From: Tritonibacter litoralis
GTDB taxonomy: Bacteria; Pseudomonadota; Alphaproteobacteria; Rhodobacterales; Rhodobacteraceae
Direction: 5' to 3'
Assembly (NCBI RefSeq): GCF_009496005.1
Contig: NZ_WIBF01000001.1
Location: forward strand, 558,001-622,000
Length of the DNA stretch: 64,000 bases
A model generated the notes under the pieces. The model saw nothing but the letters and a program-made list of their open reading frames with translations, did not search any database and had not been told where the DNA came from. The number at the start of each line of letters is the position of its first letter. Position 1 is the stretch's first letter. This document shows, piece after piece, positions 1-64,000 of the stretch. The translations under genes and the position numbers were made by a program.

Positions 1-80
1 AGGCGTTCTTGGGGGATCATCGAGTTGCTTTCATATCTTTTGCACTTAGGCAGACTTGAACTATGTGATATGCTAGCGTC

Positions 81-371
81 ATGCAACTTACCAGTATTCT
101 TGTTTCTTTGGCGGTCGTTGCAAATCTGACCCCCGCCTTGGCAGACGTTACAGGTCCGGGCGGGAAAACCATCGACTGCTACTGCACCGACACCTCAGGC
201 GCGCGCGTGGAACTGGGGCAGACCATCTGCTTGTTTGTCGACGGCAATATGTTCATGGCACAATGTCAGATGTCCCTCAATGTGCCCATGTGGCGTAAGA
301 TTGACGACGGCTGCACAATCTCTCACCTTAAACAGAGCCGCCCCGAAGGGCAGCACCCATTAAAGCTTTAG
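81..371 (+). CDS. Small secreted Cys-rich protein, unknown function
   Basis: A 96-residue protein. The first 21 residues form a signal peptide (hydrophobic stretch from Ile6 to Leu20, then an ALA cleavage site before Asp22), so the product is probably periplasmic. The mature part has five cysteines, including a CYC pair near residues 33-35, one near 50, one near 62 and one near 78; some may form disulfides. I recognise no named domain, although similar short secreted proteins seem familiar from Roseobacter genomes. No strong Shine-Dalgarno sequence precedes the ATG. The gene stands alone on this strand and faces the CZB gene. Function is not inferred. Confidence 0.6.
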   Translation: MQLTSILVSLAVVANLTPALADVTGPGGKTIDCYCTDTSGARVELGQTICLFVDGNMFMAQCQMSLNVPMWRKIDDGCTISHLKQSRPEGQHPLKL

Positions 372-428
372 CGATCAAACCTCATTGCCAAGCCCAAATG
401 ACATTAGGCGTGGCAATGAATAGGGTCC

Positions 429-800
429 TCAGATGCTCTGCTTCCACTGAAGCATGGCATTGTTCAGATTGGTTGTTGCAGCGTTATATCCTGGACCATT
501 CAAGGCCCGTTCTGCAGCAGCAAGGTCGTCTTTCTCGACCAACTCGGCGACACGTCCCGCTTCAAGATGGAAAACCGTGTGGGTTTTCATCACCTCTTGA
601 TAGCCGGCGCTCCTTGCGACTCTGGGATCAGATGTTAATGAAAACAGCCACTTGCCAAAAGAGCACTGGTCATTGGTGCGGATATCGCAGCTCGGCTTGG
701 GAAGCCTACCTGTCTTAACAGCATCGCCCAGTTTTTGTTTCCAGGCCGCATGCGCCTGCATGGCTTCCCCGATTTGTTGCTCCAAAACGGCTTTATCCAT
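429..800 (-). CDS. Stand-alone CZB (chemoreceptor zinc-binding) domain protein
   Basis: A 123-residue soluble protein that is essentially one CZB domain. This helical zinc-binding module is usually found in chemoreceptors and diguanylate cyclases. The expected zinc ligands are visible: His17, Cys46 in the motif CSFGKW, and His74 and His78 in an HxxxH arrangement. No receptor, cyclase or membrane segment is attached. The start at 800 has a very strong Shine-Dalgarno sequence (AGGAGGG). A possible hairpin that would cover it is listed separately. By family knowledge CZB domains sense zinc or oxidants such as hypochlorous acid. A free-standing one may act on a partner encoded elsewhere; that is inference. 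Confidence 0.8.
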   Translation of the reverse strand: MDKAVLEQQIGEAMQAHAAWKQKLGDAVKTGRLPKPSCDIRTNDQCSFGKWLFSLTSDPRVARSAGYQEVMKTHTVFHLEAGRVAELVEKDDLAAAERALNGPGYNAATTNLNNAMLQWKQSI

Positions 801-802
801 TG

Positions 803-850
803 AACCCTCCTAAGACTTTGGAACGTCCTCTCCAATAGACTTGGAGGGTT
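803..850 (-). promoter_or_regulatory. Possible Shine-Dalgarno-sequestering hairpin before the CZB gene
   Basis: In the leader of the CZB gene, AACCCTCC (850-843, minus sense) is perfectly complementary to GGAGGGTT (810-803), which holds the ribosome binding site. Between the arms lies a smaller TTGGA/TCCAA stem. Folding would hide the ribosome site three bases from the start codon. This is seen by eye only; no folding energy was computed. Confidence 0.35.
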
Positions 851-954
851 AAATTTTGCTTTTCAGGCCGCGCGCCAAGTAGAAAATGCCTGCCGGCACG
901 GCACGAGACAGCGGGCATTACATCAGACGACAGCCCCGCAGCGCAAACGCGATG

Positions 955-1902
955 TTACTTGCGCGCAACGCCCGGCAGGATACACAGCATTTCATACAGA
1001 AGGTTCGCCGCTGTCAGGGCCGTATTGCCGTTGCTGTCATAAGGCGGCGACACTTCGACAAGATCACAGCCAACCACCGTGACCCCCGCCAACGACCGCA
1101 GCAGCTCCAGCGCCTGCATCGTCGTCAACCCGCCAATTTCCGGCGTGCCCGTACCCGGCGCATAAGACGGATCCAACCCGTCAATATCAAAGGAAATATA
1201 GGTCGGTCGGCTGCCGATATCGCGCCGGATCTCGGCTCCCATACCCGCCAGCGAACGCCCCCACAGCTCAGCAGCCGGGAAATGTTGAAAACCCCATGAC
1301 GTTGCCTCTGCAAAGTCTTCGGCAGAATAGCCGGTGCCGCGCAGACCGATCTGGTACACCTTGTCCGGAACCACCAACCCCTCTTCCTGGGCGCGGCGAA
1401 AGACCGTGCCGTGGGTCTCCTTCTCACCGAACATATCGCTGTTCACATCCGCATGGGCGTCCACATGGATCACGGCCATCGGACCGTATTTGCGCGCCAT
1501 CGCCCGCAGGATTGGCAAGGTGATCGAATGATCTCCGCCCATTGCCATCGGCACACAGCCCCCGGACAAGATCGCCTCATAGCTTTCTTCGATGATGCGC
1601 AAGGAATCTTTGAGAGAGAACGTGTTGATCGCCAGATCGCCGATATCTGCCACATTCAGATGTTCAAAAGGCGCCGCCTTGGTGGTCATATTATACGGGC
1701 GCAGCATCGCGCTTTCGGACCGGATGTGTTTTGGCCCCAAACGCGTGCCCGACCGCCAGGAGGTGCCGATATCCATCGGAACCCCCAGAAACGCCACATC
1801 CAACCCTTCCAGTGATGTGGCCTGTGGCAGGCGCATAAATGTATTCGGCCCCGAGAAACGTGCGAGGTCATTGCCGCTGATCGGTTGGTTGAATTGTGTC
1901 AT
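955..1902 (-). CDS. Ureohydrolase, agmatinase/guanidinobutyrase family
   Basis: A 315-residue metal-dependent ureohydrolase that releases urea from a guanidino compound. Both manganese-binding motifs are intact: GGDHS near residue 121, HVDAHAD near 145, and SFDIDGLDP followed by APGTGTPEIGG near 235-255. The length is normal for the family. Its ATG overlaps the stop of the upstream ureohydrolase by four bases (ATGA), so the two are translationally coupled. It is clearly diverged from that neighbour (HVDAHAD against FDAHSD). The two probably differ in substrate, for example agmatine against guanidinobutyrate, but the sequence alone does not settle this. Confidence 0.85.
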   Translation of the reverse strand: MTQFNQPISGNDLARFSGPNTFMRLPQATSLEGLDVAFLGVPMDIGTSWRSGTRLGPKHIRSESAMLRPYNMTTKAAPFEHLNVADIGDLAINTFSLKDSLRIIEESYEAILSGGCVPMAMGGDHSITLPILRAMARKYGPMAVIHVDAHADVNSDMFGEKETHGTVFRRAQEEGLVVPDKVYQIGLRGTGYSAEDFAEATSWGFQHFPAAELWGRSLAGMGAEIRRDIGSRPTYISFDIDGLDPSYAPGTGTPEIGGLTTMQALELLRSLAGVTVVGCDLVEVSPPYDSNGNTALTAANLLYEMLCILPGVARK

Positions 1903-2870
1903 TTTTTCAAGATGTTCCAGCCCAATAGGCAGATTATTTCAGTTGCGACATGGGCACCGGCAATCGCCGTCGCACCCGAGGTGTCATACGGAGGAGAGAC
2001 TTCTACGATATCGCCGCCTTTGATGTTGATACCGGCAATTTCGCGCAAAATACGCGCGGCTTGCGCCGAGGACAACCCGCCCCAGACCGGTGTTCCGGTG
2101 CCCGGTGCAAATGCAGGGTCCAGACAGTCGATATCAAACGTCAAATAGGTGGGACGATCGCCCAAAATCGCCTTGATCCGGCGGGCGGTTTCCTGGGCAC
2201 CAATCTCATGCACGGTGGCCGAGTCAATGATATTAACCCCCAAAGTATCCGCATTGGTGGTGCGGATCCCAACCTGAACCGAGGTCTTGGGATCAATCAG
2301 CCCCAGTTTCACCGCCTTGTAGAACATTGTACCATGATCCACGCGGTCGAAATCGTCATCCGGCCACGTGTCGCTGTGCGCATCAAATTGCAGCAGGGAC
2401 AAAGGTCCATACCGTTCCGCATAGGCTTTGAGAATAGGGAAGGACACGTAATGGTCGCCGCCAATCGCGACCGAGGCGGTGTCCGTGTCCAAAATCCCGC
2501 GAATGTGATCCGTTAACGCATCCGGAAAGGCCGCGACATTGGCATAGTCAAAGGCCAGATCGCCATAGTCGACAATTGCCAGTTCCCCCAACACGTCAAA
2601 GGGCCAGCCATAAGGCGCGTCCGGGCTTTGCAGGGCGCTGGCCTCACGGACCGCGCGGGGCCCAAGACGGGTTCCGGGCCTGTTGGTGACCGCCTGATCA
2701 AAGGGCACGCCCGTCACAGCAATATCCGCCTTGCGCAGATCCTTGGTATAGCGACGACGCAGGAATGAGGTCGCCCCGCCAAAGGTGTTCTCAAAACTCG
2801 GCCCTTTCAAATCCTCGCGGGTAAAGGCCTCATCCACCTGGTTCTTTGCGTCTTCCAATCCCATGACCAA
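1899..2870 (-). CDS. speB: Agmatinase
   Basis: A 323-residue ureohydrolase that closely resembles E. coli SpeB around the active site: GGDHY near residue 138, FDAHSDTW near 162, and LTFDIDCLDPAFAPGTGTP near 243-261. SpeB hydrolyses agmatine to putrescine and urea in polyamine synthesis or arginine breakdown. The ATG has a good Shine-Dalgarno sequence (GGGAG, six bases away). The 3' end overlaps the next ureohydrolase by four bases. The upstream M20 gene ends 56 bases before the start. A perfect palindrome lies in that gap, so this pair may have its own promoter. Confidence 0.85.
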   Translation of the reverse strand: MVMGLEDAKNQVDEAFTREDLKGPSFENTFGGATSFLRRRYTKDLRKADIAVTGVPFDQAVTNRPGTRLGPRAVREASALQSPDAPYGWPFDVLGELAIVDYGDLAFDYANVAAFPDALTDHIRGILDTDTASVAIGGDHYVSFPILKAYAERYGPLSLLQFDAHSDTWPDDDFDRVDHGTMFYKAVKLGLIDPKTSVQVGIRTTNADTLGVNIIDSATVHEIGAQETARRIKAILGDRPTYLTFDIDCLDPAFAPGTGTPVWGGLSSAQAARILREIAGINIKGGDIVEVSPPYDTSGATAIAGAHVATEIICLLGWNILKK

Positions 2871-2892
2871 CTCCCTGCCCTGCGTGTTTTCA

Positions 2893-2908
2893 ATATTTGA
2901 TCAAATAT
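2893..2908. promoter_or_regulatory. 16-bp perfect palindrome upstream of the ureohydrolase pair
   Basis: The sequence ATATTTGATCAAATAT is a perfect 16-bp palindrome. It begins 23 bases upstream of the speB start codon, between the M20 gene and speB. Its size and position fit an operator for a dimeric regulator. No regulator gene is next to it, and no partner is proposed. Confidence 0.45.
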
Positions 2909-2926
2909 CGAAACATGGGCCACCTG

Positions 2927-4090
2927 TCATCCCACAGGCTGCAATCGTTCCACCATTCGGGCAAAGAATGATGCGCCAATAGGCGCAATATCATCATTAA
3001 AGTCGAACTTGGGATGGTGAACACTGGGCCCCTCGCCTTGCCCCAGGAACAGATAGGCACCGGGCCGCGCTTCCAGGAAGAAGCTGAAGTCCTCCGCCCC
3101 CATCTGGCGTTCACAATCACCAATGGCCATAGCCTCGCCTGCGATCTCGCGCGCGACATCTATGGCGCGCTCGGCTTTGGAGGGGGTATTCACCGTGGCC
3201 GGATATCCAACCTCATAATTCAGCTCCGCCGTGACATCATAGGCCTGCGCCTGCCCCGCTACGATCGCCTCAAGACGGCGCATGACCATGGCTTGCACGC
3301 CTTTATCAAAGGTGCGCACCGTCCCGTTGATATAGGCGGTCTCGGGTACGATGTTATCGGCGCTGCCGGTGTGGATCTGAGTGACCGAGACCACGAGATC
3401 ATCCAGCGCAAAATGATTGCGGCTGACAATGGTCTGGATCGCCTGGGCAATGCCACAGGCGGCCACCACTGGGTCGCGTGTTTCATGGGGCAAGGCACCG
3501 TGACCGCCCAAACCTTTGATATGGATATGAAACTCATCCACCGCAGCCATGATCGGCCCCGGCGTGGTGACAAACTGACCAGTCGGAAAACCGGGCGCGG
3601 TGTGCAGCGCGTAAACTTCGGCAATATCAAAGCGTTCGATCACGCCTTCCTCGACCATTATGCGCGCACCACCAATGGTTTCTTCGGCAGGCTGGAAAAT
3701 CAGCGCAACCCGACCCGCAAAATTGCGCGTCTCGGCCAGATACTTGGCAGCCCCCAGCAGCATCGTGGTGTGGCCATCATGCCCGCAGGCATGCATATTG
3801 CCCGCGTGGCCAGAGGCATAATCCTTGCCGGTCTCTTCCATAATAGGCAGCGCATCCATATCTGCACGCAGGCCCATCGTCTGCCCCGGCCCACGCCCGT
3901 TGATGATGGCAACCATACCGCTGGTGGCGATCCCCTCGTGCAGCTCGTCCACGCCCATCGCCAACAGCTGCTCTTTTACAAAGGCCGCGGTTTTGGGCAG
4001 ATCAAGCGCCAGTTCCGGGATGCTGTGCAAATGCTGTCGCCAGGCTTTCATCTCATCTGCATAATCGGCGATACGGTTCACGACCGGCAT
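2927..4090 (-). CDS. M20-family amidohydrolase (hippurate hydrolase-like)
   Basis: A 387-residue M20 metallo-amidohydrolase of the hippurate hydrolase/aminoacylase type, which removes acyl groups from amino acids. Metal-binding motifs are present: ADMDALP, NMHACGHDGH and QPAEE in the N-terminal catalytic part, GGHGALPHETRDP in the dimerisation lid, and GAEDFSFF near the C-terminus. The chosen ATG at 4090 is preceded by AGGAG eight bases away. A longer frame starting at 4165 would run into the divergent mazG start. It lies just upstream of two ureohydrolases on the same strand, so it may act on N-acylated arginine or polyamine derivatives; that is inference. Confidence 0.85.
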   Translation of the reverse strand: MPVVNRIADYADEMKAWRQHLHSIPELALDLPKTAAFVKEQLLAMGVDELHEGIATSGMVAIINGRGPGQTMGLRADMDALPIMEETGKDYASGHAGNMHACGHDGHTTMLLGAAKYLAETRNFAGRVALIFQPAEETIGGARIMVEEGVIERFDIAEVYALHTAPGFPTGQFVTTPGPIMAAVDEFHIHIKGLGGHGALPHETRDPVVAACGIAQAIQTIVSRNHFALDDLVVSVTQIHTGSADNIVPETAYINGTVRTFDKGVQAMVMRRLEAIVAGQAQAYDVTAELNYEVGYPATVNTPSKAERAIDVAREIAGEAMAIGDCERQMGAEDFSFFLEARPGAYLFLGQGEGPSVHHPKFDFNDDIAPIGASFFARMVERLQPVG

Positions 4091-4154
4091 AGGCTGGACT
4101 CCTGCATTCGACTCGGTGATTGATGCATGTGACACTGGAACAAGGGCAACTGCA

Positions 4155-4976
4155 ATGTCAGACAATTCAATCCTCTATGATGAAGGCGCGGGAATTGAGC
4201 GGTTGCTCGAAATCATGCGTCGGTTGCGCGACCCCAAGACGGGCTGCCCCTGGGATATTGAACAGAGCTTTGCCACCATCGCGCCCTATACCATCGAAGA
4301 GGCTTATGAGGTTGCGGACGCGATTGAGCGCAACGCGTTTGATGAGCTAAAGGGCGAATTGGGGGATTTGCTGTTTCAATCCGTGTTTCATGCACAGATG
4401 GCCGAAGAGGCCGGGCATTTCACGTTCCAGGATGTGGTCACCACCATGTCCAACAAGATGGTCAGCCGGCATCCCCATGTGTTTGGCGATGAAACCCGCG
4501 AGAAATCCGCAGAACAGCAAACAGCAGATTGGGAAGCGATCAAGGCCGCAGAACGGGCTGAGAAAGATCAACAAGGCACATTGGACGGCGTTGCTGTGGG
4601 ACTGCCTGCGTTGCTTCGGGCCTACAAGCTTCAAAAACGCGCCGCGCGGGTTGGGTTTGACTGGCCATCAGCGGAAAATGTAATTGCCAAAATCGCTGAG
4701 GAATCGGCCGAGCTGGTCGAGGCCCGCGATCACCTGTCCCAGACCGAGGTCGAAGAAGAGTTTGGCGATCTGTTGTTTGTCATGGCGAACTTGGGGCGTC
4801 ATCTGGGTGTGGAACCCGAGGCAGCCCTGCGCAAAGCCAATGCCAAATTCACCCGCCGTTTCCAGGGGGTTGAGGCGAAACTGGCCACGCGCGGCAAGAC
4901 CCCTTCTGACAGCGACCTCACAGAGATGGATGCGCTGTGGGATGCGGTCAAAGCGGACGAACGGCGCGAAGAATAA
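4155..4976 (+). CDS. mazG: Nucleoside triphosphate pyrophosphohydrolase MazG
   Basis: A 273-residue house-cleaning enzyme that hydrolyses nucleoside triphosphates to monophosphates and pyrophosphate. It has the two tandem MazG domains of the E. coli-type protein. The first begins at GCPWD and has EEAYE followed by ELGDLLF; the second has EESAEL followed by EEFGDLLF. These acidic motifs bind magnesium. The ATG at 4155 starts MSDNSILYDEG, which is a better start than the in-frame codon at 4116 that would overlap the divergent M20 promoter. It heads a run of three genes, with nucleoside hydrolase nine bases downstream, which suggests a shared nucleotide-salvage or cleanup theme. Confidence 0.9.
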   Translation: MSDNSILYDEGAGIERLLEIMRRLRDPKTGCPWDIEQSFATIAPYTIEEAYEVADAIERNAFDELKGELGDLLFQSVFHAQMAEEAGHFTFQDVVTTMSNKMVSRHPHVFGDETREKSAEQQTADWEAIKAAERAEKDQQGTLDGVAVGLPALLRAYKLQKRAARVGFDWPSAENVIAKIAEESAELVEARDHLSQTEVEEEFGDLLFVMANLGRHLGVEPEAALRKANAKFTRRFQGVEAKLATRGKTPSDSDLTEMDALWDAVKADERREE

Positions 4977-4985
4977 GACGGTACC

Positions 4986-5927
4986 ATGACCAAACGTAAA
5001 ATTATTATCGACACTGATCCGGGCCAAGACGATGCGGTTGCCATCCTGCTGGCCTTGGCCGCGCCGGATGTGCTGGACCTGCTGGGGATCACCTGTGTGG
5101 CTGGCAATGTGCCCTTGCCGCTGACCCAGAAAAACGCCCGGATCGTCTGCGAGGTGGCCGGCCGCACGGATGTCGCGATCTATGCAGGGTGCGACGCCCC
5201 GATGGCCCGCCCTTTGGTCACGGCGGAACATGTGCACGGTAAAACTGGTCTGGATGGGCCAGAGCTGTTTGACCCCACCCTGCCCCTGGCAGAGGGCCAC
5301 GCGGTGGATTTCATCATCGAAACACTCCGCCGCGAAGACGCAGGCAGCGTCACCCTATGTACGCTGGGGCCGCTGACCAATGTGGCCACAGCCTTTCAAC
5401 GCGCGCCAGACATTATTCCCAAGCTGCGCGAATTGGTGATGATGGGCGGCGCTTATTTCGAAGTCGGCAACATCACCCCTGCGGCAGAGTTCAACATTTA
5501 CGTTGACCCGGAAGCTGCTGAAATTGTGTTTAAATCCGGCGTTCCCTTGGTCGTGATGCCATTGGATGTCACACATAAGGTTCTGGCCACCCGCAGCCAT
5601 ATCGAGACATTTCGCGCCATGGGCAGCACAGTCGGAACCTTCACCGCCGAGATGCTGGATTTCTTTGAACGCTTTGATGTGGCCAAATACGGATCTGAGG
5701 GTGGCCCGCTGCATGACCCCTGTGTGATTGCCTATCTGTTGCAACCCAATCTGTTTCAGGGCCGTCATATCAATGTTGAGATTGAAACTGAGTCCAAATT
5801 GACACTGGGGATGACAGTCGCGGATTGGTGGCGGGTGACAGAACGTGCGCCCAATGCCATGTTCATGGGAGATGTGGATGCAGAGGGCTTCTTTGCTCTT
5901 TTGACCGAAAGGATCGCGCGGCTATGA
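4986..5927 (+). CDS. Inosine-uridine preferring nucleoside hydrolase
   Basis: A 313-residue nucleoside N-ribohydrolase that cleaves ribonucleosides to base and ribose. The calcium-binding family signature DTDPGQDDA sits at residues 9-17. VMMGGAY and EFNIYVDPEAA lie in mid-protein, and GGPLHDPC near residue 240 supplies the C-terminal active-site His and Asp. Length matches the family. The gene lies nine bases after mazG and overlaps the following GNAT gene by four bases (ATGA). Substrate preference cannot be read from sequence with confidence. Confidence 0.88.
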   Translation: MTKRKIIIDTDPGQDDAVAILLALAAPDVLDLLGITCVAGNVPLPLTQKNARIVCEVAGRTDVAIYAGCDAPMARPLVTAEHVHGKTGLDGPELFDPTLPLAEGHAVDFIIETLRREDAGSVTLCTLGPLTNVATAFQRAPDIIPKLRELVMMGGAYFEVGNITPAAEFNIYVDPEAAEIVFKSGVPLVVMPLDVTHKVLATRSHIETFRAMGSTVGTFTAEMLDFFERFDVAKYGSEGGPLHDPCVIAYLLQPNLFQGRHINVEIETESKLTLGMTVADWWRVTERAPNAMFMGDVDAEGFFALLTERIARL

Positions 5928-6385
5928 GCGCACAATTACACCTCGCCAAACCTGCTCATCTGGACAAGGTGGTGGAGCTGGTCGAGGCCTTCCATGCGGA
6001 AACCGAGATCACCAGCGATGACGCCCATCGCCGCGCCGCAATTGAACCTTTGCTGCACGGTCACCCCTATGGCGCGGTCTATCTGATTGGTCCGCCCCGC
6101 GCACCCGTGGGGTATATCGTCCTGACCTTTGGCTGGAGTGTCGAACTGGGCGGCATGGACGGGTTTGTCGATGAGCTTTACATTCGCCCCCCAGTGCGCG
6201 GGCGTGGCATCGCAACAGAAGTGTTGCAAAACCTGCCCAAAATGCTAGCGGATGTGGGGTTAAAAGCGCTTCACCTTGAGGTGGATTACGAAAACGAACA
6301 GGCTCTGCGCCTTTATGGTCGGGCCCGGTTTGAACCCCGCGAACGCTATTTCCTGATGACCAAGGTGCTGGCGAAACCCGGTTGA
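5924..6385 (+). CDS. GNAT-family N-acetyltransferase
   Basis: A 153-residue GNAT acetyltransferase. The acetyl-CoA loop motif is RGRGIATEVL around residues 88-97. It is preceded by the strand FVDELYIRPPVR and followed by ALHLEVDYENEQALRLYGR, the usual C-terminal motif B. The start overlaps the nucleoside hydrolase stop by four bases, so it is translationally coupled to a nucleoside-cleaving enzyme. The acceptor substrate is unknown. The 3' end faces the ClpP-like gene only five bases away. Confidence 0.82.
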   Translation: MSAQLHLAKPAHLDKVVELVEAFHAETEITSDDAHRRAAIEPLLHGHPYGAVYLIGPPRAPVGYIVLTFGWSVELGGMDGFVDELYIRPPVRGRGIATEVLQNLPKMLADVGLKALHLEVDYENEQALRLYGRARFEPRERYFLMTKVLAKPG

Positions 6386-6390
6386 TTGCG

Positions 6391-6963
6391 TCAGCGCAGA
6401 CGGCGGGTGAACTCTGGGTAATTGGCCGCCAGCTCTGTGCCTGTCAGCGCCTGACGCTCCTGTGCGGATAAAACTGTGGCGGCAAACTGCGCGTCAGCCC
6501 CTGCCAGGATTGCCACCAGCGGCCCCTGCAGCACATCCGGTTCTTCGGCCAACAGCCGATCCAGATCCAAAATGAACCGCGCGCCATCTTCGACATAACG
6601 TTCCTGCCCCAGTGCAAAGACCAGAACACAGGGCAGATCACATTCGCCATTCTGCGCAACCAAGGTCGCCACACGGGTGCCCGCCCCTTGCAGCTCTTGG
6701 ATCACTTCCACAACTTGCAGCGCCTCTTCAAGGCTGCCACCTGCGCTGTTCAGCCAAATGCCAATGGGCTGTCCCCGGTCTTCGCTCAGCAAGGCAGTCC
6801 AAAGGAAATGTTGGAATGCGCCATGGTGCACTTTGTCCAACGGCCCATCCAATCGTAGGCCACCCTGAACACGCCGCCACTCTGCTGTTGCTGGCGTCGC
6901 CACAGACATCATCCCAGCGAACAAGACCAAACCCAAGTACCGAAACGCGCCAAGCATACCCAC
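6391..6963 (-). CDS. Periplasmic ClpP-like fold protein lacking the catalytic serine
   Basis: A 190-residue secreted protein. A signal peptide covers about residues 1-27 (ends ATPATA). The body resembles the periplasmic ClpP/crotonase-like family: IGIWLNSAGGSLEEAL forms the oxyanion-hole strand and turn, followed by CDLPCVLVFALGQERYV. In relatives the latter segment reads C-x-S-x-C with serine as nucleophile; here that position is Leu, so serine protease activity is unlikely. The GTG at 6963 is preferred to the ATG at 6957 because an AGGA element lies six bases upstream. The gene stands alone. The relationship is by motif, not by alignment. Confidence 0.6.
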   Translation of the reverse strand: MGMLGAFRYLGLVLFAGMMSVATPATAEWRRVQGGLRLDGPLDKVHHGAFQHFLWTALLSEDRGQPIGIWLNSAGGSLEEALQVVEVIQELQGAGTRVATLVAQNGECDLPCVLVFALGQERYVEDGARFILDLDRLLAEEPDVLQGPLVAILAGADAQFAATVLSAQERQALTGTELAANYPEFTRRLR

Positions 6964-7106
6964 GCGACATCCTCTCCTTGTTCAAAAAAAACAATTGGAG
7001 GACCAGAATGTCATAAAAGAGTTACAAAACAACCCTCACACGCAGAATCAGGTAGAGTTTCTCGAATTTCAGACGTGCGGTGATGCGTGAACAAGCAACT
7101 TTGCGA

Positions 7107-7700
7107 TCAGATCAGAGGGATTTGCGCTGCTTTTTCCGGTGCGATGAGCCCCTTGTGGCGTGGATCTTGCACAAGCTCGATGGCACGGCGATAGGGCGCA
7201 AAGCCAGAGCGGACATAAAACCCCAGCGCCTGCGCGCTGTCCAAAGTGCAGGTATGAACGTAAAACCGCGTGATCGGCCGCGCAAAGGCCCGCGCGATGG
7301 CATGGTTCATCAACCACCGACCAACCCCGCCCCCGATGAGCTCAGCCGACAGACCAAAGAAGGACAGCTCACAATCGCCTGCGCCCTGCCATTCCAGCTC
7401 CAGCAGCCCCAGATCGCGGCCGTCTTTTTGCACGGACCAGACCTCAACACTGTCTTGCGCCAGATGGGCGGCCAGTTCGCCGTCTTCCATTTCCAGCCGG
7501 GAAAACCACAAGAAATCCTCTCCCACCAGTCGATACAACGCGCGGTACCAGTCCACGCTTGGCGCACTGTGGTGGTGCAATGTGATCCCTTCTGGGGCAG
7601 GCACCAGTCGTTCGGCAGGACGTGACGTCATCTCAAGATAGGTGACCACGCTTGCCAATGTGCCTGCGGGAAGTTCGGTAATGCCTTCAGGAAAAGTCAT
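7107..7700 (-). CDS. GNAT-family N-acetyltransferase
   Basis: A 197-residue GNAT enzyme. The core is visible in the second half: GLLELEWQG, CELSFFGL, GGGVGRWLMNHAI (acetyl-CoA pyrophosphate loop) and RFYVHTCTLDSAQALGFYVRSGF (motif B). The first 60 residues are less conserved. It follows the MEKHLA gene by 11 bases on the same strand, so the two probably share a transcript. Many Rhodobacterales carry a GNAT protein of this type; the substrate is unknown. Confidence 0.78.
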   Translation of the reverse strand: MTFPEGITELPAGTLASVVTYLEMTSRPAERLVPAPEGITLHHHSAPSVDWYRALYRLVGEDFLWFSRLEMEDGELAAHLAQDSVEVWSVQKDGRDLGLLELEWQGAGDCELSFFGLSAELIGGGVGRWLMNHAIARAFARPITRFYVHTCTLDSAQALGFYVRSGFAPYRRAIELVQDPRHKGLIAPEKAAQIPLI

Positions 7701-7711
7701 AAAACGGACCT

Positions 7712-8170
7712 TTATTCTGTGAGAAAATTGTAGTCGGAAAACGTGGCCGCCTCGCCGTGCTTTTCGCCATTTGAGTCGATCAAGGCCCAGACGACGGCAT
7801 TGCGGATCTCAAACCGTTTTCCTGTCGCGCTGATACGAATACCGGCATAGTCATCAATGAACCCCTGTTTGCGCATCCGCTCAAACATCTCGTCCCGCGC
7901 ATCGCGGTGGTGGGGTTCTGCAGTCAACCGCGACGGCATGCCAACCAGTTGATCCCACCCCATCTGCCACAGCTCTTGCGCCGCAAGGTTGCCATAGGTA
8001 AGGCATGGGTCATCGCTGGTGTCATGGGACAGGATCGGAAAAGGCGCGTGATACAACGCCTGCGGCTCCGCATAGCGATAAAGAGACCGCCCCAACAACC
8101 GCGCATAGCTAGACGTCAACAGCTGCGCATGTTCGGCCTGAAACTGGTTGTCGGCGCTTGGTTCCTGCAT
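7712..8170 (-). CDS. MEKHLA (PAS-like) domain protein
   Basis: A 152-residue protein made almost entirely of one MEKHLA domain, a PAS-related sensory fold also found at the C-terminus of plant class III HD-ZIP proteins. Recognisable parts are LLTSSYARLLGRSL, FPILSHDTSDDPCLTYGN, and the C-terminal VWALIDSNGEKHGEAATFSDY. No output domain is attached. An AAGGA element lies upstream of the ATG at 8170, and the GNAT gene follows 11 bases after the stop. The domain may bind a small ligand or cofactor; no function is known to me. Confidence 0.75.
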   Translation of the reverse strand: MQEPSADNQFQAEHAQLLTSSYARLLGRSLYRYAEPQALYHAPFPILSHDTSDDPCLTYGNLAAQELWQMGWDQLVGMPSRLTAEPHHRDARDEMFERMRKQGFIDDYAGIRISATGKRFEIRNAVVWALIDSNGEKHGEAATFSDYNFLTE

Positions 8171-8195
8171 GCCCTATCCTTTTTGATCAAACAAC

Positions 8196-8221
8196 AAAGC
8201 CCCACCATAAGGCGGGGCTTT
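8196..8221 (-). terminator. Rho-independent terminator of eno
   Basis: On the minus strand an 11-bp stem (AAAGCCCCGCC paired with GGTGGGGCTTT, one G-U pair, loop TTAT) starts 24 bases after the enolase stop. It is followed by TTTGTTGTTTG. The MEKHLA gene starts beyond it. Confidence 0.75.
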
Positions 8222-8244
8222 GCCGTGTTCAATCGGGGATAAGG

Positions 8245-9564
<1,320 letters not shown>

Positions 9565-9681
9565 TCAGCCGATTTGTAAAAGTAAACCACGTTCGTTATC
9601 GCTAACGGCAATAAAATGCAGAGGTTAGGGCTAACAAATCCACTGTTTGCGCCAACGATTTGAAATCAAACACAAATGTGT

Positions 9682-10566
9682 TCAGGTGGCCGCATCGGCT
9701 GTAGCCCGCAAGAGTCGGCGCTCGCGCAGGAATGTATAAAGACCAGAACAGATCACCAGCGCAGAGCCCAGCAGCGTCAAGCTGTCGGGACGTTCCGCAA
9801 AGACAATGGCCCCAACCAGAATGGAGAACAGCAATCGGGTGTAACGAAACGGCGTGACAACAGCCGCATCACCAATCCGCATGGCGATCACGATGGCATA
9901 GTAGCCGCACACCCCAAAGAACACGCCGCCTGCAATCATCGCCCAATCGCTGCCCGTCGGGTTCGACCAGCCCGCTCCGTGCCACCAAATCAAGACGGCC
10001 CCAGCCGGAATGACAGAGGCAAAGGCCTGGAAACTGATTACAGTGGACGGCAGGCTTGGATCCAGCCTGCGGGTAATCAGGTCCCGTACAGCCACCCCCA
10101 GAACGGCCACCAAAACCAACAGGGATGAAGGTTGAAATGTATCAAGGCCGGGGCGGATGATCAGCATCACCCCGGTGAAGCCGACAAAAATCGCACTCCA
10201 CCGACGCCAGCCGACCTGTTCCCCCAGAAACAGGGCCGCGCCCATGGTGATAACCAGCGGCGTCGCCTGAAACACCGCCGCAACCGTCGAAATATCAAGC
10301 AGCGACAAAGCCGTTGCATAGGCCAATGCGGCAAACGCCTCTGCCACGGCGCGCAGGATCATCAAAGGTGACCAATAGCGTGGGTTCAGAAGATCGTGCC
10401 CTTGCACCTTGGCTAAAGAGGCAAAGATAAACCCGCTGCCGCAGCCCAGAACAATCAGAATTTGCCCCACCGCAAGCCCCGACGACAGAGCTTTGATAAA
10501 CATATCCTCGATCGTGAAGCCCACCATGGCGAGCAGTACCAACAAAATACCGTTTACATTGTTCAT
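9682..10566 (-). CDS. EamA/DMT-superfamily transporter
   Basis: A 294-residue inner-membrane protein with about ten predicted helices arranged as two EamA repeats, typical of drug/metabolite exporters. The first repeat begins ILLVLLAMVGFTIEDMFIKAL; the second follows RDLITRRLDP and includes ISFQAFASVIPAGAV. The ATG at 10566 has GGGAG about seven bases upstream, and the longer frame adds only a polar tail. A clean inverted repeat lies 32 bases upstream of the start and may be an operator. The substrate cannot be predicted. Confidence 0.82.
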   Translation of the reverse strand: MNNVNGILLVLLAMVGFTIEDMFIKALSSGLAVGQILIVLGCGSGFIFASLAKVQGHDLLNPRYWSPLMILRAVAEAFAALAYATALSLLDISTVAAVFQATPLVITMGAALFLGEQVGWRRWSAIFVGFTGVMLIIRPGLDTFQPSSLLVLVAVLGVAVRDLITRRLDPSLPSTVISFQAFASVIPAGAVLIWWHGAGWSNPTGSDWAMIAGGVFFGVCGYYAIVIAMRIGDAAVVTPFRYTRLLFSILVGAIVFAERPDSLTLLGSALVICSGLYTFLRERRLLRATADAAT

Positions 10567-10597
10567 GGTCCCGCTCCCAGCTGCCATTTGATGTGCG

Positions 10598-10621
10598 CTG
10601 TTTCCTTGACATCGGAAACAG
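10598..10621. promoter_or_regulatory. Inverted repeat (8-8-8) upstream of the DMT transporter
   Basis: CTGTTTCC and GGAAACAG form perfect 8-bp arms with an 8-base spacer (TTGACATC). The repeat ends about 32 bases before the transporter start codon. Its size fits a TetR- or GntR-type operator. No such regulator is adjacent. Confidence 0.4.
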
Positions 10622-10713
10622 GCATTTCAGCAAGAACAAATGCGACGAACCATCATGATTTGACGTGAGGGTAGACATCACCAAATGTGATAGAAGCGCG
10701 CGCGACGCGGGAC

Positions 10714-11127
10714 TTAACCCTCGCGTTTTGGAACGCCATAAAGCTCCAGCTTGTGACCGCGCAGTTCATAGCCCAGCTTGCGCGCGATCTTCTCTTGCAG
10801 CGCTTCAATGTCGGGGTCACAGAATTCGATCACTTCACCACTGTTAAGATCGATCAGATGATCATGGTGATCCCGTTCAGCATCTTCATACCGCGCGCGC
10901 CCGTCACCAAATTCCAAACGTTCCAAAATGCCTGCTTCTTCAAACAGTTTGACGGTCCGGTACACTGTCGCGATGGAAATCCCGTCGTCCTGCGCAATCG
11001 CTCGCTTGTACAGCTCTTCGACATCCGGGTGATCGGCACTGTCTTGTAGCACCTGCGCAATCACACGACGCTGACCAGTCATACGCAGCCCTTTGGCCTC
11101 ACACCGGGCGATAATCGACGTTGTCAT
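10714..11127 (-). CDS. Fur-family metal-responsive regulator, Mur-like
   Basis: A 137-residue Fur-family repressor. The N-terminal winged helix includes RMTGQRRVIAQVL and ISIATVYRTVKLFEEAG. The metal-binding hinge carries ERDHHDHLID. The usual structural-zinc CxxC just after the HHDH motif is absent (it reads IDLNSG). This is typical of alphaproteobacterial Fur proteins that act as manganese-responsive Mur regulators, and contrasts with Irr. It is divergent from the DEAD-box helicase across a 228-base intergenic region. I see no convincing Mur box there, so autoregulation is not claimed. Confidence 0.85.
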   Translation of the reverse strand: MTTSIIARCEAKGLRMTGQRRVIAQVLQDSADHPDVEELYKRAIAQDDGISIATVYRTVKLFEEAGILERLEFGDGRARYEDAERDHHDHLIDLNSGEVIEFCDPDIEALQEKIARKLGYELRGHKLELYGVPKREG

Positions 11128-11355
11128 CGCAGTCCTTTCTTCTCACTGCAAAGTCTTGGAGCGTCCCGTCTTTAACGCATCCTCTTCGCGCCGCAAACCG
11201 GCTTTTCTTGACCTTAGCCGGTTGACAAGCTGGTTATCCACAGTCATTTGCGCTGCAACTGACATTCTTTGACTGCGGCCCTATCGACGATAGCCCAGCC
11301 GCGCATGACAGCAGCCCCGCCGATCCGGCGCATCTGGCTGCGAAAGGATCACCGA

Positions 11356-12681
11356 GTGAGCGATTTTGCTGCAATGGAGCTGCCGCCGCAGCTTTTGAAA
11401 CGTCTTGAAGCCATGGAGCTGAGCACCCCGACCCCCATTCAGGCGCGGGCCATTCCGCATGCCTTGCAGGGGCGCGATGTCTTGGGTCTGGCGCAAACCG
11501 GCACCGGCAAGACGGCGGCCTTTGGTATTCCGCTGGTCGCCCAGATGCTGGCTTATGGCCGCAAACCCGCCGCGGGCACCGCGCGCGCGCTGATCCTGGC
11601 CCCGACCCGGGAATTGGTGAACCAGATCTCTGAAACCCTGAAGGCGCTGACCGAAAGCACACCTGTGCGGGTCACCGTGATTGTGGGTGGCGTGTCCATC
11701 AACCCGCAGATCACCCGCCTATCACGCGGCACGGATATCGTGGTGGCGACACCAGGGCGCTTGCTGGACATTATGGAGCGCGAAGCCATCGATCTGGGCT
11801 CATGCGATTTCCTGGTCCTGGATGAGGCCGACCAAATGCTGGACATGGGCTTTATCCACGCGCTGCGCAAGATTGCGCCGCTTCTGCCCAAAGAGCGCCA
11901 GACCATGCTGTTCTCGGCCACTATGCCGAAACAGATGAACGAGATTGCCTCCACCTATCTGGACAGCCCCATTCGTATCGAGGTGACCCCGCCCGGCAAA
12001 CCTGCCGCCAAAGTGACCCAGTCGATCCACTTCATCGCCAAGGCTGAAAAGCTCTCGCTGCTGAAAGAGCTGTTGGCCGAACACAAGGATGAGCGCACGC
12101 TGATCTTTGGCCGAACCAAACACGGCATGGAACGTCTGATGAAGACGCTGGACAAGGCCGGTTTCTCGGCCGCCGCGATCCATGGCAACAAAAGCCAGGG
12201 CCAGCGTGAGCGCGCCTTGGCCGCCTTCAAATCGGGTGAGGTCAAGTTTCTGGTTGCAACCGATGTGGCGGCCCGCGGACTGGATATCCCGGATGTGAAA
12301 TATGTCTATAACTATGAGCTGCCAAATGTCCCGGACGCCTATGTGCACCGGATCGGCCGCACCGCCCGCGCAGGCAAAGACGGTCAAGCCGTAGCCTTCT
12401 GTGCGCCGGATGAGATGGATGAGCTGAAAGCCATCCAAAAGACCATGAAGATCACGATCCCAGTCGCCTCTGGTCGCCCCTGGGAAGCCATGCCCGATCC
12501 AGCTGCAGCCCCCAAAGGGCGCCGTGGCAGCGGCCCGCGTCGTGGCGGGCGTCCGGCCGGCGGTCCAAAGGCAGAGGCAAGCGGCCCCTCGGATGGGAAA
12601 CCCGGCGGGTTTCGCCGTCGCAACAAGGGCAAAAAACCGGCCAAGCACAATACCCCGTCTCCGGGACGGCGCTCTAGCTAA
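11356..12681 (+). CDS. DEAD-box ATP-dependent RNA helicase
   Basis: A 441-residue RhlE/SrmB-class RNA helicase. Motifs in order: PTPIQ (Q motif), AQTGTGKT (I), PTRELVNQ (Ia), TPGRLLD (Ib), LDEADQMLDMGF (II), SAT (III), ATDVAARGLDIPDV (V) and HRIGRTARAG (VI). The last 60 residues form a basic Gly/Arg/Lys-rich tail that probably binds RNA. The start is a GTG at 11356 with AAGGA seven bases upstream; the longer ATG frame adds a non-conserved leader. It likely remodels RNA in ribosome assembly or mRNA decay. Confidence 0.93.
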   Translation: MSDFAAMELPPQLLKRLEAMELSTPTPIQARAIPHALQGRDVLGLAQTGTGKTAAFGIPLVAQMLAYGRKPAAGTARALILAPTRELVNQISETLKALTESTPVRVTVIVGGVSINPQITRLSRGTDIVVATPGRLLDIMEREAIDLGSCDFLVLDEADQMLDMGFIHALRKIAPLLPKERQTMLFSATMPKQMNEIASTYLDSPIRIEVTPPGKPAAKVTQSIHFIAKAEKLSLLKELLAEHKDERTLIFGRTKHGMERLMKTLDKAGFSAAAIHGNKSQGQRERALAAFKSGEVKFLVATDVAARGLDIPDVKYVYNYELPNVPDAYVHRIGRTARAGKDGQAVAFCAPDEMDELKAIQKTMKITIPVASGRPWEAMPDPAAAPKGRRGSGPRRGGRPAGGPKAEASGPSDGKPGGFRRRNKGKKPAKHNTPSPGRRSS

Positions 12682-12691
12682 CCTGCGGTTC

Positions 12692-12714
12692 TGCGGAACC
12701 GATTAGGTTCCGCA
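12692..12714. terminator. Hairpin at the helicase/selO convergent junction
   Basis: A 9-bp perfect stem (TGCGGAACC/GGTTCCGCA, loop GATTA) lies 10 bases after the helicase stop, and the selO stop codon falls in its loop region. There is no T-run on either side, so it is at best a weak or Rho-assisted terminator. Confidence 0.4.
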
Positions 12715-14121
12715 AAAGGTGGCCGCGACCACTTCGTTCTCTGTGGGTGGGCGCGTCAGATCCATGTCGTCTGGCTGTTCGCTATATGGATCAGACAGAA
12801 CCCGGTTCAACCGCTCAAACGGTGCAAAATCCCCTGCAACTGCCGCTTCGATCATCTGTTCGATCCTGTGGTTGCGCGGGATGAAAACCGGGTTCACTGC
12901 GCGCATCACATCCAATGGAGCCTTCTCCCGCGCCAGACGCGCACGCCAGCTTGGCTCCCACTGGTCGAAGGCCCCAGGATCCAAAAACTGATCCCGCGCT
13001 GCGCCATCTGACAAGGCCCGGAACGTATCGGTGAAATCCGCGCGTTCCTGGGTCATGCGCTCCTGCAGGCCCATGATCAGATCCTGATCTCCGTCTTCTT
13101 TGGTCGTCAGGCCGATCTTGGCCCGAAACGTGTCGACCCAGGCCGCTTGTAACAAGGCGGGCATGGCATGAATGATCTCGGTCGCTTCTTCAACCGCAGC
13201 CTCGGGATCATCCAGCTGCTGCAACAGGGCGGTAGCCAACTGCGCCAGGTTCCAGACAATGATTTGCGGCTGGTTGGCATAGGCATAACGCCCCATCCGG
13301 TCGATCGAAGAGAACACCCGATTGGGATGGAAATCATCCATAAAGGCACAAGGACCATAGTCAATCGTCTCACCCGCGATCGCGCAATTGTCAGTGTTCA
13401 TCACCCCGTGGATGAAGCCCACCCCCATCCAGGCGGCAATCAACTGGACCTGTCGGTCCCGCACAGCGCGGAGCAACCCCATCGGCCCTTGTGCCTCTGG
13501 ATAATGCCGCTCGATGGCGTATTGGGTGAGGGTCTTTAACGCATCCACCTGCCCGCGCACCGCAAAGATCTGAAATGTCCCCACCCGCAGATGGCTTTGG
13601 GCAACACGGGTCAGCACAGCTCCGGGCAGCCCCCGCTCGCGCCAGACAGTCTCTCCCGTCTCGACAACAGCCAAAGCGCGTGTGGTTGGGATGCCCAAGG
13701 CGTGCATCGCTTCCGAGACGACATATTCCCGCAAAACCGGCCCCAGCCAGGCGCGGCCATCCCCTTGTCGGGAGTAAGGCGTGCGCCCCGAGCCTTTTAG
13801 CTGAATGTCTCGGCGTATCCCGTCAGCTCCCAGCGTTTCGCCTAAGAGAATCGCGCGCCCATCGCCAAGTTGCGGATTATAAGTGCCAAATTGATGACCG
13901 CTGTACAGCTGCGCCAAGGGCTCCGCCCCGTCCGGCACCTGGCTGCCGCCAAAAACCGCAGCCATTTCCGCAGGCTCTCCGGACGCGATGCCCAGAACAT
14001 CAGCCAACGCTTCATTGAACGCGCGCAATTGCGGCGCGGCCACAGGTTCTGGCGCAAGCTTGGTGAAAAAGACCGGATCAAGGCCTGCGAAGGAATTGTC
14101 AAAAGGGATGCTGAATGTCAT
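12703..14121 (-). CDS. selO: SelO (YdiU) protein adenylyltransferase pseudokinase
   Basis: A 472-residue member of the SelO family, which transfers AMP to protein hydroxyl side chains and is linked to redox homeostasis. Visible landmarks are GRAILLGE, LKGSGRTPYSRQGDGRA, HGVMNTDNCAIAGETIDYGPCAFMD-type metal and nucleotide motifs near residues 240-265, and a C-terminal Cys three residues from the end (FCGT). That Cys replaces the selenocysteine of eukaryotic SelO. The ATG at 14121 starts MTFSIPFDNSFA; an in-frame start at 14160 would reach toward the divergent cupin gene. No clear Shine-Dalgarno sequence is seen. Confidence 0.9.
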   Translation of the reverse strand: MTFSIPFDNSFAGLDPVFFTKLAPEPVAAPQLRAFNEALADVLGIASGEPAEMAAVFGGSQVPDGAEPLAQLYSGHQFGTYNPQLGDGRAILLGETLGADGIRRDIQLKGSGRTPYSRQGDGRAWLGPVLREYVVSEAMHALGIPTTRALAVVETGETVWRERGLPGAVLTRVAQSHLRVGTFQIFAVRGQVDALKTLTQYAIERHYPEAQGPMGLLRAVRDRQVQLIAAWMGVGFIHGVMNTDNCAIAGETIDYGPCAFMDDFHPNRVFSSIDRMGRYAYANQPQIIVWNLAQLATALLQQLDDPEAAVEEATEIIHAMPALLQAAWVDTFRAKIGLTTKEDGDQDLIMGLQERMTQERADFTDTFRALSDGAARDQFLDPGAFDQWEPSWRARLAREKAPLDVMRAVNPVFIPRNHRIEQMIEAAVAGDFAPFERLNRVLSDPYSEQPDDMDLTRPPTENEVVAATFCGT

Positions 14122-14173
14122 GGGGCAAAGATATGCAAAGCCTGCAAGATTACCAGCCACAAAGGATGTTCAG

Positions 14174-14593
14174 ATGACCGCTGATGAGATTATTGCAAAG
14201 CTCAACCTCGCCCCCCACCCCGAAGGAGGCTGGTTCCGGGAAACATGGGCAGCTGACAATCCAGGACGCGCCACCGGCACATGTATCTACTTCCTCTTGA
14301 AGGCCACTGAGCGCAGCCATTGGCATCGGGTGGATGCAGCGGAAATATGGCTCTATCACGCCGGCGCCCCTCTGGTACTGTCCTTGGCTGCGAATGCCTC
14401 CGGCCCCGCGCAGGATCATCTGTTGTCACCGGATCTTACCCAAGGCGAGCCGCAAGTGATTGTGCCCAAAGGGCACTGGCAGGCGGCAAAGACCACAGGG
14501 GATTGGACCTTGGTGAGCTGCACCGTGAGCCCCGGATTTCAGTTTGACGGGTTTGAGCTGGCGCCCAAAGGTTTCGACATACCGCGCCAATAG
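14174..14593 (+). CDS. Cupin, DUF985 family
   Basis: A 139-residue single-domain cupin of the DUF985 type. Typical segments are LAPHPEGGWFRETW near residues 10-25, SHWHRVDAAEIWLYHAG (the metal-site His region), VPKGHWQAA, and the C-terminal LVSCTVSPGFQFDGFELA. Members of this family have a beta-barrel fold, but their substrates are mostly unknown. The ATG has AAAGGA seven bases upstream. It is divergent from selO with only 52 bases between the start codons. Confidence 0.85.
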   Translation: MTADEIIAKLNLAPHPEGGWFRETWAADNPGRATGTCIYFLLKATERSHWHRVDAAEIWLYHAGAPLVLSLAANASGPAQDHLLSPDLTQGEPQVIVPKGHWQAAKTTGDWTLVSCTVSPGFQFDGFELAPKGFDIPRQ

Positions 14594-14619
14594 GCAATTG
14601 CCCCGTGCATGAGGGGTTT

Positions 14620-14683
14620 CGCTTCGGGCTCAGCCCGAAGCGACCAGCGCGCCTGCGCAGCCCCTTGGGCTGCGCAGGCGCGC
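14620..14683 (+). repeat. Two-hairpin palindromic element, copy 1
   Basis: Two strong perfect hairpins stand side by side between the convergent cupin and anmK genes. The first is CGCTTCGGGCT with its complement around a single C (14620-14642). The second has 17-bp arms with a CTT loop (14647-14683, arm GCGCGCCTGCGCAGCCC). The spacer begins with ACC. A similar pair occurs inverted at 18475-18528. It may act as a bidirectional terminator or a REP/BIME-like repeat. Confidence 0.7.
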
Positions 14684-14756
14684 CCGGCCCAACGGGACCC
14701 GGGGCTTTTTCAAAGCATCGTGGGACGGGCGGGAGCGCTGTGTGTCAACCTCAGCT

Positions 14757-15869
14757 TCAACCCGACGCCGGGACGCTGACAGTTCCCCCGCCAACACAAG
14801 CGCTGACACCGGTTGTCGATGGGGCTGACGTGGGCAAGCCACGCGCGACACGCACCGCCAAAAACGCAAAGGCCTGAGCCTCCAGCATATCCCCGTCCAG
14901 TCCAACGGCTTCGACCGGTTCAACCTCACATTCCAAGGACACTTTCAACATATCCATCAATACCGGATTATGCCGTCCGCCACCGGTCACCAGAACCTTG
15001 GTTGGCGCTTGGGGGCAATGCTGCATGGCCTCTGCCACAGCTGCCGCACACATTCCCGTCAATGTCGCCGCGGCATCCGCATCAGAAAGCTCCCGAACCA
15101 AACCAACCATCTCTGCAAAATCATTTCGATCCAGTGATTTGGGCGGCATTCTTGCAAAATAAGGCTCCGCCAGGAACAACTCCAACGCGCCGGTCTCAAC
15201 GGTTCCGGACTTGGCAATTTTCCCGCCCTCATCCATCGAAAGCCCCAAACGCGCTTGCACAAGGTCGTTCACCGGCGCATTGGCCGGTCCCGTGTCAAAG
15301 GCTAAAAGAGCGCCATCCTCCTCCGGCCTCTCAAAACGCGGATCGACATAGGTCAGATTGCCCACCCCGCCGAGATTCAAAAAACACAAAGGCTGCGCGG
15401 CCCCGATGTATTTTGCACAGGCAAAATGGAAAAACGGCGCCAGCGGCGCGCCCTCTCCCCCCATTGCCACATCATCGCTGCGGAAGTCCCAAACCACCGG
15501 TGCCCCCAGCGCTTGGGCCAATGCAGCACCATCGCCAACCTGCAGGGTTCCTTGCAAGCGCGGCGCATGGGCCAGGGTCTGGCCGTGAAACCCCAAAACT
15601 GCGACGTCGGAAAACCCGCTCAGCAGCCTTTGATGCGCCGCCGTCACAACCTGCGCTGCGGCCTCCACCTCAGGCCCCGACCACTGCCCCAGAGCCGCCC
15701 GCAGGATCGCGCGTTCCTCGGCGCTATACGCCCGGTAGGCGCTTCGTCCAAATCCGTGAATGCGGTGACCATCTGTATCAATCACAGCCACATCCACCCC
15801 ATCCAGCGAGGTACCACTCATGGCTCCTGCCGCATGCACCACGCCCGTTTTTGAAATCGCTCGTCCCAT
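14757..15869 (-). CDS. anmK: Anhydro-N-acetylmuramic acid kinase
   Basis: A 370-residue kinase of peptidoglycan recycling. It opens the 1,6-anhydro ring of anhydro-MurNAc and phosphorylates it to MurNAc-6-phosphate. Family motifs are [15 protein letters not shown] near the N-terminus, [36 protein letters not shown], and [12 protein letters not shown] in the C-terminal ATPase-fold half. The ATG at 15869 is used; the longer frame begins with a GTG and adds only basic residues. It is divergent from tyrS. nagZ, encoded in this window at about 31 kb, makes its substrate. Confidence 0.93.
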
Positions 15870-16011
15870 GTTCCTGCGCCTTTTGACCACTGGCGGATCT
15901 GCGCCGCCCTTGTATTGCAGGATACAGCGGGAATTTTCGCAGGAAAATAGGTTCCAACCAATCCAATTGCGCTTTATACAGCCCCTCGCAATTCATTAGC
16001 CGAGGCATGTT

Positions 16012-17265
16012 ATGACTTATCATCCAAAATCGGAGTTCATCGCCGTTATGATGGAACGCGGGTTCCTTGCGGACTGCACCGATTATCAGGGCCTGGATGA
16101 GGCGATGGTGAACGGCACCGTAACCGCATACATCGGCTATGATGCGACCGCTCAGTCGCTGCATGTCGGCCATTTGCTGAATATTATGATGCTGCGCTGG
16201 CTGCAGAAATCCGGGCATCGTCCGATCACCTTGATGGGCGGCGGCACCACAAAAGTGGGTGACCCATCCTTCCGCTCGGACGAGCGCCCGCTGTTGGGCC
16301 CAGAGCAAATTCAAGCGAATATCCACGGCATGCAGCAGGTCTTTGCGAAGTACCTTTCTTACGGAGATGGCGCATCGGACGCGTTGATGCTGAACAATGC
16401 CGAATGGCTGGATGACCTGAACTATCTTGAATTCCTGCGCGACATTGGTCGCCATTTCTCGGTCAATCGGATGCTGTCGTTCGAGAGTGTTAAATCCCGC
16501 CTGGACCGCGAACAATCGCTGTCTTTCCTAGAATTCAACTACATGATTCTGCAGGCCTATGACTTCCTGGAGCTCAATCGCCGCTACGGCTGTGTGTTGC
16601 AGATGGGCGGTTCGGATCAATGGGGCAATATTGTCAACGGTATCGACCTCACCCGCCGTGTTCTGGACAATGAGATCTATGGCCTGACCTCCCCACTGTT
16701 GACCACCTCGGATGGTCGCAAGATGGGGAAATCCCAAGGCGGGGCCATCTGGCTGAACGGCGACATGCTGAGCCCTTATGAATTTTGGCAATTCTGGCGC
16801 AATACAACGGACGCGGACGTGGGTCGATTCTTGAAACTCTATACGGAGCTTCCGGTCGAAGAATGTGAGCGTCTGGGCGCGCTTGCAGGGTCTGAGATCA
16901 ACGCCGCTAAAGTGATCCTGGCCAATGAGGTCACAACCTTGCTGCACGGGCCAGAGGCCGCCTCCGCCGCCGAGGCCACGGCGCGCGAGGTGTTTGAAAA
17001 AGGTGGCGTCGGGGATGACCTGCCGACCTTGACCCTGACCGCTGCGGATCTGGGCGATGGCATGTCCATTGTACAGGCGCTGGTCAAATCAGGCCTCGCT
17101 AAATCCGGCAAGGATGCCAAACGCCTCATTTCAGAAAACGGCGCCAAGATCGACGACAAGCCTCTGACCGACGCAGGCCTAATGTTGGATGCCGCTGCGC
17201 TAGCCTCTCCAGTCAAACTGTCAGCCGGCAAAAAACGCCACGCCTTGGTCCAGCTGGAAGGCTGA
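16012..17265 (+). CDS. tyrS: Tyrosyl-tRNA synthetase
   Basis: A 417-residue class I aminoacyl-tRNA synthetase that charges tRNA-Tyr. It shows the HIGH-equivalent HVGHL at residue 46, the tyrosine-binding [19 protein letters not shown] near residue 200, and the KMSKS-equivalent RKMGKS near 240. The C-terminal 70 residues form an S4-type RNA-binding domain ([17 protein letters not shown]). A GAGG element six bases upstream supports the ATG. It ends at a good terminator and is monocistronic. Confidence 0.96.
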
Positions 17266-17300
17266 CCAGAATCGCAAATCGAAAAGCACTTGGATGACAC

Positions 17301-17329
17301 AAGGGGCGCAAACTGCGCCCCTTTCTTTT
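17301..17329 (+). terminator. Rho-independent terminator of tyrS
   Basis: A 10-bp perfect stem (AAGGGGCGCA/TGCGCCCCTT, loop AAC) is followed by TCTTTT. It begins 36 bases after the tyrS stop. Confidence 0.8.
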
Positions 17330-17334
17330 GAGCA

Positions 17335-17424
17335 TTACAAAAGAAAGTAATCCACCAGCGTCAGCACCACAAACACTGGCACAGACAGGGCTGTTGCGAC
17401 CAAAAAAGCGGCGGTTTTGGTCAT
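17335..17424 (-). CDS. Possible 29-residue single-pass membrane peptide
   Basis: A 29-codon frame opposite the tyrS terminator tail encodes MTKTAAFLVATALSVPVFVV and a short continuation ending DYFLL. It has two polar or basic residues, then one hydrophobic segment long enough to cross the membrane, then an acidic residue. This looks like a real small membrane protein in composition. No good Shine-Dalgarno sequence precedes it, so it may be chance. Confidence 0.35.
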   Translation of the reverse strand: MTKTAAFLVATALSVPVFVVLTLVDYFLL

Positions 17425-17517
17425 TCGGGAACAAGGGGCCGCGACCCCGTAAACTTTATTTCGATTTTTCATGACCTGATTAACCATCAATTAGGTTTCG
17501 CTGGGGTTAATGGGCCC

Positions 17518-18444
17518 ATGTTTGATCTCAGCTCTGCCGACCCCATGCCCCATGCCACCTCCTGCGACACGCGCGACCGGGCGTTGCCGCAATCTGATGA
17601 GTTCGCCAAGGCGCTGCGCCTGAGCGGTCAAACACCGCTGCGGCTGGACCGAATGCAAGATATGATCGTCTTGCGCCGCAAGTTCTGGGGGCGCATTCCC
17701 GTGGCCATGATCAACCGCGCGGATCTGACAAAACCGGCACGGCTGCTTGAAATTCTGCAAGAGGAAGGCATGCCGCGCACACCTGTGCTGCTGTCCCCCG
17801 AGCGGCCCACGCCCGAACTTGCGCGCCTTGGCGCCCTGCCCCTGATGACGCCCGCCTCGGTGGCGGTGCTGGATCTTGGAGGCACGCGCGCGGATCTCCG
17901 GGCGCGCTTGCAGCAGAAATGGCGCAACCGTCTGAATGCGGCAGAAAACGCGAACCTGCGCGTGACCCGGCAAAATATGCCCATTGACCCGGACCACTGG
18001 CTGTTGCGCGCAGATAGCGCCTTGCAACAAACACGTGGCTATCGCAGCTGGCCTACGGCACTGACCCTCGCCTATGCGCAAAGCAACCCCGGTCAGGCCA
18101 AGCTGTTTCAGGCCCATTTGGGCAATGACATTGTGGCGGGCGTGCTCATCCTGACCCATGGCGACCGCGCGACCTATCACATCGCTCACAGCACAGAGGC
18201 TGGCAAAGCCCAAAACGCACATAATCTCCTGATGTGGTCGGCAATGGAGTGGCTGGCCGCCAAAGGATGCCACAGCCTTGACCTGGGAGTTATCAATACT
18301 GAGGATGCCGAAGGTCTGGCGCGCTTCAAACTGGGCACTGGCGCAGAGCTTCGCAAACTGGGCGGCACCTGGCTGTTCTGGCCCCCCTTGGGGCGCAGAC
18401 TTGCCCCACTTGCGCGGCTGGATCTCAACCTGATGCGCGCTTGA
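17518..18444 (+). CDS. FemAB/GNAT-like acyltransferase
   Basis: A 308-residue protein whose C-terminal half has the FemAB-like (BioF2 or Acetyltransf_6) GNAT fold. Landmarks are LQQKWRNRLNAAE (equivalent to the FemAB helix with RxxxNxA), ARTYHIAHS-like strands around residue 220, HNLLMWSAMEWLAAKGC, and LDLGVINTEDAEGLARFKLG. Such enzymes transfer aminoacyl or acyl groups, often onto peptidoglycan precursors or lipids. The start is uncertain: ATG 17518 lacks a clear Shine-Dalgarno sequence, and Met10 is an alternative. It faces uup across a two-hairpin repeat. Confidence 0.72.
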   Translation: MFDLSSADPMPHATSCDTRDRALPQSDEFAKALRLSGQTPLRLDRMQDMIVLRRKFWGRIPVAMINRADLTKPARLLEILQEEGMPRTPVLLSPERPTPELARLGALPLMTPASVAVLDLGGTRADLRARLQQKWRNRLNAAENANLRVTRQNMPIDPDHWLLRADSALQQTRGYRSWPTALTLAYAQSNPGQAKLFQAHLGNDIVAGVLILTHGDRATYHIAHSTEAGKAQNAHNLLMWSAMEWLAAKGCHSLDLGVINTEDAEGLARFKLGTGAELRKLGGTWLFWPPLGRRLAPLARLDLNLMRA

Positions 18445-18474
18445 TACTGACCTGTTCGGTTCAACCAGATGCGA

Positions 18475-18528
18475 CGGCGCCGCGCCCAAAGGGCGCGGCG
18501 CCGGTCGTTTCGGGCAAAGCCCGAAGCG
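18475..18528 (-). repeat. Two-hairpin palindromic element, copy 2 (inverted)
   Basis: On the minus strand the order matches copy 1: a CGCTTCGGGC stem with loop TTT (18528-18506, one G-U pair), then a short spacer containing ACC, then a GC-rich 13-bp perfect stem with loop TTT (18503-18475). It lies between convergent genes, as copy 1 does. The first hairpin is nearly the same sequence in both copies; the second keeps only its GC-rich palindromic form. Confidence 0.7.
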
Positions 18529-18550
18529 AAAAACTTCATCTCTCCGGAGG

Positions 18551-20359
18551 TTATTCCGCTGCCTTTTCTTCAAGGATCAACCATTCCTCCTCGGACGCAG
18601 CCAGTTTTTCCTGACGCTCCACAAGGGCTTCTGTGGCCTTCTTGAACTTCACCGGCTCTCTTGAGAATAATTCAGGATCCGCCATCAGCTCTTCCAGCTT
18701 GGCAATCTCCTTCTCCAATCGATCGATCTCATCCGGCAAAGCTTCCAATCGATGCTTTTCCTTAAAGCTCAGCCCCTCAACAGGTTTGGCCTCTGCCTTC
18801 GGTTTGGCTTTGGCCGCTTTGGGCTTGCTGGCGGCTTCCACCGCAACTTCAGGCTGGCGCTGCGCCAGATAATCGCTCCAACCACCCGCATAGACCGTCG
18901 CTTTACCGTTGCCTTCCATGGCAATGGTCGTCGTCGCCACCCGGTCCAGGAAATCCCGGTCGTGGCTTACCAGCAAAACCGTCCCGTCATAGGCATCCAA
19001 CAGCTCTTGCAGCAGATCCAGCGTCTCGACATCCAGATCGTTGGTCGGTTCATCCAACACCAGGAGGTTGGAACTGCGCGCCATCAATCGCGCCAACAGT
19101 AAACGCGCCTTTTCCCCTCCGGACAGCGACCGCACCGGCGCGCGGGCCTGGCGTTCGTCAAACAAAAACTCTTTGAGGTAGCCGACCACATGTTTCGGCT
19201 GCCCCCGCACCATAACCTGATCCGCCTTGCCCGAGATCCGCATGGATGGATCCGACGTCAGATTTTCCCAAAGGCTCAGATCACCGTCCAATTGGTCGCG
19301 GGTCTGGTCAAACAGAGCAACTTCCAGATTGGTCCCCAGCTTCACCTGCCCCGCGTCGGGCTCTTCCTGCCCCAACAACATCTTGAGCAAGGTGGTCTTG
19401 CCCACCCCATTTGGACCAACAAAGGCCACGCGATCGCTGCGCTGCACCTTCAGATCAAAATTGGACAGAATCACCTTGTCGCCAAAAGATTTGGCCAGAC
19501 CTTCCGCTTCGATCACCTTGCGACCTGATTTTGGCCCGCTCTCCAATGCCAATTCAGCTGCACCCTGGCGTTTGATTTGGGAGGCACGTTCTGATTTCAG
19601 ATCCTGCAAGGCGCGCACCCGGCCCATATTGCGCTTGCGCCGGGCACTGATTCCTTCCACGGCCCAACGGCTTTCGGATTTGATCAGGCGATTGAGCTTG
19701 TGGCGTGCCTGGTCTTCCTCATCCCAGACCTTGTCGCGCCAGGCTTCAAAGGCCTCAAAGCCTTTTTCCTGTCGCCGCACTTGACCGCGATCCACCCAAA
19801 GCGTCGCGCGGGTCAGCGCATTCAAAAAGGCCCGGTCGTGAGAAATCAGAACAAAGCCTGCGCGGGTGGCGGACAGCTCATCCTCAAGCCATTGGATGGC
19901 GGAAATGTCCAAATGGTTGGTGGGTTCGTCCAGCAGCATCAGATCCGGCGCCTCAGCCATCAGCTTGGCCAAGGCGGCACGGCGGCGCTCGCCACCGGAT
20001 GCAGTTTCCACAGCGCGTGCGGGATCAAACTTCAGCCCTTCGCCAGCGCGTTCCACCTTGTACATCTCACCCGGTTCAAGCCCGCTGGCCGCAAAATCCC
20101 CCAGCGTGGCAAAGCCCTCCATCTTGGGATCCTGCTCCATGTACCCAACGGATTTGCCAGGCGGCACAACGATGGATCCGGTGTCCGCCTCAACCAACCC
20201 CGCCATGATTTTCATCAGGGTCGATTTCCCTGAACCATTGCGCCCCACCAGCGCCACGCGGTCGCCGGGTTGAACCACCAGATCAAGGTCGGAAAAAATG
20301 GGGTCCCCACCAAAGGTCAAGGAAATCCCGTTCATCTGCAGAAGAGGAATACGTGCCAT
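18551..20359 (-). CDS. uup: ABC-F ATPase, Uup type
   Basis: A 602-residue soluble ABC-F protein with two ATPase domains and no membrane part. It has Walker A motifs GRNGSGKST (residue about 39) and GPNGVGKTT (about 318), and signatures SGGERRR and SGGEKARL. Walker B motifs lie in LMLLDEPTNHLD and LLVLDEPTNDLD. The C-terminal Ala/Lys-rich linker and coiled coil (EIDRLEKEIAKLEELMADPE) are typical of Uup, a ribosome- or DNA-associated member. It probably acts on the ribosome rather than in transport. The ATG at 20359 begins MARIPLLQMNGISL. Confidence 0.92.
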   Translation of the reverse strand: MARIPLLQMNGISLTFGGDPIFSDLDLVVQPGDRVALVGRNGSGKSTLMKIMAGLVEADTGSIVVPPGKSVGYMEQDPKMEGFATLGDFAASGLEPGEMYKVERAGEGLKFDPARAVETASGGERRRAALAKLMAEAPDLMLLDEPTNHLDISAIQWLEDELSATRAGFVLISHDRAFLNALTRATLWVDRGQVRRQEKGFEAFEAWRDKVWDEEDQARHKLNRLIKSESRWAVEGISARRKRNMGRVRALQDLKSERASQIKRQGAAELALESGPKSGRKVIEAEGLAKSFGDKVILSNFDLKVQRSDRVAFVGPNGVGKTTLLKMLLGQEEPDAGQVKLGTNLEVALFDQTRDQLDGDLSLWENLTSDPSMRISGKADQVMVRGQPKHVVGYLKEFLFDERQARAPVRSLSGGEKARLLLARLMARSSNLLVLDEPTNDLDVETLDLLQELLDAYDGTVLLVSHDRDFLDRVATTTIAMEGNGKATVYAGGWSDYLAQRQPEVAVEAASKPKAAKAKPKAEAKPVEGLSFKEKHRLEALPDEIDRLEKEIAKLEELMADPELFSREPVKFKKATEALVERQEKLAASEEEWLILEEKAAE

Positions 20360-20429
20360 AAAAGCCAGCTAAACCGCTGACAGCATTCCGTCAACGCCCG
20401 CGCTTTCATCTTTTCTCAAATACTCAAAT

Positions 20430-21170
20430 TCACCCGGCCACAGCCCGCAGCAACCGTTTGCGCGCAGGCGGAATCGCTCCGATTTCCAGGCCAGTGAACA
20501 CATGCAGCGTGTTCATATGGGTGTCGACAACCGCGTGGTCGCTGACCCATCCGCCCATCATCAAATAGGTCCGCAACAAGGGCGGCATCCGCAGCATTGC
20601 CTTTTTGGCATCCGGTTTGCGCCGCAGCCGCGCCGCATAGCGGAATACATTTGGTGCCTTCACACGCGGCAGCCAGCGTTTGGGGGCCAGGTGGCGATGT
20701 TTGAGCATGGCAAAGGCGTCCAGATAATCCTCGGTCTCGGTCCCTGCAAAGGACGAACAGCCAAACAACATCTGAATATCATTTTGGTCCACATAAGCCG
20801 TCATCGCGCCCCAGGCGACTCGCAGAATATCCGCATCATTCCAGGCCTGATGGATGCAGAACCGCCCCATTTCGACCATACGCCCTTCAAAAGCGTGCAG
20901 CGCCGACAGGTCGTAGAACTGCGCCGAATAACTGCGGCTGACGTCATTGCCGCCGTCCAGAACCAGCATCCGGAAACAACAGACCAATGCGCCACTTCGG
21001 CTGTCTTCCACCAGGATATGAGCGCATTCGCTGTCAAACTCATCCTGATCGATGCGCGGCGTGCGAAAACACAAGGTCCGCAGGGCCTGAACCGCGGCGA
21101 TATCCACATCACCCGCCGCCAGCCGCGCCACATAGCGCCCTTTGCTCAGCAACACTGTCTGCTCTGACAT
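20430..21170 (-). CDS. OlsB-like ornithine-acyl-ACP acyltransferase
   Basis: A 246-residue GNAT-fold enzyme resembling OlsB, which N-acylates ornithine with a 3-hydroxy fatty acid to make lyso-ornithine lipid. Typical parts are ALRTLCFRTP near residue 30, DEFDSECAHILVED, SYSAQFYDLSAL, MVEMGRFCIHQAWND, and LFGCSSFAGTET. The partner OlsA (O-acyltransferase) is not next to it; the neighbour is uup. The ATG at 21170 begins MSEQTVLLSKGRYVARLA. Ornithine lipids are common in Rhodobacterales membranes, so the role is plausible. Confidence 0.8.
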   Translation of the reverse strand: MSEQTVLLSKGRYVARLAAGDVDIAAVQALRTLCFRTPRIDQDEFDSECAHILVEDSRSGALVCCFRMLVLDGGNDVSRSYSAQFYDLSALHAFEGRMVEMGRFCIHQAWNDADILRVAWGAMTAYVDQNDIQMLFGCSSFAGTETEDYLDAFAMLKHRHLAPKRWLPRVKAPNVFRYAARLRRKPDAKKAMLRMPPLLRTYLMMGGWVSDHAVVDTHMNTLHVFTGLEIGAIPPARKRLLRAVAG

Positions 21171-21287
21171 TCGCTACTCCGCCCCTTCGGTCCGGCCCTT
21201 TGCGGACCGGAATTCTAACCATGATCTGCCCGCATTACATAGGCAGCATGACAGTCAAATGAAGGATGGATGACGAACCGATTTAAA

Positions 21288-21743
21288 TCAGTTGTCAGCG
21301 TCGATAAAGTTTCCAGGCCCAAAGTTGCCAAGGTTCCCCAGCAGCTGACGCAGGAAGGTTTTGTCTTCCAGGCTCGAGCTGGTCACACGGCGCTGAAGGG
21401 GAATCACCCGACCGTCTTCAAGGCCAAACCGTTGGACGCCCGTCACTGTACCTGTGTCATTAAAGTTGATCGCCACCAATTCCCGCGAAATCGTCTTGGG
21501 CTCCAGTCCGCCGCGTTGACGGATCACGGATTCGACATAATAAAAGCCGCTGGCATTCAAAACACCGGAGGCTGAAGGCTCTCCAATGGTTTCCACAACC
21601 GAATCCCGTGTATCAACGCCCGGCACAATATCCGCCAGATCTTCTTCGAGCGGCACATAACCGTGTTTGCGATCAATCGGGCTACAGGCCGCAATCAATG
21701 CCATACCAACAGCCAATGCTGTGCTCTTCAGAGCCAATTTCAT
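21288..21743 (-). CDS. bamE: Outer-membrane assembly lipoprotein BamE/SmpA family
   Basis: A 151-residue lipoprotein. A lipobox LIAAC gives Cys20 as the acylated residue (from the ATG at 21743). The mature domain has the SmpA/OmlA pattern: GYVPLEEDLADIVPGVDTRDSVVETIGEPSAS-type segments, then YYVESVIRQRG and LVAINFNDTGTVTGVQRF. BamE helps the BAM complex insert beta-barrel proteins into the outer membrane. The gene diverges from yceD across 120 bases. The C-terminal Gly/Asn-rich end (LLGNLGNFGPGNF) is a common alphaproteobacterial feature. Confidence 0.87.
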   Translation of the reverse strand: MKLALKSTALAVGMALIAACSPIDRKHGYVPLEEDLADIVPGVDTRDSVVETIGEPSASGVLNASGFYYVESVIRQRGGLEPKTISRELVAINFNDTGTVTGVQRFGLEDGRVIPLQRRVTSSSLEDKTFLRQLLGNLGNFGPGNFIDADN

Positions 21744-21863
21744 AATCCTGCTCTGCTTCACTTGACCTGCACGCATTTACCGATAACCCTCTCTGGCTTG
21801 AACCCGGCTCTGAACCCGATTACCTAAACCAAAGGCCCGGTTCAAGAAATGAAAGAGTTCACA

Positions 21864-22400
21864 ATGTCGCAAAGCGCAATCTTCCGCGTAGCCGATCTGG
21901 ATCAAAACACGCCCACAGCCTTTGATTTGCGCCCTGATCAGGACGTTCTGTCGCCCCTGGCCGCCGAGCTCGGCGTGAATGATCTACGCAAAGTGCGCTT
22001 TGCCGGTGACATCCGCGCCGCAGGCAAACGGGATTGGGTGCTGAAGGCAACACTGGGGGCAACCATTGCTCAGACTTGTGTTGTCACCCTTGAACCGATG
22101 AACACACGCATTGACGCTCCCATCGAACGTATGTTTGTCGCTCATCTGCCGACGCCCGAAGGGTCCGAGGTGGAAATGCCCGAAGATGATACCATCGAAC
22201 AGCTTGGCACCGAGATCGACGTCTCGGAACTGATGATCGAAGCGCTGGCCTTGATGATACCGGAGTTTCCACGCAAGGACGGTGCGGTCCTGGGAGAGGC
22301 CGTTTTTGCCGAACCCGGCGTGGAGCCGATGCGGGACGAGGACACCAAACCCTTTGCCGGATTGGCGGCGTTGAAAGACGCGCTGAACAAAGACAGCTGA
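21864..22400 (+). CDS. yceD: YceD/DUF177 family protein
   Basis: A 178-residue protein of the DUF177 family. It has the conserved IAQTCVVTLEPM segment near residue 70 and the C-terminal FAGLAALKDALNKD motif that resembles ribosomal-protein neighbours. YceD is almost always encoded just before rpmF, as here, and is linked by family knowledge to 23S rRNA metabolism. The ATG at 21864 is preferred because AAAGAG lies six bases upstream; an earlier in-frame ATG at 21849 has none. A weak hairpin (CCCCAA/TTGGGG, 22407-22426) follows the stop. Confidence 0.85.
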   Translation: MSQSAIFRVADLDQNTPTAFDLRPDQDVLSPLAAELGVNDLRKVRFAGDIRAAGKRDWVLKATLGATIAQTCVVTLEPMNTRIDAPIERMFVAHLPTPEGSEVEMPEDDTIEQLGTEIDVSELMIEALALMIPEFPRKDGAVLGEAVFAEPGVEPMRDEDTKPFAGLAALKDALNKDS

Positions 22401-22619
22401 TTTTTGCCCCAACAAGCCTTTTGGGGTGGAAGAGTTTCTCGGACCTCTCTAAAAAACCCCTTGCGCAATTGAAGATTTTGAGTATTTTCGCGCGCTCATC
22501 GGATTTATCGTGGACATCTGGTTGGCTGCGGCCTAAACGCACGTCACACCGATTGAACACGGAACACGAAACGCGCCGCGGGGATGGCCCCAAGGCCCCT
22601 AATACACAAAGGTTGAGAC

Positions 22620-22826
22620 ATGGCCGTCCAACAGAACAAAGTATCCAAATCGCGCCGCAACAACCGCCGCGCGCACGATGCACTGGTTGCTGCAAACCCC
22701 AATGAATGCCCCAACTGCGGTGAGCTGCGTCGTCCGCACCATGTGTGCCCGTCCTGCGGCCACTACGACGGTAAAGAGATCGTCGCGCAGGCCAACGAAA
22801 TCGATCTGGACGAAGACGCGGCCTAA
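22620..22826 (+). CDS. rpmF: Ribosomal protein L32
   Basis: A 68-residue large-subunit protein. The basic N-terminus [19 protein letters not shown] and a zinc ribbon with two CxxC pairs (CPNCG near residue 30, CPSCG near 43) are typical. A short acidic tail EIDLDEDAA ends it. It sits 219 bases after yceD and 33 bases before plsX, the usual order that ties ribosome synthesis to phospholipid synthesis. The gap upstream is long enough for a separate promoter, but I could not assign boxes. Confidence 0.97.
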
Positions 22827-22859
22827 GCCTCTTCCATTTGACGTCAGGCAGGCCTTCGG

Positions 22860-23999
22860 ATGACCGGTACTCCCGATTCCCGACACGAACAGTCTGACCG
22901 TATTACCATTTCGGTAGACGCCATGGGCGGAGATGCCGGTCCCTCAGTTGTGGTGGCCGGCATTGCTAAATCTGCCAAAAAGAACCCGAACATCGGGTTT
23001 ATTCTGCATGGCCCCGAAGAAGAGCTTGCCCCTTTGGTTGCACGTCGCCGTGTGCTGCGGGACCGGGTGGAGATTCGCGATTGTCGCGGTGTCGTCACCA
23101 TGGAGGACAAGCCCAGTCAGGTAATGCGCAAGGGCAAGGGGACCTCGATGTGGTCCACACTTGACAGTGTACGCAACGGCGAGGCCGGCGGTGCAGTGTC
23201 TTGTGGCAACACGGGTGCGCTTATGGCGCTCAGCATGCTGCGTTTGCGCAAGATGCCAGGTATAAATCGCCCGGCTATTGCAATTTTGTGGCCGTCTCGC
23301 AATCCGCAAGGATTCAATGTGATGCTGGACGTTGGCGCCGATGTGCGTGCTGACGCAGGCGATCTGTTGCAATTCGCGTTGATGGGTGTCTCTTACACCC
23401 GCAACTCGATGGACATCCCAATTCCGCGCGTCGGTCTGTTGAACGTCGGCACCGAGGAACACAAAGGTCGCGCCGAGCTCAAAGAAGCCTATACTCTGAT
23501 TTCGGAAAAGGCAGACGGCGCAAGCTTTGAATTTGTCGGCTTTGTCGAAGGCAGTGACATTCCAGGTGATATCGCAGACGTCATTGTAACCGATGGTTTC
23601 ACGGGCAATGTGGCAATCAAAACCGGCGAAGGCACCGCCAGCCTGATCCGAACCGCGCTGCGAGAGGCGTTTGAATACTCGCTTCTGTCCCGGTTTGCAG
23701 CGATTTTGGCCTATACGTCATTAAAGCGCCTGTCCAAACGGATTGATCCGCGCCGGGTCAATGGCGGGGTGTTCCTGGGCCTGAACGGCACGGTGGTGAA
23801 ATCCCATGGTGGCGCGGATGCCACCAGTGTCTCCGCTGCCGTCAAACTGGCGTTTCGCTTGGCCGAGCAGGGATTTGCACAAAAACTAGCCGCGCGGGTT
23901 GCATCCGCCGGTGAGCTTACCCAAGATGGTGCGGCTGGTGGCGACGTCGATCCGTCGCCCTCGGCTCAGGCCCTCTCACAGGCCAACGCACCCAAGTAG
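22860..23999 (+). CDS. plsX: Phosphate acyltransferase PlsX
   Basis: A 379-residue peripheral membrane enzyme that makes acyl-phosphate from acyl-ACP for phosphatidic acid synthesis. Diagnostic segments are ISVDAMGGDAGPSVVV at residues 17-32, VSCGNTGALMALSML, GLLNVGTEEHKG, FVEGSDIPGDIADVIVTDGFTGNVAIKTGEG (near 235-265) and FLGLNGTVVKSHGGAD near 300. It lies between rpmF and fabH. The C-terminal 30 residues are an unconserved extension. Confidence 0.96.
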   Translation: MTGTPDSRHEQSDRITISVDAMGGDAGPSVVVAGIAKSAKKNPNIGFILHGPEEELAPLVARRRVLRDRVEIRDCRGVVTMEDKPSQVMRKGKGTSMWSTLDSVRNGEAGGAVSCGNTGALMALSMLRLRKMPGINRPAIAILWPSRNPQGFNVMLDVGADVRADAGDLLQFALMGVSYTRNSMDIPIPRVGLLNVGTEEHKGRAELKEAYTLISEKADGASFEFVGFVEGSDIPGDIADVIVTDGFTGNVAIKTGEGTASLIRTALREAFEYSLLSRFAAILAYTSLKRLSKRIDPRRVNGGVFLGLNGTVVKSHGGADATSVSAAVKLAFRLAEQGFAQKLAARVASAGELTQDGAAGGDVDPSPSAQALSQANAPK

Positions 24000-24020
24000 A
24001 CAATAAGAAGGCAGGCACAG

Positions 24021-24992
24021 ATGACGCGACGCGCAGTGGTTATCGGAACCGGACATTATCTCCCCGAACGCGTGGTCGAAAATGCCGAATTCGAAACCAA
24101 GCTGGACACCACCGACGAATGGATCCGCACCCGGTCTGGTATTGAACGCCGCCATTTTGCCGCTGACGATGAAACCACATCCGATATGGCCACCAAAGCG
24201 GCCGAGGCCGCGCTGAAGGACGCAGGCCTGTCGGGCGACGACGTGGATGCCATTGTCCTGGCGACCTCAACCGCGGATCTAACCTTTCCTTCTGCGGCCA
24301 CGATGGTTCAGGCCTCTATCGGCATGACCAAGGGATTTGCCTTTGACGTGCAGGCGGTTTGTGCCGGTTTTGTCTATGCGCTCAGCAATGCAAACGCCCT
24401 GATCGCCTCTGGCCAGGCGGACCGTGTTATGGTCATCGGCGCTGAAACCTTCAGCCGCATCATGGACTGGACGGACCGGTCCACTTGTGTATTGTTCGGC
24501 GACGGCGCGGGTGCGCTTTTGCTGGAAGCCCAAGACCAGCCCGGCACCAACGACGACCGGGGCATTCTGGCAACCGACCTGAATTCTGACGGTCGTTTCA
24601 AAGACTTGCTCTATGTGGACGGCGGCGTCGCCACCCGCAGCACCGGCTATTTGCGGATGCAGGGCAACCAAGTGTTCCGCCACGCGGTGGAAAAGCTGGC
24701 CCAAACGGCGCACACCGCTTTGGAACGTGCGGGCCTTGGTGCTGATGACGTGGACTGGATTGTGCCGCATCAGGCCAATATCCGCATCATTCAGGGCACA
24801 GCCAAGAAAATGGGGCTGCCGATGGAAAAGGTTGTGGTCACGGTGCAGGACCATGGCAATACCTCTGCGGCCTCTATCCCGCTGGCGTTGTCGGTTGGTA
24901 AACAGCGCGGACAGATCAAAACCGGCGATTTGGTGGTCACCGAGGCCATCGGCGGCGGCCTTGCATGGGGCTCAGTAGTGTTGCGCTGGTAA
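24021..24992 (+). CDS. fabH: Beta-ketoacyl-ACP synthase III
   Basis: A 323-residue thiolase-fold enzyme that starts fatty acid synthesis by condensing acetyl-CoA with malonyl-ACP. The catalytic triad is visible: Cys in VQAVCAGFVYAL (about residue 114), His in VPHQANIRI (about 250) and Asn in DHGNTSAASIP (about 280). The C-terminus GGGLAWGSVVLRW is typical. It lies 21 bases after plsX, consistent with one operon from yceD or rpmF onward. Confidence 0.97.
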   Translation: MTRRAVVIGTGHYLPERVVENAEFETKLDTTDEWIRTRSGIERRHFAADDETTSDMATKAAEAALKDAGLSGDDVDAIVLATSTADLTFPSAATMVQASIGMTKGFAFDVQAVCAGFVYALSNANALIASGQADRVMVIGAETFSRIMDWTDRSTCVLFGDGAGALLLEAQDQPGTNDDRGILATDLNSDGRFKDLLYVDGGVATRSTGYLRMQGNQVFRHAVEKLAQTAHTALERAGLGADDVDWIVPHQANIRIIQGTAKKMGLPMEKVVVTVQDHGNTSAASIPLALSVGKQRGQIKTGDLVVTEAIGGGLAWGSVVLRW

Positions 24993-25085
24993 ACCGATCG
25001 TGCAGGTAAGAGTTTGTAAGCAATTCATTGATATTGACAGGTAAAATCTCTGCACCCTATGTTTTTCAAAACAACGGGGACTGGA

Positions 25086-25391
25086 ATGAGCGAAAAAACA
25101 CTTACACGTATGGATCTGAGCGAGGCCGTCTTTCGCGAGGTTGGCCTGTCACGAAACGAAAGCGCGCAGCTTGTCGAAAGCATGTTGCAGCACATGTCGG
25201 ACGCCTTGGTGCGCGGCGAACAAGTTAAAATTTCTTCCTTTGGTACGTTCAGCGTCCGGGACAAGTCAGCACGTGTCGGACGTAATCCAAAAACAGGTGA
25301 AGAAGTGCCGATCCAGCCGCGTCGCGTGCTGACGTTCCGCCCGTCTCATCTGATGAAGGACCGCGTAGCAGAGGGCAACCGTAAGCAGTAA
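25086..25391 (+). CDS. ihfA: Integration host factor subunit alpha
   Basis: A 101-residue HU-family DNA-bending protein. It shows the IHF-alpha start [22 protein letters not shown], the core [26 protein letters not shown], and the DNA-intercalating loop [19 protein letters not shown] with its conserved Pro. IHF acts as a heterodimer with IhfB in replication, recombination and transcription. Met10 of the longest frame (25086) is the natural start. It follows fabH and is 14 bases before the MerR gene; this order is common in alphaproteobacteria. Confidence 0.95.
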
Positions 25392-25405
25392 CGGGACCCG
25401 AACGA

Positions 25406-27814
25406 ATGTCTAAATCACCAGATGCCTTCCGCACAATCAGCGAAGTTGCGGAATGGCTGGCGGTTCAAGCGCATGTATTGCGCTTCTGGGAGAGCAAGTT
25501 TCCCCAGCTGAAACCCGTGAAACGCGCAGGCGGACGCCGGTATTACCGTCCTGCCGATATGCTGTTGCTCGGGGGCATTCGTTACCTTCTGCACGACAAG
25601 GGGCTCTCCATCAAAGAGGTCCAGACGCTGTTGCGCGAAAACGGCGCAGCCTATCTGTCCGATATGTCCCATTCCCTGGATGAGCCTTTTACGCCCGGCT
25701 CGGCCGGACCCAAAAACGGCGCGGATCTGGGTGTCACGATTGACTCAAATGCGGGTGAACCCGCAGCAGACGACGCACCTGTTGCTGCGGTTGAGGCGAA
25801 GGAGCCCGAAACATCCCCGGCGATTGAAGTGGAAACGCCAGCGCCTGCAGACCCTGCGCCCCAACCAGCTCCCCCGGTGTCTGCGCCTGCGCCCACACCG
25901 TCTGTCTCTGAACCGGTCGCCGCAGCTGCGCCCAGCCCGGCGGCTGAACCTGTCGTCACTGCAAATACTGAGGCTCCAAGCGCTGCAGATCAACCGGTTG
26001 CCGCACCTGTGCAGCCTGCGGCCGTCCACCCCGCACCAGCTGCCGCTGCGCCTGTTGAAACGCCCTCGGCCGCCATGCCGGAGGCTGCACCAGCCGACGC
26101 CTCTCAGCCAACGCCTGCCGCCTCTACTTCCGCTGAACAGATCCACCTAGATCTTGGCCCCGTGGCATCAGCCCCTCAGGAAAGTGCCACGGCAAAGGCG
26201 GAGCGCCTGCAATCCGCCTTTGCTGGTGCACAACCAGCGCCTGCTTCGTCCTCAAACCCGCCAACAGCCCGCTCCTCGGCACCTGCTGAGGCCCAAGCCA
26301 ACCTATGGGACGGCACCAGTGACACAGGAGCCGCCACCGCAGATGCGCCTGCGGCAGAGCCTGCCCAACCGACCCTGGCCCCGCAGCAAGACTTGGGTCA
26401 GTCAGATCAATCCTCGGTTTCTCAACCTGTTGTTGGCCAGCCTGATCTCGCCCCTGAAAATCTCGAATCCAGCGGCACCGGACCGGGTTTAGCGTCTGTC
26501 GACGATAACGCCGCTGACGCCGAAGCGGAGGTGCCGTCGCCAAACGCCGTTGCGCCGGTCGCTCCCCCGATAAGCAACGTGAACACGGCTGCGCCCGCAG
26601 TAACCGCGCCAAATGGTGCGCAAGCACCTGGGATAAACGAGGTCGAAGAGGCCACTGTTGCACCAACCGAACAAGTGCCTGAGGTGACGCACACCGCAGC
26701 CCCTGTGGCAGGAGTTGCGGTGCCACCTTCTCCACAGACCCTTGCTGCGCCAGAGCCTTCGGTTGTCCCAGAACGATCCCCGGCCTCTGTGCAAGCTCCA
26801 ACACAGGATGATGTGTCCCGCGCAGCGCTCCCTTTTGCGGATACAGCCTCTGAGCCAAAAACCGACACCCCTAGCGAAACGCCTGCTGCCGCAGGTTTCG
26901 ATTCCGTGCAAACGCCCGCGCAGCCGACCGGCCATGTCTCCCCGGCTGTCGCCACCACGGATACACCGCTTGGCGCCCCGTTGGCCGATCCTCAGCAATC
27001 TGCTGTGACAGAGACAGTTCCCGCAGTTGAACCCGTGGCAGAAGACCCGCAAGTGGTGGCACCGGAACGTCCGGCTTCCCCCGTCGCGACGCCAGCCCCT
27101 CAGCCGCCACTTGCACCGTCTGCACCATCTCCGGCTGTGGCCAGCACGCCACAGCCAGCACCCGCGCCCTTTGCATCAAACGCGGGTCACCCGGCGGCCT
27201 TGGACAACTCTGTTCCAGAGCAACCGGCGGCAACGGTTGCGGTCAGTCCAAGCGACATCGCGTCGCCCGCACCGGCGCCACTGCCTACACGCGTTGAACC
27301 TGCTGGGACGGACGAGACTGCACCACAAAGCATCACCGTTCAGGAACAACCGACACAGGACGAAGTTCCGGCTGCAACCACTGCACAGCCGGAAGGTGGA
27401 AATCTGCCGACGCCAAAACCGGGCGTGAGCGTGTTAAAAGTACCTGAACCCGGCTTTTCAGTTCCCGACACAGGGGAACAGCTGGACTCCATGGTGTTCC
27501 AGACGCAAGCAACCCCACAAGGGGTCAGCGCGCCGCAAACCATCACCCCCTCGGATCTTGTCATGGGATTGCCGCCCCTTGCAAATCTGGATGCGCCTTC
27601 CCCCTCACCTGCCTCATCAGATGTCGAAGACCATCCGCCCGCCCCGGCGCCCAAGGCCCGCGTGATTGAGATCGCCGATTTCGACCTCAGCGACCTCAGC
27701 CCTGCGCCGGGCGTTTTGCGGCGCTTGGCCACCCAATCAGAAATTCCCGCGCAAAACCAAGCCTCTGTTGACCAGTGCCTTGCGGATCTTCGAACTTTGG
27801 CAGCACGCGGATAA
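25406..27814 (+). CDS. MerR-family regulator with very long Pro/Ala-rich tail
   Basis: An 802-residue protein. Residues 8-75 are a MerR winged helix: [25 protein letters not shown], then [14 protein letters not shown] and [13 protein letters not shown]. Residues 90-750 are low-complexity, rich in Ala, Pro, Ser, Thr, Glu and Val, with almost no hydrophobic core and very few Cys, Trp or Tyr; this part is probably disordered. The last 50 residues look ordered again ([20 protein letters not shown]). MerR proteins beside ihfA are widespread in the group, but their tails are, to my knowledge, usually much shorter. Codon use in the tail still looks native. Confidence 0.85.
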
Positions 27815-27887
27815 ATCGAGGCACGATGGAAAAAAGTTGGTTTTCCCTCTTGCCCCTGCCGTCAGAACCAGTAGAAAGCTCCCTCAT

Positions 27888-27964
27888 CGGGCTATGGCGC
27901 AGCCTGGTAGCGCGTCCGTCTGGGGGACGGAAGGTCGCAGGTTCGAGTCCTGCTAGCCCGACCA
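27888..27964 (+). tRNA. tRNA-Pro (anticodon GGG)
   Basis: A complete cloverleaf of 77 bases. The acceptor stem is CGGGCTA/TAGCCCG, with discriminator A and an encoded CCA end. The anticodon stem is TCCGT/ACGGA with loop CTGGGGG, which gives anticodon GGG for CCC/CCU proline codons. The T arm has GGTTCGAGTCC. A terminator follows 12 bases later. Confidence 0.97.
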
Positions 27965-27976
27965 AACAACCCCGCA

Positions 27977-28009
27977 AAAACGCCTGGGTGGCTCTCACCC
28001 GGGCGTTTT
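27977..28009 (+). terminator. Terminator after tRNA-Pro
   Basis: A 14-bp stem (AAAACGCCTGGGTG with CACCCGGGCGTTTT, one T-G pair, loop GCTCT) ends in TTTTG. It should end tRNA-Pro transcription before the dCTP deaminase gene. Confidence 0.75.
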
Positions 28010-28100
28010 GTGCATCTGGGGTCCCGCAATCGGACCTTGGCCCGATTTCAAAAAGACAAAGATATTGCAGGCCGTTGCCCGCAACCGGGAGGACAGGATC

Positions 28101-29192
28101 ATGACCATGCAGACCACAGGCGTATTGCCCTGCCAAGACATCGAAGCAATGGTTGCAGAGGGCGCGATCCAGCTGGATCACCCCCCCGCTGAGGGTCAGA
28201 TCCAACCGGCCAGCCTGGATTTGCGATTGGGAACCGTTGCTTATCGGGTGCGGGCGTCCTTTTTGGCCGGGCATGGCCAATCGGTGCAGGACCGTCTGAC
28301 TGAGTTTGAGATGCACCAGATTGATTTGCGTGACGGCGCTGTTTTGGAAAAAGGCTGCGTCTATGTGGTGCCGCTGATGGAAAGCCTTGCGCTGCCACAG
28401 GATGTGTCAGCCGTTGCCAATGCCAAATCCTCCACCGGGCGGCTGGATCTGCTGACGCGCACCATCACCGACGGCGGGGCCGAGTTTGATCGGATCAAAC
28501 CCGGCTATCAGGGTCCGCTTTATGCGGAAATCTGTCCCCGCTCCTTCTCGGTTCTTGTGCGGCCCGGCATGCGATTGAACCAGATCCGGTTTCGACGCGG
28601 CCAAGCGATGCTGAGCGACCAAGAGCTGCGCAGCCTTCACGCCGAAGCTCCGCTGGTGGATGGGCTGGCAGTCATCGAAGACGGTCTGGGCTTTTCGGTC
28701 GATTTGCGCCTGCCAGGGAGCGACCTTGTGGGCTATCAGGCCAAACCACACACCAGCGTCATCGATCTGGACCGGATTGGTGCCTATGACCCAAAAGATT
28801 ATTGGGATGAGGTGCGCAGCGACAATGGCCGCATCATTCTGGACCCCGGCGCGTTTTACATTCTGGTGAGCCGCGAAGCCGTGCATATCCCCCCCGCCTA
28901 TGCCGCAGAAATGGCGCCTTACCTGGCGATGGTGGGAGAGTTCCGCGTGCATTACGCGGGTTTCTTTGATCCGGGCTTTGGCCACGCTGCGGCAGGGGGA
29001 TCAGGCTCGCGCGGAGTTTTGGAAGTCCGCTGTCACGAAGCGCCTTTTGTGCTGGAACACGGTCAGATTGTTGGCCGTCTGGTCTATGAGAAAATGGCTG
29101 CCATTCCAGATCAGCTTTATGGCGCAGGGATTGCGTCAAACTATCAGGGGCAAGGACTGAAACTGTCCAAGCATTTCCGCACACCTGGGTAG
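28101..29192 (+). CDS. dcd: dCTP deaminase, tandem-domain type
   Basis: A 363-residue protein with two successive dUTPase/Dcd-fold halves, about twice the length of E. coli Dcd. The first half keeps the catalytic pattern: PASLDLRLG, VANAKSSTGRLDLL (Ser-Ser motif) and GYQGPLYAEI with the catalytic Glu. The second half repeats the fold (GRIILDPGAFYILVSRE, then SRGVLEVRCHE) but lacks the Ser-Ser segment. The predicted reaction is dCTP to dUTP and ammonia for dTTP supply. The ATG at 28101 has GGGAGG eight bases upstream. It faces a small basic gene and scpB. Confidence 0.87.
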   Translation: MTMQTTGVLPCQDIEAMVAEGAIQLDHPPAEGQIQPASLDLRLGTVAYRVRASFLAGHGQSVQDRLTEFEMHQIDLRDGAVLEKGCVYVVPLMESLALPQDVSAVANAKSSTGRLDLLTRTITDGGAEFDRIKPGYQGPLYAEICPRSFSVLVRPGMRLNQIRFRRGQAMLSDQELRSLHAEAPLVDGLAVIEDGLGFSVDLRLPGSDLVGYQAKPHTSVIDLDRIGAYDPKDYWDEVRSDNGRIILDPGAFYILVSREAVHIPPAYAAEMAPYLAMVGEFRVHYAGFFDPGFGHAAAGGSGSRGVLEVRCHEAPFVLEHGQIVGRLVYEKMAAIPDQLYGAGIASNYQGQGLKLSKHFRTPG

Positions 29193-29205
29193 TTTGCGAA
29201 CCGGA

Positions 29206-29403
29206 TCAGGAATTCCGCTTGGCCCGGCGCGCCTGCCGCATGGCACGGATCCGGTCGCGCTCTGCGCGTTCTTCATCGCTCATCTGACGCTTACCGCGCT
29301 GTGGCTTGTCGCTCACCGCGCGAAATCCCGCATCAACGCCGCGATTGACCAACCGGCCAATCACCCGGCGCAGGATCATATTGATCAACCAATTTGCGTT
29401 CAT
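29206..29403 (-). CDS. Small basic protein downstream of scpB
   Basis: A 65-residue protein beginning MNANWLINMILRRVIGRLVN. The first 25 residues could form an amphipathic or membrane-associated helix. The rest is very basic and charged (KRQMSDEERAERDRIRAMRQ). No domain is recognised. It is 52 bases after scpB on the same strand, so it may be the last gene of the argS-scpB transcript. Short proteins of this style seem common in Rhodobacterales. Function unknown. Confidence 0.6.
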   Translation of the reverse strand: MNANWLINMILRRVIGRLVNRGVDAGFRAVSDKPQRGKRQMSDEERAERDRIRAMRQARRAKRNS

Positions 29404-29455
29404 TGCGATCTCTCCTGTGTCAGCACGGCCCGAGTATCAGCACAATACGGTGATT

Positions 29456-30190
29456 TCAGGGCGTCTCTCTGGGCTCTGCTTCGGTGGGCCCTGCTTCGGA
29501 CGCTTCGGCGACCTCTGCGGTGTCCGGGAACAGTTCGGCCTGTTCTTCCACCTCATCCTCATCGTCACGCCCGCCAAGCGGCAGCGCACCCGGTGGCGGA
29601 CGGCTTTCCAACAGACCCGCAGATCGCAGCTCTTTCAGCCCCGGTAGATCGCGCGCGCTTTCCAGACCAAAGTGATCCAGGAAATTTGGCGTCACCACAA
29701 AGGTCACGGGCCGCCCCGGTGTCATCTTGCGACGCCCCAAGCGGATCCACTCCATCTCAAGCAGTTGATCAATGGTGCCACGCGCTACGGAAACGCCCCG
29801 AATCTCTTCGATTTCCGCACGTGTAATCGGCTGGTGATAGGCGATGATCGCCAAAGTCTCGATTGCAGCACGGGACAGTTTGCGCTGCTCAACCGTTTCG
29901 CGCTCCATCAGGAACCGAAGATCCGGTGCGGTGCGGATCGCCCAGGCATCCCCGACCTGGACCACGCGAATGCCACGGCCGTCATATCGGCTTTGCAGAT
30001 GGCCCAAGGCCTCGGCCGGTTTACAGCCATGGGGCATGCGGGCAGCCAGCTCGCGCAGGGTCACAGGCTCTGCACTGGCAAACAGCACCGCCTCGACCAT
30101 GCGCTCTTGTTCCGCCATCGGGGGCGCATCAAACAGGGTATCAGTGTCCAACTGCGCGGACGCAGATTGGCTGTCAGAAATATCCATCAT
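29456..30190 (-). CDS. scpB: Segregation and condensation protein B
   Basis: A 244-residue winged-helix subunit of the SMC-ScpAB condensin, which organises and separates chromosomes. The core starts at MVEAVLFASAEPVTLREL (residue about 31) and includes LSRAAIETLAIIAYHQPITRAEIEEIRG-type motifs and FGLESARDLPGLKEL. The N-terminal 30 and C-terminal 40 residues are unconserved and polar. The start overlaps the scpA stop by four bases, so translation is coupled. Confidence 0.92.
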   Translation of the reverse strand: MMDISDSQSASAQLDTDTLFDAPPMAEQERMVEAVLFASAEPVTLRELAARMPHGCKPAEALGHLQSRYDGRGIRVVQVGDAWAIRTAPDLRFLMERETVEQRKLSRAAIETLAIIAYHQPITRAEIEEIRGVSVARGTIDQLLEMEWIRLGRRKMTPGRPVTFVVTPNFLDHFGLESARDLPGLKELRSAGLLESRPPPGALPLGGRDDEDEVEEQAELFPDTAEVAEASEAGPTEAEPRETP

Positions 30191-30981
30191 TTACCTTCGT
30201 CTAGGCTGCGCAGTTTAATCGGCGCAAAGGTCTCCCCCTGCCGCAATTCCAGCTTGCCCTCTTTGGCCAATTGCAGCGCCGCTGCAAAGGTGGCCGCAGT
30301 GGCAGAGCGGCGCTTGACCGGATCGCTGTGCCAGCCGTCGGGCAAATAGCTGATCATATCGGTCCAATCGCCAGTAAAGCCAATCAACCCGCGCATACGT
30401 TCCAACGCCTGCTCCATGGTGTAAACCGACTCGCGGTCCATCACGAAGGGGCGGAATTCATCTTTGGTGCGGATCCGCGCATAGGCCTGCATCAGATCCA
30501 GAAGATTTGCGGAATAGGTCACGGATTTGACGCGTGTCACCCCTTCGCACATGCCCCGCACAAAGAAATCACGCCCGCGCTGATCCCGCGCCAAAAGCTG
30601 CGCGGCCGCGTCCCGCATGGCCTGCAGGCGCTCCAGCTGAAACGCCAGATGCGCGGCCAGTTCTTCGCCTGATGGCCCCTCTTCGGTGGGGTCCGGTGGC
30701 AACAACAGCCGCGATTTCAAAAAGGCAAGCCAGGCGGCCATCACCAGATAGTCCGCCGCCAGCTCAATCCTCAGTTCCTTGGCGCGTTCCACAAAGGTCA
30801 GGTACTGGCGTGCCAGCTCCAGCACGGAAATGCGCCGCAGGTCCACCTTTTGGGTGCGCGACAACATCAGCAGAATATCAAGCGGCCCTTCAAAACCGTC
30901 GACATCCACAATCAGTGCTTCAGCCGCAAGCCGGTCCTCGACCGATTGCGTGTTTTCGGGAAAAAGCGTGTCTTCAGCCAT
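30187..30981 (-). CDS. scpA: Segregation and condensation protein A
   Basis: A 264-residue kleisin subunit that bridges SMC heads and binds ScpB. The N-terminal SMC-binding part contains VDGFEGPLDILLMLSRTQKVDLRRISVLE-type motifs near residues 27-55, and the middle contains DYLVMAAWLAFLKSRLLLP. The winged-helix C-terminus includes AATFAAALQLAKEGKLELRQ. Its start overlaps the end of nagZ by eight bases and its end overlaps scpB by four, placing it inside a tightly packed operon. Confidence 0.93.
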   Translation of the reverse strand: MAEDTLFPENTQSVEDRLAAEALIVDVDGFEGPLDILLMLSRTQKVDLRRISVLELARQYLTFVERAKELRIELAADYLVMAAWLAFLKSRLLLPPDPTEEGPSGEELAAHLAFQLERLQAMRDAAAQLLARDQRGRDFFVRGMCEGVTRVKSVTYSANLLDLMQAYARIRTKDEFRPFVMDRESVYTMEQALERMRGLIGFTGDWTDMISYLPDGWHSDPVKRRSATAATFAAALQLAKEGKLELRQGETFAPIKLRSLDEGK

Positions 30982-31981
30982 ATACCTGTCCGCTCATGAG
31001 AGCGGATAGTTCGTCCTCTACGGCGGAAATGTCAAGCGGCTGCGGCGCCTTTCGCAAGGCCAAAGCGGCGGAAGCACGCCGTTGCGCCGAGTCGCTCATC
31101 TCGCCTGCCGCTTGCGCCACGCGTGTGCGATCCGCCAGATCAGCATTACACAGCAAGACCACATCACAGCCCGCCGTCAGCGCCTGTTTTGAGATGTCGC
31201 TGTAAGAGCCCGACAAGGCCTTCATCGAGATATCATCAGTCATCAACAGACCGTCAAACCCCATCTCGGTCCGGATCAGATCCACCAGCTTGGGGGATAA
31301 GGTCGCGGGCAGCGGGTCAATGGCGTCAAACACCACATGGGCCGTCATCGCCATCGGCAGATCCGCCAGCGCTTTGAAGGCTGCGAAATCTTGCACCGTC
31401 AGATCACTGTGCGTGGCTGCCACATGGGGCAAGTCCAGATGGCTGTCAGAAACGGCGCGCCCGTGGCCGGGGATGTGTTTCAGAACTGGCAAGACACCGC
31501 CATCCAAATGCCCATCGGACACCGCGCGGGCGATCTCGGTCACGCTGTCCAGCGTTTCACCGTAACAGCGGTTCTTCAAAAACGGGTGCGTGTCATCCAT
31601 GGCGACATCGGCAATTGGCGCACAATTGCTGTCGATACCGAGGGCGCGCAGCTCATCCGCGATCAAGCGATACCGCAGATACATGGCCCGCGCAGCCGCG
31701 GCCCCTGACAAGGCGACGTGATCCAGCGGCGTTTTCCATTCCCGCGCCAAAGGCGCGCGCAGACGTTGAACCCGACCGCCCTCTTGGTCGATCGTGATCA
31801 CACAGTCATGGCCCGCCGCCTCGCGGAAATCATCGCATAAGGCACGCACCTGGTCCGCGCTGTCGATATTGCGCGCAAACAGGATAAAGCCAAAGGGCTT
31901 GGTCTCCGCAAACAGGGCCTTTTCCTCAGCCGTCAGGCGCAGGCCTTCGGCGTCCAGAATCGTAGCCCCAAATCGGCTCAT
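30974..31981 (-). CDS. nagZ: Beta-N-acetylhexosaminidase NagZ
   Basis: A 335-residue family 3 glycosidase of peptidoglycan recycling. It removes GlcNAc from GlcNAc-anhydro-muropeptides in the cytoplasm. The catalytic His-containing loop KHIPGHGRAVSDSH lies near residue 165, and the nucleophile Asp is in LLMTDDISMKAL near 240. IDQEGGRVQRL near 60 is also typical. ATG 31981 overlaps the stop of the SPOR gene by four bases. No signal peptide is present, as expected. It supplies the substrate of AnmK. Confidence 0.94.
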   Translation of the reverse strand: MSRFGATILDAEGLRLTAEEKALFAETKPFGFILFARNIDSADQVRALCDDFREAAGHDCVITIDQEGGRVQRLRAPLAREWKTPLDHVALSGAAAARAMYLRYRLIADELRALGIDSNCAPIADVAMDDTHPFLKNRCYGETLDSVTEIARAVSDGHLDGGVLPVLKHIPGHGRAVSDSHLDLPHVAATHSDLTVQDFAAFKALADLPMAMTAHVVFDAIDPLPATLSPKLVDLIRTEMGFDGLLMTDDISMKALSGSYSDISKQALTAGCDVVLLCNADLADRTRVAQAAGEMSDSAQRRASAALALRKAPQPLDISAVEDELSALMSGQVYG

Positions 31982-33159
31982 CGGGTGGTCACCGGGATAC
32001 AATCGGCGCGGCCAGCCACCAGGGCGGCACAGAAGCGGCGCGCATCGGACAGATCCTCAAACCCCATGGCACGCAGGCGATAGAAGGTGCGACCGCCGCT
32101 TTCAGCGCGCTGGATAACCCGTTGTTTTCCATCAAGGTAGTCCGAGAACCGTGCCGAGATCCGCGTCCATTCCGCCTTGGCCACTTCCGCGCTTTCATAG
32201 GCGCCAAGCTGTGCCAAACGGGTCCCTGCCGCCAGGCTTGCCGGATCCACATCGACCACCTGGGCTGCGGTTGGCGTTGCCGCAGGCGCAGACAGGCTGA
32301 CCGGAGTCAGACGTGTTGGCCGCGCTGCTGGACGCAGTGACACGCGCACGCCCGGTGCATCTAAAACGGCTGCGGCGACAACCGGCTCAACCTGTGTCAG
32401 CGGTGCTGGGGGCACAATCGCCGGGGCAACGGCCGCAACTTGGGTCACGGCATCGCCCGCATCAATGGCGGTCACGCCATCTGTCAACTGGGCAACCAAG
32501 GCGTCGATATCATCGCTTTGCACGCCTTCGGTAACGCGGGTTGGGGACACGACCGGTTGGACTTCGGCCACCTCCAGCTCGAGCTCCTCGGGCCTTTGCA
32601 ACGTCTCGATTTCGCTCAATTGCGCAAATGTCTTATCATCTTCGCTGAGGTCCAATTCCGCCGGTGCCAGCGTTAGGCGGTCCGCCGGTGCAGCAGCCGT
32701 GCCGGTTGCAGCAACCGCGTTAACGGCCAGCCCCTGATTGTCCGCAGGACGCCCACCCGGTTCGGCAGGCGAGACACGCAGCGGCCCTTCGGCAGCGCGC
32801 ACCACAGGAATGCCGGTCACATCACGGGTGATCAGATTATATCCCCAATAGCCAACCCCGATGGTCAGCGCGAGGGAGGCCACCCCGCCCAGGATCCCCA
32901 ATGTTCGGGTCCAATCGCGTTTCTCAGCTGGTGGTGCATAACCGTGATCTGCCCCTTGGGAGGCAAAACCCTGCGCGGGCGCGGCGTATAGGTTGCTGTC
33001 ATAGGCAGCCTGCGCATAGGTCTCGGTCCCCGGTCCGCTGTAACCGGATTGGGCCGTGTCTCGTGACTGTTGATAGGAGTCGCTTCGGGTGGGTTCCTGA
33101 TCCTGGAATCCACCCTGGGAAAAGGCCTGGTGCGCACCGGCCTGCGTAAAATACGCCAT
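31978..33159 (-). CDS. SPOR-domain membrane protein
   Basis: A 393-residue inner-membrane protein. The first 85 residues are Gln/Ser/Tyr-rich and cytoplasmic. One membrane helix follows at about 88-110 (GILGGVASLALTIGVGYWGY). A long Ala/Pro/Val-rich periplasmic linker then leads to a C-terminal SPOR domain (RLAQLGAYESAEVAKAEWTR onward, about 312-393), which binds denuded septal peptidoglycan. It probably acts in cell division or septal wall turnover. It sits between argS and nagZ, a conserved position in the group. Confidence 0.85.
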   Translation of the reverse strand: MAYFTQAGAHQAFSQGGFQDQEPTRSDSYQQSRDTAQSGYSGPGTETYAQAAYDSNLYAAPAQGFASQGADHGYAPPAEKRDWTRTLGILGGVASLALTIGVGYWGYNLITRDVTGIPVVRAAEGPLRVSPAEPGGRPADNQGLAVNAVAATGTAAAPADRLTLAPAELDLSEDDKTFAQLSEIETLQRPEELELEVAEVQPVVSPTRVTEGVQSDDIDALVAQLTDGVTAIDAGDAVTQVAAVAPAIVPPAPLTQVEPVVAAAVLDAPGVRVSLRPAARPTRLTPVSLSAPAATPTAAQVVDVDPASLAAGTRLAQLGAYESAEVAKAEWTRISARFSDYLDGKQRVIQRAESGGRTFYRLRAMGFEDLSDARRFCAALVAGRADCIPVTTR

Positions 33160-33266
33160 ATCCGCCTCTCTGCCACGCGCACTTCTGGTGTCGAAATGCG
33201 TCGGGTCTCTTTGAACTCTGCCTCAGTCCAGCGGTAGCGTTTATTGGTTGCGAATTTGTTTTCGCG

Positions 33267-35012
33267 TTATCGCATTTCTTCCGCCGGTTTCACGCCAAGA
33301 ATACCAAGCCCAGCAGAAATGACAACGGAAACGGCGCGCGCCAGCGCCAAATTCGCATGTGTTGCCGATTGGTCGCCATCCTTAACAAAACGTAAATCAT
33401 GGTTTGTTTTGCCAAGGTGGTACAACCCGTGCAGCTCGGACGCCAGATCATACAGATAGAAGGCGACCCGGTGCGGTTCATTGGTGCGCGCGGCGATTTC
33501 CACCTGACGCGGCCATTCCGCCAGCTTCTTGACCACAGCCAACTGCGCCGGATCTGCGATCAGCGCCAGATCCGCTCCCGCCAGTGCAGCGTCTGTCACA
33601 TCCAAATCCTGTTCCGCCGCTTTGCGCAGGGTCGAACAAATCCGGGCGTTGGCATATTGCACATAAAACACCGGATTGTCCTTGGACTGTTCCAGCGCCT
33701 TGTCGAGGTCAAAGTCAAAGCCCTGGTCATTTTTGCGCGTCAGCAGCATGAACCGGGTCACATCTGCGCCCACCGCATCCACAACATCACGCAGGGTCAC
33801 AAAGGTCCCTGCCCGTTTGGACATTTTGAACTCGGCCCCGTCTTTGAACAGCTTCACCAGCTGACACAGTTTGATGTCCAGCGGCACCTTACCATCCGAC
33901 AGCGCGGAAACGGCAGCTTTCATCCGCTTGACATAACCCCCGTGGTCCGCCCCAAAGACATCGATCAGCTCATCAAAACCACGGCTGACCTTGTCATAGT
34001 GATAAGCGATGTCCGGCGCAAAATAGGTCCAGGCACCGTCGGATTTCATCACCGCCCGGTCGACGTCATCGCCATGGTCGGTGGATTTGAACAGCGTCTG
34101 CTCACGCGGTTCCCAATCATCGGGCTTCTTGCCCTTAGGCGGCTCCAGCACGCCGCGATAGATCAGGCCTTTTTCCTGCAGCTCTTCCAGCGCGGCCTCG
34201 ATCCGGCCGGTGCCGTACAGGGACTTTTCCGAATAAAAGACGTCCATCTCGATCCCCAACAGGGCGAGGTCTTCGCGGATCATCTTCATCATCTCATCGG
34301 TGGCGAACAGACGGAACTGTTCCAACCAGGCCTCTTCGGGCTGGTCGACAAAGGCATCGCCAAACTTGTCTTTGAGCGCCTCGCCAACCGGCTTCAGGTA
34401 ATCCGCCGGATAGGTGCCATCTGGGAATTCAACCGATTGCCCATGCGCCTCAAGATACCGCAGATAGGCCGAGCGCGCCAAGACATCCACCTGCGCGCCG
34501 CCGTCGTTGATGTAATATTCGCGGGTCACATCATAACCGGCAAAATCCAGCAAACTCGACAGCGCGTCACCAAAGACCGCGCCACGAGTGTGCCCCACAT
34601 GCAAGGGCCCGGTTGGGTTGGCCGAGACATATTCTACGTTGACCCGTTTGCCCTGCCCCATAGTAGAGCGGCCATAGTCAGTGCCCCCCGCCAGAACCTG
34701 CGCCAGAACAGTTTGCCAGACAGTGTCCGCCAGACGCAGGTTCAGGAAACCCGGCCCTGCAACCGAGGCTTCGGTGATCCGCGCATCCTCGCCCAGTTTG
34801 GCGGCGAGAGTGTCGGCAATATCGCGTGGTTTCATCTTGGCCGGTTTGGCCAGGACCATCGCCGCATTGGTCGCCATATCCCCATGCGCGGCATCGCGCG
34901 GCGGCTCTACCGCGACATTGGCAAAGTCGAGCCCTTCGGGCAGAGCCCCATCCGCCACCATGGCGTTGAGGTTTTCGATCACAAGCGAATGAATATCGGT
35001 AAAGAGGTTCAT
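33267..35012 (-). CDS. argS: Arginyl-tRNA synthetase
   Basis: A 581-residue class I synthetase. The HIGH-type motif is [18 protein letters not shown] near residue 120. The Arg-tRNA-binding N-terminal domain (residues 1-85) and C-terminal DALR domain (ending with [13 protein letters not shown]) are present. [12 protein letters not shown] near 400 carries the KMSKS motif. The ATG at 35012 has AGGA eight bases upstream; an in-frame start at 35033 adds seven unlikely residues. It leads the SPOR-nagZ-scpA-scpB series. Confidence 0.96.
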
Positions 35013-35099
35013 ATCCGGCGTCCTATTGTTCATCCCTGCGGATAGCGAGGCGCTGGAACAGGGTCAACCTCTCCCTTATGATTTGATCATGTCTTGGCC

Positions 35100-36263
35100 C
35101 TACAAAGGGGAGGCCGCAGCCCGTTCAGGAAAGATCTGCGCATGCAGCTGCAGCGCAAAGCGGTCGGTCATGCCCGCGATGTAATCGCAGACCAGACGCA
35201 CCCGCGACAGCTTGTCCGTGCAGGACTTAATCTCGGGATGCCAGCGCGCCGGCATCTCCATCGTATTGTCCAGATAATATGCAAACAGATCCTCAACCAC
35301 CGTGGCCACGTGGGCGCGCACCACCATCACAGAAGGCGCGCGGTACATGCGAGTAAAGAGAAAGGCGCGAATAACCTTCAGATCCCGCCACAACCCGTCC
35401 GAGAAGGCGACAACCGGTCGCCCAAGGCCGCGCACGTCTTCGACGCTTTGAACGCCCGAGGTTTCAAGGTTCGCCCGTGTGGTGTCGATCACATCAGACA
35501 CCAGAACGCCAAACACGCGGCGCAACGCCTCGTGCCTGCGTCGGGTCGCCTCAAGGTCCGGGTATTTCTGATCCACCGTCGCAAAGGCCGCGCCGATGAT
35601 CGGCAGCTCTGCAATATCAGCGTCGGTAAACAACCCAGCCCGCAGACCATCATGGAGATCATGGTTGTTATAGGCAATATCATCAGCCAGAGCGGCCACC
35701 TGCGCTTCGGTGCTGGCATGGGTCGCCAGCTCCAGATCCATTTCGTCATTGCAGGCGGCCAGCGCCCAAGGCAGGTCGCCCAAAACCGGACCATTGTGTT
35801 TGGCAATGGCTTCCAGCGCCTCCCAAGTGAGGTTCAGCCCGTCAAATTCCGCATAGTGTTTTTCGAGCGAGGTCACAATGCGAATGGCCTGCGCATTGTG
35901 GTCAAACCCACCGTAGGGCTCCATCAACGCATGCAGCGCATCTTCGCCCGTGTGCCCAAAGGGTGTGTGCCCCAGATCATGGGCCAGCGCCACCGCCTCG
36001 GTCAGCTCCTGGTTCAACCCCAAAGCGCCGGCGATGGTGCGCGCCACTTGCGCAACCTCGATCGAATGGGTCAGCCGGGTGCGGTAATTGTCGCCTTCAT
36101 GTTCCACAAAAACCTGTGTCTTGTGTTTAAGCCTGCGAAAGGCGCTGGCGTGGATAATCCGGTCACGATCCCGTTGAAACGGAGAGCGAAAGCTGCTTTC
36201 CTCTTCAAAGATGCGGCGTCCCCGCGTACGATCGGGAAAGGTTGCATAAGGCGCGTAGGTCAA
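35100..36263 (-). CDS. dgt: dGTP triphosphohydrolase-like protein
   Basis: A 387-residue HD-domain dNTP triphosphohydrolase. The HD metal site appears as RTRLTHSIEVAQVART (first His) and ALAHDLGHTPFGHTGEDAL (His-Asp pair) near residues 60-110. NHDLHDGLRAGLF near 210 and the C-terminal VCDYIAGMTDRFAL are also typical. It belongs to the short Dgt-like group, which hydrolyses dNTPs to nucleosides and triphosphate. It precedes argS on the same strand, 87 bases away, and is divergent from the A-type Fe-S carrier gene. Confidence 0.93.
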   Translation of the reverse strand: MTYAPYATFPDRTRGRRIFEEESSFRSPFQRDRDRIIHASAFRRLKHKTQVFVEHEGDNYRTRLTHSIEVAQVARTIAGALGLNQELTEAVALAHDLGHTPFGHTGEDALHALMEPYGGFDHNAQAIRIVTSLEKHYAEFDGLNLTWEALEAIAKHNGPVLGDLPWALAACNDEMDLELATHASTEAQVAALADDIAYNNHDLHDGLRAGLFTDADIAELPIIGAAFATVDQKYPDLEATRRRHEALRRVFGVLVSDVIDTTRANLETSGVQSVEDVRGLGRPVVAFSDGLWRDLKVIRAFLFTRMYRAPSVMVVRAHVATVVEDLFAYYLDNTMEMPARWHPEIKSCTDKLSRVRLVCDYIAGMTDRFALQLHAQIFPERAAASPL

Positions 36264-36350
36264 TGATCTTTTCCTTCGGCTAATCTTGTCGCCCGGCTCG
36301 CACCTTTCTATATATTAGGTCCCGCTGCAACACAGCATTGGAGAGATCAC

Positions 36351-36674
36351 ATGCAAATGCCACCCAAAGTGACCGATCGCGCCTTTGAACGCCTGGCAGA
36401 AATCGGTGCCGCCGCCCAAGGGCAGGCGCTGCGCATTGCTGTGGAAGGCGGCGGCTGTTCCGGCTTTCAATATCAGATCGAACTGGATCAGCCCGCGCAG
36501 GACGACCTGGTGCTGGAAGGAAACGGCGAAAAAGTCGTGGTCGACAGCATCTCCTTGCCCTATCTAGCGGATGCAACCATCGATTTCTCAGAAGAGCTGA
36601 TCGGCGCGCGTTTTGTGATCAACAACCCAAACGCAACAGCAAGCTGCGGCTGCGGCACATCTTTCTCGATGTAA
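36351..36674 (+). CDS. erpA: A-type iron-sulfur carrier (ErpA/IscA family)
   Basis: A 107-residue HesB/IscA-family protein. The three conserved cysteines are in place: Cys36 in EGGGCSGFQY and a CGC pair (residues 100 and 102) in SCGCGTSFSM. Such proteins hold a [2Fe-2S] or [4Fe-4S] cluster and pass it to apo-enzymes. The position next to dgt suits the protein usually called ErpA in this group. A GAGA-containing leader precedes ATG 36351; Met3 is a possible alternative start. It faces the unknown 352-residue gene 34 bases away. Confidence 0.85.
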   Translation: MQMPPKVTDRAFERLAEIGAAAQGQALRIAVEGGGCSGFQYQIELDQPAQDDLVLEGNGEKVVVDSISLPYLADATIDFSEELIGARFVINNPNATASCGCGTSFSM

Positions 36675-36708
36675 TTCCGAAACCGGACGACATATACGGG
36701 AGCGGCTT

Positions 36709-37767
36709 TTACCGCGCCCGCCCGCCGCGCGCGAACCCGTCATAGAAGCGCTCAAAATCCGGGATGCTGTTTTCCGCCTCCTGGAGCAGCTCACCATCGC
36801 GCAGTGGCAAGGCGGCCAGGATTTGGTTCCGCGCAGTGGTCCAAGCCAGTGCCCCAAGGCTTTCATCATTATACATCAGCTGAGACAGGGACTTCATCAC
36901 CCCTGGCGCCTTGCCGCCACGGATCTGTGTCGCGCCCGACGGAACCGCATGGTCAAACCCGCCCTGCCCGGCCGTCATCGCCCACCAGGCCCCAACAAAA
37001 TAGGCGTGGTAATCGTCATGGGTGCCATCAAACCCATCGGGAATAAACCTGTAGCGCTGCTGAGACTGGGCCAAGGCTTGCTCCCACTGCACGGGCACAG
37101 CTGCCTTTGCAAATCGCAGCGAAATACAGACCTCTGCCAAAAGATCCATGTTCTGATCCAAATAAGCGAGGATGCCGACATTTCGCAGACTCTCGACTGC
37201 CTCAGATGGCAGATCGGGATTACGCCGCCCATATTCCGACAGGTAGAACACGATATGGGTCAGCTCATAGGCCACTTTTGAATTGGGCATCGCAAACCGC
37301 GCGCTGTCACAGGCAAACCGCCGCAAACGATCAGACAAACCCGGATCCGCCCGACCGATGTTCCGGCGCGCCAGCAACCGCTCTGCTTCGGCCCGCTGAA
37401 GATCGGACAGCTCCAAATCCGCCAGTTTTTGCGTGTGAACCCAAGCGGCCAAAACCTGACTTTTCTCGCCCCCAAGACCCAAATCTTCGAGGTCCATACA
37501 GATCGACAAATAGAATCTGTAGTATTGGCGAAAAAAACACAACCTGCGGTCAATATTGTTATAAAACGGCAAATAAGCGGAGAGATCCAATTCGCCCGAC
37601 CCGCCAATTTGGCTTTCAAGAATATTTAGAAGTTCAGCATTTTCTTTCAGCCAAAAAACATCATTTTCAGACCTGCGAAAACGCGAAAAACAATCAATTA
37701 AAACATCATTTGAAGTCCGGGTGGTTTGATGATCCGCCCAGCCACGCAAGGAAACCACGTTTGACAT
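36709..37767 (-). CDS. Unknown 352-residue protein, partner of the repeat peptide
   Basis: A soluble, mostly helical-looking protein with no signal peptide, membrane helix or known catalytic motif: no CxxxCxxC, Walker A or protease signature. Parts worth searching are LIDCFSRFRRSENDVFWLKE at the N-terminus, ELTHIVFYLSEYGRR in the middle, and DGTHDDYHAYFVGAWWAMTA near residue 265. The N-terminal third is visibly richer in A and T than its neighbours. ATG 37767 has AAAGGG upstream. It follows the 74-residue repeat peptide by 56 bases, which contain an attenuator-like hairpin. It may match one of the recently named Rhodobacterales DUF families (I think of DUF6902), but I cannot check this. Confidence 0.75.
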   Translation of the reverse strand: MSNVVSLRGWADHQTTRTSNDVLIDCFSRFRRSENDVFWLKENAELLNILESQIGGSGELDLSAYLPFYNNIDRRLCFFRQYYRFYLSICMDLEDLGLGGEKSQVLAAWVHTQKLADLELSDLQRAEAERLLARRNIGRADPGLSDRLRRFACDSARFAMPNSKVAYELTHIVFYLSEYGRRNPDLPSEAVESLRNVGILAYLDQNMDLLAEVCISLRFAKAAVPVQWEQALAQSQQRYRFIPDGFDGTHDDYHAYFVGAWWAMTAGQGGFDHAVPSGATQIRGGKAPGVMKSLSQLMYNDESLGALAWTTARNQILAALPLRDGELLQEAENSIPDFERFYDGFARGGRAR

Positions 37768-37789
37768 AAACACCCTTTCAAAAGGAGAA

Positions 37790-37816
37790 ACTGCGCCAGG
37801 GAAACCCTAGCGCAGT
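37790..37816 (-). terminator. Attenuator-like hairpin between repeat peptide and partner gene
   Basis: On the minus strand a 12-bp stem (ACTGCGCTAGGG with CCCTGGCGCAGT, one U-G pair, loop TTT) starts eight bases after the peptide stop. It is followed by TTCTCCTTTTG. The imperfect T-run suggests partial termination, which would give more peptide mRNA than partner mRNA. Confidence 0.65.
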
Positions 37817-37823
37817 CAATATT

Positions 37824-38048
37824 TTAGCTTCCGGAAGAGAACAGCATGGTCGCATCACCCTGACGGACGTCAGCACCTGTCACAGGGGCAGAACCAGACG
37901 AGAACATTTCGGTTCCCGCGCCAGCGAATTCGGATGTTTCAACAACAGGCGAAGACCCTGACGAAAACATATGTGCACCCTCACCCGCAAAAACATCACA
38001 GGAAACGGATTCAGAAACAAACACAACTTCTTTTTTCAACGCAGACAT
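37824..38048 (-). CDS. 74-residue peptide with three 21-residue FSSGS repeats
   Basis: The protein starts MSALKKEVVFVSESVSCDV and then repeats with an exact period of 21. Phe28, Phe49 and Phe70 each begin FSSGS; Phe20 and Phe41 precede by eight residues (FAGEGAHMFSSGSSPV, FAGAGTEMFSSGSAPV). The third unit is looser (QGDATMLFSSGS) and ends exactly at the stop. One Cys only (17), so multiple thioether rings are excluded. The Shine-Dalgarno sequence GGAGG is five bases from the ATG, very strong. It has no signal peptide. It resembles a multi-core precursor peptide, but could also be a small structural or phase-forming protein. It may belong to a named Rhodobacterales DUF (DUF6749 comes to mind); not verifiable here. 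Confidence 0.8.
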   Translation of the reverse strand: MSALKKEVVFVSESVSCDVFAGEGAHMFSSGSSPVVETSEFAGAGTEMFSSGSAPVTGADVRQGDATMLFSSGS

Positions 38049-38400
38049 TTAAACCTCCAAGGTTGCAGAAACGTAAATTCAGCATTGATAAAAACAACAA
38101 CCCTAGCAAGAAGAAAAACAAGAGAACAAATATGCCAACCTTAAGATTAACCATTTTTCCACAAAGCAACCATGCGATAATAATTGAATTTATTGAAATG
38201 TCCAAAATGAATCCACAAACTTATAACCAGGACAAAATTGCAAAGCCTTCATTTCCAACTCCTTTTGCGCCCATTGGTTGCTGCAAAATATAAACCTCTC
38301 CCTATGTGTGTGATTCGACCTGCGCTCCTTGTCAGCCCCCTTGCCCTGACCCGCACCATCGGCGATAGAGCATAAGACTGGGCAGGCTCGGAGCGTTCAT
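38049..38400. other. AT-rich divergent intergenic region, repeat peptide / xth
   Basis: This 352-base gap is clearly richer in A and T than the surrounding core genes, most of all at 38049-38310. It must hold the promoters of the repeat peptide (minus) and xth (plus). On the minus strand TATATT (near 38290) could be a -10 box. Two short frames lie in it: a 20-codon frame with a strong ribosome site (listed separately) and a hydrophobic frame that I do not accept. Confidence 0.5.
38190..38252 (-). other. Possible 20-residue upstream peptide
   Basis: A short frame MKALQFCPGYKFVDSFWTFQ is preceded by AAAAGGAG six bases before its ATG. It would be on the leader of the repeat-peptide transcript. 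It is rich in aromatic residues. It may be a regulatory leader peptide, or chance in AT-rich DNA. Confidence 0.3.
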
Positions 38401-39207
38401 ATGAAAATCGCCACTTTCAACATCAACGGAATCAAAGCCAGAGCCGCCGCGCTGGGAGATTGGCTCGATGAAGCCCAACCTGACGTCGCCGTTTTGCAAG
38501 AGATTAAATCAGTGGATGAGGCTTTCCCACGCGAGCTCATCGAAGACCGCGGCTATAATCTGGAAACACATGGTCAGAAAAGCTTCAACGGGGTCGCAAT
38601 CCTGTCCAAACACCCGCTAGAGGACGTGCAACGTGGTCTGCCGGGCGATGACAGCGACGAACAGGCACGTTGGATCGAAGCCACCGTGGTGGGCAAACAG
38701 GCGCTGCGGGTCTGCGGCCTCTATCTCCCCAATGGCAACCCGGTCGAGCTGGATGACGCGGGCCAACCGGTCGCCGGTGGCAAATACGACTATAAACTGC
38801 GCTGGATGGAACGTCTGCACGCGCGGGCGCAGGAACTTCTGCGCGCGGAAACCCCGTTTTTGATGGCCGGGGACTACAATATCATCCCCCAGGCCGAAGA
38901 TGCGCGCCGTCCTGAGGCGTGGCGCGAGGATGCGCTGCATCGCCCGGAAAGCCGCGCGGCCTATCAGCGCCTTGTGAACCTTGGGCTCACCGATGCGTTC
39001 CGCGCCCGTAATTCCGCGCCTGGGCAATATTCATTTTGGGATTACCAAGCAGGCGCTTGGAGCCGCGACGATGGCATTCGGATTGACCATTTTCTCCTTA
39101 GCCCACAGGCGGCTGATCTGCTGCGCGACTGCCAGATCGACAAAGAGGTACGTGGTCGTGAAAAGCCATCGGACCACGTGCCTGTTTGGATCGACATAGA
39201 TATCTGA
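38401..39207 (+). CDS. xth: Exodeoxyribonuclease III / AP endonuclease
   Basis: A 268-residue base-excision repair enzyme that cleaves DNA at abasic sites and degrades 3' ends. Motifs: KIATFNINGIKARAA at the N-terminus, LQEIKS with the metal-binding Glu (residue about 34), GLYLPNGN, AGDYNIIP near 155, DYQAGAWSRDDGIRIDHFLL-type segment near 220, and the catalytic SDHVPVW near 259. The length is standard. It faces an FAD monooxygenase over a hairpin-rich gap. Confidence 0.94.
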   Translation: MKIATFNINGIKARAAALGDWLDEAQPDVAVLQEIKSVDEAFPRELIEDRGYNLETHGQKSFNGVAILSKHPLEDVQRGLPGDDSDEQARWIEATVVGKQALRVCGLYLPNGNPVELDDAGQPVAGGKYDYKLRWMERLHARAQELLRAETPFLMAGDYNIIPQAEDARRPEAWREDALHRPESRAAYQRLVNLGLTDAFRARNSAPGQYSFWDYQAGAWSRDDGIRIDHFLLSPQAADLLRDCQIDKEVRGREKPSDHVPVWIDIDI

Positions 39208-39235
39208 TCTTTCCCCGCAGTGTCCGGGCGCAACC

Positions 39236-39294
39236 GCGCTGCGCCTTGCGCAGCGCTTGGCCCAAGGGGGCTGATCTTTCGCATAGAAAGATCA
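39236..39294. terminator. Paired hairpins at the xth/monooxygenase convergent junction
   Basis: Two hairpins lie in the gap. One is a 9-bp GC-rich stem (GCGCTGCGC/GCGCAGCGC, loop CTT, 39236-39256). The other is a 9-bp stem (TGATCTTTC/GAAAGATCA, loop GCATA, 39272-39294). The first has the same CTT loop as the second hairpin of copy 1 of the palindromic element at 14647. There is no long T-run. Confidence 0.5.
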
Positions 39295-39336
39295 AAGCCT
39301 GCGCGGGAGCCCCTGGTTTGGGGACACGACGTCGGA

Positions 39337-40506
39337 TCAGGCCGCCGTTACATCGTGGCGGTAAATCCAGTCAAACTGGCGAACCATTTTCTCTGGCGCC
39401 AGATGCCCGCTGACTTTCAGACCCAAATGCGCCGGGCCTGACAATGGGGACCGCAAGTGGAACTTCCATGCATTGCGGTTTGCGGCACCGATCACTTTCT
39501 GCGCCCGCCCCTTTCGCAAACTCTGATACTGTTTCAGCCCTTCCCCCATATCCTCTGCCTGCTCCAGACTTGCGGCCAGAACCCAGGCGTCCTCAAGTGC
39601 GAGGTTCGCGCCTTGCGCCATAAAGGGCAGCGTCGGATGGGCGGCGTCTCCCAAAATGGCAATTCCCGGAGCCTGCCATGTCTGGGCCACCGGATGTCGG
39701 AACAGCCCCCACAGCCCCACATGATCGACCGCCGCGAGCAGCGCAGCGGCGGCGCCGCCAAATGCCGCAAACGCCGCGCGTAAATTCTGCGGGTCATCTC
39801 CAAGGGACCAGCCTTCTTCGACCCATTGTTTCTGCTCTTGAACCGCGACCAGATTGACCTGTTCCCTATGGCGCAGCGGATAGGCCACCAGATGTTTCCC
39901 AGGCCCCATAAAAACCTGTGCTTCCGCCTCAAGACCCACAGTATTGGGCACAACGGCGCGCCAGGCCACTTGACCTGTGAAGAAAGGCTTATCCGCACCG
40001 TTCAGCGCCTGACGTGCACGCGAATGCAGCCCATCCGCGCCCAGGATCAAATCGGCACAACAGCTGGCACCATTGGCCAACACAACTCGGGGGGATGGCG
40101 ATATCTCGACCCGATCGACCTTTTGCAGCAGGCGGACCTGAACACCAGCCCCCCGCGCCGCATCCGCAAGGATGTCAATCAGGTCGGACCGATGCACAAA
40201 GTAATAGGGCTGGTCGGGCGCGTATTGATCAAAATCCAGCCGCACAACCGGTGCACCTGTGCGGTATTTGCGCAAGACAACTCCGTGGGAGCGCGGCGAT
40301 TTCCAGGCCAGCTGCTCCTGCAATCCCAAAGCGCGCAGAACAGCAACGCCGTTGGGGGTGATCTGTAGACCCGCCCCAACTTCCGAAATCTCTTCGGCCT
40401 GTTCCAGGACTGTCACCTGCGCCCCCTGTGTGCGCAACGCAAGCGCCGCAGCCAATCCACCGATGCCTGCGCCAATGATGATGATCGTCTTATTCTTGAG
40501 TGTCAT
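39337..40506 (-). CDS. FAD-dependent monooxygenase (salicylate hydroxylase-like)
   Basis: A 389-residue class A flavoprotein hydroxylase. Motifs: the dinucleotide fold IIGAGIGGLAAALAL near residue 10, LGADGLHSRAR (the DG motif) near 160, and ILGDAAHPTLPFMAQGANLALEDA (FAD ribityl site) near 285. Such enzymes hydroxylate aromatic acids or ubiquinone precursors with NAD(P)H and oxygen. ATG 40506 is selected; the longer frame adds a low-quality N-terminus. It is 100 bases downstream of dksA on the same strand, with a terminator between, so it has its own promoter. Confidence 0.85.
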   Translation of the reverse strand: MTLKNKTIIIIGAGIGGLAAALALRTQGAQVTVLEQAEEISEVGAGLQITPNGVAVLRALGLQEQLAWKSPRSHGVVLRKYRTGAPVVRLDFDQYAPDQPYYFVHRSDLIDILADAARGAGVQVRLLQKVDRVEISPSPRVVLANGASCCADLILGADGLHSRARQALNGADKPFFTGQVAWRAVVPNTVGLEAEAQVFMGPGKHLVAYPLRHREQVNLVAVQEQKQWVEEGWSLGDDPQNLRAAFAAFGGAAAALLAAVDHVGLWGLFRHPVAQTWQAPGIAILGDAAHPTLPFMAQGANLALEDAWVLAASLEQAEDMGEGLKQYQSLRKGRAQKVIGAANRNAWKFHLRSPLSGPAHLGLKVSGHLAPEKMVRQFDWIYRHDVTAA

Positions 40507-40545
40507 GACACCTGTTCCGTGTCCCCCCACGCCCTCATATCGAAA

Positions 40546-40577
40546 AAGGCGCCAGAGCAAAAGAGCTCTAGCGCCTT
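40546..40577 (-). terminator. Rho-independent terminator of dksA
   Basis: On the minus strand a 13-bp stem (AAGGCGCTAGAGC with GCTCTGGCGCCTT, one G-U pair, loop TCTTTT) lies 29 bases after the dksA stop and runs into TTTCG; the 3' arm plus following bases give five T in a row. Confidence 0.8.
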
Positions 40578-40606
40578 AGTGATTTGATCTGCTCTGGGCA
40601 GGGGCC

Positions 40607-41029
40607 TCAGTCGTCGCGGTGAACCTTTTCCCGGCGCTCGTGGCGCTCTTGGGCTTCCAGGCTCATCGTGGCGATGGGACGGGCGTCCAGGCGCTTCAGC
40701 GAGATCGGCTCACCTGTCACGTCACAGTACCCGTATTCCCCCTCCTCGATCCGGCGCAGGGCGGAATCGATCTTGGCTACAAGTTTACGCTGACGATCAC
40801 GGGTGCGCAGCTCAAGCGCCCGGTCGGTTTCTTCGCTGGCGCGGTCCGCAACATCGGGGATGTTGCGCGTGCCATCTTGCAAGCCTTCGATCGTGTCGCG
40901 GCTGTCTGCAAGGATATCGTGCTTCCAGTTGATTAGTTTACGACGGAAGTATTCGACCTGCCTTTCATTCATGAAAGGCTCATCTTCGGCCGGGCGATAG
41001 TCGTCCGGCAGAAACACTTCTTGCTTCAT
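40607..41029 (-). CDS. dksA: RNA polymerase-binding regulator DksA
   Basis: A 140-residue DksA that binds the secondary channel of RNA polymerase and, with ppGpp, adjusts rRNA and amino acid promoters. The coiled coil includes ERQVEYFRRKLINWKHDIL and DVADRASEETDRALELRTRD, with the Asp and Ala tip near residue 65. In the C-terminal part only one Cys is left (GYCDVTGEPIS); the other three zinc ligands of E. coli DksA are replaced. ATG 41029 has AAGGAG five bases upstream, and longer frames are unlikely. Confidence 0.93.
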   Translation of the reverse strand: MKQEVFLPDDYRPAEDEPFMNERQVEYFRRKLINWKHDILADSRDTIEGLQDGTRNIPDVADRASEETDRALELRTRDRQRKLVAKIDSALRRIEEGEYGYCDVTGEPISLKRLDARPIATMSLEAQERHERREKVHRDD

Positions 41030-41216
41030 TTCGGCTCCTTCGGTCTGGCCCATAATGTCAGTCTCTTTATTGCTCTTTTCAAACATATGGCTTCCCATAC
41101 CGCTGCGTTTATCGTCTCGCGGGGCAATTGTCACTACACAATCATACCAACGTGAGGTTAAAACAACCTTCAACACCCAAGATGTAGCCCAACCCCACCT
41201 GTGAGGAGCGAAATAC

Positions 41217-42056
41217 ATGCATTTTCAGGGCACTAAAGAGTATGTTGCCACTGACGACCTGAAAGTCGCCGTCAATGCCGCGGTGACGTTGGAGCGTCCT
41301 CTGCTCGTCAAAGGCGAGCCTGGGACCGGCAAGACAGAGCTGGCCAAACAAGTCGCAACCGCCCTGGGGTTGCGGATGATCGAATGGAATGTGAAATCCA
41401 CCACCCGCGCCCAACAGGGGCTTTATGAATATGACGCAGTCAGCCGACTGCGCGACAGCCAGCTTGGCGATGCGCGTGTGCATGACGTTCAGAACTACAT
41501 CAAAAAGGGCAAGCTGTGGGAGGCTTTTGAGGCCGACGAAAAAGTCGTACTGCTGATCGACGAGATCGACAAAGCCGACATCGAGTTTCCAAACGACCTC
41601 TTGCAGGAACTCGATAAAATGGCGTTTCACGTCTATGAAACCGGAGAAACGGTGACCGCACGCCACCGCCCGATTATCATCATCACCTCCAACAATGAAA
41701 AAGAGCTGCCGGATGCCTTCCTGCGCCGCTGCTTTTTCCACTACATCCGCTTTCCGGATGCCGAGACGATGAAGAAGATCGTCGAGGTTCACCACCCCGG
41801 CATCAAGGAGACGCTGCTGACAACCGCGCTCACCCAATTCTATGACATTCGCGACACCCAGGGGTTGAAGAAAAAACCCTCCACTTCAGAAGTGCTAGAC
41901 TGGCTCAAGCTTTTGTTGGCCGAGGATCTGTCGCCCGAGGATCTGAAACGCGACGGGGCCAACGCTTTGCCGCGGCTGCATGGGGCGCTTTTGAAAAATG
42001 AACAGGACGTGCACCTGTTTGAACGCCTCGCCTTCATGGCGCGGTCGTCCCGATAA
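41217..42056 (+). CDS. MoxR-family AAA+ ATPase
   Basis: A 279-residue MoxR-type ATPase chaperone. Walker A is GEPGTGKTEL (residue about 33), Walker B is VVLLIDEIDKADIEFP near 112, sensor 1 is IIITSNNEKELPDAFLRRC near 160. MoxR ATPases act with von Willebrand A proteins to mature metal enzymes or complexes. The matching VWA protein is encoded two genes on. A strong GAGGAG ribosome site precedes ATG 41217. No target metalloenzyme gene is nearby. Confidence 0.92.
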   Translation: MHFQGTKEYVATDDLKVAVNAAVTLERPLLVKGEPGTGKTELAKQVATALGLRMIEWNVKSTTRAQQGLYEYDAVSRLRDSQLGDARVHDVQNYIKKGKLWEAFEADEKVVLLIDEIDKADIEFPNDLLQELDKMAFHVYETGETVTARHRPIIIITSNNEKELPDAFLRRCFFHYIRFPDAETMKKIVEVHHPGIKETLLTTALTQFYDIRDTQGLKKKPSTSEVLDWLKLLLAEDLSPEDLKRDGANALPRLHGALLKNEQDVHLFERLAFMARSSR

Positions 42057-42104
42057 TTTTGGCGCGGCTTTGACCTCCGCGCGTTTGACACAAGGCCCAC
42101 TCTT

Positions 42105-42272
42105 ATGCTGGTAATCTCTGCCCTTCTCATCGGCGCTGTCTTTGGGGCGCTGCGCGCCAAGAAACGCGGCGGCAATCGACTGGATATGCTGCAATATGCG
42201 GCTGTACATATGATCATCTTTGGCCTAGCCGGGCTGGCCGCGACGATCCTGGTGCACCGCCTGGCAAGCTGA
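42105..42272 (+). CDS. 55-residue membrane protein between MoxR and VWA genes
   Basis: A short frame from ATG 42105 to TGA 42272 encodes MLVISALLIGAVFGALRAKK, a polar middle, and a second hydrophobic stretch HMIIFGLAGLAATILVHRLA. It has two predicted membrane helices with a basic loop. It fills the 225-base gap between moxR and the VWA gene and stops nine bases before the latter, so it is very likely real and co-transcribed. Codon use resembles the neighbours. Function unknown. Confidence 0.7.
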   Translation: MLVISALLIGAVFGALRAKKRGGNRLDMLQYAAVHMIIFGLAGLAATILVHRLAS

Positions 42273-42281
42273 GGCACACCC

Positions 42282-43466
<1,185 letters not shown>

Positions 43467-43486
43467 AGCGCGACCCAAATCAGACA

Positions 43487-44023
43487 TTATAAAGTTGTGC
43501 TTTCCATGCGGGCATGACGCAGCGCGCGCAGTTCATCGCCGCTGGGACGAGGCTGCTTGTTTTTAGGACGCTTGGGGGTTTGCACCTCAGGTTTGTTGGA
43601 ACCATCCACCTGATTACACAGGCTCAACGCCAAAAGACCTGCACACCCACCAAGCAGCAGCGCCAAAGCACCGGTCCAGGTGCTCACATCGCGCAAGATC
43701 TCGGTGGGCAAGGTGAGCCCTTGGATCGCGGCCTGGGCCAGGCTCATCACAGCAAAGCCTGCAAACCCCAGCCCGACAAATAGAAACGGGCCCAGATCCC
43801 GCAAGTCCGGTCGCCGCACACGACGCGGCAAGAGCGCAGGCGCCGCAAAGAACACACACATCGGCGCGGTGCCAAGGATCAGGATCAATCGCGGCCAAAT
43901 CGCCTGTCCGCCGTCAAGTGTGGTCAAAAAAGTCTGAAAGCTCAAGATCGCCAGAAACGGCAGCCCCAGCACCGCCAGCCCGCGCAGGCTGAGGTGATAC
44001 AAAAAAAGCGTCGTTGCACGCAT
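43487..44023 (-). CDS. Four-helix inner-membrane protein, unknown
   Basis: A 178-residue protein with four hydrophobic helices at about residues 10-30, 43-64, 77-98 and 115-136. A hydrophilic, basic C-terminal tail (KRPKNKQPRPSGDELRALRH) follows. It begins MRATTLFLYHLSLRGLAVLG. No domain is recognised. It is convergent with the VWA gene 20 bases away and divergent from the M48 protease gene. Function unknown. Confidence 0.65.
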   Translation of the reverse strand: MRATTLFLYHLSLRGLAVLGLPFLAILSFQTFLTTLDGGQAIWPRLILILGTAPMCVFFAAPALLPRRVRRPDLRDLGPFLFVGLGFAGFAVMSLAQAAIQGLTLPTEILRDVSTWTGALALLLGGCAGLLALSLCNQVDGSNKPEVQTPKRPKNKQPRPSGDELRALRHARMESTTL

Positions 44024-44145
44024 CGTATGTTACCTCGTTAAGATTTACTGCTCATTAACGAAGGATTAACCACGATTTCGGGCAAAACTTGGGAGGAATG
44101 CGGACAGCTATTGTCCTTTTCTGTGCCTGCGCCCATATCAGAGAT

Positions 44146-44838
44146 ATGCTGAAGCTATCGCCCATATTGATTGCCTTGATTTATGGTCTGGTGACCTACC
44201 GCTTGTCGGTCTGGCGCACCCATAAGGAATTGGATCAACGCTCCACCGAACTGGCGGACAGACGTCTGGCCCAGGTAACGGACCAATTGGCCGCTGCCTT
44301 GGAAGTGCCCAGAATTCCGGTGTTTATCTATGAGGTGGATCCCGTAAATGGTCTGGCTGCTCCGGATGGGCGGATCTTCATCACCCGTGGGTTCTATCGC
44401 AAATACCAACACGGCGAGGTTTCGGCCGAAGAACTGGCCAGTGTGATCGCACATGAACTGGGTCACGTGGCCTTGGGGCATGCCAAACGGCGTGCGATTG
44501 ATTTTTCGGGCCAAAACGCCCTGCGCACGGCGTTGATGCTGGTGATCGGACGATTTGTGCCGCTGGTCGGCCCGTGGATTGCGGGCATGCTGACCAATCT
44601 CTTGGCAGCGCGCCTGTCACGCGGAGATGAATATGAGGCAGACGAATATGCCGCAGCCCTATTGACCAAGGCCGGGATTGGCATCGCCCCGCAAAAAGCG
44701 CTGTTTCGCAAACTGGATGAGCTGACACAGTCCCGCGCGGGCATGGCACCAGCCTGGCTCATGAGCCACCCCAAAACAGAAGAACGGATCGCTGCGCTGG
44801 AAAAGCTGGAAACCCAATGGGCCCCCGCCAAGACTTAA
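44146..44838 (+). CDS. M48-family membrane-associated zinc metalloprotease
   Basis: A 230-residue peptidase from the chosen ATG. The N-terminus LSPILIALIYGLVTYRLSVW anchors it in the membrane. The zinc site is VIAHELGHVALGH near residue 103, and the third ligand region is DEYEADEYAAALL near 164. SHPKTEERIAALEKL near the C-terminus is typical of M48 (HtpX/Ste24-like) enzymes. The start is uncertain: ATG 44098 sits immediately after GGGAGGA with too little spacing. It probably degrades misfolded envelope proteins. Confidence 0.85.
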   Translation: MLKLSPILIALIYGLVTYRLSVWRTHKELDQRSTELADRRLAQVTDQLAAALEVPRIPVFIYEVDPVNGLAAPDGRIFITRGFYRKYQHGEVSAEELASVIAHELGHVALGHAKRRAIDFSGQNALRTALMLVIGRFVPLVGPWIAGMLTNLLAARLSRGDEYEADEYAAALLTKAGIGIAPQKALFRKLDELTQSRAGMAPAWLMSHPKTEERIAALEKLETQWAPAKT

Positions 44839-44842
44839 TCGT

Positions 44843-45310
44843 TTACTCGGCGAATGTATCCTGCTCAAACGCCACCAAGCTTCCACCCGCAATCAGGTGA
44901 TCCAGGAACAATTCCCGCACATAGGCATCGCTTTCATTCAGGAATTTGATCTCTTCCGCTGACAGGGTCCGACGCGAGTACCCTTGGTCAGCCAAGCATT
45001 TGTCCACCGCGTTGCGCGCGCCGTTTTCACGAATCTGTTCGGCCGTGGCCGCGATGGTCAGGGGGCCGATGATAATCCCGCCCCACAGGGGGCTGAACCA
45101 ATAGCTGGCCGTCAGGTTCTGGCGCGCGCCTATGGGCCCTTGTGGCGCACAGATCTCAAACGCGGCTTTTGCATCGTCCAGTGACTTGCCTTGTTGAAAA
45201 GGAACAGACGGCCCAGGTGCAGGCGCACATCCCACAAGCGCCATCACCGCGCCCGTGGCAAAAAGCTTGTTCAGCGTTTTGAAACGGGGGGACGACGGCA
45301 AAAGCTTCAT
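44843..45310 (-). CDS. Predicted lipoprotein, unknown
   Basis: A 155-residue protein. Basic residues 1-15 are followed by a hydrophobic stretch and the lipobox ALVGC, so Cys28 is likely acylated. The mature region begins APAPGPSVPFQQGKSLDDAK. It contains a glycine-rich hydrophobic segment (WGGIIIGPLTIAATAEQI) and two further cysteines that could pair. No domain recognised. The gene is convergent with the M48 protease gene, four bases away. Confidence 0.7.
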   Translation of the reverse strand: MKLLPSSPRFKTLNKLFATGAVMALVGCAPAPGPSVPFQQGKSLDDAKAAFEICAPQGPIGARQNLTASYWFSPLWGGIIIGPLTIAATAEQIRENGARNAVDKCLADQGYSRRTLSAEEIKFLNESDAYVRELFLDHLIAGGSLVAFEQDTFAE

Positions 45311-45409
45311 AATAGAAATTCCATATTCATCAAAAGGCTATAAGGCTTGCGCACAGGTATCACCTGCGCCTCAGGCAATTTCAACCATAAGCTGCCATGA
45401 TGGCAAAAA

Positions 45410-45964
45410 TCAGGCCTGGGCGAGCGCTTTTGCGATGCGGGGAAGTCGCGCTTTTTTCAGCAGGCGTCGGATGTCCCATGTGCCATCAGACATGGCATTG
45501 GCATCGGCCAGAACGCTTTGCCCAACGCTTTCGATCGCTTCGGGATGGTCCAGCCAAAACCCAAACAGCAGCTCATCCGGTGTATGACGGGTCAGGCCTT
45601 CCTCGCTCAGTGTGTGTCGGGGAAAATCCTTGTTATTGACCGTAACAATCCCATCCGCATGGCCGGTAATGGCGGCCGCTAGCACGTGGATATCGGCCTC
45701 ATCCGGCAACCACAGTCGGGATTGCACACCTTCTGCGGGCGTCACCCCTGACTTGGGCCAGCTGGCCTGGAGCAAGGCAATCTCGCTGCGCGCCTGCGCC
45801 TCTCCGGTGGGGCCGATCTTGCGCGCGGCACGGGCCCATTCCTCAAGGATGCGCGGCGACCAGAGCGGCGTGAAACACCCCCCCTTGGCCGCGCCCAAAA
45901 GCATCTGCCGCATCACAGTCGGGTAGATCACACAGGTATCAAGCAGCAGTTTCACAGCGATCAA
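45410..45964 (-). CDS. PIN-domain protein
   Basis: A 184-residue PIN-fold nuclease-like protein. The acidic active-site residues are seen as VKLLLDTCVIYP (first Asp, residue about 9), LEEW (Glu), and ADIHVLAAAITGHADGIVTVNNKDF (Asp pair region, about 95-118). The C-terminus is basic. The frame opens with TTG at 45964, overlapping the methyltransferase stop by four bases (TTGA); a GTG at 45955 is an alternative. PIN proteins often are toxins cutting RNA, but no antitoxin gene adjoins this one. I recall a Rhodobacter family of this type (RSP_2648-like). Confidence 0.8.
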   Translation of the reverse strand: MIAVKLLLDTCVIYPTVMRQMLLGAAKGGCFTPLWSPRILEEWARAARKIGPTGEAQARSEIALLQASWPKSGVTPAEGVQSRLWLPDEADIHVLAAAITGHADGIVTVNNKDFPRHTLSEEGLTRHTPDELLFGFWLDHPEAIESVGQSVLADANAMSDGTWDIRRLLKKARLPRIAKALAQA

Positions 45965-47175
45965 TCCAGACGGAAGAACACAGCTTTGAGATAGCCGCTT
46001 TCAGCCAGTTGCGGCATCTGGGGATGGTCTGGTCCGGCATAGCCCGTATGCAACAACTGTGCCCGACGTCCCGCGCGGCCAATCCCGCGGGCCGAGGCAT
46101 TGCGAAACTTGGTCAGCTCAGCCGCGTGGGAGCAGGAACACAGACCCAGATAGCCGCCCGGAGCCACCAGGGGGGCCGCCAGTTTTGCCACCCGCTCATA
46201 CGCACGCAAGCCCGCTTCCAGCGCGGGTTTAGACGGTGCAAAGGCAGGCGGATCGCAGATCACAACATCAAACTGCGCGCCTTCTGCGCCCAGCGCGGTC
46301 AACACGTCAAAGGCATCGCCCTGCCGCGTTGTCAGCCGGTCGCCAAAGCCACCGGCATCCGCCCCCATCTGCGCCAGCTCGAGTGCTGCGGCAGAGCCGT
46401 CCACACAGGTCGCCTCTCCAGCGCCTGCGGCCAGCATTGCCAGACCAAAGCCACCCACATGAGAGAACACATCCAACACCCGCGCGCCCGGTGCCACCAG
46501 ACGTGCGGCAAAGGCGTGGTTTTCGCGCTGATCAAAGAAAAGGCCAGTTTTTTGCCCGCCAGTCAGATCCGCCATATAGGTTGCACCATTCATCGCCACC
46601 GGCACCGGCGCGGTTGGCGCAGCACCGCACATAACCTGATCCACATCATCCAACCCTTCCAAACCGCGGGTCCGGCCCGAGGCATTCTTCAGGATCGTGG
46701 CACAGCCGGTGACCTTGGCCAAAGCATCACACAGGGCGTGGATATGGGCATCCGCCCAGGCGGCATTGGGTTGCACCACACAGGCCGCGTTGAAACGGTC
46801 GATGATTACCCCCGGCAGCCCGTCGGATTCCGCATGCACCAGACGGTAAAACGGCGCATCATAGAGCTGGCTGCGCAGCGCCAGGGCGCGCGCGATACGC
46901 GTCTCAAACCAGCTTTGGTCGATCTCTGCGTCTGCATCACGGTCCAGCATCCGCGCAATGATCTTGCTGTCGGGGTTCACGGCCACCAACCCAAGCGGGC
47001 GCTGCGCCTCATCCTCCAATACGGCAAGCGTGCCGGGCTCCAGCTTGCGGGTCCGGCGATCCGTCACCAGCTCATTGGAATAAACCCAAGGAAACCCATG
47101 GCGCAACGCGCGCGCATTGGCTTTGGGTTTCAACTTGATACGGGGGCGCTGTGGCGCATCTGCGGGATCTGTCAT
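45961..47175 (-). CDS. RlmI-like class I rRNA methyltransferase
   Basis: A 404-residue SAM-dependent methyltransferase of the RlmI/COG1092 type that makes 5-methylcytosine in 23S rRNA. An N-terminal PUA-like domain (residues about 13-80, HGFPWVYSNEL) binds RNA. GQKTGLFFDQRENH near 220 is family-specific. VLDVFSHVGGFGLAMLAAG is the AdoMet-binding loop, DVVICDPPAFAPSK the catalytic-site motif, and LGLCSCSH the second motif near 340. The PIN gene is translationally coupled downstream. Confidence 0.9.
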   Translation of the reverse strand: MTDPADAPQRPRIKLKPKANARALRHGFPWVYSNELVTDRRTRKLEPGTLAVLEDEAQRPLGLVAVNPDSKIIARMLDRDADAEIDQSWFETRIARALALRSQLYDAPFYRLVHAESDGLPGVIIDRFNAACVVQPNAAWADAHIHALCDALAKVTGCATILKNASGRTRGLEGLDDVDQVMCGAAPTAPVPVAMNGATYMADLTGGQKTGLFFDQRENHAFAARLVAPGARVLDVFSHVGGFGLAMLAAGAGEATCVDGSAAALELAQMGADAGGFGDRLTTRQGDAFDVLTALGAEGAQFDVVICDPPAFAPSKPALEAGLRAYERVAKLAAPLVAPGGYLGLCSCSHAAELTKFRNASARGIGRAGRRAQLLHTGYAGPDHPQMPQLAESGYLKAVFFRLD

Positions 47176-47233
47176 ACAGCCCTCATACCCAGATGTGCGC
47201 CCCTGTAAAAGAGGGAAGCGCAGCGGTTCCTCC

Positions 47234-47500
47234 CTATCTGGGTCTGCTGCGCCATCCGCCGCGTCGCTTGGGGCGTCCCATATCGGCCAGACCCGCCTGC
47301 ATCACCTGGGTCATCGGGTGATCGGGGTGGTCGCTTTCAAATTGCTGCAACAGCTGGCCCAGCGCCTCTTTGCTGTCGACACCCTCTGGCAGGCTCAAAG
47401 CCCAGTCCAAAAAGATGCTGCGGCATTGTTCGGCGTTTATCCCGTCGATGTTAAAGCTCTCGTGGAACAACCCTTTGGGGTCTAGCTCTGATTTTGTCAC
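47234..47500 (-). CDS. 88-residue protein downstream of glnE
   Basis: A small acidic-to-basic protein that starts with GTG at 47500, supported by GGAG seven bases upstream (AGGAGTAAGACA). It begins MTKSELDPKGLFHESFNIDG and contains CRSIFLDWALSLP and DHPMTQVMQAGL, and ends in a basic tail (RPKRRGGWRSRPR). I recognise no domain. Its start lies five bases after the glnE stop, so it is almost certainly in the glnE operon. Function unknown; a conserved accessory gene is likely. Confidence 0.7.
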   Translation of the reverse strand: MTKSELDPKGLFHESFNIDGINAEQCRSIFLDWALSLPEGVDSKEALGQLLQQFESDHPDHPMTQVMQAGLADMGRPKRRGGWRSRPR

Positions 47501-47504
47501 TGTC

Positions 47505-50297
47505 TTACTCCTCAGCCAAGGCCGTTTGGGCGATCTCTGCGCAGCGTGCATAGCGTGCGTTCAGATCCGCAACCAGATCCGCCAAATTCGCCGCCCCGGA
47601 CACACGGCAAATAAACCGGGCCGCCCCCTCGCCCACAGCGTCTTCTTCCAAAGGCTCTGCGCTCAGCAGACGGGCGGCCATCTGAACCTCGCGATAAAGA
47701 TCATAACTTTCACGCAGGATCTGCACTTGTGACGCGCCCAACCACCCACAGTCTTCGGCCGCCTTTAACCCCGGCGCGACCCCGCGCGCAACCTCACCCG
47801 CCAACAAAGCCCCGGTCTGTGCAACAAGTTCGACATCCACCATGCGGCCTGCACCGTTTTTGACATCCAACGGACCTTTGGGCTGTTTGGCAGCCGACAG
47901 GCGGTCCCGCATTTCCGACACTTCCGCCAGAACCTTGGCCCGCTCATTTGGCGTGCGCAGAACATCGGCACGGATCGTTTCCACGTCCCTGGCCAGCTCT
48001 CCCCCGCCGCAGATCACCCGCGCGCGCGTCAAGGCCAGATGCTCCCAAACCCAGGCCTCATTGTGCTGGTAATTGTCAAAAGCGCTGATACTGGTTGCCA
48101 CTGGGCCTTGGGTGCCCGAGGGGCGCAGGCGCATATCCACCTCATAAAGCCGCCCGCGTGCCATCGGAGCCGTCAACGCCGTGATCAAAGCCTGCGTCAG
48201 CCGCGCATAATAGGCACGGGACGCCAGCGGGCGTTTGCCATCCGAGCTTTCGATCTGCTGCGGGTCATAGATCACAATCAGGTCCAGATCGGATTTGGCA
48301 GTCATCTGGCTGGACCCCAATGAGCCCATGCCCAAAACCGCCACCCCCCGACCCGGAGGCCGCCCGTGTTTCAGCGCAAAGTGGTCAACGACGACCGGTG
48401 CCAGCGCCTCGATCGTGACCGAGGCCAGTTCAGCATATTGCCCACCCGCGGCTTTGCCGGTGATCAACCCGCGCAAATGATGCACGCCGATGCGGAAAGT
48501 CCATTCCTTGCACCAGAGCCGCGCTGCATCCAGTTTCGCCTCGTAATCTTCCTCAGCCGCAAGGCGGGCTTTGATTTCTTCCAGCAGCGCGGCCCCCTCA
48601 GGCCAGGGATCAAAGAAGGCACCGCCGATCACCGCATCAAAGACCGACGCGTTGCGCGACAGGAATCCGGCCAGTTCCGGCGATGTACCAACGATATCAA
48701 CCAAAAGGTCGATCAGCTGCGGGTTGGCCTCAAACAGGGAAAAGATCTGAACCCCGGCAGGCAGCCCCGCAAGAAACCCATCCAGCGCAATCAGGCTTTC
48801 GGCCGGTTGCGCGGTGCGCGACAGGCGGGACAGCAATTCCGGGCGCAGCCGTTCGAAAATCTGCGCGCCCCGCTCAGAGCGCAGCGCCGGGTAAGTGTGC
48901 CAGCGTCGCAGGATTTCCGGGTCAAACGTCTCTGGATCAATGGCTGGCAGCGTGGGTTGCTCGGCCTCACCCGTGTCTCCGGGCGCAAAAAACTGATCCG
49001 CAAGTTTGCGCACAGCATGTAGACGTGCGCCGACCTGCTCCACCATGTCGCTGACATCCAGATCCATCAGGCTTGCCACCCGACCAAGCCCATCCTCGGA
49101 TTTGGGCATCCGGTGGGTCTGGGCGTCATGGATCATCTGGATCCGGTGTTCCACTGTGCGATGCGCGCGGTAGTGATCGCTCAGCTCATCTGCCACAGAT
49201 AGGTCAAACCACCCTTTCTGCGCCAGCGCCTCCAGACCTTTGACGGTTTCGCGCACCCGCAAATCCGGGTCGCGCCCGCCTGCGATCAGCTGACGGGTCT
49301 GGGTGAAGAATTCGATCTCACGAATGCCGCCCTGCCCCAGTTTCATATCATGTCCGGGAACCGAGACCGCGCCAAAGCTGCCCTTGTTCTCGCGGATCCG
49401 CAGGCGCATGTCATGGGCATCCTGGATGGCTGCAAAATCCAGATGTCGCCGCCAGACAAAGGGGCGCAGCCCGTGCAGGAATTTTTCCCCCGCCTGTATG
49501 TCCCCCGCACAGGCGCGCGCTTTGATGTAAGCCGCCCGTTCCCAGGTGCGGCCCAAGCTTTCGTAATACCGCTCCGCCGCCTCCATCGCGACACAGACCG
49601 GCGTGACCGCGGGATCCGGACGCAGTCGCAGATCGGTGCGAAACACATAACCCTCTGCGGTTTTGTCGCTGAGGGTTGCGCACATATTGCGGGTCGCCCG
49701 CACCAGCGCCTGGCGCACCTCATAAAAATCATCCGGCTCATATCGGGTTTCGTCAAACAGGCAAATCAGGTCGATGTCTGAACTGTAATTCAGCTCATGT
49801 GCGCCCATCTTGCCCATCGCCAGAACCGCAAGCCCTGCGGCGGCTGCGACATCCTCTTCGGTTTGGCCCGGCAGTTTCTTGCGGGCGATCAACTTGGCAA
49901 TTTCTGCCTTTAACGCCACATCCGCCGTCAGTGCGGCAAAATCAGACAGGGCGGCGGTGACCTTTTCCAGCGACCAAAACCCCGCCAGATCACAGAGCGC
50001 CGTCAGCAGGGCCACCCGCCGTTTGGCGCGGCGCAGCTCGGGTTTCAGCTGGTCAGGGTTCAGGGCCGAGACCGCCGCCATCACCGAAATCAAAGCCGCT
50101 TGTGGATTGTCCAAAGCCTCTGGAAGCCAGTCACGCTCCATCAGGATCAAACTGTTCAAATAGGGGCTGGTTCCCGAGGTTCCGGCAATCAGCGCCTTGT
50201 GTTCGGGCGCAAGCCACGGCAGCGCAGCCAGCGTTTCGTGGGCCAGAGCGGGGTCAAAGGCACGGGGGCAACAGGTCAGGGTCAAAGCAGTGGTCAT
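47505..50297 (-). CDS. glnE: Glutamine synthetase adenylyltransferase
   Basis: A 930-residue bifunctional enzyme that adenylylates glutamine synthetase when nitrogen is plentiful and removes AMP when it is scarce. Two nucleotidyltransferase domains are visible: HELNYSSDIDLICLF near residue 180 and GSSQMTAKSDLDLIVIYD near 690, with the GlnD-like helical regions between. The start is uncertain: ATG 50297 has AGGG seven bases upstream, and ATG 50336 is the alternative. No glnA or glnB lies in the window. Confidence 0.92.
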   Translation of the reverse strand: MTTALTLTCCPRAFDPALAHETLAALPWLAPEHKALIAGTSGTSPYLNSLILMERDWLPEALDNPQAALISVMAAVSALNPDQLKPELRRAKRRVALLTALCDLAGFWSLEKVTAALSDFAALTADVALKAEIAKLIARKKLPGQTEEDVAAAAGLAVLAMGKMGAHELNYSSDIDLICLFDETRYEPDDFYEVRQALVRATRNMCATLSDKTAEGYVFRTDLRLRPDPAVTPVCVAMEAAERYYESLGRTWERAAYIKARACAGDIQAGEKFLHGLRPFVWRRHLDFAAIQDAHDMRLRIRENKGSFGAVSVPGHDMKLGQGGIREIEFFTQTRQLIAGGRDPDLRVRETVKGLEALAQKGWFDLSVADELSDHYRAHRTVEHRIQMIHDAQTHRMPKSEDGLGRVASLMDLDVSDMVEQVGARLHAVRKLADQFFAPGDTGEAEQPTLPAIDPETFDPEILRRWHTYPALRSERGAQIFERLRPELLSRLSRTAQPAESLIALDGFLAGLPAGVQIFSLFEANPQLIDLLVDIVGTSPELAGFLSRNASVFDAVIGGAFFDPWPEGAALLEEIKARLAAEEDYEAKLDAARLWCKEWTFRIGVHHLRGLITGKAAGGQYAELASVTIEALAPVVVDHFALKHGRPPGRGVAVLGMGSLGSSQMTAKSDLDLIVIYDPQQIESSDGKRPLASRAYYARLTQALITALTAPMARGRLYEVDMRLRPSGTQGPVATSISAFDNYQHNEAWVWEHLALTRARVICGGGELARDVETIRADVLRTPNERAKVLAEVSEMRDRLSAAKQPKGPLDVKNGAGRMVDVELVAQTGALLAGEVARGVAPGLKAAEDCGWLGASQVQILRESYDLYREVQMAARLLSAEPLEEDAVGEGAARFICRVSGAANLADLVADLNARYARCAEIAQTALAEE

Positions 50298-50520
50298 GCC
50301 CACACCCTGCGCCGCCCGTGACAGAAGGTCAATCATCCAGCCTGCCGCACCCAGTATCGATTGGGTCGAAATTAGTCCCTTTGTTTCAATCGCATATGAA
50401 GTTTTAGCCGTGGATGTAAAACATTTTAACATCACCCTCTTGAACAGGCGCGTCCTCACTCCGATATCACTCTTACGTAATGTGAATGACTTTTACATCG
50501 AACCTAACCTGGAGAGTATG

Positions 50521-50958
50521 ATGACCACCGTTTCCAACGCCGTCCCCCACCACCATGCCCAAGGGTGGTTCAGCCGTTGCGAGGCCTGGCTGGATGACAA
50601 GGGCAAAGGCGCCTGGATCGCCGCGATGGTGCTGGGCTTTATCTTCTTCTGGCCCGTTGGCCTGGCCCTCCTCTTTTACATGATCTGGAGTAAGAAAATG
50701 TTCGGATACAGCTGCAAATCTTCGCAATCCCGCCGCAGCCCTGCCCGGTTTACCCATCGTTCCAGCGGCAACAGCGCCTTTGACGCATATCGCACCGACA
50801 CCCTGCGTCGTCTGGAACAGGAACAGCATGATTTTGAAGCCTTCCTGCAACGTCTGCGAGATGCCAAAGACAAGGCCGAATTCGACCAGTTCATGGACGA
50901 GCGCGCCACACAACCCCAGGATGAAGGCGATGACACCATCGCTGCAAAACCTGCATAA
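50521..50958 (+). CDS. DUF2852 family membrane protein
   Basis: A 145-residue inner-membrane protein of the DUF2852 type found in alphaproteobacteria. One or two helices lie at about residues 32-56 (VLGFIFFWPVGLALLFYMIW). A cytosolic helical part has SGNSAFDAYRTDTLRRLEQEQ and FLQRLRDAKDKAEFDQFMDE, the family hallmark. The second of two tandem ATGs (50521) is better spaced from GGAG. It is divergent from glnE across about 220 bases. Function unknown. Confidence 0.88.
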   Translation: MTTVSNAVPHHHAQGWFSRCEAWLDDKGKGAWIAAMVLGFIFFWPVGLALLFYMIWSKKMFGYSCKSSQSRRSPARFTHRSSGNSAFDAYRTDTLRRLEQEQHDFEAFLQRLRDAKDKAEFDQFMDERATQPQDEGDDTIAAKPA

Positions 50959-51044
50959 AGACGTTATAGATCAGGGGGGATTACCTTCCCCCTGACTGTC
51001 TGCCGCCTGACTGTCTGTTCCTGCCAAAAGGATCCAATTGTTTT

Positions 51045-51476
51045 ATGCCTGCCCTTCCTGACCCAACCTATGCGCCAGAGTTCTATGCCTCGGTCCCGGC
51101 CAAACGATTGTTTGCCTGGTTCGTGGACGGGTTGATCATCTGTGCGCTCTGTATGGCCGTTGTTATCGGCACCGCATTTGTCGGCCTGTTCTTTCTGGGC
51201 TTTTTATTCCTGGTCGTTGGTTTTGCCTATCGCGTGGTGACCATCGCCAGTGGATCAGCCACCTGGGGGATGCAATTTGCCGGGATCGAGCTGCGTGACG
51301 CACATGGCGCGCGTCTGGACCTTGGACAGGCGGTCATGCACACGCTGGCCTACACTGTCTGCCTGGGATTTGTGTTGTTGCAGTTTGTCTCGATTGTATT
51401 GATGTTGACCTCTGCACGTGGTCAGGGTCTGCCCGATATGTTCATGGGCACCGTTATGCTGAATCGCAAAGCGTGA
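51045..51476 (+). CDS. RDD-family membrane protein
   Basis: A 143-residue protein with three membrane helices and the RDD signature: AKRLFAWFVDGLIIC (Arg and Asp in the first helix, residues about 19-33), then TWGMQFAGIELRD, and the final helices near 98-122. RDD proteins are poorly understood inner-membrane proteins; some are linked to sodium/proton exchange. It follows the DUF2852 gene by 86 bases on the same strand. Confidence 0.85.
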   Translation: MPALPDPTYAPEFYASVPAKRLFAWFVDGLIICALCMAVVIGTAFVGLFFLGFLFLVVGFAYRVVTIASGSATWGMQFAGIELRDAHGARLDLGQAVMHTLAYTVCLGFVLLQFVSIVLMLTSARGQGLPDMFMGTVMLNRKA

Positions 51477-51579
51477 AAGGGGCGGTAAACCATTTCACCT
51501 CGCAGTATCTTGGCGTCAACCACCGGTCTTGCTATCATTTTAGGTATCCCTTTGCTTCCTAGGATGTCAAACTGACCAA

Positions 51580-52398
51580 ATGCGCCACTCATTGCCCATC
51601 GCTCCACAGTTTTACGTAACAGCTCCGCAGCCGTGTCCCTACCTGGAGAACCGGATGGAACGGAAGCTGTTCACGGCACTTCAGGGCGATGGTGTGGAAC
51701 AGCTGAACAACTCGCTTTCCCAACAGGGGTTCCGGCGCTCGCAGAATGTGCTTTATCGCCCCTCATGTGCGGATTGTTCCGCCTGCCTGTCAGCGCGCAT
51801 CAGTGTCAAAGACTTCAAACCACGGCGCAGCCAGCGGCGCACGCTGAAACGCAATGCCAACCTGACCCGGCGCGCCACTTCGCCTTGGGCGACGGAAGAT
51901 CAGTTTGAACTGTTCCGCCGCTATCTGGACAGCCGCCACGCGGATGGCGGCATGGCGGATATGGATGTGTTTGAATACGCCGCCATGATCGAAGAGACAC
52001 CGGTGCGCAGCCGGGTCATCGAATATGTAGAGGAGACCACCCAGAAACTGACCGCCGTGTCCCTGACCGATGTTTTGGATGACGGGGTGAGCATGGTGTA
52101 CTCTTTCTACGAACCGAGCCTGCAGCAGAACTCGCTTGGCACCTTTATGATCCTGGACCACATCCAGATCGCGCTTGATGCGGGGCTGCCCTATGTCTAC
52201 CTGGGCTATTGGGTGCCGGGCAGCGATAAAATGGGCTACAAGGCCAAATTCTCAGGGCTGGAAATCTACCAGCAAGGGCGCTGGGAGCCTTTGAAAGACC
52301 CCGAAGCGATCTCAAAAGCGGCGCAGCCCTTCACGCGGGATCCGATCTCGGAACAAGTGGCAAATATCCAGCTTCCCCCGATCCCTGAGAAAAAATGA
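51580..52398 (+). CDS. bpt: Aspartate/glutamate leucyltransferase (N-end rule)
   Basis: A 272-residue aminoacyl-tRNA-protein transferase. It attaches Leu to proteins with N-terminal Asp or Glu, marking them for ClpS/ClpAP degradation. Conserved pieces: [16 protein letters not shown] near residue 19, [23 protein letters not shown] with its CxxC pair near 52-74, [11 protein letters not shown] near 187, and [20 protein letters not shown] near 206. The stop overlaps the downstream VOC start by four bases. Confidence 0.92.
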
Positions 52399-52787
52399 AA
52401 CAAGCCTTGCATGCGGTGTCACTGGTTGTTCCCGATTACGACCAGGCGATTGCCTTTTACTGTGACACGCTGGGTTGGACTTTGACCGAAGACGTAGACC
52501 AGGGTTCCAAACGTTGGGTGCGCATCCTGCCCCCTGGTGCCACCACGGGCAGCCTGATTTTGGCGCGCGCCAATGGGCCTGCGCAGGAGGCCATTGTCGG
52601 CAATCAATTCGGCGGCCGCATCGGGCTGTTTCTGACGACGGATGACTTTGCCCGCGACCACGCACGGATGCGGGCGCTTGGCGTCGTTTTTGAGGAAGAG
52701 CCGAGGTACGAGCCCTACGGCATTGTCGCGGTCTGGCGGGATCCCTTTGGCAATCGATGGGATCTGTTAGAACTGAAATCCAAATAA
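52395..52787 (+). CDS. VOC-superfamily (glyoxalase-like) protein
   Basis: A 130-residue single-domain vicinal oxygen chelate protein. Two beta-alpha-beta-beta-beta units are visible: [21 protein letters not shown] at the N-terminus and [21 protein letters not shown] later, ending with [10 protein letters not shown]. The metal ligands are uncertain because the usual first His is not obvious. It is translationally coupled to bpt (ATGA). Substrate unknown. Confidence 0.83.
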
Positions 52788-52791
52788 AAAA

Positions 52792-52815
52792 AAGGGGCCC
52801 CAATCGGGGCCCCTT
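52792..52815 (-). terminator. Terminator of the TRAP operon
   Basis: A 10-bp perfect stem (AAGGGGCCCC/GGGGCCCCTT, loop GATT in the minus sense) is followed on the minus strand by TTTTTT (complement of the A-run at 52785-52791). It lies 21 bases after dctM. It may also slow plus-strand transcripts from bpt. Confidence 0.88.
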
Positions 52816-52836
52816 GGTGTATCAGCCTTGGCTGGA

Positions 52837-55191
52837 TCAATTCGGGATCAGCGCCGGGACAATGGTCACGATGGTCGGGAACAACCACAAGATCCCAAGC
52901 CCTGCCACCTGGATCAGCACAAAGGGCAAGATCCCGCGGTAGATATGGCCTGTGGTGACCTCTTTTGGCGCCACCCCGCGCAGGTAGAACAGCGCAAAGC
53001 CAAAGGGCGGTGTCAGGAAGGAGGTCTGCAGGTTCACCGCGATCATGATGGTCACCCATTTTGGATCAAACGACCCGCCATAGATCACCGGCCCCACAAT
53101 TGGGATCACGATGTAAATGATCTCGAGGAAGTCGAGCACAAAGCCCAGGATAAACAGCACCACCATCACGATCAGGAAGACCGTCAGCTCATTGTCAAAG
53201 CTCTTGAGGAACTGCTGGATATAATGTTCACCCCCAAAGGAGATCACCACCAGGTTCAACAGCTGCGAACCGATGAGGATGGTGAAGACCATAGAGGTCA
53301 CCTTGGCCGTCTCTCGCACCACTGGGGTCAGAACGCCGCCTTTGTACAGAACCCAGCAGGCATAGATCAAACCAAAGAGCGCATACATGTAGCAGCCATA
53401 GGCCACAAAGAAGGCCGCCCAGCTTTCGGCGCTAACGTCACCTTGGTTGATACGCAGGTCAAAGTTCACACCAATCAGGACCGAAACCACAATGGCCAGC
53501 GTCGCCCACAAGATGACCGCGCCGGATTGGCCGTCTTCCTTCAGACGACGATAAGCCGCCAGCATCAGCGCCCCACCGGCTCCCAGCGCAGCCGCAGGTG
53601 TCGGGTTGGTGATCCCACCCAGGATCGAGCCCAGTACCGCGATGATCAGAACCAGCGGCGGGAACACCACACGGATCAGATCATTATGCGCGCAACGGAT
53701 CGCCGCCTCACGCACACCATAGAGCACCAAGATCATTGGCAGCGCCATCAGTGCGACAGTACCGCTTGCGGATGTGGTCGGCTGGATCAGCAGAATGTCC
53801 ACCAGAGCCAGCAACAGCAGACCAATCGCGCCCAGGATCAACGGCTTGGCATCACGCGACGGCGCGACACCACGACCGATGGCCAGGGTCAGAGCAAACA
53901 ACACGATCAGCGTGGCGATGCCCGTCCCAATCGGCGCTGCGTTTTCGATCATAGCCACGCGGTTGGCCTCGATCTCGTCGGCTGTCAGCTGACGCGCCTG
54001 CTCCACGCCACCCGCGGCGTCAAGCGCAGCCTGTTCAGCGACCGCAGCATCCCAAGCCACCTGACCATGCAACTCGATCATCGCCGCCTGACATTCCGCG
54101 CCCACATTTGTGCGCAATGCCGCGCCCTGCCCTGCTTCAGAGAAGCTGGACACCACTGTGCTTTGGCTGCCGATGATGTCGAACGAGCCCAGCAGGATAG
54201 CACCGGCGATAATGGCAATCGGCACACCCAGATACCAGGTGAACGCTTCGCTGCGTGTCACCGGCTCGTTGGAGCCGCCATCCAGCACAACGGCTGGGGC
54301 TTTTTCCGGGTTCATCAACGCATAGACAAAGGCATAACCCGCATAAAGCAGCGCCAGCATGATCCCCGGCAGCAGCGCCGCCTGGAACAACGTACCCACG
54401 GACACAACCGCAGGCTCACCCAGATAGGTCAACGCATCGGTACAGCCCGCCTCGCGCGCACGGGTTTCCTGCGCGGTTGAATACAGGTCACCCGCCAGGG
54501 TGCCGAGCAGAACAATCACGATGGAAGGCGGAATGATCTGACCCAATGTGCCAGACGCCGCAATCACACCTGTTGCCAGTTCCGGACTGTAGTTGTTGCG
54601 CAGCATGGTCGGCAGGGCCAACAGCCCCATGGTGACCACGGTTGCGCCCACAATCCCGGTCGAGGCCGCCAGGAAGGCCCCCACAACCACAATCGACACC
54701 GCTAGACCGCCAGGCAGCGGGCCAAAGACGCGCGCCATGGTGGTCAGAAGGTCGTTTGCAATTTTGGACCGTTCCAGGGTGATGCCCATCAGAACAAACA
54801 TCAAAACCGCCAGCAGGGTCTCAATCGATGCCCCCGCCAGAACACGTTCGTTGATGCGGTTCACAATGAATGACACGTTGCGATCCAGAGCGGTTTCCCA
54901 CCCTTGGACGAACACAGGCTCAGCGATGCGCGGCAGATCCGGGTATCGGAAAACCGATATCACATCGGGTTTCACGCCCGAGCTGACCAGCTCGCGATAG
55001 ACATCGCTGTTGGTGTCAATGGCCTGGTGGATCAACAGTCCCGCGCTGTCGAGCGCGGCGATAATACCAAATGAGATGATACCCGCGCCACCGATGGCAA
55101 AAGCCACCGGGAAGCCGGATAAGATGCCTCCGAAAAGGCAGAAGAATACAATAATGAGGCCGATTTCGACGCCATCAAGACCGAATAGCAT
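52837..55191 (-). CDS. dctM: TRAP transporter large permease
   Basis: A 784-residue membrane protein; classic DctM is about 430 residues. It has the expected TRAP motifs (SGFPVAFAIGGAGI at the N-terminus, ALPTMLRNNYSPELATGVIAASGTLGQIIPPS-type region, and FLDFLEIIYIVIPIVGPVI near 690), with a long middle section. The middle holds more helices and a large polar loop (about residues 375-440, SEAGQGAALRTNVGAECQAA) of unknown role. It probably forms the secondary-transport channel, driven by sodium. It is 17 bases after dctQ. Confidence 0.88.
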   Translation of the reverse strand: MLFGLDGVEIGLIIVFFCLFGGILSGFPVAFAIGGAGIISFGIIAALDSAGLLIHQAIDTNSDVYRELVSSGVKPDVISVFRYPDLPRIAEPVFVQGWETALDRNVSFIVNRINERVLAGASIETLLAVLMFVLMGITLERSKIANDLLTTMARVFGPLPGGLAVSIVVVGAFLAASTGIVGATVVTMGLLALPTMLRNNYSPELATGVIAASGTLGQIIPPSIVIVLLGTLAGDLYSTAQETRAREAGCTDALTYLGEPAVVSVGTLFQAALLPGIMLALLYAGYAFVYALMNPEKAPAVVLDGGSNEPVTRSEAFTWYLGVPIAIIAGAILLGSFDIIGSQSTVVSSFSEAGQGAALRTNVGAECQAAMIELHGQVAWDAAVAEQAALDAAGGVEQARQLTADEIEANRVAMIENAAPIGTGIATLIVLFALTLAIGRGVAPSRDAKPLILGAIGLLLLALVDILLIQPTTSASGTVALMALPMILVLYGVREAAIRCAHNDLIRVVFPPLVLIIAVLGSILGGITNPTPAAALGAGGALMLAAYRRLKEDGQSGAVILWATLAIVVSVLIGVNFDLRINQGDVSAESWAAFFVAYGCYMYALFGLIYACWVLYKGGVLTPVVRETAKVTSMVFTILIGSQLLNLVVISFGGEHYIQQFLKSFDNELTVFLIVMVVLFILGFVLDFLEIIYIVIPIVGPVIYGGSFDPKWVTIMIAVNLQTSFLTPPFGFALFYLRGVAPKEVTTGHIYRGILPFVLIQVAGLGILWLFPTIVTIVPALIPN

Positions 55192-55208
55192 ATCCGTTGT
55201 CCCTCAGT

Positions 55209-56144
55209 TTAATGAGCGCCTTCATAGGCTTCTTCACCTTCGCCAAGAGTATCCTTGTCGAGGTATTTGTTCTCGCTGGCCGGACCTTCGATGAATTCCA
55301 GGAAGGAGCGGTAGAAGAACGCGATTGCGTGGATGAACACGATCCCGGCAAAAGCCACCAAAAGGATCTTGAACAGGAAATAGCCGGTAAAGCCGTTGGG
55401 GCTAAAGCCGATGGTCTCCACATTCCAGCGCAGCGCGCGCGCTTTCAGCAGCAGACGATCCAGCGCATCCGAAGCCGATGGCTTTGGCACGATCAGGTGA
55501 CGCCACAAGAAGAACCAGCCATACAGCCAGATCAGCGTGGCGATCGGCAGCATGAAGATCAGCGAACCGAACATGTCGATCGCGCGTTTGGCCCGGTGGC
55601 TCACTGCCGAGTACACCAAATCCACCCGCACATGGCCGCCCTGCACAAATGTGTAGGACACGCAAAGAGCGACAACCAAAGCATTGTAAAGCTTCAGTTC
55701 TTCGGCATACCAGCTGATGTCGAACTGCAGGGGCACACCCACGCCAAACACAATGTCAGGCCGGGTAAAGATCCGCTGCATAAAGACGATCACGATCTGC
55801 TGGATGACCAGCAAAAGACCCGCCCAGGCAAAGAAACGGCCCACCGCATTGGCAAACCCTTCCAGCGCCCGCACGCAGCCCCACATAAAGGGACGGTGAT
55901 AAAGGCCAACCGCCGTCACGGCAACGACCACGGCCATCACAGCAAAGAAGAATTCAACCGAACCGCCATAATAAACAAACCGCATGATGGCTTGCTTGTC
56001 CGACCAATCCAGCCAGAGCGACGGGTGCGTGATGGCATAGGCGATATTGTAATAGGCTTCGCCAAGGTTTGCGATGACCCACCAAATGCCGTTCAGAACG
56101 GCCAGGATCGCGCCACCAAAGCCTGCAGAGGCTGCTTCTTGCAT
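55209..56144 (-). CDS. dctQ: TRAP transporter small permease, enlarged
   Basis: A 311-residue protein with about six or seven membrane helices; the usual DctQ has four in about 170 residues. The DctQ core is recognised as LVIQQIVIVFMQRIF followed by ISWYAEELKLYNALVVALCVSYTFVQGGHVRVDLVY. Extra N- and C-terminal hydrophobic segments (FGGAILAVLNGIWWVIANLG; FKILLVAFAGIVFIHAIAFF) enlarge it. A strong GGAGG ribosome site precedes ATG 56144. It probably pairs with the similarly enlarged DctM. Confidence 0.85.
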   Translation of the reverse strand: MQEAASAGFGGAILAVLNGIWWVIANLGEAYYNIAYAITHPSLWLDWSDKQAIMRFVYYGGSVEFFFAVMAVVVAVTAVGLYHRPFMWGCVRALEGFANAVGRFFAWAGLLLVIQQIVIVFMQRIFTRPDIVFGVGVPLQFDISWYAEELKLYNALVVALCVSYTFVQGGHVRVDLVYSAVSHRAKRAIDMFGSLIFMLPIATLIWLYGWFFLWRHLIVPKPSASDALDRLLLKARALRWNVETIGFSPNGFTGYFLFKILLVAFAGIVFIHAIAFFYRSFLEFIEGPASENKYLDKDTLGEGEEAYEGAH

Positions 56145-56206
56145 GTCCCCTCCTGTTTTCCCCCGCTCTGCGCGGAGTTTGCTTCGTATTTCAGAATGCA
56201 GAAACA

Positions 56207-56234
56207 GAGGAAGCCCCGTGACAGGGGCTTCCTC
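56207..56234 (-). terminator. Hairpin between dctP and dctQ
   Basis: An 11-bp perfect stem (GAGGAAGCCCC/GGGGCTTCCTC, six-base loop) starts 18 bases after the dctP stop and is followed by TGTTTCTG on the minus strand. This position is typical of a partial terminator or an mRNA stabiliser that raises binding-protein output above the permeases. Confidence 0.65.
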
Positions 56235-56251
56235 CTATTCTCGGTTCAGGC

Positions 56252-57337
56252 TTAGCTGCCCAGAACGCGGATACGCTGTTGGACGTAGTAACCGTCCGAC
56301 TTGTTGATCCAGTCCGCAGAGGTGGCCAGCGAAGCTTCAAAGGAGTTACGGATCTTGGCGAACAGCTCGTCACCCATGTTCTCGTCCATAACCTCAGCAG
56401 AGGCTTTGCCGAACGCATCCCAAACATCGTCAGAGAATTGCAGCGTGCGCACACCTTGTGCCTGCAGGCGCGCCAGAGCGGCACCGTTGTTGGCCAGAGT
56501 TTCGGCCAGCTGGTACTGTGTGGTCGCCATGGAGGCATAACGCAGGATCGCTTTGTGCTGGTCGGACAGCTCGTTCCAAACGTCCAGGTTCACAGAGGAG
56601 GACAAAGCAGAGCCCGGCTCGTGGAAGCCCGCAGTGTAGTAAACTTTTGCAACTTCTTGGAAGCCGGCGCGTTCGTCAGCCATCGGGCCAACCCACTCCA
56701 GGCCGTCCAGCGCGCCCGAAGACAGCGCTTGGTACAGTTCGCCGCCTGGGATGTTCTGAACGGATGCGCCCAGTTTACCCAGAACCTTGCCGCCCAGGCC
56801 CGGCATACGGAACTTCAGACCGTTGAAGTCAGCTGCCGAGTTGATCTCTTTTGCGAACCAACCACCGGACTGCGAACCGGAGTTACCTGCGATCAGGCCT
56901 TTGAGGTTGAAGATCTCGCCCAGCTCGTCGTGCAGCTCTTCGCCGCCACCGTGGTAGTACCAGTTGGACACTTCCTGCGCGGTGCCGCCAAACGGAACAG
57001 CGGTGAAATACGCATAACCCGGGTGCTGACCGATGAAGTAATAATCCGCAGAGTGATACATATCCGCCTGACCCGAAGTCACGGCGTCAAACACTTCCAG
57101 CGCGCCCACCAGTTCACCAGGGGCTTTTTTCTCGATGGTCAGGCTGCCGCCAGACAGTTCACCAACCATTTGTTCCATGTAGCTTGCCGCATCATCCAGA
57201 ACAGCAAAGCCGCGCGGCCACGAGGTGACCATTGTCAGTTTGCGGTTGCCTTGCGCATAGGCCGGTGCAGCCAGAGTTGTCGCTGCGGCCGCAGAGCCAC
57301 CCAGCGCAGACGTCTTCAAAAAAGAACGACGATCCAT
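56252..57337 (-). CDS. dctP: TRAP transporter solute-binding protein
   Basis: A 361-residue periplasmic binding protein. The N-terminus MDRRSFLKTSALGGSAAAAT has a twin-arginine motif, and cleavage is likely after AYAQ near residue 29. Family motifs include GELVGALEVFDAVTSGQADM, GGWFAKEINSAADFNGLKFR (with the substrate-binding Arg), and LDGLEWVGPMADERAGF. These resemble TakP-type proteins that bind 2-oxoacids, or lactate binders. It leads the operon dctP-dctQ-dctM and is divergent from the Cache histidine kinase. Confidence 0.9.
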   Translation of the reverse strand: MDRRSFLKTSALGGSAAAATTLAAPAYAQGNRKLTMVTSWPRGFAVLDDAASYMEQMVGELSGGSLTIEKKAPGELVGALEVFDAVTSGQADMYHSADYYFIGQHPGYAYFTAVPFGGTAQEVSNWYYHGGGEELHDELGEIFNLKGLIAGNSGSQSGGWFAKEINSAADFNGLKFRMPGLGGKVLGKLGASVQNIPGGELYQALSSGALDGLEWVGPMADERAGFQEVAKVYYTAGFHEPGSALSSSVNLDVWNELSDQHKAILRYASMATTQYQLAETLANNGAALARLQAQGVRTLQFSDDVWDAFGKASAEVMDENMGDELFAKIRNSFEASLATSADWINKSDGYYVQQRIRVLGS

Positions 57338-57425
57338 GATTTTCCTCCCAAAAGTCCTACTGCCACAGATCCATGGCAGATCAATTTCAGCCCGCTCACC
57401 CTACCCGTCGAATGAAACTTGTGAA

Positions 57426-57441
57426 TACCTAGTACTCGGTA
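57426..57441. promoter_or_regulatory. NarL-type 7-2-7 inverted repeat
   Basis: TACCTAG-TA-CTCGGTA is an inverted repeat of two heptamers separated by two bases, with six of seven positions matching. It fits the 7-2-7 layout of NarL-class response regulators (heptamer TACYYMT). It lies between divergent dctP and the kinase gene, 89 bases upstream of dctP. The encoded LuxR-type regulator is its obvious candidate ligand. Confidence 0.6.
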
Positions 57442-57576
57442 GACGAATAGAAAAAGGATATATCAGTCTGTTTTCATTAATTTAATTACACACGTCAGAC
57501 TAATTTTTTCGTAAAAACAGAAAAAAACGACACCATGTCTTTGCTTTAATCGGCTGATCGAATAACGATTCCTGTC

Positions 57577-59013
57577 ATGCGGAATTTCTTCCCCCACTTA
57601 CGCCCTTCTTACGGGCAAAAGCTGGCTTTGCTGGCGGCTTTGCCCTTGATTTTGGCCGCTGCGGCGATCTCGGTTTTGGTGACATTCCAGTCCCGCCAGC
57701 TTGCCGAGCGGGAGATCGCAGCCCTGGAACGACAGCTGCTGGAGGCCAAAAAGGCGGAGCTTCGCAACTATGTCACGCAGGCCCGCAACGGGTTTTATTA
57801 CATCTACGGATCAGCCTCCCCCGGTGATGACGAAGCCAAACGTCACGTTGCACAAATCCTGGCAGCAATGATCTATGGCGATGATGGTTTTTTCTTTGTC
57901 TACGACTATGACGGAAACAATATCGTCAGCCCCCGCCAGACCGAGCTGATCGGCAAAAACTGGACCGGTCTGACAGACAGCCAGGGCACCCCGGTCGTGG
58001 ATGAATTGATTAACATCGCCCGCCAAGGGGCTGGCTGGCATACGTTTTTATGGCCCAAGCCTTCCACTGGCAAAGAAGCGCAGATGATCTCTTATGTGGT
58101 GGGCTTTCAAAGCTGGCAATGGGTTGTCGGCACCGGCGTATTTATCGACGACGTCCTGGACACAGTGGCCGCCGCCCGTGCCGAAGTGGAAGAGCGCATT
58201 CAGCGCACGTTCTATTACATTGGGGGTATTACTATTATCGCGTTGGTTATTGTCTTTGCCACTGGAATGTTCCTCAATATCCGGGAACGCCGCCTTGCGG
58301 ATGCCAAGCTGAAGGAATTGACCCAACGTGTTCTGGACGCCCAAGAAGAGGAACGCGGCCGGGTGGCGCGGGAACTACACGATGGAATCAGCCAGATGCT
58401 GGTGGGTGTACGTTATGCTTTGGATATCGCCCTGCGTCGGATTGAACGGCAAGACACGGAAAAGGCCGCAGCCCCTTTGACCAAAGGGGTTGAGCATCTG
58501 ACCACCGCAATTACCGAAGTGCGCAGGATCAGCCGCGATCTCCGGCCCGGTGTTCTGGATGATTTGGGCCTTGGCCCGGCGCTCAAAGCACTGGTCGAAG
58601 ACTTTGGTGCACGTACCGGGATCGAGACTGATTTCCACACCGTTGTGTTCCGCAATCGGTTGCAGCAAGAGAGTAAAATCGCCCTCTATCGGATCGCTCA
58701 GGAGGCTTTGACCAATATTGAACGGCACGCCGAAGCAAGCCAGGTTTCGGTTGATCTAAGAGGCCACAAGAAAGGCGTTACCATGTGCATCCGTGACAAT
58801 GGGCGCGGCCTACCCCAAGAAAAAGACCGCAGTGGAAACGGAATCGGCCTGCGCAACATTCAAGAACGCGTGGATCAGCTTGACGGCACCCTAAAACTTC
58901 TGTCATCTTCCGGCCCCCAAAGCGGTACCGAAATTGTGGTCCGCCTACCACTCACCAGCCTGTTGGCGCCGGGTCAGGAATGGCTCTCAGAACCCGAAGA
59001 CAAATCCCTCTGA
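57577..59013 (+). CDS. Cache-domain histidine kinase (NarX/DegS class)
   Basis: A 478-residue membrane sensor. Helix 1 is at about residues 15-37 and helix 2 at about 213-236. Between them lies a periplasmic sCache_2 domain (NGFYYIYG to SWQWVVGTGVFIDDV), a small-molecule sensor. The cytoplasmic HisKA_3 helix has phosphorylated His268 in RVARELHDGISQ. The ATPase part has QEALTNIERHAE (N box), DNGRGLP and GIGLRNIQERV. It is followed by its regulator and is divergent from the TRAP operon, so it probably senses the transported solute. Confidence 0.9.
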   Translation: MRNFFPHLRPSYGQKLALLAALPLILAAAAISVLVTFQSRQLAEREIAALERQLLEAKKAELRNYVTQARNGFYYIYGSASPGDDEAKRHVAQILAAMIYGDDGFFFVYDYDGNNIVSPRQTELIGKNWTGLTDSQGTPVVDELINIARQGAGWHTFLWPKPSTGKEAQMISYVVGFQSWQWVVGTGVFIDDVLDTVAAARAEVEERIQRTFYYIGGITIIALVIVFATGMFLNIRERRLADAKLKELTQRVLDAQEEERGRVARELHDGISQMLVGVRYALDIALRRIERQDTEKAAAPLTKGVEHLTTAITEVRRISRDLRPGVLDDLGLGPALKALVEDFGARTGIETDFHTVVFRNRLQQESKIALYRIAQEALTNIERHAEASQVSVDLRGHKKGVTMCIRDNGRGLPQEKDRSGNGIGLRNIQERVDQLDGTLKLLSSSGPQSGTEIVVRLPLTSLLAPGQEWLSEPEDKSL

Positions 59014-59061
59014 GGAGACGGGAATGTCCGAGGCCCCCGATACTGCAATGGAGGATTGCGA

Positions 59062-59706
59062 ATGCCACAACGGCCCACACGTGTGTTGATTGTCGACGAC
59101 CACCCGATGGTGGCCGAGGGGATCCAGTCGATCCTCGAAAGCTTTGATGACATCGAGGTTGTCGGCTCGCTCACCAATGGGCAAGAGGCCGTGACACAGG
59201 TGCCTGTGTTGAAGCCTGATGTGGTTTTGATGGACCTGAATATGCCGGGTCTTGGCGGTCTCAGCGCGACGGAAATCATTCGCGAAGAAGCGCCCGAAAC
59301 CCGCATTCTGATTCTCAGCATGCATGACAGTCCCGAATATATCTCAACCGCGCTAAGTCACGGCGCTTTGGGCTATGTTCTGAAGGACGTGCCCACGGAT
59401 GAGATCAAGATGGCAATCGACGCGGTCATGGATGGCAAACGTTATCTTTGTACCGGAGCGGAAGGCAGCCTGAAGCCAAAAGAAAGCGGTGATCGCGAGG
59501 CCCTGACGGGTCGGGAGCAGACGATCCTCTTGCAGCTGGCCCAGGGCAAATCCAACAAGGAAGTGGCGCGCGATCTCGACATTTCCGTGCGCACGGTTGA
59601 AACCCATCGCAAGAACATCAAACGGAAACTGGGGATTTCCTCAACCGCCGGTTTGACACGTTATGCGCTGGAACATGGTGTGTTGCAGGGCAGCGCCGGG
59701 TTTTAA
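59062..59706 (+). CDS. LuxR/NarL-family response regulator
   Basis: A 214-residue regulator. The receiver has the acidic pair Asp12-Asp13 in VLIVDDHPMV, the phospho-acceptor Asp58 in VVLMDLNMPG and Lys near 108 in YVLKDVP. The C-terminal LuxR helix-turn-helix is LTGREQTILLQLAQGKSNKE with VRTVETHRKNI as recognition helix. ATG 59062 has GGAGG seven bases upstream. It is the partner of the preceding kinase, 48 bases away, and the likely activator of the TRAP genes. Confidence 0.92.
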   Translation: MPQRPTRVLIVDDHPMVAEGIQSILESFDDIEVVGSLTNGQEAVTQVPVLKPDVVLMDLNMPGLGGLSATEIIREEAPETRILILSMHDSPEYISTALSHGALGYVLKDVPTDEIKMAIDAVMDGKRYLCTGAEGSLKPKESGDREALTGREQTILLQLAQGKSNKEVARDLDISVRTVETHRKNIKRKLGISSTAGLTRYALEHGVLQGSAGF

Positions 59707-59709
59707 AGC

Positions 59710-60090
59710 CTACCCGGCAATCGCTGCGCCAAAGAACACCAGCGCGCCGTCCTCGTCCAAAACATGGAACTCTCGCTGGCCATAAGGCTGGTCAAACGGT
59801 GCGCGGACCCGCTCTGGCGGCAGCTGGTCTAATTGGGGCTTTAACTGCTGAAACAACCCGTCCAGATCCTCAACATCAATGTAGAACGAATGCTCGTGCC
59901 CCAGCGGTGTCCCATCAGGGCGGGGTGGGCATTCCAGCAACCGCACCGCTGCCCCATCACGCCGCAAAAAGGCGTAATTCTCGGCCTGAAACCCCAGCGT
60001 GAAGCCCAGAATGTCCCGGTAAAAGCCAATCTGACGCTCCAGATCGGCGCATAGCACAAATGGGGTCACTTGGATGAGTGTGGCAGACAT
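59710..60090 (-). CDS. VOC-superfamily (bleomycin-resistance-like) protein
   Basis: A 126-residue VOC protein. It has VTPFVLCADLERQIGFYRDI at the N-terminus and HSFYIDVEDLDGLFQQL in the second half, ending with REFHVLDEDGALVFFG. It resembles stress- or antibiotic-binding glyoxalase-fold proteins rather than a true glyoxalase. ATG 60090 has GGAG seven bases upstream. It is convergent with the response regulator, three bases away. Substrate unknown. Confidence 0.83.
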   Translation of the reverse strand: MSATLIQVTPFVLCADLERQIGFYRDILGFTLGFQAENYAFLRRDGAAVRLLECPPRPDGTPLGHEHSFYIDVEDLDGLFQQLKPQLDQLPPERVRAPFDQPYGQREFHVLDEDGALVFFGAAIAG

Positions 60091-60272
60091 GGTCTCTCTC
60101 CTGTGCTTTGGTATCAGCAATAGCGAAAATCACGCAGTTTGTGATCGCAAATCCACAAAAGCATCGGGAAAAAAGGTCAAAAACACTGCCCGATATTGCC
60201 GAAAGTGTCCGCTGAACCCACGAAAACGAAATAAAATGTCTTTCGAAGGGTGTTTTTCGACCGCTTTGCCGG

Positions 60273-60301
60273 TTGACGCCCCCTGACAGCCGTCCTAATG
60301 T
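60273..60301 (+). promoter_or_regulatory. Promoter of the ilv leader
   Basis: TTGACG (60273-60278) and TAATGT (60296-60301) are separated by exactly 17 bases, a good housekeeping-sigma promoter. The start of transcription would be about 60308, some 23 bases before the leader peptide ATG. Confidence 0.65.
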
Positions 60302-60330
60302 CCGCTGCAACGCAACGAGGAGCCACCCTT

Positions 60331-60378
60331 ATGATTTCCCTAGTCGTAGTCGTAGGAACCACGCGCATGGGCCGGTAA
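60331..60378 (+). CDS. ilv leader peptide
   Basis: A 15-codon frame, MISLVVVVGTTRMGR, with GAGGAG ten to fifteen bases upstream of its ATG. It contains Ile, Leu and four Val codons in a row, then ends at TAA just before the attenuator. This is a classical leader peptide for sensing charged tRNA-Val, Leu and Ile. Ribosome stalling at Val codons would favour readthrough into ilvB. Confidence 0.88.
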   Translation: MISLVVVVGTTRMGR

Positions 60379-60432
60379 CGGTTAACCATAATCGATCCCA
60401 TGCGCCTCCGATCAAAAATCGGGGGCTTTTTT
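60363..60432 (+). promoter_or_regulatory. Transcription attenuator of ilvBN
   Basis: Two alternative structures are visible. GCGCATGGG (60363-60371) pairs perfectly with CCCATGCGC (60397-60405). GCCTCCGAT (60404-60412) pairs with ATCGGGGGC (60418-60426, one G-U) followed by six T, a terminator. The arms share only two bases (60404-60405), so competition may need neighbouring bases too. The terminator lies 54 bases before ilvB. Confidence 0.8.
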
Positions 60433-60485
60433 ATTGCTAACGCACGCTACGCGTAAAAACGATGTCGCCAATTGGAGCAAAGCAG

Positions 60486-62237
60486 ATGACACGTGAAATG
60501 ACCGGCGCAAAGATGGTTGTCCAGGCCCTGAAGGATCAGGGTGTCGACACTGTATTCGGATATCCCGGCGGCGCTGTTCTACCGATTTATGACGAGATCT
60601 TCCAACAAAACGACATTCGCCACATTTTGGTGCGCCACGAGCAGGGCGCGGTCCACGCCGCCGAAGGCTATGCGCGCTCGACCGGCAAGCCCGGTGTTGT
60701 TCTGGTTACCTCTGGCCCCGGTGCCACCAATGCGGTGACCGGTCTGACAGACGCGCTGCTGGACTCGATCCCGCTGGTGGTTCTGACCGGCCAGGTTCCG
60801 ACCTTTATGATCGGCTCGGACGCGTTTCAGGAAGCCGATACCGTTGGCATCACCCGCCCCTGCACCAAGCACAACTGGCTGGTGAAAGAAACCGATGCGC
60901 TGGCAGGCACCCTGCATGAGGCGTTCCATGTGGCAACCTCGGGCCGCCCCGGCCCCGTGCTGATCGATATCCCAAAGGACGTGCAGTTCGCCACCGGCAC
61001 CTATCAGACCCCCAAGCCAACCGCGTCGCATTACCAGCCCAAGGTCAAAGGCGATCTGGAAGAGATCACCGAACTGGTTGCCGCCATTGAAAAGGCCGAG
61101 CGCCCGGTGTTCTACACTGGCGGTGGCGTGATCAACTCGGGCCCTGCGGCCAGCCAGCTGCTGCGCGAACTGGTCGAAGCCACAGGCATTCCGATCACCT
61201 CAACCCTGATGGGTCTGGGCGCTTACCCCGCCTCTGGCAAAAACTGGATGGGTATGCTTGGCATGCATGGTCTGTATGAGGCCAATATGGCGATGCATGA
61301 CTGTGACCTGATGATCAACATCGGTGCGCGTTTTGACGACCGGATCACCGGCCGTCTGGATGCCTTCAGCCCGAACTCGATCAAGGCGCATGTGGACATC
61401 GATCCGTCCTCGATCAACAAAGTTGTGCGCGTGGATATCCCGATTGTGGGCGACGTGGGCCATGTGCTTGAGGACATCCTGACCGTTTGGAAGTCCCGTG
61501 GCCGCAAAGTGAACCGTGAGGCGCTGGCAAAATGGCAAGCGCAGATCGCAGAATGGCGCGCGGTGAAATGCCTGAGCTACACCCCGTCCAAGACCACGAT
61601 CAAACCGCAATACGCGCTGGAACGTCTCGAGGCGCTGACCAAAGGGATGGATCGCTATGTTGCCACCGAAGTGGGCCAGCACCAGATGTGGGCGGCGCAG
61701 TTCCTGGGCTTTGAAGATCCAAACCGCTGGATGACCTCCGGTGGCCTTGGCACCATGGGCTATGGCTTTCCGGCCACCATCGGGGTGCAAATTGCCCATC
61801 CCGACGCGCTGGTGATCAACGTGGCCGGCGAGGCGTCCTGGCTGATGAACATGCAGGAAATGGGCACCGCCGCCCAATACCGCCTGCCGGTGAAACAGTT
61901 CATCCTGAACAACGAACGTCTGGGCATGGTCCGCCAGTGGCAAGAGCTCTTGCACGGCGAACGCTACAGCCACTCCTGGTCCGAAGCGCTGCCGGATTTT
62001 GTAAAGCTCGCCGAAGCCTTTGGCGCCAAAGGGATCTGCGTCTCTGACCCCAAAGATCTGGATGACGCGATCATGGAAATGATCGAATACGACGGTCCGG
62101 TGATCTTTGACTGCCTGGTTGAGAAGCATGAAAACTGCTTCCCGATGATCCCGTCGGGCAAGGCGCACAATGAAATGCTGCTGGGCGAGGCCGAAACCCA
62201 AGGCGTCATCCAATCTGGCGGCGCCGTGCTGGTTTAA
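60486..62237 (+). CDS. ilvB: Acetolactate synthase large subunit
   Basis: A 583-residue thiamine diphosphate enzyme that makes acetolactate or acetohydroxybutyrate, the first common step of Val, Leu and Ile synthesis. The catalytic Glu is in [15 protein letters not shown] near residue 50, followed by [15 protein letters not shown]. The metal/thiamine motif region reads [18 protein letters not shown] near 450, where E. coli has GDG; then [18 protein letters not shown] 60486 has GGAG eight bases upstream; 60462 has none. Transcription is controlled by the preceding attenuator. Confidence 0.95.
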
Positions 62238-62299
62238 GTCATTAGAACAGATTTCGCAGGGCGTGCGCGCCCTGCCCCGATTTGAGGAAAGGGACATAA

Positions 62300-62863
62300 A
62301 TGTCTGCTCTACATATCAAAAAAGGTTCGACCAAACATTCCGCCTATAATCTGCGCCCGACGTTTTCGGACGTGCAGGAACGCCATACGCTGGCCTTGTT
62401 GGTGGAAAATGAACCCGGCGTTCTGGCCCGTGTGATTGGCCTGTTCTCGGGCCGTGGCTATAATATCGAAAGCCTCACCGTGGCCGAGGTCGACCACACC
62501 GGTCACCTGAGCCGCATCACCATCGTGACCACCGGCACACCTCAGGTGATCGAACAGATCAAAACCCAACTGGGCCGGATCGTGCCGGTGCATGAGGTCC
62601 ACGACCTGACCGTCGAAGGCCCGTCAGTGGAACGGGAACTGGCGATTTTCAAAGTCGAAGGTGATGGGGACAAGCGCGTTGAGGCGCTGCGTCTGGCGGA
62701 TATCTTCCGCGCCAATGTCGTCGATAGCACCTTGTCGAGCTTTATCTTTGAGATCACCGGCTCCCCGGAAAAAATCGACGCCTTTGCGGATCTGATGCGC
62801 CCTTTGGGTCTGAGTGAAGTTGCCCGTACAGGTGTTGCCGCCCTGTTGCGCGGTGAATCATAA
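62300..62863 (+). CDS. ilvN: Acetolactate synthase small subunit
   Basis: A 187-residue regulatory subunit. The N-terminal ACT domain (HTLALLVENEPGVLARVIGL onward, residues about 28-100) binds valine for feedback inhibition. GRGYNIESLTVAEVDHTGHL contains the usual valine-site region. The C-terminal half (KVEGDGDKRVEALRLADIF, then FEITGSPEKIDAFADLMRP) is the ALS_ss_C domain that activates the large subunit. It starts 63 bases after ilvB, in the same operon. Often also named ilvH. Confidence 0.95.
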   Translation: MSALHIKKGSTKHSAYNLRPTFSDVQERHTLALLVENEPGVLARVIGLFSGRGYNIESLTVAEVDHTGHLSRITIVTTGTPQVIEQIKTQLGRIVPVHEVHDLTVEGPSVERELAIFKVEGDGDKRVEALRLADIFRANVVDSTLSSFIFEITGSPEKIDAFADLMRPLGLSEVARTGVAALLRGES

Positions 62864-62870
62864 GTAGATC

Positions 62871-62888
62871 TGCTCCCTAACGGGAGCA
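62871..62888. terminator. Hairpin at the ilvN convergent end
   Basis: A 7-bp perfect stem (TGCTCCC/GGGAGCA, loop TAAC) lies eight bases after ilvN and four bases before the end of the opposing gene. No T-run follows on the plus strand beyond ATTT. It is a candidate weak bidirectional terminator. Confidence 0.4.
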
Positions 62889-62892
62889 AGAT

Positions 62893-63285
62893 TTACGATG
62901 CCTGAATAACTGAACGCACGGTCCCAGCGCGGGCCGTGTTTCTCTTTTTTGCGTGCGCCTTATGTGGAAACGGGACAATTTCCCCCATTTTTGGCGCTGG
63001 CGGCGCAACATAAGTTGTGGCTGGGAAGCTGACAGCGGTGCCGGGTCGGCCAACATCCGCCAGGTAGGTCGACAATGCGGGGTGGGTCTCTTCCTCAAGC
63101 AGGGTCAGGTCCTTCGCATGCCGCAGCTCACCGTCCTGCTCAACCTTGAAGGTGACGCAGTCGCCGTCCCGCAAATCAGGCGCATCCTGTGAGTCGGTAC
63201 GATAGAACGCAAGGTCGCCCTGGTCTTCACACCAGATCACCGCTCTGTTTTTTGACCTGTCACTCCACACGACAACACCAATCAT
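62893..63285 (-). CDS. Cold-shock-like OB-fold protein, unknown
   Basis: A 130-residue protein. The first 65 residues resemble a cold-shock or OB fold (MIGVVVWSDRSKNRAVIWCE, then DLAFYR, DGDCVTFKVEQDG). The C-terminal half is Pro/Lys-rich and basic (PHKAHAKKRN). Proteins with this N-terminus are common in Rhodobacteraceae and remain unnamed as far as I know. ATG 63285 has AGG six bases upstream. It faces ilvN. RNA binding is a guess. Confidence 0.7.
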   Translation of the reverse strand: MIGVVVWSDRSKNRAVIWCEDQGDLAFYRTDSQDAPDLRDGDCVTFKVEQDGELRHAKDLTLLEEETHPALSTYLADVGRPGTAVSFPATTYVAPPAPKMGEIVPFPHKAHAKKRNTARAGTVRSVIQAS

Positions 63286-63525
63286 CCTGTACCTCACTAA
63301 ACCAACTGATCACGTCCATTCGGTTATATATTCCAATAAGAAAGGAGATAACTGTACTTTCAATTCAGAGACGATCACAGGGCATTTGTGTCAGTTCGTG
63401 ACAAGGGTGACGCTCATTGCAAAGGAAACGATGCTAATGCGCGACAAAACCGGAAAAATGGCCAAGAGGCTGTCGCCAATCAACACAATTTAAGGCAGAA
63501 TGGGTGTCGCTAGGAGTAGAATTGC

Positions 63526-64000
63526 ATGGCACAAGCATCACGATCCCCTGCCGAACTACGCAATATGTTCGGCGAAAATTTGCGGAAGCTTGCACAAGGC
63601 CACCCATCCGTTTCGGAACTTTCACGCCAGCTCGGCATCAATCGCACGCAGTTTAATCGTTACTTGTCAGGCGAAAGCTTTCCGCGCCCAGATGTTCTGG
63701 ACCGCATTTGCCAGTTTTTTGATGTAGATGCGCGCATCCTGCTCGAGCCAGTGGACTCGCTGGTGCAACAGGGGCAGGTTCTCAATGGACCGTTTCTCGC
63801 GGATTATTTTGGCCGACACGCGCAACGTGTGCCAAACGATGTCTTTCCGTCCGGTTTTTACCAGTTCACGCGCCGCAGTTTTGTTCACACCGATGCATTT
63901 GTCCTGGGCCTTGTCTACGTGTTTCGTGACGAGGAAGGTGCAACTTTTGTCAAAGGCTATGAGGCAAAGGATGCAATGCGTTTTCAGGGGCTTCCAGACC
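63526..64000 (+). CDS. XRE-type helix-turn-helix regulator, partial
   Basis: The gene starts at ATG 63526 with AGGAG nine bases upstream and stays open to the window edge (158 codons). The N-terminus MAQASRSPAELRNMFGENLR leads into an XRE helix-turn-helix (SELSRQLGINRTQFNRYLSG), then FPRPDVLDRICQFFDVD. The rest (GPFLADYFGRHAQRVPNDVF and beyond) looks like a ligand-binding domain and is not recognised. It lacks a stop within the window. It is divergent from the cold-shock-like gene across about 240 bases. Confidence 0.8.
   Translation, partial: MAQASRSPAELRNMFGENLRKLAQGHPSVSELSRQLGINRTQFNRYLSGESFPRPDVLDRICQFFDVDARILLEPVDSLVQQGQVLNGPFLADYFGRHAQRVPNDVFPSGFYQFTRRSFVHTDAFVLGLVYVFRDEEGATFVKGYEAKDAMRFQGLPD

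Follow-up and report, generated by a model that had tools for sequence, protein, structure and literature searches.

The window, by which we mean the whole stretch of 64,000 nucleotides of Tritonibacter litoralis DNA that was analyzed, contains a cassette of two genes on its minus strand. The first gene (37824–38048, minus strand, stop codon at 37824–37826) encodes a precursor peptide of 74 residues with three core units. Each core reads FSSGS. Core 1 covers residues 28–32 (37953–37967, minus strand) and has GEGAHM in front, core 2 covers residues 49–53 (37890–37904, minus strand) and has GAGTEM in front, and core 3 covers residues 70–74 (37827–37841, minus strand) and has GDATML in front. Both spacings are exactly 21 residues, and the third copy ends on the C-terminal residue of the protein, just as the original prediction had described. 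When the peptide is shuffled with its composition kept, any 5-mer occurs three times in 24 of 100,000 shuffles (equal spacing was not demanded). The strong ribosome-binding site that had been noticed is also there: the sequence reads GGAGG at 38054–38058 on the minus strand, 5 nt before the ATG.

The second gene follows on the same strand (36709–37767), again as predicted. Its reading frame was listed as 36709–37773 from a GTG; starting from the ATG at 37767 yields a protein of 352 residues. The protein belongs to DUF6902, in the DUF6895 superfamily, and is our proposed modifying enzyme. Between the two genes lies a terminator-like hairpin of 13 pairs followed by a T-rich tail (37789–37817, minus strand), which the original prediction does not mention. 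At −23.3 kcal/mol, the hairpin is more stable than all 60 dinucleotide shuffles. It is strong in the window and in near kin (L128–L130); a threshold of p 0.05 is passed in only 31 of 75 loci. Hence we do not claim the hairpin for the family. Our inference is that it may reduce enzyme expression compared to that of the precursor.

The cassette was said to lie between two genes, which holds. A gene that we take to be HesB/IscA-type (36351–36674, plus strand) forms the downstream border of the site, and a gene that is presumably of the exodeoxyribonuclease III type (xthA; 38401–39207, plus strand) forms the upstream border. Both names were inferred from the sequences, without a family scan. No further gene lies between xthA and HesB in the window, and the cassette holds no protease, exporter or immunity gene. 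The idea that the partner itself could be an exporter finds no support.

The cassette had also been called AT-rich. This is true for the peptide gene (50.2% GC) and for the stretch upstream of it (38049–38300, 34.9% GC), compared to 58.0% for the window. It is only partly true for the partner gene, which has a GC content of 54.4% (49.0% in the 5' half, 59.7% in the 3' half). Similarly, an end of the cassette at 38252 overshoots the peptide gene and reaches into the AT-rich upstream stretch.

Pairing of the two genes across genomes

Of 295 genomes from the window's family, the Rhodobacteraceae, 82 contain DUF6902. A peptide profile, built from 23 peptides, matches 76 of the 295 genomes. All 76 are among the 82 DUF6902-positive genomes, and none of the 213 DUF6902-negative genomes has a profile match (Fisher p 5e-64, not corrected for relatedness). 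Whether the two genes co-occur had been raised as a check on the original prediction; the peptide is found only together with the partner. The profile misses six DUF6902-positive genomes: G039 (L127), G099 (L115), G139 (a contig-end fragment), G264 (L117), G283 (L124) and G288 (L114). Three of their loci, L115, L117 and L124, do carry the peptide despite the profile miss. In an order-wide draw of 196 genomes, DUF6902 has a match in 58, of which 57 are above the cut-off.

The pairing is also visible locus by locus. We assembled 81 DUF6902 loci, 80 of them fetched and one the window itself; the fetched loci comprise 76 of the 82 DUF6902 positives and four further members of the window's genus. 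G115, G139, G181, G198 and G272 are DUF6902-positive genomes that are not among these wide loci. The peptide lies just upstream and on the same strand in 79 of the 81. A locus-level peptide model, seeded by 50 stretches from the same loci, finds a complete reading frame in 75; of the six loci that it misses, four do carry the peptide, cut by a gap (L080) or by a contig end (L087, L088, L111). The two loci without a peptide are L114 and L127. For both, 7.9–8.0 kb of upstream sequence is present, and a search of 1.6 kb of each found no peptide. In a named collection, where we took the best 80 of 359 relatives, the peptide is upstream in 80 of 80 loci; this set overlaps with the 81 loci.

The site of the cassette is fixed. 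Of the 80 fetched loci, 74 have xthA on the upstream side and 71 have HesB on the downstream side. We also read the surroundings of xthA in twelve genomes without a peptide match (by phmmer with the window peptide or, for G023, by the profile). In two members of the window's genus, G297 and G307 (L277 and L276), the cassette is absent, and gaps of 68 and 70 bp separate the ends of the HesB and xthA matches. At this site the pair is thus either present as a whole or missing as a whole. Three further members of the genus, G300, G301 and G310, hold DUF6902 though they have no phmmer match to the window peptide. Hence phmmer with the window peptide alone misses many: three of the five genus members without a match hold DUF6902. 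For the other seven genomes no DUF6902 was seen in the stretch around xthA; HesB lies 0.3–1.4 kb from xthA in six of them and off the contig stretch in one. The fixed site between xthA and HesB speaks against mobility. The partner of the window has no plasmid match at E 1e-5, and no match in viral contigs was confirmed.

A conserved stretch and a variable tetrad in each unit

To describe the repeat unit, we used an unbiased anchor that asks only for the G and the F/Y and for nothing in the following tetrad. It recovers 484 units in 71 precursors. A unit has G at position −6, D or E at −5 (419 of 484), V or T at −3 (437 of 484) and M, L or A at −1. The anchor F (or Y) at position 0 is followed by a tetrad of four residues and then often by A/G-P. 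Left out of this table are L113, L115, L117 and L124, which lack two F/Y anchors. The number of units per precursor, whose variation had been suggested as a check, ranges from 2 to 20. The precursors with two units are L115, L117, L122 and L126; the units of L124 were not properly counted.

Within a precursor the tetrads are nearly identical. Across these 71 precursors and 484 units, the four tetrad positions mismatch in 3–6% of comparisons within precursors and in 33–65% between genomes. For the spacer columns (+7 to +12) the corresponding values are 68–71% and 85–89%. A single tetrad is found in 61 of the 71 precursors. For five of the ten others (L052, L055, L059, L066, L079), chance anchors explain the odd tetrads. 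Truly mixed tetrads remain in 5 of 71 precursors: L078, L094, L106, L107 and L108.

As a separate observation, the mixed precursors L094, L145 (Ruegeria pomeroyi), L106, L107 and L108 combine tetrads such as SSGS with STSC. Perhaps these precursors have been caught in the middle of a switch, or perhaps they make two products.

Between genomes the tetrads are diverse. There are 31 main tetrads in the 71 precursors. SSGS is the main tetrad in 18 and TSWS in 8, followed by TSGS, TSGL, SSGA, TTSC and 25 rarer ones including IAGL. Other cores are FSWS, MCCS and MSCS (L113, L115, L117), ALSPSC (L124), an STSSF-type core (L273) and a QSFSAP-type core (L272). Hence the precursor fits the definition of a RiPP in having a conserved recognition part (G at −6, D/E at −5, F/Y at 0) and a core that varies between genomes.

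Repeats could be alike merely because they were copied recently. This alone does not account for the tetrads. When we consider only unit pairs that are less than 20% identical elsewhere, the tetrad is shared in 77% of pairs within precursors (209 pairs), compared to 6% between genomes. For pairs with 20–40% identity elsewhere, the tetrad is shared in 95% within precursors and 7% between genomes. Furthermore, where tetrad residues are identical, their codons differ in 42–54% of comparisons; in the spacers they differ in 37–62%. The codon comparison rests on our first within/between table, in which units were picked by tetrad similarity; that table is therefore biased, and it leaves out L124. 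The window itself illustrates the pattern: its three copies of SSGS are encoded by TCG TCA GGG TCT, TCG TCT GGT TCT and TCT TCC GGA AGC. Silent differences of this kind mean that the copies are not fresh duplicates. Judging from these comparisons, the tetrad is kept alike by selection and not only by recent copying.

Mapped onto a tree of DUF6902 with 75 rows, the 35 tetrad types require 47 changes. This count is only approximate because many forks of the tree are open (45 of 78 inner branches); the label for L124 was given by hand. Closely related enzymes can be paired with different tetrads: L061 has CSAS and L062 has SSGS, while L055, L057 and L058 have SSGS, TSGS and SSCS. Even within the window's genus some members carry SSGS and others SSTC. 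The copies in a precursor thus change in concert, against little change in the enzyme. Such behavior suits a payload rather than an address. As far as such comparisons can tell, the tetrad looks like the payload of the unit.

The partner protein and its superfamily

The partner had been described as a protein without a recognized motif, which is wrong. It matches the Pfam family DUF6902 (PF21843) with 415.9 bits (cut-off 27, E 1.5e-124), and residues 1–347 of 352 align to profile positions 1–350 of 351. Residues 71–247 also match DUF6895 (PF21836) with 75.6 bits (cut-off 23.8, E 5.5e-21). The protein therefore meets the requirements for membership in both families. Alignments with hhalign to two DUF6895-type proteins give E-values of 1.5e-5 (probability 79.8) and 2.5e-7 (probability 93.4). 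It has no NCBIfam model and no match to a radical SAM family.

DUF6902 and the aligned DUF6895-type proteins have in common the motifs Y-x-x-T-H, G, D-[LV]-x-x-E and Y-H. In an alignment of 17 proteins (7 DUF6902 and 10 DUF6895-type), 16 share each of Y167, H171, D208, E212 and H254, and all 17 share G180; the exception in the displayed blocks is L127. His171 (motif Y-x-L-T-H; codon at 37255–37257), Asp208 (in D-L-x-x-E; 37144–37146) and His254 (in Y-H; 37006–37008) are candidate catalytic residues, and Glu212 (37132–37134) belongs to the same D-L-x-x-E motif; all four codons are on the minus strand and were computed from the start at 37767. The candidate catalytic residues are thus shared with DUF6895-type proteins, with the limitation that the residues of the published enzyme itself are not in the comparison.

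Loss of these residues coincides with loss of the peptide. Of 81 DUF6902 proteins, 79 retain both H171 and D208. In L114 the histidine has become R and the aspartate S in an intact frame, and in L127 they have become Q and L. These are exactly the two loci that lack a peptide. Partners that commonly occur without the peptide would have refuted the original prediction; partners without a peptide do exist (2 of 81 loci), but both have lost the conserved His and Asp. In L271 (G789) both genes have decayed: DUF6902 is spread over several frames, and the peptide breaks off after its second unit, with the first unit altered. These sequences suggest that the enzyme needs the two residues where the peptide is kept, and the reverse. 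The cases are few, with only two loci for the link between residues and peptide.

The AlphaFold model of the partner is of high confidence (pLDDT 91, pTM 0.90) and nearly all-helical. A Foldseek search of the PDB by fold gave no match at E 0.001 or better (best E 0.15). Without a solved counterpart of the predicted fold, no active site can be transferred. By sequence, the best PDB match is an engineered spike construct (E 0.0013). No stretch of it passes on its own, and we do not regard it as credible.

The peptide is even less well covered by families. The window peptide has no Pfam or NCBIfam family. Its relatives (six searched in Pfam, three in NCBIfam) give matches below the cut-off only, except for the repeat model CRAM_rpt on L124 (20.4 bits, cut-off 19.8). 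DUF6749 was considered as a peptide family, a guess that no search supported.

The pairing may extend beyond DUF6902. We read six genome loci with DUF6895-type proteins outside DUF6902, four from other families (L221, L222, L268, L269) and two from the window's family (L270, L274). These are the loci above the DUF6895 cut-off; below it, G344, G363 and G468 were left out, and L266 and L267 looked unrelated. At all six a small reading frame with an aromatic core lies just upstream, as in GGELVGPWFVLKE, GGELVGNWYVLREG and DWTFVSPNYVYKG. All of them except L270 have a common leader such as LVxxGIIDxxxxLxxL. Nine plasmid matches fall into seven DUF6895 regions, since two records matched twice. A precursor-like reading frame with an aromatic core lies just upstream in four of the seven (L288–L291): a region from Pseudalkalibacillus, a pair of one type from Streptomyces or Kitasatospora, and another from Streptomyces. 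Taking the genome and plasmid frames together, most carry a leader such as LxxxGIIDxxxTLxxL. None lies directly upstream in L292, the situation is unclear in L293, and none was seen in L294. Precursor-like frames upstream of DUF6895-type proteins hence span Bacillota, Actinomycetota and Pseudomonadota. All these upstream frames were assessed by eye, with no null model. The small frames that we scanned have no family above the cut-off. In the five plasmid regions that come with annotation, no gene is named as a lasso gene, though many are labeled "hypothetical".

Two further observations concern the plasmids. The Streptomyces chartreusis plasmid (L294) has two DUF6895-type reading frames in tandem. 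On the Streptomyces and Kitasatospora plasmids L290 and L291, DUF6895-type genes lie near type I polyketide synthase genes and IPT/TIG-domain genes.

Proposed function and known systems

The precursor-enzyme pair is real, widespread and undescribed in the literature that we searched, which contains no mention of DUF6902, DUF6749, PF21843 or PF21836, names DUF6895 in a single paper and has no titles on such peptides. We think it fairly probable that the pair consists of a multi-core precursor and a modifying enzyme of the DUF6895 superfamily, probably an epimerase, which together yield a short peptide that is specific to the lineage. Neither the product nor its chemistry, export or role has been shown. 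The pairing, the anatomy of the unit, the limited variation of the tetrad within a precursor, the conservation of the enzyme residues, their absence where the peptide is absent, and the homology to DUF6895 are established to the extent that comparison of genomes can establish them. The conserved pairing of adjoining precursor and enzyme genes also meets the definition of a RiPP, where modification by the partner is inferred. A multi-core ribosomal peptide with a modifying partner had been proposed originally and is now supported, by comparative evidence only.

The proposed mechanism is as follows. Each unit would consist of a shared address, G-[D/E]-x-x-x-x-F, and a payload tetrad (SSGS in the window) that is alike in nearly every unit of one precursor. 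The enzyme would bind the precursor through the shared parts and act once per unit. The most likely reaction would be the L-to-D inversion (epimerization) of one residue, in which His171, Asp208, Glu212 and His254 may act as acids and bases or bind a metal. Several copies of one short peptide would then be released by a host protease. In the window, the intergenic hairpin may hold the amount of enzyme below that of the precursor.

The choice of epimerization rests on homology. A DUF6895 family protein is, to judge from the title by which alone we know the report, an epimerase in the pathway to a lasso peptide (Shi et al., ACS Catal. 2026, doi 10.1021/acscatal.5c08590; cited in PMC13352647). 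As far as that title goes, it is also the only reported function in a related family; a match to a family of known but unrelated function, which would have counted against the original prediction, is not what we find. The chemistry, the residue that is inverted, the release of the peptide and any role of it are all inferred. A payload that is uniform within a cell and differs between lineages would fit signaling or self-marking. Nothing tests such a role, and a signal or a mark of self and non-self is a guess.

Several results weigh against our explanation. No product, expression or reaction has been seen. The epimerase assignment leans on a family whose report we know by its title, and the fold offers no solved structure to compare. 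The window cassette lacks a protease, an exporter and an immunity gene, and only about 70 bp lie between the flanking genes in the two genomes of the genus without it. SSGS is the main tetrad in 18 of 71 precursors, and hence tetrads are not unique; five precursors truly mix them. L114 and L127 keep the partner without a peptide, and recombination can also homogenize repeats.

The same pair of genes could work with a different per-unit chemistry, such as cleavage after the core, cyclization, dehydration or another change of Ser, Thr or Cys. The precursor logic and the conserved His/Asp/Glu/His leave the reaction unfixed, and tetrads that are rich in Ser, Thr and Cys, usually with A/G-P next to them, could suit cleavage or a side-chain change. 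However, DUF6895 is reported as an epimerase family, at least by title, and the tetrad IAGL (L126) has no Ser, Thr or Cys, so a side-chain reaction on these residues of the tetrad cannot be general. Another chemistry stays possible and in our view unlikely. The tetrad could also be a tag read by another, unlinked protein, for example in kin or phage recognition, while DUF6902 only matures or loads the tag. Many tetrads that change even inside the window's genus (SSGS and SSTC) are what recognition systems look like; yet no receptor candidate is linked to the window cassette (none was sought genome-wide), and we give the idea very little credence.

A more radical departure is that no peptide is excised at all. 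The repeat protein would then serve as a scaffold or as a binding repeat, to which DUF6902 would bind as partner or chaperone, with gene conversion and avidity keeping the tetrads alike. Repeat arrays homogenize easily, precursors reach 20 units, and an all-helical partner could well be a binding protein. However, equally diverged unit pairs still share the tetrad (77% compared to 6%) while the spacers are not homogenized, and the tetrad copies differ by silent codon changes. A binding motif for the partner would also not be expected to change while the partner changes little, and some members have only two units. We therefore regard a scaffold as improbable, less so than an unlinked reader of tags.

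If the pair is indeed a precursor with its modifying enzyme, two domains of unknown function turn into a testable system that is common in marine bacteria. A tetrad that hardly varies inside one precursor, yet differs between many genomes, is unusually clear genetic evidence of selection on the short peptide itself. Should DUF6902 be an epimerase, it would offer an easily studied single-enzyme, multi-core route to D-residue peptides, and the DUF6895 superfamily would give genome mining a way to find many undescribed peptides. The boldest version of this idea is a minimal two-gene system in marine Rhodobacteraceae that makes a short D-residue peptide from a multi-copy precursor, with the tetrad as a code word that all copies share and that is rewritten between lineages (a hypervariable signal or self-mark), and with DUF6895/DUF6902 as a class of RiPP maturases across Pseudomonadota, Actinomycetota and Bacillota, well beyond lasso peptides. 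We offer it tentatively, as a possibility that we rather doubt in this full form.

Known peptide epimerases differ from DUF6902 in several ways. MslH is the metal-dependent epimerase of the lasso peptide MS-271 (PMC10406935). It resembles our proposal in being a peptide epimerase that acts on a ribosomal precursor by acid/base catalysis; in contrast to the activity proposed for DUF6902, its target is one Trp at the C-terminus of a single core. The fold of MslH is a different one, of the metallophosphatase type, and homology was neither tested nor is claimed. In epipeptides, YydF is epimerized by the radical SAM epimerase YydG (PMC7026026). There too one enzyme epimerizes a ribosomal peptide, an activity that is inferred for DUF6902; in contrast to the radical SAM enzyme, DUF6902 is modeled as all-helical.

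The DUF6895 lasso epimerase comes from a homologous family and, its title suggests, also acts on ribosomal peptides. DUF6902 differs in forming a separate Pfam family, in having no lasso genes seen beside it and in its multi-core precursor with a payload of four residues. The definition of a lasso peptide, a B protease/RRE and a C cyclase in the cluster, is not met at the cassette site; we made no genome-wide search for lasso genes. The definition of a lanthipeptide or other multi-thioether peptide, cysteines in the cores, is not met either. The window peptide has a single Cys outside the cores, and many tetrads lack Cys, so the earlier exclusion of a multi-ring thioether peptide stands.

Cyanobactin PatE-type, microviridin and ustiloxin-type precursors are multi-core RiPP precursors in which each core copy has a recognition sequence. 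Their clusters hold dedicated proteases, ligases or oxidases. The DUF6902 system shares with them the several core copies in one precursor, each with its recognition sequence. It differs from them in that its cassette has one enzyme and a payload of four residues, alike in nearly all copies of a precursor and different between many genomes.
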